Positions 1 to 20,586 of a DNA stretch of 20,586 bases are shown here, piece by piece. Source of the DNA: a virus; the IMG/VR virus record IMGVR_UViG_3300042389_000650, positions 1 to 20,586 of that record. One strand, 5' to 3'. Positions within the stretch are counted from its first letter, which is position 1. Each line of letters starts with the position of its first letter. A model generated the notes under the pieces. It did no database searches. It saw only the letters and a list, made by a program, of their open reading frames with translations, and was not told where the DNA came from. The translations under genes were made by a program, and so were the position numbers.

Positions 1-7
1 TTGGCTT

Positions 8-14
8 CTCCTTT
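8..14 (-). promoter_or_regulatory. Shine-Dalgarno site of a gene starting left of the window
   Basis: The minus strand reads AAAGGAG here, just after the stop codon of the long tail-fibre gene (stop at 21-23). The next start codon would fall at or beyond the window edge, so another minus-strand gene, probably in the same transcript, begins outside the window. Confidence 0.5.
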
Positions 15-20
15 GTTAGA

Positions 21-2069
21 TTACTTCAGTAGTGTTCCAACAACCGTAATTGTTGAAGTATTATTAGCAGTAGTTACTAGAAGTCGTACATTTGATCCGT
101 CAATGTCTGCTGAGATAGTCATTGCTGTACCATTTGTTCCGATTGTTCCGTACTCTGTTATTGCAATGTTATCAGAAGTATCAAGTGTCAAAAGTACCTT
201 TGATATTTCTGTGTGAGTTGAGTAAGCAGTCTTTACCAAGAACTCTGCTGAGCGATAGTCTGCCTTAGCAAAAGAGTATGCTACGTTATTAGAGCTTGCT
301 GTTGGTACAGATACTGTTGCAGCTACCTGTGTTGCAAGTGAGTTAATATCTACTTCAGTGAAGTTAGGAACAACTGCTTCAAGAGCAGTTACTGCACGAG
401 CATTTGTGAAGTAAAGGTTTGTTCCTTCTGCAAGATCAGTAGTTGTAGAATCTGCTACACCGTTTTCTGCGGTAATAGTAAGTCCTGCACCTGTACCTGT
501 AATTGTAATGTTTGTAAGTGAAGCACCAGTCAAAAGTTCTGCTGCTGCTGACTTAGCACGAGATGATGTGTGATAAAGGTTTGTTGCACCCTCTTCAATA
601 TCATCTGTATCAAGTGCATTGATTGCATTTGTAATTGTTGAGCTTACAGCGTCAATTGCTCTCTGGTTTGTGAAGTAAAGGTTTGCTGAACCTTCTGCAA
701 TATCATCTGTGTCAAGTGCGTCTGCGTGATCAATTGCTGCTTGCTGTGCAAGACCAATTTCTGTGCCTGTCTTGTATGCTGACCAAACCTCTGTTGAAAG
801 GTTTGATGCATCATTGATCAAGTCGTCTGCGTAGTCTTTTGCATCTTGTTCTGCTGTATCAGCGTATGACTGGTAAGCAGTTGTAATTGCTGTCTCACGG
901 CCATCTGTGTAAGAATTTGCTGATGTTACTGCATCTGATTCGGCTGCATCAACATATTGCTTTGTTGCTGCTCCAAGGTTTGCTGATGGATCTGCTGAAA
1001 GGACAAGAAGTCCAGTCATTGTATCGCCAGCCTTGGCTACCTTTTCTCCTGCTAGTGTGGTAAGTGTTGAAGCGAAGTTTTCATCATCATTAATTGCTGC
1101 TGCTAATTCATTAAGTGTATTAAGAAGAGCAGGGGCACCATCCACAATTGCTGCTACTGCTGCATCAGCATATGCTGTTGTTGCAATTTGAGTATTGTTT
1201 GTTCCTGGTGCTGCTGTTGGAGCCAACGGAGTTCCAGTTAGTGATGGGGATGCAAGTGGTGCCTTGTCATCAAGTTGACCCTGAATACCAGATGTTACTC
1301 CGTCTACATAGTTCAACTCAGTAGTTGTTGCAGTTACTCCATCAAGAAGGTTAAGTTCTGCAGTTGTTGCAGTTACTCCGTCAAGAAGATTAAGTTCTGC
1401 TGCAGATGCAGTTAGGTCTGAAACATTTGCAACCTGAACTGTGATTGTGTTGTCTGCATAAGAAATTGTCTTATTTGAAAGTGACTGTGTATCAGATGTT
1501 CCAACAACATTACCAGTTACACCATGGATACCAGTTGTTGCTGTTTGGTGTGTTGTAAGGTTTCCAGCAACTGTGCTTGCTGAACCTGCTGCATCGTACC
1601 AAGTATCAACTGTGTCACGATCTACAACAATTTGACCACTTGTAATTTCAAGACCTGTTCCAAGGTCTGCAGAAATTGTTCCTGATGAGTATGAAATTCC
1701 ATCTCCACCTGATAGGTGATCATCAATTCGTCCTGTTGTAAAGTACTTATTTGAAGTACCCTCAGTTAGGTCATCTGTGTCGTGATTTGAAATGTCTGAT
1801 ACTGTACCAGTTACGTTACCAGTTAAGTTACCAGTTACGTTACCTGTTATATTTGCTGTGATTGTACCTGCAGCAAAGTTACCATCAGCATCACGCTTTA
1901 CAACTGTATTCGCTGTATTAGCAGATGTGGCTGTTCCGCCAATAAGACTAACAATGTAGTCTTGATCTGCTTGCTTCTTTGTAAGAATGTCAAAATTGTT
2001 GACCTTGGCAGTTGTGCCTTCAACAATCAGCCCATTCTTTACCTTAAAGTCTTTATTTACTGTTGCCAT
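21..2069 (-). CDS. Repetitive phage tail fibre protein (682 aa)
   Basis: Probable distal tail or fibre protein involved in host contact. The N-terminus (VKNGLIVEGTTAKVNNFDIL) is of the kind found in phage fibres. It is followed by GNVTGNLTGNVTG repeats and three TELN-type repeats (TAELNLLDGVTAT and variants). There are four copies of a DTDDLxEGxxNLYFTxxRA motif, near residues 95, 495, 535 and 565. A GAATKQYVDAAE segment typical of fibre shafts is also present. The last 90 or so residues (KADYRSAEFLVK to the end) resemble the C-terminus of the neighbouring 148-aa protein, suggesting a shared tip or trimerisation domain. Start: ATG at 2069 with AAGGAG upstream. It is the last complete gene of its minus-strand block. 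Family-level function is well supported; the receptor is unknown. Confidence 0.9.
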   Translation of the reverse strand: MATVNKDFKVKNGLIVEGTTAKVNNFDILTKKQADQDYIVSLIGGTATSANTANTVVKRDADGNFAAGTITANITGNVTGNLTGNVTGTVSDISNHDTDDLTEGTSNKYFTTGRIDDHLSGGDGISYSSGTISADLGTGLEITSGQIVVDRDTVDTWYDAAGSASTVAGNLTTHQTATTGIHGVTGNVVGTSDTQSLSNKTISYADNTITVQVANVSDLTASAAELNLLDGVTATTAELNLLDGVTATTTELNYVDGVTSGIQGQLDDKAPLASPSLTGTPLAPTAAPGTNNTQIATTAYADAAVAAIVDGAPALLNTLNELAAAINDDENFASTLTTLAGEKVAKAGDTMTGLLVLSADPSANLGAATKQYVDAAESDAVTSANSYTDGRETAITTAYQSYADTAEQDAKDYADDLINDASNLSTEVWSAYKTGTEIGLAQQAAIDHADALDTDDIAEGSANLYFTNQRAIDAVSSTITNAINALDTDDIEEGATNLYHTSSRAKSAAAELLTGASLTNITITGTGAGLTITAENGVADSTTTDLAEGTNLYFTNARAVTALEAVVPNFTEVDINSLATQVAATVSVPTASSNNVAYSFAKADYRSAEFLVKTAYSTHTEISKVLLTLDTSDNIAITEYGTIGTNGTAMTISADIDGSNVRLLVTTANNTSTITVVGTLLK
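1323..1400 (-). repeat. 39-bp tandem repeats in tail fibre gene
   Basis: Two nearly identical 39-bp units encode TAELNLLDGVTAT-type repeats, and a third, diverged copy (TTTELNYVDGVTS) precedes them on the + strand. The period of 13 codons keeps the frame, so copy-number change would lengthen or shorten the fibre without disrupting it. Confidence 0.8.
1804..1852 (-). repeat. 12-bp tandem repeats in tail fibre gene
   Basis: About four 12-bp units (ttaccagttacg and variants on the + strand) encode NVTG/NLTG tetrapeptide repeats near the fibre N-terminus. Confidence 0.7.
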
Positions 2070-2087
2070 TTTTTATCTCCTTGTTGG

Positions 2088-2534
2088 TTAAGCCTTTAAA
2101 CCCATACGAGCAAATCGTACGGTTATAGGCGTAATACCCACTGCTGGCGTTACAGAAATATTTACTGTATTCGCCACCCTAGAGACGCTAATGGTGCCAA
2201 TGTTCCCATCGTTGTCTATTGTTCCATACTCGCTAACGGAAACACCGTTTCCATCAACAAGTATAGTCATTTCTGTTGCATAAAACTTATTATCTCCATT
2301 TGTTGTCTTCTTTATGGAGACTAAGTACTTGACCATTCGCCAAACAGTTGCATCAAAGTTATCAATAACTGTTGCATTCTGAATATCTGAAATAGTGTTC
2401 TCATTGTTTCCAGACGATCCTAAGTCTGTTGACTGAGCAGCTGTAGTATCAATCAGGTTCTCATAATCTGTCTGTGTAGGACGATCTCCTGTTTGAAATG
2501 TTGACTTTATTGAGCTAAGTGGTAGTCTGGACAT
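2088..2534 (-). CDS. Short fibre/appendage protein sharing the tail fibre C-terminal domain
   Basis: Protein of 148 aa. The N-terminal third (LPLSSIKSTFQTGDRPTQTDYENLID) resembles the beginnings of small phage baseplate or fibre proteins. The C-terminal 95 residues, with KYLVSIKK, a central SEYGTI motif and a final run of beta-type residues, can be aligned by eye with the end of the 682-aa tail fibre (ITEYGTIGTNG). I infer a common beta domain used in two appendage proteins. The ATG at 2534 has no Shine-Dalgarno site but lies 6 nt after TGCTATAAT, so the message is probably leaderless. The 682-aa fibre gene follows 18 bp downstream with its own Shine-Dalgarno site. Exact role unknown. Confidence 0.8.
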   Translation of the reverse strand: MSRLPLSSIKSTFQTGDRPTQTDYENLIDTTAAQSTDLGSSGNNENTISDIQNATVIDNFDATVWRMVKYLVSIKKTTNGDNKFYATEMTILVDGNGVSVSEYGTIDNDGNIGTISVSRVANTVNISVTPAVGITPITVRFARMGLKA

Positions 2535-2540
2535 ATGCTT

Positions 2541-2549
2541 ATTATAGCA
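2541..2549 (-). promoter_or_regulatory. Extended -10 (TGCTATAAT), leaderless promoter
   Basis: TATAAT ends 6 nt before the ATG of the gene at 2534, and the TG dinucleotide of an extended -10 element is present. Transcription would begin at or within a base or two of the ATG. This is one of nine such sites in the window. Confidence 0.7.
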
Positions 2550-2557
2550 TATTTATA

Positions 2558-2782
2558 TTAAAGTATATAATTACTGTAGCCAATAATTTGAAGCGGAATT
2601 GGAGGAACAGCACTTGCTCCACCTGCTTCAATGCGAATTGCTGTTAGTCTAATTCTAAAAGGTAGTGTAGAGTTTATAACTACATTTTTGCTTGGAGCAC
2701 TAATACTTGCTCTAATTGCAAAGTCTTGCTCAATTCTTTTTGTAAATACTGGCCTGTCTTCATATATCTTAACAGTAGCCAT
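2558..2782 (-). CDS. Small structural-type protein, unknown function (74 aa)
   Basis: MATVKIYEDRPVFTKRIEQDFAIRAS... to a C-terminus rich in hydrophobic residues (PPIPLQIIGYSNYIL). No transmembrane segment is convincing and the alternating pattern suggests beta structure. The ATG overlaps the stop of the upstream gene by one base (TAATG), which implies translational coupling. The setting between a beta-sandwich-like protein and two fibre proteins suggests a virion component such as a fibre connector. I do not recognise a named family. Confidence 0.75.
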   Translation of the reverse strand: MATVKIYEDRPVFTKRIEQDFAIRASISAPSKNVVINSTLPFRIRLTAIRIEAGGASAVPPIPLQIIGYSNYIL

Positions 2783-3195
2783 TATGCAGTTACATCCTCA
2801 AGGACAATGAGTTTGCCTTGAGCTACCGTCCAAACTATTGCATCCTGATCAAGTGAAACCTCAATATCAAAAATATCATTGGTTTGAAGATTGGCTGTTT
2901 GTGATGCTGTCAAAGAAACAGTAAACTCTCCAACAAGGTCATCTGCATCTTGAATTGGTGTTAATGTGTAAATAAGTGTTGCTGTATCTGTCATTTCTCC
3001 AGGAACTACTGGGTTTGTAGTAGGACGCTTAATCTGCATAGAAATGTTCCAGTCAGGGATAACCAAAGGAACTTTAGCATCATCAGTTAAATAAACCTTA
3101 AAAGCTGCTGTGTCGCCCTTAACAAAAGTCCAGTTTACGAATGGTGGTCTTTCACCAATGTCGTATGTAGATGCTTGTCCTCTGAATGTAGCCAT
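2782..3195 (-). CDS. LtfC-like beta-sandwich protein, tail-associated (137 aa)
   Basis: First gene of the fibre block. The ATG at 3195 (MATFRGQAS) is preferred over an in-frame ATG 30 nt upstream, because TGGTATAAT ends 6 nt before it and the longer form would begin upstream of the promoter. Motifs: NWTFVKGDTAAFKVYLTDD near residue 20, IPDWNI near 50, and a C-terminal WTVAQGKLIVLEDVT. The same order (QWTIVRGDSS, IEDWDF, WTPVLGTICVLGDIT) occurs in the 133-aa protein at 13688-14089, so the two are paralogues. The layout resembles small beta-sandwich proteins annotated as LtfC-like in tailed phages; that assignment is from memory and tentative. Confidence 0.8.
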   Translation of the reverse strand: MATFRGQASTYDIGERPPFVNWTFVKGDTAAFKVYLTDDAKVPLVIPDWNISMQIKRPTTNPVVPGEMTDTATLIYTLTPIQDADDLVGEFTVSLTASQTANLQTNDIFDIEVSLDQDAIVWTVAQGKLIVLEDVTA

Positions 3196-3201
3196 TTTTA
3201 T

Positions 3202-3210
3202 ATTATACCA
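3202..3210 (-). promoter_or_regulatory. Extended -10 (TGGTATAAT), leaderless promoter for the fibre block
   Basis: TATAAT lies at 3202-3207 on the minus strand and ends 6 nt before the ATG at 3195. TGG directly precedes it. No convincing -35 is seen, as expected for an extended -10 promoter. Confidence 0.7.
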
Positions 3211-3256
3211 CGATGAAAACAACAAATAAAATAATTTAAAAAAATATTACAAAAAC

Positions 3257-3286
3257 TTGCCTTTTGGGTCAATTTCATGTTATACT
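3257..3286 (+). promoter_or_regulatory. Promoter of the lysozyme-like gene
   Basis: TTGCCT (3257-3262), an 18-bp spacer, then TATACT (3281-3286) with an upstream TG giving an extended -10 (TGTTATACT). It points away from the divergent fibre-block promoter and leaves a leader of about 45 nt. Confidence 0.6.
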
Positions 3287-3293
3287 TAGATAG

Positions 3294-3311
3294 TGCTACC
3301 AACTGGTAGCA
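3294..3311 (+). promoter_or_regulatory. Perfect 7-bp hairpin in the 5' leader
   Basis: TGCTACC-AACT-GGTAGCA is a perfect inverted repeat starting about at the expected transcript 5' end and lying 13 bases before the Shine-Dalgarno site. It may stabilise the message or bind a regulator. Confidence 0.6.
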
Positions 3312-3337
3312 TCTTTAGTCTCTAGGAGGTTATTATT

Positions 3338-3910
3338 ATGAGAAGAGATAAAAAGATTTGGATTGGAATCCTTGCTGCACTTGGGCTTATTGCACCACTA
3401 AGTAATGCAGCTAACGCTTTAAGTACTGAAAATAATCTGAGTAAACCAGCTTTAGCTGAACCTTCAACCGCCAAGGCGGTTTTTTTGGTTTCTAAGCCTA
3501 AAAGTTTGGTAGCAGTAAAAAAGAACCTAGATGTTCTATATAAATATCAAGATGCTGTTAGCCTTACAGATCGTCAGCTAAAGGAGCTTTTGCATGCCGT
3601 TGGTTTTCGTGGTGAAGGCCTAGTCAAGGCTTGGGCTGTAGCCAAGAAGGAGTCTAATGGACGACCACTTGCTTTCAATGGCAATGTAAAGACTGGAGAC
3701 AATTCTTATGGTATCTTCCAGATCAATATGCTTGGAATGCTAAAAGAAGGTCGTCAAGATAAATTTGGGCTCAACTTTAACAGTGAGCTTTTAAACCCTG
3801 TCATTAATGCACAGGTTGCATATCATATGAGTAATGGTGGAAAGAACTGGTCTGCTTGGCATGGCATTACGCCAAAGACTAAAGTTTGGATGAAGAAGTT
3901 TCCAATCTAA
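3338..3910 (+). CDS. Secreted lytic transglycosylase/lysozyme-like protein (190 aa)
   Basis: Probable peptidoglycan-cleaving enzyme for lysis or cell-wall entry. Residues 1-28 form a Sec signal peptide: basic MRRDKK, hydrophobic IWIGILAALGLIA, and possible cleavage after SNA or ANA. Residues 85-185 resemble an SLT/goose-lysozyme-like domain, with a likely catalytic Glu105 in AVAKKESNGRP, the motif GDNSYGIFQIN (120-130), and a closing NGGKNWSAWHG. The linker at 30-80 is lysine-rich. Strong Shine-Dalgarno AGGAGG lies 8 nt before the ATG. It is the only plus-strand gene in the left arm and overlaps the converging oxygenase gene by 4 bp. A signal peptide on an endolysin implies Sec export rather than holin release. 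A terminator-like hairpin sits inside the coding sequence (3466-3486). Substrate specificity is not visible. Confidence 0.85.
   Translation: MRRDKKIWIGILAALGLIAPLSNAANALSTENNLSKPALAEPSTAKAVFLVSKPKSLVAVKKNLDVLYKYQDAVSLTDRQLKELLHAVGFRGEGLVKAWAVAKKESNGRPLAFNGNVKTGDNSYGIFQINMLGMLKEGRQDKFGLNFNSELLNPVINAQVAYHMSNGGKNWSAWHGITPKTKVWMKKFPI
3466..3486 (+). terminator. Rho-independent terminator-like hairpin inside the lysozyme-like gene
   Basis: AACCGCC-AA-GGCGGTT followed by TTTTT has the form of an intrinsic terminator, but lies within codons 43-50 of an open frame that continues for 140 more codons. It falls just after the signal-peptide coding region, so attenuation is possible. Activity is not shown by sequence alone. 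Confidence 0.55.
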
Positions 3911-4485
3911 AAAGGAAGATCTTTATTGAGCGTTGTTGGGTATTCATCGTTACCCCTCATAAATACTGTTGAAAAGTATCTTGTAGAATCACTTAAAACT
4001 GGCAAAGAGCCATGTAGGATTTCTCCTCCGTGGAGTAATGCTGAACCTGCCTTTGGCTTTATAGTGATACCAAGCTCTGGATAGTCAATTTCTCCTCCAA
4101 GATAGTCATCATTATAATAAATTACCAAACCATAACCTAAATAGTAGCCTGCTGGTGTTGTATCATTATCACGATGAGCCTTAATTTGATCATCCTTTTT
4201 AAATCTAGATATTTTTAACTCTGTTTCACAATAAAAATATGAAGAAAATATATTTTTAACCTTGTCAAAAACAATCCTATTGCATAAATCGTAATGATCA
4301 GATAAAAACAAGCTTTTACCATACCAAAAGTCTTTAGTATTTGATATGTGATTTGTGTCAAACCAGCTTGTTGATGGTTCATTCTCTATAACTTCCAAAA
4401 TACTATTTAGTTCATCTTGACTCAAAAAGTTTTCAATCTCATAAACATCTTCAGCAAGCTTATTGATTATAAAGTCATACTTCAT
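3907..4485 (-). CDS. 2-oxoglutarate/Fe(II) oxygenase, prolyl-4-hydroxylase type (8th of eight)
   Basis: Double-stranded beta-helix oxygenase using Fe(II), O2 and 2-oxoglutarate. Fe ligands read as H104xD106 (KAHRDND) and H158 (EILHGS), with R169 (STRYFS) as the likely 2-oxoglutarate carboxylate anchor. The YYNDDYLGGEIDYP strand between them is the operon's family signature. The N-terminus (VYEIENFLSQDELNSIL) is the usual helix before the core. I chose the ATG at 4485 (192 aa): it lies just after the stop of the dehydrogenase gene, whereas the upstream ATG at 4524 would overlap that gene by 38 bp. It is the last gene of the operon and converges on the lysozyme-like gene with a 4-bp overlap. 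Substrate unknown; hydroxylation of a protein side chain is an inference. Confidence 0.9.
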   Translation of the reverse strand: MKYDFIINKLAEDVYEIENFLSQDELNSILEVIENEPSTSWFDTNHISNTKDFWYGKSLFLSDHYDLCNRIVFDKVKNIFSSYFYCETELKISRFKKDDQIKAHRDNDTTPAGYYLGYGLVIYYNDDYLGGEIDYPELGITIKPKAGSALLHGGEILHGSLPVLSDSTRYFSTVFMRGNDEYPTTLNKDLPF

Positions 4486-4486
4486 T

Positions 4487-5155
4487 TTATCCAAACTTAC
4501 TGCTATGAATATGGTTAAGTTCAATGTGATTAATGTTTACGTGACTTGGCAACTCAGACACCCAGCGAATACACTCTGCCATATCTTCTGCAGTTATTGC
4601 ACTATCCCGCTTTTCTTCTTGAGTATCAATAGTTCCTGGACAAATTTCTGTTATCTTAATATTATAGGCTGGAAACTCTAGACGCATTGTATCTACAAGA
4701 GCCATTTGGCCTCTTTTGGCGTTGATGTAGTTACCACCAGAACGGTATGGTACTTTTCCACCTAAAGAGCTAATGAATATGATAGTTGGAGATTGAGATT
4801 TTTTCATTGCTGTAACAAACAGCTGAGAAAGATACATTGGTCCTGTTACATTAATGTCATACGCTGTTCTAAAATTTGCTGGAGTTTCGTTTATTATCAT
4901 TGTTGGACTTGCACCACCACCAGCATTATTTACTAAAAGATCTAAAGATATATCTTTATATTTTTCAGCAAAGTCTTCTATCTGCTTAGAGTCAGTTATA
5001 TCTAACTGGTAAATTTCAACATTATCTGAAACTAAGTCTGACATCTTAGATAAATTTCTTGATACAGCTATAACATGATACCCATTTTGAGACAACAACT
5101 TAACTGTTGCACGACCAACACCTTTGCTTGCCCCTGTTACAATAGCAGTCTTCAC
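4487..5155 (-). CDS. Short-chain dehydrogenase/reductase (222 aa)
   Basis: Classical SDR with an N-terminal Rossmann fold: TGASKGVG (residues 7-14) for NAD(P) binding, NNAG (76-79), the structural Asn in INVTG (102), a catalytic Ser (129 or 130 in FISSLGG) and Y143-xxx-K147 (YINAK). All catalytic elements are present, so it should be active as an NAD(P)-dependent alcohol/ketone oxidoreductase. Start is GTG at 5155, immediately after the preceding gene's stop (TAAGTG). It lies between two 2OG oxygenase genes, so it may oxidise or reduce a product made by them. It could instead act on a sugar or lipid; no substrate can be read from the sequence. Confidence 0.93.
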   Translation of the reverse strand: MKTAIVTGASKGVGRATVKLLSQNGYHVIAVSRNLSKMSDLVSDNVEIYQLDITDSKQIEDFAEKYKDISLDLLVNNAGGGASPTMIINETPANFRTAYDINVTGPMYLSQLFVTAMKKSQSPTIIFISSLGGKVPYRSGGNYINAKRGQMALVDTMRLEFPAYNIKITEICPGTIDTQEEKRDSAITAEDMAECIRWVSELPSHVNINHIELNHIHSSKFG

Positions 5156-5890
5156 TTACATACTTTCGTTGCGATTAAGGCTCATGTTGTTGTGAATCCA
5201 GTGTCCAGGAACCATATACTTATGTCCAGATTTTACAACATGGGCTGTATGAAAATATGGTGCCGATGCTGGAAATATTATTACACTATTTGCTTTTGGT
5301 TTAACACCAAAATCTATTGATTTATCAGCAACTGCTACATCGTAGTCTAAATCAACAGCTGGTGCGCCACGCACCCATCCATCAGAACTGGTCCACCCAC
5401 CATCATAATCTTTTAACTGAAAAGAAATCTCTCCGCCTTCACAGTCATCATTTAAATACATAACAAGCGAATATCTTAGTGTTTGATCTCCATCTAACTG
5501 ATCAAAATGTGCACCCATACCCATTCCAGAGTTGTACTTTTTAATGTTAAATGTTGGAAATAGTCTTGGCTCGTCAAAATCTCCTAAAGATGATGCATAG
5601 TCCTTGCATATATTAGTAAATGTTGTCATTACGGCATCATAAATATATTTGCTTTTTTCTCCAACCTCACCCTTTATTTGTTCAATTGCTGATAGATCAA
5701 ATGTTTTAGTTTGTCCATAAATAAAAGTTTTATCATTAGAAGATGTCCAGTTATCCCAAACATTAACATTAAAGTCATTAGAAGATTCTAGTTCATCTAG
5801 CTCCAGGAGCGTCTGCTGAAACTTATCAAAATTATCAATTGCATCAGTATAGTAATAAACTTTTGGATCTAGAATCTCTTTATTCATCAT
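5156..5890 (-). CDS. 2-oxoglutarate/Fe(II) oxygenase (7th of eight, 244 aa)
   Basis: Fe ligands H128xD130 (MGAHFDQ) and H214 (YFHTA), numbered from the first Met. A lysine (K224, SGHKYMVPGHW) sits where other members have Arg or Lys for 2-oxoglutarate. The core strand is YLNDDCEGGEISF. An insert of about 30 residues (DYDGGWTSSDGWVRGAPAVDLDYD) between the core strand and the FGVKPKANS strand is longer than in its neighbours and could shape the substrate pocket. A Shine-Dalgarno site, AAGGAG, lies 5 nt before the second ATG (5887), so the true start may be one codon later than listed. The next gene starts with no gap. Substrate unknown. Confidence 0.9.
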   Translation of the reverse strand: MMNKEILDPKVYYYTDAIDNFDKFQQTLLELDELESSNDFNVNVWDNWTSSNDKTFIYGQTKTFDLSAIEQIKGEVGEKSKYIYDAVMTTFTNICKDYASSLGDFDEPRLFPTFNIKKYNSGMGMGAHFDQLDGDQTLRYSLVMYLNDDCEGGEISFQLKDYDGGWTSSDGWVRGAPAVDLDYDVAVADKSIDFGVKPKANSVIIFPASAPYFHTAHVVKSGHKYMVPGHWIHNNMSLNRNESM

Positions 5891-5896
5891 ATCTCC

Positions 5897-6556
5897 TTAG
5901 TACTTATTTTTCTCATAAAAGTTTTTTTCTTTAACAAATCCAACCAGAACATATCTTATTGGACCGTCTCCTACTGGAACTACTCCGTGATGGAAGTCGC
6001 TAGTTCCTGGGAATATTATTAAAGATCCCTTTTTTGGCTTTATCGTAAAGTCAAATTTCTCAAAGAATAGCTCTCCGTCAACATATTCATCATTAAGATA
6101 AAGTATGGTTGCATATCTGATTGATGGATCTGTATCTTGGTCTGTATGAGCCTTCAGCTCAACACCAGTTTGCATTCTTTGCAGTGTTGCTAATCCGCTA
6201 AGCTCTAGAGTTGGATCTGAATAATGTACAATATCTGCCAATCTGCGATAAACTTTACGATAAATCTCTGTTCCACCAATAACTAAATTTTTATCTGCCC
6301 AACCCTGCGTTATTTCAAATTTTCCTTCTGCAACAAGATTATCAACATCATCTCTTCCAAACTTTTCCATACAGAATCTTTTAAGATTTTTTGTATATTC
6401 TATATGCCAATCTTCTTCTGGAGTATTGTTAATAATTTTCATGTATTCTGATAACTCTTCTTCAGATACAAAGTTTTCTATCAAAATAACATCCTTTGTT
6501 ATTTCATTAAACTCTATACCAAACTCTTCTAGCTCTTTTGAAAGATATGCGGACAT
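5897..6556 (-). CDS. 2-oxoglutarate/Fe(II) oxygenase (6th of eight, 219 aa)
   Basis: Fe ligands H137xD139 (KAHTDQD) and H190 (FHHGVVPV), with R201 (GPIRYVLVGF) for 2-oxoglutarate. The core strand is YLNDEYVDGELFF. The frame is open to an upstream ATG at 6592, but the ATG at 6556 (MSAYLSKELEEFG) is preferred. A strong AGGAGG lies 9 nt before it and covers the last codons of the preceding gene, whose stop is at 6558-6560. This member and the 192-aa one are the most compact, close to a minimal P4H-like domain. Substrate unknown. Confidence 0.9.
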   Translation of the reverse strand: MSAYLSKELEEFGIEFNEITKDVILIENFVSEEELSEYMKIINNTPEEDWHIEYTKNLKRFCMEKFGRDDVDNLVAEGKFEITQGWADKNLVIGGTEIYRKVYRRLADIVHYSDPTLELSGLATLQRMQTGVELKAHTDQDTDPSIRYATILYLNDEYVDGELFFEKFDFTIKPKKGSLIIFPGTSDFHHGVVPVGDGPIRYVLVGFVKEKNFYEKNKY

Positions 6557-6557
6557 A

Positions 6558-7307
6558 CTAGATTCCCTCCTCTGGCTTGTATTTGTTTCCATCTTTATCT
6601 AGCTTCCACCCCTGCTTAAGCAGCTCTTGCCACTCTGCTCTTTCAACCTCTTGCTTTGCTCTTGTTTCTTTCATTTCTTCTGCCCAAGCATCTCTTAGTT
6701 CTTGTGGGTATGCATCTTCTTCTCTATCATCCCAGAATGATCCTATTGTATATCTTACACCCTTAGTAATAAGTGATACCTCGTGCATATTGTTAAATCC
6801 CCCGTCAAAAACGGCAAGCATACCAGTCTTTGGTTGAATTTCTATATTCTGGGCTGGGAACCTTAAAAGACCACCCTCAAAGTCATCGTTTAAGTATAAG
6901 AAACCAGCATATCTACTTCTTGTAAATGCTCCAGAATTACCCTTCTCGTCTGTGTTATCAGAGTGTAGTCTTGCATATGCTCCTGGCTCCCACTTTTGAG
7001 TGTGGTATCCAATTTTTGAAATTATCTTAGGGTCAACATCATGGACTGATGCAATTGCCTCTGGCATCTTGTTTTCAATATCTGAAAAAATAGTTGGAGA
7101 TAGTCCAGCATCAACTACTTCTTGGTCATTGTCTTGTGGCAGTACAGAAGAGTATGACTCATAAAAAGAAATAGGCATCCATGTAATTGCTCCATTGTCT
7201 GCTTGAGCGTCTAGTGCCTGAATCATTTTTTTGCAGTCTTCATCACTGATAAAGTTTTCATAAACAACAATGTCTTTTGTAAGCCTATGCTTATTGTTTA
7301 GGTTCAT
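6558..7307 (-). CDS. 2-oxoglutarate/Fe(II) oxygenase with charged C-terminal tail (5th of eight, 249 aa)
   Basis: Fe ligands H115xD117 (ARLHSDNTD) and H175 (NNMHEV), with R185 (GVRYTIGSFW). The core strand is YLNDDFEGGLLRFP; the Glu usually found after GG is replaced by Leu. After the domain (about residue 193) comes a charged, probably helical tail (EELRDAWAEEMKETRAKQEVERAEWQELL) that the other members lack. It could be a coiled coil for partner binding. The ATG overlaps the upstream stop (ATGA), so translation is coupled. Confidence 0.9.
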   Translation of the reverse strand: MNLNNKHRLTKDIVVYENFISDEDCKKMIQALDAQADNGAITWMPISFYESYSSVLPQDNDQEVVDAGLSPTIFSDIENKMPEAIASVHDVDPKIISKIGYHTQKWEPGAYARLHSDNTDEKGNSGAFTRSRYAGFLYLNDDFEGGLLRFPAQNIEIQPKTGMLAVFDGGFNNMHEVSLITKGVRYTIGSFWDDREEDAYPQELRDAWAEEMKETRAKQEVERAEWQELLKQGWKLDKDGNKYKPEEGI

Positions 7308-8173
7308 TTTACTCTTACCGCTCCTTCTATAATATGTCTTTGTGGATTATCTCTTCTAAACTGTTCTTCTAGTTCTGGCTGCATGGCGTACCAAGCTTCT
7401 TTACCAAATTCCTTTTCTTTTGCATACCATTCATCCGTGCCTTTTTGATATTTTTGCCAATACATTCTTGATAAAAATTTATGATTGTTATAAGATGGCA
7501 TAACACCATGTAGGTATGGCTTACCGTCTTCTGTAAGGTAGTCTGGATGTCCTGATGGAAAAACTAAAAGATCGCCTGCAACTGGCTTATACTTAACAAG
7601 TTTATCACCCATAGCAAAATCAACCTCTCCTCCCTCATAGTCATCATTAAAGTAAATTGTACATGTAATTATGAACTTATATCCTGGAGCACTTCCTTGC
7701 TCTCTCATATAGTCTGAGTGATATCTCATTCCATGTTGCTCTGTTTCATTACTTATATGATATTTTCCTATTGTTCCGCCTGCCCATCTCCAGGTTGGTA
7801 CAGTGTCTCCATTTTCGTCTACAGAGGTTGCATCAAAATCTACATCAACATTATATCTTTTTATATAGTCTTCAGTAACTAAATAAAAATTTTCCATCAT
7901 TTCCATGACAAAGTTTTTCTGGTCTTCTTGAGTTTGTGTGCTTGTTTCAACATTTTTCAAACCAGCATACTTATCATCCAAAATCATTCCAGGAAATATT
8001 GGATTTAGATAGTCACCAAAAATAGACCATTTTGTCCAATTACTAAAAAGCCTGTCTTCTGACTCTACTAAAGAATCAGTTAATACCTTGTAAGACTTTG
8101 AGATATCTTTAAACATGTTCTTATAAACAAGAATATGTGGATAGATTTCTATAGCCTCAAGATTTGTACTCAT
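7304..8173 (-). CDS. 2-oxoglutarate/Fe(II) oxygenase, largest member (4th of eight, 289 aa)
   Basis: Fe ligands H152xD154 (MRYHSDYMRE) and H222 (YLHGVMP), with K232 or R236 (HKFLSRMYW) near the expected 2-oxoglutarate anchor. The core strand is YFNDDYEGGEVDF. The N-terminal extension of about 100 residues and a Trp-rich C-terminal tail (KYQKGTDEWYAKEKEFGKEAWYAMQPELEEQF) make it the longest of the set. The start lies just after the upstream stop (TAATATG) and the end overlaps the next start by 4 bp. Proteins of this general build occur in marine and freshwater phages (family knowledge). Substrate unknown. Confidence 0.9.
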   Translation of the reverse strand: MSTNLEAIEIYPHILVYKNMFKDISKSYKVLTDSLVESEDRLFSNWTKWSIFGDYLNPIFPGMILDDKYAGLKNVETSTQTQEDQKNFVMEMMENFYLVTEDYIKRYNVDVDFDATSVDENGDTVPTWRWAGGTIGKYHISNETEQHGMRYHSDYMREQGSAPGYKFIITCTIYFNDDYEGGEVDFAMGDKLVKYKPVAGDLLVFPSGHPDYLTEDGKPYLHGVMPSYNNHKFLSRMYWQKYQKGTDEWYAKEKEFGKEAWYAMQPELEEQFRRDNPQRHIIEGAVRVK

Positions 8174-8174
8174 A

Positions 8175-8849
8175 TTAAGGCTTTCTATCTCCAGTATGCT
8201 CTGTTATCTCCCAGAAAAATGGGCAGGTAAATCTAAGTCCACTTTTAATTTCTGTTACACCATGAATATAGTTCATGTCTCCAGGGAAGAAGTAGGCTGC
8301 ACCCTTTTTAGGCTTAAATTGAACACCTTGATTTGGAAAGTATAACTCTCCTCCTTCATAGTCATCATTTAAATAAAATAAACTAGATAGGTCATAGTTT
8401 GGAAAATCATTTGGAAGTCCAGCATCTGGCCCTTCATGTAATTCTTTGTCAGCATGAGGCTTTTGGAATTGTCCTGGAAGCCACTTTACAATAGTAGTTC
8501 CAGTTGGTATAACCTTTACCTTATAAAAATCTTCTACGATTGGTTGTAATCTTTGAAATAGTCCAGCGATGACTGGTGAGATGTTTGGATCATTCTTGTC
8601 TAAGCTTGGCTGTGTTGCAACTCTGTCTTTCCAATAGTCTGAGTCATATACCACAGTACCGTTTTCATTTACGTGACTTTCTGTTACATCCCAAACTGTT
8701 ATAGACTTTGCAGACTTTTCTAAAAAGTCCATTTCTTCTTGAGTCATAAAGTTTTCTAGTTCAACAATCATCTCTTTTCCACTGCCAAACCAGCCAGATG
8801 GGGTCAATGAAGGCTTTCTAACTACAACAGAAGCATTTATGTTTTCCAT
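8175..8849 (-). CDS. 2-oxoglutarate/Fe(II) oxygenase (3rd of eight, 224 aa)
   Basis: Fe ligands H132xD134 (FQKPHADKE) and H196 (NYIHGVTE), with R206 (SGLRFTCPFFW). The core strand is FYLNDDYEGGELYFPNQG, closest to the consensus of the set, and KPKKGAAYFFPG precedes the second His. The start at 8849 has no Shine-Dalgarno site but lies 6 nt after TGGTATAAT, which sits inside the last codons of the upstream gene. This gene and those after it can therefore be transcribed both from the main operon promoter and from this internal leaderless one. Confidence 0.9.
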   Translation of the reverse strand: MENINASVVVRKPSLTPSGWFGSGKEMIVELENFMTQEEMDFLEKSAKSITVWDVTESHVNENGTVVYDSDYWKDRVATQPSLDKNDPNISPVIAGLFQRLQPIVEDFYKVKVIPTGTTIVKWLPGQFQKPHADKELHEGPDAGLPNDFPNYDLSSLFYLNDDYEGGELYFPNQGVQFKPKKGAAYFFPGDMNYIHGVTEIKSGLRFTCPFFWEITEHTGDRKP

Positions 8850-8851
8850 AA

Positions 8852-9580
8852 TTAGATTATACCATTTCCCTTATTTTGTGTATTATCTGTAACTGAAAGA
8901 CGTAAAACCTTAGTCTCATGTGATCCAACGCTTTCGCCCTTTTCATTAACCGCATCTCTATACCAGTCAGTCCACTCTCCAGACTTGTTAATTACTTGAG
9001 CTGCCTCTCCGTAAGACTGATGTGCCTTTTCTCTTTTTCTTTCTGGGTCGGAATAATCAAAGATTTGAATTGATGTATTATCCATAGCACTTAAAGAAAC
9101 TGGAACTAGTGTTGCAATAGGGGTTCCTGCTTTTATAGTAATTTCTTTATTGGCAGACCGTGCTTTAATTGCTAAAGGAAAGCCAGTGTCTAGCCAAGAT
9201 GTGCTTATTAATGAAGACATAGTTTCAAAATCATCATTAAAGTAGTTTACTGGATTGATAGTAAACATACTAACATTTTGTTCAGACCTGAAGGTTAATC
9301 CTGTATTAATACTCACAGTGGACTGACCTCTTCCAGTATAAGTGAAATTGTTACCCTCTAAGATTGTAACATTATCTGAGTTTGTATCATTTATGCCGTT
9401 CCAAATAAACTTAATGTCTTCCTTGCATGAAAGATTCCACCCAATCATATTTGCTTGAGTAACAGGAAAGCATCTGTATGCATGCTTTTCTGGTGTTACA
9501 TCCATCCAATCTCTTTTAATTGACATTGGAGAAATAACAATTTTTGAATCTGGAAATCTTTCAACAGAAATATTAAGCAT
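8852..9580 (-). CDS. DUF6065-like beta-rich protein, second copy (242 aa)
   Basis: Not an oxygenase: no HxD...H set is found. Motifs: HAYRCFPVTQANMIGWNL (residues 33-50), KFIWNGIND, FTINPVNYFNDDFETM, WLDTGFPLAIKA and IKAGTPIATLVPVSL, followed by a charged tail (SDPERKREKAHQSYGEAAQ). The pattern suggests a jelly-roll or double-psi-type beta fold. It shares the order C-P ... GW/GY ... fP ... I.AGTP..Q/T..P with the 258-aa protein at 10245-11021. I relate both to the DUF6065 type seen beside 2OG oxygenases in phages, from memory. It overlaps the preceding oxygenase gene by one base (TAATG). It may be a binding partner or carrier for the oxygenases. Confidence 0.85.
   Translation of the reverse strand: MLNISVERFPDSKIVISPMSIKRDWMDVTPEKHAYRCFPVTQANMIGWNLSCKEDIKFIWNGINDTNSDNVTILEGNNFTYTGRGQSTVSINTGLTFRSEQNVSMFTINPVNYFNDDFETMSSLISTSWLDTGFPLAIKARSANKEITIKAGTPIATLVPVSLSAMDNTSIQIFDYSDPERKREKAHQSYGEAAQVINKSGEWTDWYRDAVNEKGESVGSHETKVLRLSVTDNTQNKGNGII
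8856..8864 (-). promoter_or_regulatory. Internal leaderless promoter (TGGTATAAT) in the oxygenase operon
   Basis: TATAAT at 8856-8861 ends 6 nt before the ATG at 8849. Its bases also encode the last residues (NGII) and lead into the stop of the upstream gene. Spacing and TGG match the other leaderless promoters of this window. Confidence 0.6.
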
Positions 9581-10236
9581 TACCGATTATCCTCAGTATA
9601 CATTTCTGGTGTATGGAACTTCTTGTTATAATCTAGCATTGTAACGATAGAGTACTTTGTTCCAGATGTTACTGGCATTGCACGGTGTGGATACATGTAG
9701 TTAGATGGGAATATGTACAAGTCTCCTGCATCTGGCTTAATTAATAAGTTTTGAAGTCTAAAGTATAGCTCTCCACCCTCATAATCATCATTTGGATAAG
9801 CAACCAATGATACTGTACAGTTATAAGAGAAGCCATGATCATGGTGCTCTTGGAAATGTTGTCCTGGACCATACTTAATAAAGTTAAACGCTTCCCAATA
9901 CTTTAGGTCCATGATGTTATAGTCTTTTCTATAGTCATCAACTGCTGCAGACTTAACATCATAAAGGTCTTGCCATAACTCTTGTAGCTTAATTGAGTCT
10001 GGACTAGTGTTTAACTCAATGTCTGACTTTTTATATTTAAAGTCTACACAGTCTCTGTAGTCAGGAATTAGTTGTTGATAACCAACATATGCTGGCTGCC
10101 ATGTAAACTGATCCTTTTCTCCCAAAGGCTTTACTACTGCCTCAATCCTATTAATAACATCAATATCTTTGTTGATTACACCCTTGTAACATACAATTCC
10201 GTTTCCAAGGTTTACTTTTTCTGTCCAAGTTTTCAT
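9580..10236 (-). CDS. 2-oxoglutarate/Fe(II) oxygenase (2nd of eight, 218 aa)
   Basis: Fe ligands H131xD133 (FQEHHDHGF) and H184 (MYPHRAMP), with K194 (SGTKYSIV) in place of Arg. The core strand is AYPNDDYEGGELYFR. It is clearly a sister of the first oxygenase (11021-11734). Shared stretches include RDCVDFKYK/RDCVDFRFK, YWEAFNFIKYGPG/YYEAFNFVKYEGE, GDLYIFPSNYMY/GDIAIFPSNYIY and SGTKY. Both are followed at once by a DUF6065-like gene, so the pair looks duplicated. Shine-Dalgarno AGGGGGA lies before the ATG at 10236. Substrate unknown. Confidence 0.92.
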   Translation of the reverse strand: MKTWTEKVNLGNGIVCYKGVINKDIDVINRIEAVVKPLGEKDQFTWQPAYVGYQQLIPDYRDCVDFKYKKSDIELNTSPDSIKLQELWQDLYDVKSAAVDDYRKDYNIMDLKYWEAFNFIKYGPGQHFQEHHDHGFSYNCTVSLVAYPNDDYEGGELYFRLQNLLIKPDAGDLYIFPSNYMYPHRAMPVTSGTKYSIVTMLDYNKKFHTPEMYTEDNR

Positions 10237-10244
10237 ATTTCCCC

Positions 10245-11021
10245 CTATTTATATTCTCTTCTAGACCAAACTTTATTCTTATAAACTCCACCGTCGGGCT
10301 GTCTATAAAAGTTAGCATTCTTCATCATTCTATCATATATCTCTGTTGACCCTATAAAACTAATATCATGTGACCAATCTTCTCTTTTAAATGGAAGGAT
10401 CTGAACGTATGGAGTTCCTGCTGGAATAGTTCCTTCCCAACCTTCTGCAATAAAAAATGGAAATGTTCCAAGAAGATGAACACTATCGTTGTCAACAATT
10501 CCAGTGGTATTCATGAATGGTAAGTCAAAACGATTCATAGGTGTCATAAACAATGCACTATATCCTTCTGGTAGCTCTAAGCCCCAATCTGGATACCAGG
10601 CAAAATGATCCCTATAAAAACCTTTTGGGTGCTCAAATTGTGGCATAGCAAGTCTTTTGCTACAAAAATCTTTATGGCGTGCATCATCTATTCTTACATC
10701 TATTGAACCACCAGCTGTTTTAAAAAAAGTAAGATCACATGGAGTCTTAAGAACATAGCCTGTTGAAAATGCATCCATTATTGCTGGACATGCTTTCCAT
10801 GTAGGAATTTTTCCATAGTCATCAGTTGTTCCCTCTTTAGGAAAAGGACAAACTTCTTTTGGCGCTTTGTAATATTCTCCAACTGCATTCTTAGCAAATC
10901 TATCTGCATCTTTATACCATTGAGGAATAACAGATTGTGTTGGAGATGGAACAGAAGGACTATCCTTGGTTATCCACGGTCTGTATGCTGTAAACTTTGC
11001 AATATTTTCTTTGATTGTCAT
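10245..11021 (-). CDS. DUF6065-like beta-rich protein, first copy (258 aa)
   Basis: Motifs: SVIPQWYKDADRFAK near residue 30, IPTWKACPAIMDAFSTGYVLKTPCDLTFF (72-100), FAWYPDWGLELPEGYSALFMTPMNRFDLPF, FFIAEGWEGTIPAGTPYVQILPFKREDW, and a short tail ending in RREYK. Related by motif order to the 242-aa protein at 8852-9580. No catalytic signature is visible. Similar proteins sit next to 2OG oxygenases in other phages (recollection). The ATG overlaps the stop of the upstream oxygenase by one base. Role unknown; substrate presentation or sugar/peptide binding is possible. Confidence 0.87.
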   Translation of the reverse strand: MTIKENIAKFTAYRPWITKDSPSVPSPTQSVIPQWYKDADRFAKNAVGEYYKAPKEVCPFPKEGTTDDYGKIPTWKACPAIMDAFSTGYVLKTPCDLTFFKTAGGSIDVRIDDARHKDFCSKRLAMPQFEHPKGFYRDHFAWYPDWGLELPEGYSALFMTPMNRFDLPFMNTTGIVDNDSVHLLGTFPFFIAEGWEGTIPAGTPYVQILPFKREDWSHDISFIGSTEIYDRMMKNANFYRQPDGGVYKNKVWSRREYK

Positions 11022-11734
11022 TACTTGTGACCTAGCTCATTAATATCAGTCATTATAACAACACAATATTTTGTTCCAGACCTCATTGGTAATGATGCAT
11101 GCTCATAAATATAGTTTGATGGGAATATTGCAATATCTCCTACCTTTGGAGTAAGCGTATATCCATCTAGTCTTGGGAACTGAATTTCTCCGCCTTCATA
11201 ATCATCGTTAATATAAATAACTGCAGAAACTGTTGCGTTATATGCTGGTCCATGGTCTGCATGAATGTTGAAGTGTTTTCCTTCTCCTTCATATTTTACA
11301 AAATTAAATGCTTCATAATATACAACATTGATTCCCCAATATTTTGCGTAGTCATCAATACAATACTTTAGCTTCTCATATATTTCTTGATGTAGATCAA
11401 TAAGCTCAGAGTTATGCTCATCTCTTGGTCCTAAATTTTCTTGTTTAAATCTAAAATCAACACAGTCTCTTGCTCTTTTTATAGGTGTAGAAGAATTTGT
11501 TACTTGTGCTTCTGACCATCTATATTTTTTATTACCGCTTAGGTTTGACTCAAGAATATCAATATATCTTTTAGAGTCTTCTAATGAAAAAACATTTCTG
11601 TAAACATTTAAACCAAGTCCTGGATTCTCTACTAGAATTCCATTGTCTATAGTTTTTGCAGCAACCCTATTTAATGCTGTTTCAGATCTATCTTTTGTAA
11701 ACCAAGGGTTTTCGTTTTCATCATAAAATTCCAT
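11021..11734 (-). CDS. 2-oxoglutarate/Fe(II) oxygenase, first gene of the operon (1st of eight, 237 aa)
   Basis: Fe ligands H158xD160 (FNIHADHG) and H212 (YEHASLP), with K222 (SGTKYCVVIM). The core strand is IYINDDYEGGEIQFP. An N-terminal region of about 40 residues is charged and probably flexible. It is closely related to the second oxygenase (9580-10236). The gene has an ordinary Shine-Dalgarno site (AAGGAG, 7 nt before the ATG) and a sigma70-like promoter (11755-11783), unlike the leaderless first genes elsewhere in this arm. It heads an eleven-gene transcript with overlaps or gaps of no more than about 10 bp down to 3907. Confidence 0.92.
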   Translation of the reverse strand: MEFYDENENPWFTKDRSETALNRVAAKTIDNGILVENPGLGLNVYRNVFSLEDSKRYIDILESNLSGNKKYRWSEAQVTNSSTPIKRARDCVDFRFKQENLGPRDEHNSELIDLHQEIYEKLKYCIDDYAKYWGINVVYYEAFNFVKYEGEGKHFNIHADHGPAYNATVSAVIYINDDYEGGEIQFPRLDGYTLTPKVGDIAIFPSNYIYEHASLPMRSGTKYCVVIMTDINELGHK

Positions 11735-11754
11735 TAAAATCTCCTTTTTTATTC

Positions 11755-11783
11755 ATTATACACCATCTTGATTTAAATTTCAA
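11755..11783 (-). promoter_or_regulatory. Sigma70-like promoter of the oxygenase operon
   Basis: On the minus strand TTGAAA (11778-11783), a 17-bp spacer, then TATAAT (11755-11760), followed 20 nt later by the ATG with an AAGGAG Shine-Dalgarno site between. Both hexamers and the spacing are near consensus. Confidence 0.75.
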
Positions 11784-11839
11784 CCAAACAATATAGAAAA
11801 ACATTATTTTAAAATAATATGAGTGCCACCCCTATAAAA

Positions 11840-11864
11840 CAAAAAAAGCCAAACTATGTTGGCT
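11840..11864 (-). terminator. Terminator of the Phe/Pro-rich protein gene
   Basis: On the minus strand AGCCAA-CATAGT-TTGGCT is followed by a run of seven T. It ends the monocistronic transcript of the 318-aa gene about 20 bp after its stop, and separates it from the oxygenase promoter 60 bp further on. Confidence 0.8.
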
Positions 11865-11884
11865 AATTTTGTATTATCTGATTC

Positions 11885-12841
11885 TTACCAGACACCAGGT
11901 AAAGTGAAGTATGGGAAGTACGGTGCAGCTGGTCCAAAACTTGGGAAGTATGGAGGGAAGAATGGGAAGAATGGGAAGTACGGGAAGAACGGAGGGAAGA
12001 ATGGGAAGAATGGGAAGTACGGGAAGAAAGGTGGGAAAAACGGGAAGAATGGGAAGAACGGGAAGAAAGGTGGGAAGAACGGGAAGAATGGGAAGAACGG
12101 GAAGAAAGGTGGGAAGAATGGTGGGAAGAATGGGAAGAATGGCGGGAAGAACGGTGGGAAAAATGGCGGGAAGAATGGAGGGAAAAATGGCGGGAAGAAT
12201 GGAAAGAATGGAAAGAATGGTGGAAAGAACGGACCAAATGTAGAAACAACAGAGTTAGATGGTTGAGAGAAATCAGATACTCCATTATTGTTAGTTGCAG
12301 TAACTCTATAAGTATATGTTCCTGCTGCTGTTTCTGTAATTGTAATTGGTGAAGATGAACCATTTTGTGTTTTAGTAGAAGAAGATGTTACAGTATATCC
12401 TGTTATAGGTGAGTTTCCACTGTTTGGAGCTGTAAATGTAACTGATACAACACCAGAAGTTCCACCAGATGCTGTTCCAATTGTTGGAGCGTTTGGCTTA
12501 GATGTTGGAACAACTGCAGAAGATGCAGCAGAAGCATCAGATGTTCCTATTGCATTTCTTGCAGTAACAGTAAAAGTATAATTTGCTGGAGTTCCATCTG
12601 TTGATAATCCTGTTATAACGATTGGTGAAGATGATCCAGTTGCTGTTTGTCCGCCAGATGAAGTTACAGTATAATCTAAAATAGGGGACTTACCAGTAAA
12701 TGATGGAGCTGTAAAAGATACAGAAACCTGTCCATTGTCATATGTGCGTCCAGTGCCCTGATCTGTACCTGTGCCAATAGTTGGTGCATTCGGCTTTGAC
12801 TTCTTTGATGAATCGGTGGTACCAGTATTTTGTGAGCTCAT
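11885..12841 (-). CDS. Two fibronectin-III-like domains fused to a Phe/Pro repeat tract (318 aa)
   Basis: Probable surface or virion decoration protein. Residues 16-112 and 115-201 are two Fn3-like domains, each starting SKPNAPTIGT and containing SPI(L/T)xYTVTSS and YTFTVTARN/YTYRVTATN strands. From residue 202 to the end runs an extreme low-complexity tract of FFP and FFPP units with a few Tyr. It closes with SFGPAAPYFPYFTLPGVW. The ATG at 12841 has no Shine-Dalgarno site and lies 7 nt after TGGTACAAT. The gene has its own terminator. It directly precedes the oxygenase operon, so its many prolines are a candidate substrate; this is inference. The antisense frame (GKNGKNG...) also stays open but lacks support. 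Confidence 0.85.
   Translation of the reverse strand: MSSQNTGTTDSSKKSKPNAPTIGTGTDQGTGRTYDNGQVSVSFTAPSFTGKSPILDYTVTSSGGQTATGSSSPIVITGLSTDGTPANYTFTVTARNAIGTSDASAASSAVVPTSKPNAPTIGTASGGTSGVVSVTFTAPNSGNSPITGYTVTSSSTKTQNGSSSPITITETAAGTYTYRVTATNNNGVSDFSQPSNSVVSTFGPFFPPFFPFFPFFPPFFPPFFPPFFPPFFPPFFPFFPPFFPPFFPFFPFFPFFPPFFPFFPFFPFFPPFFPYFPFFPFFPPFFPYFPFFPFFPPYFPSFGPAAPYFPYFTLPGVW
11888..12238 (-). repeat. Imperfect 9/12-bp repeats encoding FFP/FFPP
   Basis: The plus strand is a run of gggaagaat, gggaagaac and related units, almost all purine, with about one pyrimidine per unit. Units of 9 and 12 bp alternate irregularly, so slippage or recombination could change length in whole codons. Confidence 0.9.
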
Positions 12842-12848
12842 AGCAGTA

Positions 12849-12857
12849 ATTGTACCA
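12849..12857 (-). promoter_or_regulatory. Extended -10 (TGGTACAAT), leaderless promoter
   Basis: TACAAT at 12849-12854 ends 7 nt before the ATG at 12841 and has the TGG extension. A second TATAAT lies 8 bp further upstream (12862-12867), which would give a short leader lacking a Shine-Dalgarno site. Confidence 0.6.
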
Positions 12858-12881
12858 TAAGATTATACAGTTTTTGATATT

Positions 12882-13592
12882 TTATCTAACAAATATATAC
12901 ATAGATTTTACGACCATTGAAGCATCGTTATCTGTTAAGATTTGAGGGAATGCCCCGTAATTTCTCATTATATCACTTTCTATAGCAAAAGTATGCTCTA
13001 GTGATAGGTCATAGGAAAACTGATATTTAAGGTTTGCGCCAAAGCTGGTTGGGCCAGAGTCTGATTCTGGAATGTAGGTTCTAAACCAAACCTCTGTATT
13101 ATTACTAAATGTTGTCAAAATAATATCATAACGAACCGTTATTATTGAACCAACCTTTAAAGATTTTAGGTTTATTTTTTGAGATTCTGCATTATATAAA
13201 GAAACGTTATTTTCTGGAAGGTATAACTCATTATTTTTACCCTTGCAATCAAAGTTAAATCTAACCCAACCATCATTTCCTTTAGTGGCACCCAACGTGA
13301 TATCTTTTTGATTTTTATTTGTGTATAGTGCCCAACCAGTTCTTTGTCCTGATGGTGACAGACTGCTTTCTCCTGGTTTTCCGTCCTTACCATCTTTTCC
13401 AGGCCTTCCAGCATCTCCTTGAGGTCCCTGCTTACCTTCTGGTCCAGTCTCTCCTTTATCGCCCTTTGGTCCTTGTTCTCCTTGCGGACCTGGAACTGCT
13501 ATAAAAGATACTTGTTGCTCAAGCTGATAAGAGTTATTTATGTTGTCAGAATATTTTTTAGACTTACCTGGAAAATCCATGCTTGTTGCCAT
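12882..13592 (-). CDS. Collagen-like phage tail/appendage protein (236 aa)
   Basis: Residues 1-34 form an N-terminal anchor region. Residues 35-74 are 13 uninterrupted Gly-X-Y triplets (GPQGEQGPKGDKGETGPEG...), which should form a collagen-type triple helix and trimerise the protein. Residues 80-236 form a beta-rich globular tip. Collagen-like segments are common in phage fibres. In the Y position the tract holds Pro64 and Pro73 and Lys43 and Lys46, the positions hydroxylated in animal collagens. Eight hydroxylase-type genes lie on the same strand less than 2 kb downstream, which makes modification plausible but unproven. The ATG at 13592 follows the 28-aa gene's stop by 9 nt with no strong Shine-Dalgarno site. 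Confidence 0.88.
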   Translation of the reverse strand: MATSMDFPGKSKKYSDNINNSYQLEQQVSFIAVPGPQGEQGPKGDKGETGPEGKQGPQGDAGRPGKDGKDGKPGESSLSPSGQRTGWALYTNKNQKDITLGATKGNDGWVRFNFDCKGKNNELYLPENNVSLYNAESQKINLKSLKVGSIITVRYDIILTTFSNNTEVWFRTYIPESDSGPTSFGANLKYQFSYDLSLEHTFAIESDIMRNYGAFPQILTDNDASMVVKSMYIFVR

Positions 13593-13601
13593 GGAACCAC
13601 T

Positions 13602-13688
13602 CTATTTCTTTACCTTAAAAACCTTTTTACCAATTTTAATAACTGGTGGAAGGTTTACTTGAGATACCTCAACTTTAACGACAGGCAT
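13602..13688 (-). CDS. 28-residue basic peptide in the collagen-like operon
   Basis: MPVVKVEVSQVNLPPVIKIG followed by KKVFKVKK. The start is strongly supported: GGAGG sits 6 nt before the ATG, and the ATG overlaps the upstream stop by one base (TAATG). The alternating hydrophobic pattern and Lys-rich end suggest an extended beta strand that may pack on a partner protein. No family recognised. It may instead serve mainly to carry ribosomes to the collagen-like gene 9 nt downstream. Confidence 0.65.
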   Translation of the reverse strand: MPVVKVEVSQVNLPPVIKIGKKVFKVKK

Positions 13689-14089
13689 TATAAACCTCCA
13701 GGAGTTATGTCACCTAGAACACAAATTGTTCCAAGTACTGGAGTCCAAACAGTTGGCTCTATATCATCTTCTCCAGCAGGTATTGTTGCCTGTAAGTCAA
13801 ATGGAAGTTCAGAAACTATTGATGTATATTTTGTTCCCCAGTTTTTTGTTAGATCTGCTGATGCAAAAATTGTTGCTGTATGACCAGAAACTGTAACTGT
13901 TAACTCATCAAGAAAATCACCAGACACGTCATAGGCCGTTGCTGCAAAGTCCCAATCCTCTATATCCCAGCCAGTGGCTTCATCATCTTCAAGAAATTGA
14001 ACTGCTAGGCTTGACGAATCTCCACGAACAATGGTCCACTGGATGTGAGCTGGAGTTGCTCCTAATTTTTCTATTGCTGGGGTACACAT
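13688..14089 (-). CDS. LtfC-like beta-sandwich protein, paralogue of the one at 2782-3195 (133 aa)
   Basis: QWTIVRGDSSSLAVQFLEDDE near residue 18, IEDWDFAATAYD near 42, DLTKNWGTKYTSIVSELPFDLQ, and the C-terminal WTPVLGTICVLGDIT match in order the motifs of the 137-aa protein. Each copy is the first gene of a fibre-type operon and each is leaderless. One therefore leads into the collagen-like protein and the other into the long repetitive fibre, which suggests an adaptor or connector for two different appendages. The ATG at 14089 (MCTPAIEKLG) lies 7 nt after TGGTATAAT. Confidence 0.82.
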   Translation of the reverse strand: MCTPAIEKLGATPAHIQWTIVRGDSSSLAVQFLEDDEATGWDIEDWDFAATAYDVSGDFLDELTVTVSGHTATIFASADLTKNWGTKYTSIVSELPFDLQATIPAGEDDIEPTVWTPVLGTICVLGDITPGGL

Positions 14090-14096
14090 GTAACTG

Positions 14097-14105
14097 ATTA
14101 TACCA
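14097..14105 (-). promoter_or_regulatory. Extended -10 (TGGTATAAT), leaderless promoter for the collagen-like operon
   Basis: TATAAT at 14097-14102 ends 7 nt before the ATG at 14089. The left arm of the large hairpin (14115-14127) covers the place where a -35 element would be. Confidence 0.7.
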
Positions 14106-14114
14106 TTAAATAAA

Positions 14115-14160
14115 GCTAGTACTCAGACGCAGTGGGGTGGGTTAGAATCTGAGTACTAGC
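14115..14160. repeat. 13-bp perfect inverted repeat with a G-rich 20-nt loop
   Basis: GCTAGTACTCAGA (14115-14127) and TCTGAGTACTAGC (14148-14160) are exact reverse complements. The loop contains gtggggtggg on the plus strand. There is no T-run for a classic terminator. It sits just upstream of the collagen-like operon promoter, so it could be an operator, a structured RNA or a DNA hairpin. Confidence 0.8.
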
Positions 14161-14409
14161 AGGCTTAAAGTATAACATTATTTATTTAAGTATATACAAT
14201 TTGGACATTTCAGACATAAAAATTTTATAAGGCCAGGGTATTTGGAATTGTTACCAAAAAGTTATAATTACTGATATACCAAATGTCCATTTTATACACA
14301 TTAGTAGAAATAACCTTATGCTATACTTAAAATATATAAAGAAAAGAAGTATATCTAAACAAGGTTTTTAAAAGATATATTATATATAAAGGAAAATAGG
14401 AAAATTAGG
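14161..14409. other. AT-rich intergenic region without a gene
   Basis: I see no supported coding frame. It holds a 9-bp inverted pair, TGGACATTT (14202-14210) and AAATGTCCA (14281-14289), about 70 bp apart. It also holds a plus-strand TGCTATACT near 14319 that could be a stray extended -10, and long A/T runs. The 3' end of the membrane-protein transcript must fall here, but no clear terminator hairpin is visible. Confidence 0.5.
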
Positions 14410-14676
14410 TTATTTGTTAGTTTTAGCAATATGATCAATTAAAATTTTATACATTTCGTCAAGTTTTTTTTCTTGACGATCTCGTGACAGGATAGAATCA
14501 ACTCTTTGATCCTCTAAAGCATCCTCTAGCCTATTAATTTGATCTTTTAGCGAAGATCCACCATTGGTTTTAAGTTCGCTCAAGTAATGTTTTACAAGCC
14601 ACTTGATTGCAAGCCCAAGTGATGAGACAATTGTAAGAATTGCTACAATTAACGAAGCCCAATCTTGAATTGTCAT
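14410..14676 (-). CDS. Small single-pass membrane protein, possible holin/antiholin (88 aa)
   Basis: Residues 5-30 (DWASLIVAILTIVSSLGLAIKWLV) form one transmembrane segment. Residues 36-85 are charged and heptad-like (LKDQINRLEDALEDQRVDSILSRDRQEKKLDEMYKILIDHI), so probably a cytoplasmic coiled coil. Size and layout match one-TM holin-like proteins of actinobacteriophages, though such proteins may also be unrelated membrane factors. The ATG at 14676 lies 9 nt after TGATATAAT and has no Shine-Dalgarno site. It is about 10 kb from the lysozyme-like gene, so a lysis-cassette role rests on type only. Confidence 0.8.
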   Translation of the reverse strand: MTIQDWASLIVAILTIVSSLGLAIKWLVKHYLSELKTNGGSSLKDQINRLEDALEDQRVDSILSRDRQEKKLDEMYKILIDHIAKTNK

Positions 14677-14685
14677 AATAAGATA

Positions 14686-14694
14686 ATTATATCA
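14686..14694 (-). promoter_or_regulatory. Extended -10 (TGATATAAT), leaderless promoter of the membrane protein gene
   Basis: TATAAT at 14686-14691 ends 9 nt before the ATG at 14676, with TGA directly upstream. It is divergent from the plus-strand promoter at 14826. Confidence 0.6.
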
Positions 14695-14825
14695 TTATTT
14701 AAGATAAAGTTCGGCGGGTGGATACAAAAAATCAAAGTGCTGCCTTTAAGTTTCGCCAGCAAATGAATTGCATTAAAGTCGTCGCCGAAATAGAGATATC
14801 AAACCATTACACAGACACATCTGGA

Positions 14826-14855
14826 TTGACACCATCCAAGCATGTCTGATACAAT
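14826..14855 (+). promoter_or_regulatory. Promoter of the nuclease-like operon, leaderless
   Basis: A perfect TTGACA (14826-14831), an 18-bp spacer and TACAAT (14850-14855), with TGA making an extended -10. It ends 8 nt before the ATG at 14864. The transcript should begin at or near the start codon. The 130 bp between here and the divergent promoter show no gene. Confidence 0.75.
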
Positions 14856-14863
14856 GGAACTCT

Positions 14864-15469
14864 ATGCTTGATGAAATTAAAAATACTCTCATTGGTGGTT
14901 TGCTATCAAAATTAGCAATCCATCATTCTGTATATCGTTTACCTTGTACAAGTGAATTTTTAGAAGAGCTTGTATCTGATGTGCTAAATCAAAACGGTAT
15001 GCCGAATGACTGGAAGCCTGATAGAAGCCATAGCGTCAGTATAGACATGACTTTGGACTCAGGTGAGAGTATATCTGTCAAGTCAGGAAGATATGATCCA
15101 GAGAAGGCTACATTGGTTATATCTGGGTCTAGGCTTGGCAAACACGAGACATTAGAGAAGATGGTAGAGTCTGTTGCTTCTACACATGCTGATTACTATG
15201 TGTGTTTAGCCAAAGCAGACCAGGATTGGTCCTCTATCCCGTCAAAAAATGAGATCAAGACATATCACCTATTTGTCTTTGAAGCTTCAAACCTTGATTA
15301 TGGTTTTGAGCATTGGTCAAGAAAAGAATCTAAGCATGGCAAAGGCTATAAATACGTAATGGATATACCAGGTATGTCAGCTACTATACGTCCTACTATG
15401 TCTCATCAGTTGTGGACTACAGTTTCTTGTGATATCATTGGTATACCGACAAAATTGGAGATACTGTGA
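14864..15469 (+). CDS. Putative restriction-endonuclease-like protein (201 aa)
   Basis: The N-terminus is helical (LDEIKNTLIGGLLSKLAIHHSVYRLPCTSEFLEELVSDVLNQ). The centre holds SVSIDMTLDSGESISVKSG (about residues 57-75), which fits a PD-(D/E)XK-like active site: Asp61, then a strand with Ser-x-Lys (SVK). ISGSRLGKHETLEKMVE and ADYYVCLAK follow, reminiscent of type II restriction enzyme folds. It could cleave host DNA or serve in phage DNA processing, but the E-to-S replacement leaves activity uncertain. First gene of a five-gene plus-strand operon; it overlaps the next gene by 4 bp. The CDS is solid, the nuclease call tentative. Confidence 0.85.
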   Translation: MLDEIKNTLIGGLLSKLAIHHSVYRLPCTSEFLEELVSDVLNQNGMPNDWKPDRSHSVSIDMTLDSGESISVKSGRYDPEKATLVISGSRLGKHETLEKMVESVASTHADYYVCLAKADQDWSSIPSKNEIKTYHLFVFEASNLDYGFEHWSRKESKHGKGYKYVMDIPGMSATIRPTMSHQLWTTVSCDIIGIPTKLEIL

Positions 15470-15663
15470 GCGACGATGTTCGTCCTTGGGATCTGTTTAA
15501 CGGATCTCCTAGAAGCCCAGAAGAGCTTGCAGCATACCGTCTACAAATTTGTACTGGATGTGAATTCTTTCGTAAGAGAACACAGACATGCAGAAAGTGT
15601 GGATGTTTTATGAAACTAAAGACGACACTGGAACAAGCCACGTGTCCTATACAGAAATGGTGA
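15466..15663 (+). CDS. Zinc-ribbon protein (65 aa)
   Basis: PWDLFNGSPRSPEELAAYRLQICTGC is followed by CxxC (ICTGCEFF), CRKCGCFM and a final CPIQKW. This gives at least four metal-ligand cysteines plus two extra, in the order CxxC-x8-CxxCxC-x14-CP. The type is familiar from phages, often as an unnamed zinc finger; a DNA or protein-binding role is likely. The start is GTG at 15466, overlapping the upstream stop (GTGA), with GGAG just before it. Confidence 0.88.
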   Translation: MSDDVRPWDLFNGSPRSPEELAAYRLQICTGCEFFRKRTQTCRKCGCFMKLKTTLEQATCPIQKW

Positions 15664-15669
15664 TACAAT

Positions 15670-15855
15670 ATGAATGATCAAGAAATAGTTGCGTTTATGG
15701 TTGATAGTCTCAATGCAGACAATCGTGCTATATGTCAAAACAATGGAATGGATCCAGCAGAGATTGAGAAATCAATTGAGCAAAGCCAACAGTCACTCGT
15801 CTTTATGATGGGTAACTTATACGTCAAGATGAAGGAGAAAAACCTAATTGCGTAA
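15670..15855 (+). CDS. Small acidic protein, unknown function (61 aa)
   Basis: MNDQEIVAFMVDSLNADNRAICQNNGMDPAEIEKSIEQSQQSLVFMMGNLYVKMKEKNLIA: predicted mostly helical, without membrane segment or metal motif. It starts 6 bp after the zinc-ribbon gene and carries, within its last codons, the AAGGAG site for the next gene. A TGATACAAT directly abuts the ATG but is too close to act as its promoter. No family recognised. Confidence 0.75.
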   Translation: MNDQEIVAFMVDSLNADNRAICQNNGMDPAEIEKSIEQSQQSLVFMMGNLYVKMKEKNLIA

Positions 15856-16027
15856 ACACTACTACCATCTAAAAGATGAAGTAATTGAAGGAACTAAGCT
15901 TGAGCTTCTAGGTAAGCCAGACACTGTAGTTCTTGTTGTTACAGCACACACAGAAGATCAAGCTTTTGAGCTTGCAATGCACAACATCAATATGAATAAC
16001 TGGCAGCTAGATCACGTTGAAGAATAA
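15848..16027 (+). CDS. Small protein with TTG start, paralogue of the next gene (59 aa)
   Basis: The TTG at 15848 opens a frame (MRKHYYHLKDEVIEGTKLEL...) that ends at TAA 16025-16027. Support: AAGGAG lies 10 nt before the TTG, the frame fills an otherwise empty 170-bp gap in the operon, and the stop overlaps the next ATG (TAATG). The sequence LKDEVIEG ... VVLVVTAHTEDQAFELAMHNINMNNWQLDHVEE resembles the next protein (IKDEVEAT ... IYLVVEAADEKESEAMRKAVTDIRMWELYKIED). Both look like a small alpha/beta fold. Function unknown. Confidence 0.75.
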   Translation: MRKHYYHLKDEVIEGTKLELLGKPDTVVLVVTAHTEDQAFELAMHNINMNNWQLDHVEE

Positions 16028-16236
16028 TGACAAAATATACATATTCAACAATTAAAGATGAGGTTGAAGCTACCTATCTACATAATGCAAAAGTGAACGT
16101 ATATACTTCACTTGGCGATGTTGATTTTAGTAAAATATATCTAGTTGTTGAGGCTGCTGATGAAAAAGAATCAGAAGCTATGCGTAAAGCTGTTACAGAT
16201 ATACGTATGTGGGAATTATATAAGATAGAGGATTAA
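16027..16236 (+). CDS. Small protein, paralogue of the preceding gene (69 aa)
   Basis: MTKYTYSTIKDEVEATYLHN... with a LVVEAADEKESEAM segment and final MWELYKIED. It is 10 residues longer than its neighbour, mainly in the middle. The start overlaps the preceding stop by one base, so expression is coupled. It is the last gene of the plus-strand operon and converges with a 4-bp overlap on the minus gene at 16233-16403. Function unknown; tandem duplication is likely. Confidence 0.8.
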   Translation: MTKYTYSTIKDEVEATYLHNAKVNVYTSLGDVDFSKIYLVVEAADEKESEAMRKAVTDIRMWELYKIED

Positions 16237-16403
16237 ACCTCTTTTACTTCTTCCCAAAACTTGTCTCTACCCATGTTGTCTTTATTAGGCATATGGGTAG
16301 ATTCTTTTTCAGAGCAATTTTGACATACCGTTTCTGAAAAAATTTTTGAAGCCAGGTTTTCTTCGTTTTCTAAGAAGCTTTCTAGATTATCTAATATGGA
16401 CAT
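16233..16403 (-). CDS. Small protein with one CxxC, unknown function (56 aa)
   Basis: The ATG at 16403 (MSILDNLESFLENEENLASKIF...) is chosen over an in-frame ATG at 16463 because TATAAT ends 6 nt upstream of it and would lie inside the longer form. The protein has an acidic helical N-terminus, then VCQNCSEKESTHMP with a CxxC pair and nearby His, then a short acidic tail. A single zinc site with an outside ligand or dimeric zinc hook is possible. Confidence 0.7.
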   Translation of the reverse strand: MSILDNLESFLENEENLASKIFSETVCQNCSEKESTHMPNKDNMGRDKFWEEVKEV

Positions 16404-16409
16404 ATTTTT

Positions 16410-16415
16410 ATTATA
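16410..16415 (-). promoter_or_regulatory. TATAAT 6 nt upstream of ATG, leaderless promoter
   Basis: TATAAT on the minus strand ends 6 nt before the ATG at 16403. It is the one member of the leaderless set lacking the exact TG extension (it reads GTG). Confidence 0.55.
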
Positions 16416-16497
16416 CACCAAATCTGAAATTTTTTTTAATTTTTGAATATGCAAAGCAATCACCCAATGTAAGGGTCAAACACTGATAAGACTATTA

Positions 16498-16596
16498 TTA
16501 CTTCTGAGGCTTTGAAAGATGAGGATCTTCGCATGTGCATCCAGCACAGCAAAAGTACTCTCTTGGGATTGCCACAGGTTTTGGTGTTTCTTCCAT
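16498..16596 (-). CDS. Cysteine-rich micro-protein (32 aa)
   Basis: MEETPKPVAIPREYFCCAGC continues with TCEDPHLSKPQK and TAA. It carries four cysteines in the pattern CCxxCxC, suited to bind zinc or another metal. Support for a real gene is the exact leaderless promoter arrangement (TGCTATAAT, then 6 nt, then ATG) and the similarity in style to other Cys-paired micro-proteins nearby (16800-16901, 18103-18267, 19823-19999). No Shine-Dalgarno site. Confidence 0.6.
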   Translation of the reverse strand: MEETPKPVAIPREYFCCAGCTCEDPHLSKPQK

Positions 16597-16799
16597 GATT
16601 TTATTATAGCACAGAATATGCTATTTTCAATTCCCCAAAAATCTGAATATTTTGTAGCTTTGTATGATACATGAAAAAAATAAAATAAATAGAAAAAAAT
16701 AGTGAGCACACTGTTCGCATGCCCACCATCTTAATCTAGTGTAGTGCCACCTTTTTATTTAGCTGGGGTGCCACCTTTTGTTTTTGGTGTACTACCCTC
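16597..16799 (-). other. Intergenic stretch with leaderless promoter, short repeats and a doubtful ORF
   Basis: TGCTATAAT (16603-16611, minus) ends 6 nt before the ATG at 16596. A 41-codon minus frame (16604-16729, MVGMRTVCSLFFSIYFIFFM...) would encode one hydrophobic segment, but it has no Shine-Dalgarno or promoter and I do not call it. Two plus-strand copies of GTGCCACCTTTT occur near 16744 and 16768, followed by a diverged GTACTACCCTC. No clear terminator. Confidence 0.5.
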
Positions 16800-16901
16800 T
16801 TAGCATTTGCAAGGGTCTATGCGTGTAGTACCCTCATCAAAAATAATAATACCAGTATCCCCACACGCCTCGCATGTGTGTGCGTACATTGCTGATGTCA
16901 T
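16800..16901 (-). CDS. Zinc-binding micro-protein (33 aa)
   Basis: MTSAMYAHTCEACGDTGIII continues with FDEGTTRIDPCKC: CxxC near residue 10 and CxC at the very end, a compact zinc-knuckle layout like the CxxCxGxG arms of DnaJ-type zinc fingers. The ATG overlaps the last base position of the upstream membrane micro-protein's stop region (TAAATG). That makes it the last gene of a minus-strand three-gene run from the promoter at 17230-17258. Confidence 0.65.
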   Translation of the reverse strand: MTSAMYAHTCEACGDTGIIIFDEGTTRIDPCKC

Positions 16902-17018
16902 TTATTGACCCCACACAATTCCGCCAATAGTGCATAAAGCAACAGCAATAAAGGCTGCAATCATTCCTGCTTCTGGGTAATCCTCTACCCAGTCAATGAA
17001 CATAGTGAATGGATTCAT
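16902..17018 (-). CDS. Membrane micro-protein (38 aa)
   Basis: MNPFTMFIDWVEDYPEAGMI continues with AAFIAVALCTIGGIVWGQ: a short amphipathic start with acidic residues, then one transmembrane segment of about 18 residues. The ATG directly follows the stop of the upstream gene (TAAATG), and its own stop touches the next start, so the three genes are coupled. Candidate roles are membrane perturbation or superinfection interference, but nothing shows this directly. Confidence 0.65.
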   Translation of the reverse strand: MNPFTMFIDWVEDYPEAGMIAAFIAVALCTIGGIVWGQ

Positions 17019-17192
17019 TTACTTACCTGCCTCAATCTTTTGAATGTTAGCAGTGAACTTCTTGACCTTGCCTAGTTCGCTATCGTTGAGTGATGCGATG
17101 AGATGGTCAATAGCCTTGACCTCATGTGCGATGTTGTCAATGCTTAGTAGTTTAGAGCCTTGCCAAATTGAGTATGTGATTGTCATTGTCAT
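17019..17192 (-). CDS. Small unknown protein (57 aa)
   Basis: MTMTITYSIWQGSKLLSIDN..., helical in the second half (HEVKAIDHLIASLNDSELGKVKKF). The frame is open to 17258, but the start at 17192 is chosen because the promoter (17230-17258) lies within the longer frame and GAAAGAAGAA precedes this ATG. A second ATG follows two codons later. First gene of a three-gene minus-strand run. No family recognised. Confidence 0.7.
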   Translation of the reverse strand: MTMTITYSIWQGSKLLSIDNIAHEVKAIDHLIASLNDSELGKVKKFTANIQKIEAGK

Positions 17193-17229
17193 TGTCTGTT
17201 CTTCTTTCGTTAGTTTGTTTATAGTGATA

Positions 17230-17258
17230 ATACTAGTAGGGATAGGGACAAAAGTCAA
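17230..17258 (-). promoter_or_regulatory. Promoter TTGACT-17-TAGTAT
   Basis: Minus strand TTGACT (17253-17258), a 17-bp spacer, TAGTAT (17230-17235). The same pair with the same spacing occurs on the plus strand at 18589-18617. It drives the genes at 17192-16800. Confidence 0.65.
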
Positions 17259-17268
17259 GCTTTTAGCG

Positions 17269-17284
17269 TGTGGTGTTGGTCACA
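17269..17284. promoter_or_regulatory. CRP/GlxR-type palindrome (near match)
   Basis: TGTGGTGTTGGTCACA fits TGTGA-N6-TCACA with one mismatch. It lies just upstream of the promoter at 17230-17258, in the gap after the gene at 17285. Confidence 0.45.
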
Positions 17285-17458
17285 CTACCAGCCATACACA
17301 CGCTTGCGGTAGGCTTCTACCTCAGCAATCTGCTCTGGTGTAGCGTTGCGATAGGCTTGCACGCTCTCTCTAATCCATGGTGAGCGTTCCATAGCCTTCT
17401 CGTGCTCTACTGCATAGCGAGCCTGTTGCTCTGCTCTTACTCTGTTTAGTGTATCCAT
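17285..17458 (-). CDS. Small charged helical protein (57 aa)
   Basis: MDTLNRVRAEQQARYAVEHE..., rich in Arg, Glu and Ala and ending RKRVYGW; probably a single long helix or helical hairpin. The ATG at 17458 is preferred over one at 17503, because GAAAGG lies 10 nt before it and the promoter -10 (17494-17499) would sit inside the longer form. Monocistronic, from the divergent intergenic module. No family recognised. Confidence 0.72.
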   Translation of the reverse strand: MDTLNRVRAEQQARYAVEHEKAMERSPWIRESVQAYRNATPEQIAEVEAYRKRVYGW

Positions 17459-17493
17459 TTGATGAACACCTTTCTTTAGTTTGTTATAGTAGA

Positions 17494-17517
17494 ATACTAT
17501 CACACTACCCTGACAAA
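17494..17517 (-). promoter_or_regulatory. TTTGTCAG-N10-TAGTAT promoter
   Basis: Minus strand TTTGTCAG (17510-17517), 10 bp, TAGTAT (17494-17499). A TTGCAT hexamer 17 bp upstream of the -10 overlaps the box. Same architecture as three plus-strand promoters in this arm. Confidence 0.65.
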
Positions 17518-17543
17518 TGCAAGTCTGAACACGGCGTGTCGCA

Positions 17544-17559
17544 TGTGATGTCGCTCACA
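17544..17559. promoter_or_regulatory. CRP/GlxR-type palindrome (exact arms)
   Basis: TGTGATGTCGCTCACA is an exact TGTGA-N6-TCACA. Its centre lies 52.5 bp upstream of the first base of the minus-strand -10 at 17499, the same distance as for the site at 18671 and its promoter. Confidence 0.6.
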
Positions 17560-17570
17560 CTGCCCGACAC

Positions 17571-17591
17571 TTATCCACAGGTTTATCCACA
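17571..17591 (+). promoter_or_regulatory. Two direct DnaA-box-like sites
   Basis: TTATCCACA occurs at 17571-17579 and again at 17583-17591, 12 bp apart start to start. This is the strict DnaA box consensus TTATNCACA. The location in a 220-bp divergent intergenic module, beside two palindromes and two promoters, is compatible with a replication start or DnaA-dependent control. Confidence 0.6.
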
Positions 17592-17605
17592 TGATGTACG
17601 TCACA

Positions 17606-17621
17606 TGTGTTCTACGTCACA
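17606..17621. promoter_or_regulatory. CRP/GlxR-type palindrome (near match)
   Basis: TGTGTTCTACGTCACA has one mismatch to TGTGA-N6-TCACA. A weaker TCACA half site (gtacgtcaca) lies 16 bp upstream in the same phase. It is about 57 bp upstream of the plus-strand -10 at 17671. Confidence 0.45.
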
Positions 17622-17652
17622 ATGTCCATAATGTCCGTTTTGTACCCCCCAA

Positions 17653-17676
17653 TTTGTCAGACCCCCCTGTTATACT
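17653..17676 (+). promoter_or_regulatory. TTTGTCAG-N10-TATACT promoter
   Basis: TTTGTCAG (17653-17660), 10 bp, TATACT (17671-17676) with a TG extension (TGTTATACT). No conventional -35 is present at 17 bp. It precedes a five-gene overlapping operon starting at 17727. Confidence 0.7.
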
Positions 17677-17726
17677 TACTAGTATAAAGAAAGTTAAAAA
17701 GGTTTTAACTAAGAAAGGAAAACAAA

Positions 17727-17951
17727 ATGTTTTCACTAAAATACAAAGTAGAGTATAACTCTAATCCTAACTACCCTCTATCAAAAGAGTTTGGTAATGT
17801 TTCTCTAACAGTACCTAGCGAAGTATACGCTAATGAGTACTTAGACCTAGTATCTCAAAGAGGTACTATCCTAGAAGTTTCTCTAACAGAGTTAGAAAAC
17901 TACACACCTAGCAATCGTCAGGTGTTCGCTACAACTAGAAGTTGGGAGTAA
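17727..17951 (+). CDS. Small unknown early-type protein (74 aa)
   Basis: MFSLKYKVEYNSNPNYPLSKEFGNVSLTVPSEVYANEYLDLVSQRGTILEVSLTELENYTPSNRQVFATTRSWE: alternating beta-type strands and one helix, similar in build to other phage proteins of this size. Shine-Dalgarno AGAAAGGA lies 7 nt before the ATG. First of five genes sharing one transcript, ended by the terminator at 18475-18509. No family recognised. Confidence 0.8.
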   Translation: MFSLKYKVEYNSNPNYPLSKEFGNVSLTVPSEVYANEYLDLVSQRGTILEVSLTELENYTPSNRQVFATTRSWE

Positions 17952-17956
17952 TCGTA

Positions 17957-18103
17957 ATGGATACTTATAACAGAATACTTAAAGAGCAACAAGAAAAAAG
18001 ACTTGCTCAATTAGAAAAAAATAAGGCTAGCATAGAGGCTATGTTCTCTAGCAATAGTCGCCCTCTTAATAATCAATACCTTTTAGAGAAAGAAGAAAAC
18101 TAA
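17957..18103 (+). CDS. Small charged helical protein (48 aa)
   Basis: MDTYNRILKEQQEKRLAQLE continues with KNKASIEAMFSSNSRPLNNQ and a YLLEKEEN tail. The first 28 residues form a strongly charged helix. It begins 5 bp after the preceding stop, and its own stop overlaps the next ATG (TAATG). Position in an overlapping chain with no room for another frame supports it. Function unknown. Confidence 0.7.
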   Translation: MDTYNRILKEQQEKRLAQLEKNKASIEAMFSSNSRPLNNQYLLEKEEN

Positions 18104-18267
18104 TGAGTACTTTTTTACCTTTAGCATCAGTATGCGGTGCTACATCTACAATGGTTGATGTCTATGACTTAGACCTTAACCCTCATGGGGTTATCTGTTG
18201 TGACAATTGCAAATCAATTGTGTTATGCCGTGAGGCTTGGGACTTTTTATACAAGGAGAATAACTAA
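18103..18267 (+). CDS. Small zinc-finger-like protein (54 aa)
   Basis: MSTFLPLASVCGATSTMVDV continues with YDLDLNPHGVICCDNCKSIV and LCREAWDFLYKENN. The CCDNC and LC cysteines (residues 32, 33, 36, 42) with Cys11 and His28 could form one zinc site. GAGAAAGAAG lies before the ATG, and both ends overlap neighbouring genes by one base. Function unknown. Confidence 0.7.
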   Translation: MSTFLPLASVCGATSTMVDVYDLDLNPHGVICCDNCKSIVLCREAWDFLYKENN

Positions 18268-18413
18268 TGAACGAAGTTTTAACAAAAGACATTGCTACTC
18301 TTGCAAAAGAAAAGCATGGAGATAATTATCTTGCATGGCTTTGGGGTGCTTCTCAAGTTTTGCTAAATGAAAAAGATTTGCAAATGATTTTAGAATTATT
18401 GGAGGAAAACTAA
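18267..18413 (+). CDS. Small acidic helical protein (48 aa)
   Basis: MNEVLTKDIATLAKEKHGDN continues with YLAWLWGASQVLLNEKDLQM and ILELLEEN: two amphipathic helices. AAGGAG precedes the ATG by 8 nt within the upstream gene, and the two genes share one base. The end of the gene supplies the GGAGG site for the next one. Function unknown. Confidence 0.7.
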   Translation: MNEVLTKDIATLAKEKHGDNYLAWLWGASQVLLNEKDLQMILELLEEN

Positions 18414-18472
18414 TGTTAGTTATTCTAATCGCAATAACTTGTTTTGCTTTTGTAATTGCAATTCATAGTTAA
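18413..18472 (+). CDS. 19-residue transmembrane peptide
   Basis: MLVILIAITCFAFVIAIHS: almost wholly hydrophobic, long enough to span a membrane once. GGAGG lies 7 nt before the ATG, which overlaps the upstream stop, and the terminator begins a few bases after its stop. The initiation signals argue it is translated despite its size. It may perturb or modify a host membrane complex. Confidence 0.6.
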   Translation: MLVILIAITCFAFVIAIHS

Positions 18473-18474
18473 TA

Positions 18475-18509
18475 AAAAAGATCGCAGAAATAAAAAGCTG
18501 CGATTTTTT
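18475..18509 (+). terminator. Rho-independent terminator
   Basis: ATCGCAG (18481-18487), a 10-nt loop and CTGCGAT (18498-18504), then TTTTT; preceded by an A-run, so it may work in both directions. It ends the five-gene transcript from 17653. Confidence 0.85.
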
Positions 18510-18541
18510 GTCGGGCACTCTCAGTTGACTCTCAGGAATAA

Positions 18542-18557
18542 TGTGTTTAAGGTCACA
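18542..18557. promoter_or_regulatory. CRP/GlxR-type palindrome (near match)
   Basis: TGTGTTTAAGGTCACA has one mismatch to TGTGA-N6-TCACA. It is 31 bp upstream of the -35 of the promoter at 18589-18617. Confidence 0.45.
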
Positions 18558-18588
18558 CGATTATTTCTCCAATTTACGGCGTGTCGTC

Positions 18589-18617
18589 TTGACTTTTTGG
18601 CTTTTGTAGTGTAGTAT
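18589..18617 (+). promoter_or_regulatory. Promoter TTGACT-17-TAGTAT
   Basis: TTGACT (18589-18594), 17 bp, TAGTAT (18612-18617). No coding frame follows until 18769, so the transcript would have a leader of about 140 nt containing the repeats and the second promoter at 18713. Confidence 0.6.
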
Positions 18618-18650
18618 TCTACTTATACAATTAAATAAAGATAAATCAGG

Positions 18651-18706
18651 CAGTGAGCCTAGCAAATAAATGTGATGCAAATCACAGTGAGCCTAGCGAA
18701 TAAATG
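18651..18706 (+). repeat. 22-bp direct repeats flanking a palindrome
   Basis: Copies at 18651-18672 and 18685-18706 differ at one base (cagtgagcctagc then a or g, then aataaatg). The CRP/GlxR-type palindrome at 18671-18686 overlaps the end of the first and the beginning of the second by two bases each. Confidence 0.85.
18671..18686. promoter_or_regulatory. CRP/GlxR-type palindrome (exact arms)
   Basis: TGTGATGCAAATCACA has exact TGTGA and TCACA arms and one more matching pair inside. Its centre lies 52.5 bp upstream of the first base of the -10 at 18731. Confidence 0.65.
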
Positions 18707-18712
18707 CCAAGA

Positions 18713-18736
18713 TTTGTCAGCCCCATGAGATAAGAT
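18713..18736 (+). promoter_or_regulatory. TTTGTCAG-N10-TAAGAT promoter
   Basis: TTTGTCAG (18713-18720), 10 bp, TAAGAT (18731-18736). It precedes the three-gene operon starting at 18769. There is no TTGACA-like -35. Confidence 0.6.
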
Positions 18737-18768
18737 AGTCTTATCAACTTAACGAAAGGATGACATCC

Positions 18769-18954
18769 ATGTCATACACTGTAACACTAGAAACCTTTTC
18801 AGGTTCAACAAAAAAAATCAGCCTACCTTCAAAAGGTGCTGTTGCTCAATTCATCACAACTTACCCTAACACTTTACCTGTTGGCGTATCTGTTAAAGTC
18901 GCTTGCGACACTCTAGGAATTACTGGAACACTACGAGGAAAGGCTTCACTATAA
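18769..18954 (+). CDS. Small unknown protein (61 aa)
   Basis: MSYTVTLETFSGSTKKISLPSKGAVAQFITTYPNTLPVGVSVKVACDTLGITGTLRGKASL, mainly beta. The ATG at 18769 is chosen over 18760 because GAAAGGA sits 8 nt before it and abuts the earlier ATG. First of three overlapping genes. Function unknown. Confidence 0.78.
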   Translation: MSYTVTLETFSGSTKKISLPSKGAVAQFITTYPNTLPVGVSVKVACDTLGITGTLRGKASL

Positions 18955-19157
18955 TGAAAATTGAACACAATCTAAAGTTCGTCACAGAGTTTGCAGAGGG
19001 CCACCCTGTAACTGCAAGAATGTCAGCGTTACCTCATGAAATGCAAATAACAATGCTTGAAGGAATGTTGAAAGAGTTAATCGCTCCAAAGTTAGGTCCT
19101 ATCCTTGATGAAATTAACGCAGGCGGGTCCTATGCAATCCTAAAGGTGGCAGAGTAA
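18954..19157 (+). CDS. Small helical protein, unknown function (67 aa)
   Basis: MKIEHNLKFVTEFAEGHPVT... with HEMQITMLEGMLKELIAPKLGPILDEI, probably two or three helices. An upstream in-frame ATG (18903) lies inside the preceding gene; the ATG at 18954 follows GAGGAAAGG and overlaps the previous stop by one base, so it is preferred. It shares one base with the next gene as well. Confidence 0.78.
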   Translation: MKIEHNLKFVTEFAEGHPVTARMSALPHEMQITMLEGMLKELIAPKLGPILDEINAGGSYAILKVAE

Positions 19158-19381
19158 TGATGACACGCAAAGACTATGTAGAAACTGCAAAGATTCTAAA
19201 TAAGTTTATCAACAAAATTGATTCACTAGAATTTCAAGATTTAGTTTTTGAATTTAGTGAGTGGTTTGCTTCTGACAATCCTAGATTTGATGAGGACAAG
19301 TTTTATTCTGCTTGCATGGTAGATGAACAAGATGTGTTTGCACACATGCAACAATCAACAAGATACAATCCTAACCTGTAA
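19157..19381 (+). CDS. Small phage protein of the ADNPRFD type (74 aa)
   Basis: MMTRKDYVETAKILNKFINK..., with FEFSEWFASDNPRFDEDKFYSAC at residues 31-53. The DNPRFDxxxFxxAC motif is one I associate with a small helical protein found in many phages of diverse hosts, where its function is unknown. Start is ATG 19157 or the next codon (19160). It ends the operon, followed by the terminator at 19394. Confidence 0.82.
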   Translation: MMTRKDYVETAKILNKFINKIDSLEFQDLVFEFSEWFASDNPRFDEDKFYSACMVDEQDVFAHMQQSTRYNPNL

Positions 19382-19393
19382 AATAAAAAACCT

Positions 19394-19425
19394 AAGCAAG
19401 TTTTAAAACTGCTTGATCTTTTTCA
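19394..19425 (+). terminator. Likely rho-independent terminator
   Basis: AAGCAAGTTTT (19394-19404) pairs with AAAACTGCTT (19405-19414) with one bulged A. After GATC follows a run of five T. It is weaker and more AT-rich than the one at 18475. Confidence 0.6.
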
Positions 19426-19443
19426 AAAAAGCTGCCCGACAGG

Positions 19444-19467
19444 TTTTCCACAGGCTGTTGTGGATAA
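19444..19467. promoter_or_regulatory. Inverted pair of DnaA-box-like sites
   Basis: TTTTCCACA (19444-19452, one mismatch to the box) faces TGTGGATAA (19459-19467, exact TTATCCACA on the minus strand). TGCCCGACA lies just before it, as it does before the boxes at 17571. Confidence 0.5.
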
Positions 19468-19478
19468 CTTTACGTGGT

Positions 19479-19494
19479 TGTGATTTTTCTCACA
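19479..19494. promoter_or_regulatory. CRP/GlxR-type palindrome (exact arms)
   Basis: TGTGATTTTTCTCACA is an exact TGTGA-N6-TCACA, 12 bp after the inverted DnaA-like pair and about 73 bp upstream of the -10 at 19560. Confidence 0.6.
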
Positions 19495-19541
19495 TTTATT
19501 GAGCGTCTCACTATTTGGATTTACTAGCCAGTAATTAGATT

Positions 19542-19565
19542 TTTGTCAGCCAGCCATGATAGGAT
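19542..19565 (+). promoter_or_regulatory. TTTGTCAG-N10-TAGGAT promoter
   Basis: TTTGTCAG (19542-19549), 10 bp, TAGGAT (19560-19565). It precedes the operon starting at 19610 with a leader of about 38 nt. Confidence 0.6.
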
Positions 19566-19609
19566 TACAGAGTAATAAAGTAATTAAACAAAAAGAAAGA
19601 GGTTGCCAC

Positions 19610-19819
19610 ATGGCTACTAAACTATACACAATAGAAAACCTACTTGTAGGAAAAACTTATCGCTCACGAAACCGCCACTTTGAGGGTGTAATCACACACG
19701 CAGAAAAGCGTGAAGGAATTTGGTATGGAGAAAATACTGAGGCGTATGTCGTACAGATTGACACGCCTTCCTATTTGTCAGACCGCTATGCTACTGTTGC
19801 AGTAAAGATTGGAGAATAA
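19610..19819 (+). CDS. Small beta-rich protein, unknown function (69 aa)
   Basis: MATKLYTIENLLVGKTYRSRNRHFEGVITHAEKREGIWYGENTEAYVVQIDTPSYLSDRYATVAVKIGE: the strand pattern (LVGKTYRS..EGVITHAEKR, AYVVQI, ATVAVKI) suggests an SH3-like small barrel. The upstream ATG at 19556 is rejected because it would lie upstream of the promoter -10 (19560-19565); AGAGG lies 7 nt before the ATG at 19610. It contains an internal TTTGTCAG-N10-TACTGT. First gene of a run that continues beyond the window. Confidence 0.8.
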   Translation: MATKLYTIENLLVGKTYRSRNRHFEGVITHAEKREGIWYGENTEAYVVQIDTPSYLSDRYATVAVKIGE

Positions 19820-19822
19820 ATA

Positions 19823-19999
19823 ATGAATACATGGGATTGCATGGATTGCTATGATGAGGGCGTACTCTTTTGGGGTAGCACTAATGGCGAATACGACTCA
19901 GAATTTTGTGAGTGTGACAAGGGTGTCATGCTTTACAATGAATACACTGCATGGTACGCTAGTAATGAATTAAACGAATACACATTGGAGAACGCATAA
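19823..19999 (+). CDS. Small zinc-binding-type protein (58 aa)
   Basis: MNTWDCMDCYDEGVLFWGST continues with NGEYDSEFCECDKGVMLYNE and a YTAWYASNELNEYTLENA tail. CxxC at residues 6-9 and CxC at 29-31 make a likely four-cysteine zinc site, as in DnaJ-like knuckles and in the 33-aa protein at 16800. It starts 3 bp after the previous stop, and GGAGAA precedes it. It overlaps the next gene by one base. Confidence 0.75.
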   Translation: MNTWDCMDCYDEGVLFWGSTNGEYDSEFCECDKGVMLYNEYTAWYASNELNEYTLENA

Positions 20000-20214
20000 T
20001 GGAATACCTATACTCTGTCACCGCTACCTATGACTCTGCCTCTGCACCTGTTTGGATTGGTCGTTATAGTGATGCTTTATCTGCCGTTGAAACTTTCCAG
20101 CAATTTGTTGATAGTGGAGATGCAAAAGAATACGCAACAATTAACTTGTCAGAACCTAGTGGCAAGATGCACACAAAGACCCTCTACACAACAGGATTGG
20201 TGGTAACACGATAA
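19999..20214 (+). CDS. Small unknown protein (71 aa)
   Basis: MEYLYSVTATYDSASAPVWIGRYSDALSAVETFQQFVDSGDAKEYATINLSEPSGKMHTKTLYTTGLVVTR: beta-alpha-beta pattern. Shine-Dalgarno TTGGAGAACG lies before the ATG; both ends overlap neighbours by one base (TAATG). Function unknown. Confidence 0.8.
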   Translation: MEYLYSVTATYDSASAPVWIGRYSDALSAVETFQQFVDSGDAKEYATINLSEPSGKMHTKTLYTTGLVVTR

Positions 20215-20534
20215 TGGGAAGCAATTTTGCAACAGACTTAGCAGAAAACATTGACATAAGCCTTGAACAGGCTATTGGTTATCACTTACAAGGTAATCAC
20301 TATCCACCAGTACCACTAAGCATGGTGCCAGTATGCATACAGGCTATTGATTTTGCTAATGAGGATAAGTGGGACGAGACTATTGAAATGCCAGATGGTG
20401 TTTCTTATAAGGGCTTAACCGCTGCACCAGTTTGGGCTATCATTGAGCAACACCACTTGCACGCATGGTTGCCAGAAAACGTTGAAGACTATGATGAAGA
20501 CTTAGGATTTGAATTAGGATTGGGGTTAGAATAA
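20214..20534 (+). CDS. Small phage protein of the NHYPPVPLSM type (106 aa)
   Basis: An acidic N-terminus (DLAENIDISLEQAIGYHLQ) is followed by GNHYPPVPLSMVPVCIQAID (residues 28-47) and DGVSYKGLTAAPVWAIIEQHHLHAWL (65-90), then an acidic tail. The NHYPPVP...APVxAIIExHHLxA pattern is familiar from small proteins of actinobacteriophages (recollection, not checked), where no function is established. It overlaps the previous gene by one base, and the next starts directly after its stop. Confidence 0.85.
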   Translation: MGSNFATDLAENIDISLEQAIGYHLQGNHYPPVPLSMVPVCIQAIDFANEDKWDETIEMPDGVSYKGLTAAPVWAIIEQHHLHAWLPENVEDYDEDLGFELGLGLE

Positions 20535-20586
20535 ATGAGTGCTACAATAAATGACATGGAACTTGTAAAAGCTGATGCATTGAAAG
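20535..20586 (+). CDS. Start of a gene cut by the window edge
   Basis: The ATG at 20535 directly follows the previous stop (TAAATG) and stays open to the edge: MSATINDMELVKADALK. Only 17 residues are visible, so no function can be given; the coupled position supports a real gene. Confidence 0.65.
   Translation, partial: MSATINDMELVKADALK

Follow-up and report, generated by a model that had tools for sequence, protein, structure and literature searches.

Viral enzymes of the 2-oxoglutarate (2OG)/Fe(II) oxygenase family have been described in two settings comparable to the locus analysed here. A single cyanophage can have as many as five 2OG-Fe(II) oxygenases according to a table of PMC3037559, so the expectation of one or two such enzymes per phage, with which the present locus had originally been contrasted, is too low. 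Mimivirus, in turn, is reported to encode both collagens and collagen-modifying enzymes (PMC9546862). The locus considered here lies in IMG/VR record IMGVR_UViG_3300042389_000650, and the whole 20,586-nt virus stretch (positions 1 to 20,586) is referred to as the window. One tight minus-strand operon at 3907-11734 comprises eight 2OG/Fe(II) oxygenase genes (A-H), a short-chain dehydrogenase/reductase (SDR) gene (S) and two DUF6065-type genes (U and V), with gaps of -38 to +8 bases between its eleven genes; all of these open reading frames are present as the original prediction had described them. Directly upstream on the same strand, at 11885-12841, is a gene for a protein with a Phe-Phe-Pro repeat (FFP gene), which is the best candidate substrate of the operon. 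The reading of the operon as a multi-step pathway is partly supported; this adjacent gene had been missed.

The oxygenases, all on the minus strand, are A (11021-11734; PF13640 E 2.7e-11), B (9580-10236; E 5e-14), which is the nearest paralogue of A at 41.9% identity, C (8175-8849; E 3.9e-9), which is the most conserved with pN/pS values of 0.04 and 0.08, D (7304-8173; E 6.1e-9), E (6558-7307; E 8.6e-9), F (5897-6592; E 4.5e-12), G (5156-5890; E 1.1e-9) and H (3907-4524; E 1.6e-5). A-G exceed the curated cut-off of PF13640 and H falls slightly below it (26.2 vs 27 bits), while all eight match phrog_61 (2OG-Fe(II) oxygenase). S (4487-5155, minus strand) is a clear SDR (PF00106 E 1.1e-40; 139.7 bits against a curated cut-off of 26.6). 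The predicted size range of 192-289 aa stands at its upper end; the listed starts give 205-289 aa, and H comes to about 192 aa when counted from an internal Met. As predicted, the HxD motif, the distal His, an Arg/Lys for 2OG and the Y-x-N-D-[DE] strand are present in 8/8 (in A, H158, D160, H212 and K222), and the active-site residues are complete in 539 of 542 distinct aligned sequences from the window and its relatives. In the paralogue tree, which like this alignment covers proteins shorter than 420 aa and so sets longer fusions aside, each oxygenase forms its own clade except for one outlier; judged by their sequences, the paralogues are separate and old. Moreover, pN/pS ranges from 0.04 to 0.44 across 22 comparisons (eleven operon genes against two relatives), and all operon genes are under strong purifying selection. 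Intact active sites and purifying selection support the view that all eight enzymes may be active, and, together with the separate, old paralogues and the kept gene order, they also favour a dedicated multi-enzyme oxidation pathway. The same gene order is indeed conserved among relatives, in which D, S and H are optional, and 38 clusters hold 5-11 2OG/Fe(II) oxygenases each within 9.5 kb.

A double-stranded beta-helix core is predicted for the oxygenases from sequence profiles. The profiles of A and C were compared with solved structures, and both gave weak matches. For C the nearest is prolyl 3-hydroxylase 1 (E 3.4e-5), although two designed proteins are listed with similar E-values, and A is nearest to a bacterial prolyl 4-hydroxylase (E 4.2e-4) and to LH3 (E about 1e-3). 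These solved enzymes all act on protein side chains.

The two remaining operon genes are U (10245-11021, minus strand; phrog_7084 E 3.4e-33; model pLDDT 86.8) and V (8852-9580, minus strand; PF19541 E 4.7e-31; model pLDDT 74.6). The earlier assignment of both to DUF6065 is confirmed for V by Pfam (108.5 bits against a curated cut-off of 26.6), whereas U, for which a Pfam search at E 0.1 returned no family, PF19541 included, is connected through phrog_7084 and through its profile alignment with V (hhalign probability 95, E 3.1e-8). The predicted models of both resemble dUTPase-type structures (V: VIA Z 9.7, rmsd 3.6, 121 aligned; U: VIA Z 9.2, rmsd 3.9, 130 aligned), and the best Foldseek E among the matches listed, also to dUTPase-type structures, is 2.0e-3 for V and 1.7e-3 for U. 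By these models, U and V look to share a dUTPase-like fold, which had gone unrecognised when they were called beta-rich, and DUF6065, of which no description was found in the open-access literature searched, thereby becomes linked to that fold. U homologues have an invariant GIVDxD stretch, which we take to resemble a dUTPase motif. They occur in 49 phage records, haloarchaeal viruses among them, and V homologues occur in 32 plasmid records, alphaproteobacterial plasmids among them; among cells, 395 genomes of one phylum include 2 with DUF6065, and the genome that holds locus L400 is one of the two. Five DUF6065 neighbourhoods scanned had no common partner. One of these five loci adjoins an autotransporter gene with a 20-proline run.

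A dUTPase-like fold raises the question of nucleotide or DNA modification, in which these proteins and the oxygenases would make or protect an unusual base. The weak, below-cut-off Tet_JBP matches of C and H point the same way, as does the ribonucleotide reductase gene that adjoins the U homologue in phage HF2. However, the locus sits among tail genes, neither U nor V matches the dUTPase profile (PF00692) at E 0.1, and the solved oxygenases nearest to A and C act on proteins; we consider this explanation improbable.

The FFP gene encodes fn3-type domains at about 12236-12841 (fn3 match E 3.9e-12) followed by a tail of 116 residues at about 11888-12235. This tail consists almost only of Phe and Pro in PFFP units (56 F, 45 P) and contains 29 [FY]FP units; a plus-strand ORF at 11856-12266 was set aside as its mirror. 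No description of PFFPPFF was found in the open-access literature searched. With an FFP gene defined by at least three [FY]FP units, one lies no more than 4 kb upstream of the cluster in 54/54 distinct relatives with enough upstream sequence, found through U or V among the best 80 of 510 and the best 80 of 555 matches. A candidate substrate gene beside putative modifying enzymes, as in RiPP-like systems, is thus seen in all 54 as gene order only. Counted by cluster, FFP is within 5 kb upstream in 34/34, and in 23 of these its end is no more than 300 bases from the first 2OG gene; a figure of 76/76, from the same analysis as the 38 clusters, takes in loci chosen for FFP.

The association also appears when the search starts from the repeat alone. 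Among 99 FFP loci of at least 5 kb, 81 have a 2OG gene, 69 have at least three and 76 have U/V (the pattern scans for the FFP repeat and for a collagen motif gave at least 120 stretches each). A same-strand 2OG gene follows within 2 kb in 81 of the 93 FFP genes that have 2 kb of downstream sequence; eight of the 12 exceptions have 2OG genes elsewhere on their own record, and the four without are three contigs under 9 kb and one of 38.4 kb (L197). Loci are not equivalent to phages here, since some share a contig (L164 and L171). In the genome collection, the PFFPPFFPFFP pattern occurs in 6 stretches: four of these loci have no ORF with at least three units, L396 has such an ORF but no 2OG gene, and L400 combines FFP with the cluster and resembles phage DNA in a Chitinophagaceae bin. 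A cellular origin of the repeat was rejected on these six stretches and the phage-like L400. A second FFP-bearing protein is present in one genome (G001), and two FFP proteins have weak Hint_2 matches under the cut-off. Oxygenase number seemed to track repeat number (rho 0.74 over 26 clusters), but this was dropped as not robust, because rho falls to 0.44 over 38 clusters and to 0.34 (p 0.19) at the strictest thinning. Likewise, a gene at L116 judged by eye to be sulfotransferase-like was dropped, as Pfam gave no family.

Shared descent is the main caveat on this co-occurrence: FFP phages have tail-gene neighbours in common, so the linkage may in part reflect descent. Taken to its limit, the array would be a neutral passenger, carried at a variable site within a single group of phages, with descent as the only link to FFP. 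One record indeed has radical SAM, PLP enzyme and IMPDH-like genes between FFP and the cluster, the FFP genes of L186, L221 and L269 are followed by a lysozyme-like gene and no cluster, and in the marine viruses AG-345-O18 and AG-345-L05 a C-like oxygenase stands close to tail-fibre-like genes, with no FFP in the stretches read. Nevertheless, the cluster is still found on records whose FFP genes stand apart from it, its gene order is kept although polymerase identity among FFP/cluster records is as low as 53% (11 of 18 records with a polymerase), and selection acts on every operon gene. A pure passenger is therefore unlikely.

One may also argue that the oxygenases act on different virion components from this region, either the collagen-like protein encoded at 12882-13592 of the window (PF01391 match), in the way that animal collagen is modified, or else glycans or other residues of the fibres. 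The collagen-modifying hydroxylases among the nearest solved structures fit this idea. For collagen-type hydroxylation the enzymes should accompany a Gly-X-Y protein, but one is within 5 kb upstream of only 17/34 clusters, against 34/34 for FFP. In addition, a 2OG gene is found at 4/99 collagen-motif phage loci and at least three at 1/99, and that sole locus (L367) itself carries FFP; this control, from which L390 and L391 were left out as not being collagen loci, differs from the FFP loci in lineage and habitat. Both counts weaken collagen as the substrate, and modification of other virion components is on balance rather unlikely.

The best explanation, to which we give an even chance, is a phage-encoded post-translational oxidation pathway acting on the FFP-repeat protein. 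The gene sits in the virion-protein region, and we infer that the protein is present in the virion. What we infer for the substrate, the modified residues, the chemistry and the roles of U, V and S is as follows. Several distinct prolyl-hydroxylase-like enzymes would hydroxylate the Phe-Phe-Pro(-Pro) tail, on different residues or in succession, using 2OG from the host, O2 and iron. U and V would probably serve to bind or present either the chain or a product, and the SDR, where encoded, may shift a hydroxyl to another oxidation state. Without modification the FFP tail would be strongly hydrophobic; in oxidised form it would be soluble, or adhesive on a tail or fibre. More tentatively, and with the odds against it, this could be an undescribed form of virion maturation, in which an assembly line of up to 11 oxygenases with dUTPase-fold partners oxidises a repetitive Phe-Pro chain site-specifically and heavily and so gives tail fibres a polymer-like adhesive or coating. 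The enzymes might instead consume 2OG or make a small molecule in the host, in line with the suggestion in PMC3037559 that such cyanophage enzymes affect 2OG levels. Yet eight distinct, separately conserved enzymes are not needed to consume 2OG, and there is no tie to a metabolite whereas adjacency to FFP is near constant, which makes a role in host metabolism very improbable.

The relatives are viruses of lake bacteria. WhiB is present in 9/20 records and points to actinobacterial hosts for some of them, so some of these freshwater phages are probably actinophages. The open-access literature searched showed no description of such a locus and nothing that joins oxygenase, phage, collagen-like protein and prolyl hydroxylase, and the main text of PMC6802176 does not mention oxygenase, collagen or fibronectin. 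The oxygenase block beside the Phe-Pro protein suggests that a dedicated line of enzymes finishes that protein chemically. A dense phage gene group otherwise known only as oxygenases thereby gains a substrate that is concrete and testable, and this is possibly a new route by which freshwater phages build or coat their virions; with a repeat substrate and small enzymes, reconstitution in E. coli would be feasible.

Compared with known systems, U and V are homologous to DUF6065 of haloarchaeal viruses and alphaproteobacterial plasmids, for which no 2OG gene was found in the five neighbourhoods scanned, and by their predicted models they share the fold of dUTPase and dCTP deaminase without a PF00692 match. 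The cyanophage 2OG-Fe(II) oxygenases belong to the same PHROG family (phrog_61), but their best matches to A are below 40% identity, and the table in PMC3037559 lists them as separate metabolic genes, unlike the operon here. The phage collection searched gave no match to V and none to FFP, for which low-complexity masking meant that mainly the fn3 part was tested. Mimivirus is similar in that a virus encodes both a repetitive protein and the enzymes that modify it (PMC9546862), but it is a eukaryotic giant virus with Gly-X-Y repeats. A further parallel is with the prolyl 4-, prolyl 3- and lysyl hydroxylases that act on repetitive structural proteins such as collagen: they share the 2OG/Fe(II) fold family and active-site residues, provide the best PDB profile matches and likewise have a repetitive, proline-rich partner protein. 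In contrast, the partner here is (FFP)n rather than Gly-X-Y, and many diverged enzymes are gathered in one phage operon together with predicted dUTPase-fold partners.

The original prediction of an operon of eight 2-oxoglutarate (2OG)/Fe(II) oxygenases (A to H) is confirmed: seven of the eight pass the PF13640 cut-off, with H slightly below it, and 539 of 542 distinct oxygenase sequences from the window and its relatives keep the iron triad and the Arg/Lys intact; of the three exceptions, two are distant paralogues and one is a truncated frame. The window, a linear fragment, is a complete 20,586-base IMG/VR virus record in which the genes run on the minus strand from 11734 to 3907 in the order A, U (DUF6065-like), B, V (DUF6065), C, D, E, F, G, S (an SDR) and H. 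Gaps between these eleven genes range from -38 to +8 bases, and the flanks hold collagen-like, tail-fibre-like and connector-like genes. On the opposite strand is a lysozyme-like (SLT_3) gene (3338-3910, +), which many relatives also have beside the cluster or beside tail genes. A and B share 41.9% identity, and every other long alignment among the oxygenases is lower; a 222-sequence tree gives one clade per letter (support 0.906-0.999) save one A-labelled outlier, and pN/pS is 0.04-0.44 over 22 comparisons of operon genes. By these measures, the paralogues are old and distinct, and they have been maintained. PDB profile searches were run for two of them: C matches prolyl 3-hydroxylase 1 best (3.4e-5) and bacterial P4H less well, and two designed proteins score similarly in E-value; the best match of A is bacterial P4H (4.2e-4), followed by LH3 (about 1e-3). 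The solved hydroxylases nearest to A and C act on protein side chains, but such matches do not by themselves fix the substrate.

Just upstream of the operon, and outside the original prediction, lies the FFP gene (11885-12841, -), which ends 150 bases before A and encodes fn3-type domains together with a tail of 116 residues, of which 56 are Phe and 45 are Pro. Across 88 distinct tails in the U/V sample, F makes up 53.5% and P 42.1%, and PFFP occurs 1460 times, the next spacing, PYFP, 71 times. Over 168 tails, Phe is encoded by both of its codons and Pro by all four, a usage that fits selection on the protein rather than on a DNA repeat. The antisense mirror of the tail is an open frame of GKNGK-type repeats (11856-12266, +), and such frames, also seen in relatives L159 and L269, could mislead annotation. 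In phage record G001, a second FFP-bearing protein with 16 units (L391:18680-19999) is encoded at a distance from that record's cluster that is large.

FFP and the oxygenases are linked in both directions of search. An FFP gene lies at most 4 kb upstream in 54/54 distinct clusters for which 2.5 kb or more of upstream sequence is available; where this reaches at least 5 kb, FFP is found within 5 kb in 34/34 clusters, and in 23 of these it stops no more than 300 bases short of the first 2OG gene. Collagen is found in 17/34. Conversely, among the listed matches to the FFP repeat alone (loci of at least 5 kb, n=99), 81 have a 2OG gene, 69 three or more, and 76 U or V. Among the listed collagen-motif control loci the corresponding 2OG counts are 4/99 and 1/99, and the sole control with three or more also has FFP. 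The control loci come from other habitats and lineages than the test loci, so descent may explain part of this contrast; the records are nevertheless diverse, with DNA polymerase III alpha, present in 11/18 of them, dropping to 53% identity. Where an FFP gene has 2 kb of sequence downstream, a same-strand 2OG gene follows within 2 kb in 81 of 93 cases; for eight of the remaining 12, 2OG genes occur elsewhere on the record, and the records of the other four (L186, L197, L221, L269) show none. The cluster on the L159 record is preceded, at a distance of about 5.5 kb, by an FFP gene of its own. Oxygenase number seemed to track repeat number (rho 0.74, 26 clusters; 0.44, p 0.006, 38 clusters), but this was dropped, as rho fell to 0.34 (p 0.19) when the clusters were thinned most strictly on V identity.

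Scanning IMG/VR with U yielded 510 related stretches and with V 555; the best 80 from each scan were analysed. The recurring order is FFP-A-U-B-V-C-(D)-E-F-G-S-(H), with D, S and H frequently missing, and 2OG-2OG-V-U is an alternative; 12/12 long records picked from the loci have PF13640 matches, 6 to 13 per record. WhiB, treated as an actinophage marker in PMC6802176, is found in 9/20 partial records; the window itself is too short a fragment to decide the host of its virus. In the phages collection, V has no match, nor has the FFP protein with its low-complexity part masked; U matches 49 haloarchaeal virus records and C two single-cell marine viruses, and low-identity matches of A come from 62 records, including 60 of Synechococcus phages. 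The C-like oxygenases of these marine viruses (L406:5345-6037, L407:11926-12615) lie amid long fibre-like genes, and neither FFP units nor U/V were found in the stretches read. FFP, 2OG, V and U genes also occur on a contig of 5.3 kb from a Chitinophagaceae MAG (L400, JAFMJX010000128.1); this contig is probably phage DNA assigned to the wrong bin.

Structure models of U (pLDDT 86.8) and V (pLDDT 74.6) resemble, among the matches listed, dUTPase or dCTP deaminase structures only, with VIA Z of 8.0-9.2 and 8.8-9.7 and modest best Foldseek E-values of 1.7e-3 and 2.0e-3, respectively. Because neither matches the dUTPase profile, we call both predicted dUTPase-fold proteins and claim nothing beyond the fold. 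A canonical dUTPase is additionally present in 1/12 long records. In Halorubrum phage HF2, a U homologue annotated as hypothetical (L007:8857-9741) has a ribonucleotide reductase gene nearby and virion genes at a distance of about 2 kb. On a Sinorhizobium medicae plasmid (L404:4412-7693), 10 bases separate an autotransporter gene, which encodes 20 consecutive prolines, from the DUF6065 gene that follows it.

The original prediction also read the operon as a multi-enzyme oxidation pathway, which intact sites, selection and gene order partly support; we redirect it to FFP as the specific candidate substrate. The mechanism we propose builds on the observed genes, sites, selection, order and linkage. 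The FFP protein would belong to the tail or fibre region, and the oxygenases would hydroxylate Pro, perhaps also Phe or Tyr, of its repeat. U and V may serve to bind the chain or a product or to present it, and the SDR may adjust the oxidation state, yielding a less hydrophobic and perhaps adhesive fibre.

In some relatives, a gene for a radical SAM-SPASM protein, a type known from peptide-modifying enzymes, separates FFP from the oxygenases (L049:6515-7516, L390:1745-2812). Two FFP proteins (L140:6423-7745, L145:3068-4390) have a weak, below-cut-off C-terminal Hint_2 match, and L390:2-583 resembles them by eye; their tails are possibly self-cleaving. Such radical SAM-SPASM proteins or weak Hint-type C-termini might be as in a peptide-finishing locus. 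The component parts come from known families, and no description of the FFP and oxygenase-cluster arrangement was found in the open-access literature searched; there is a real chance that the locus is something new altogether.
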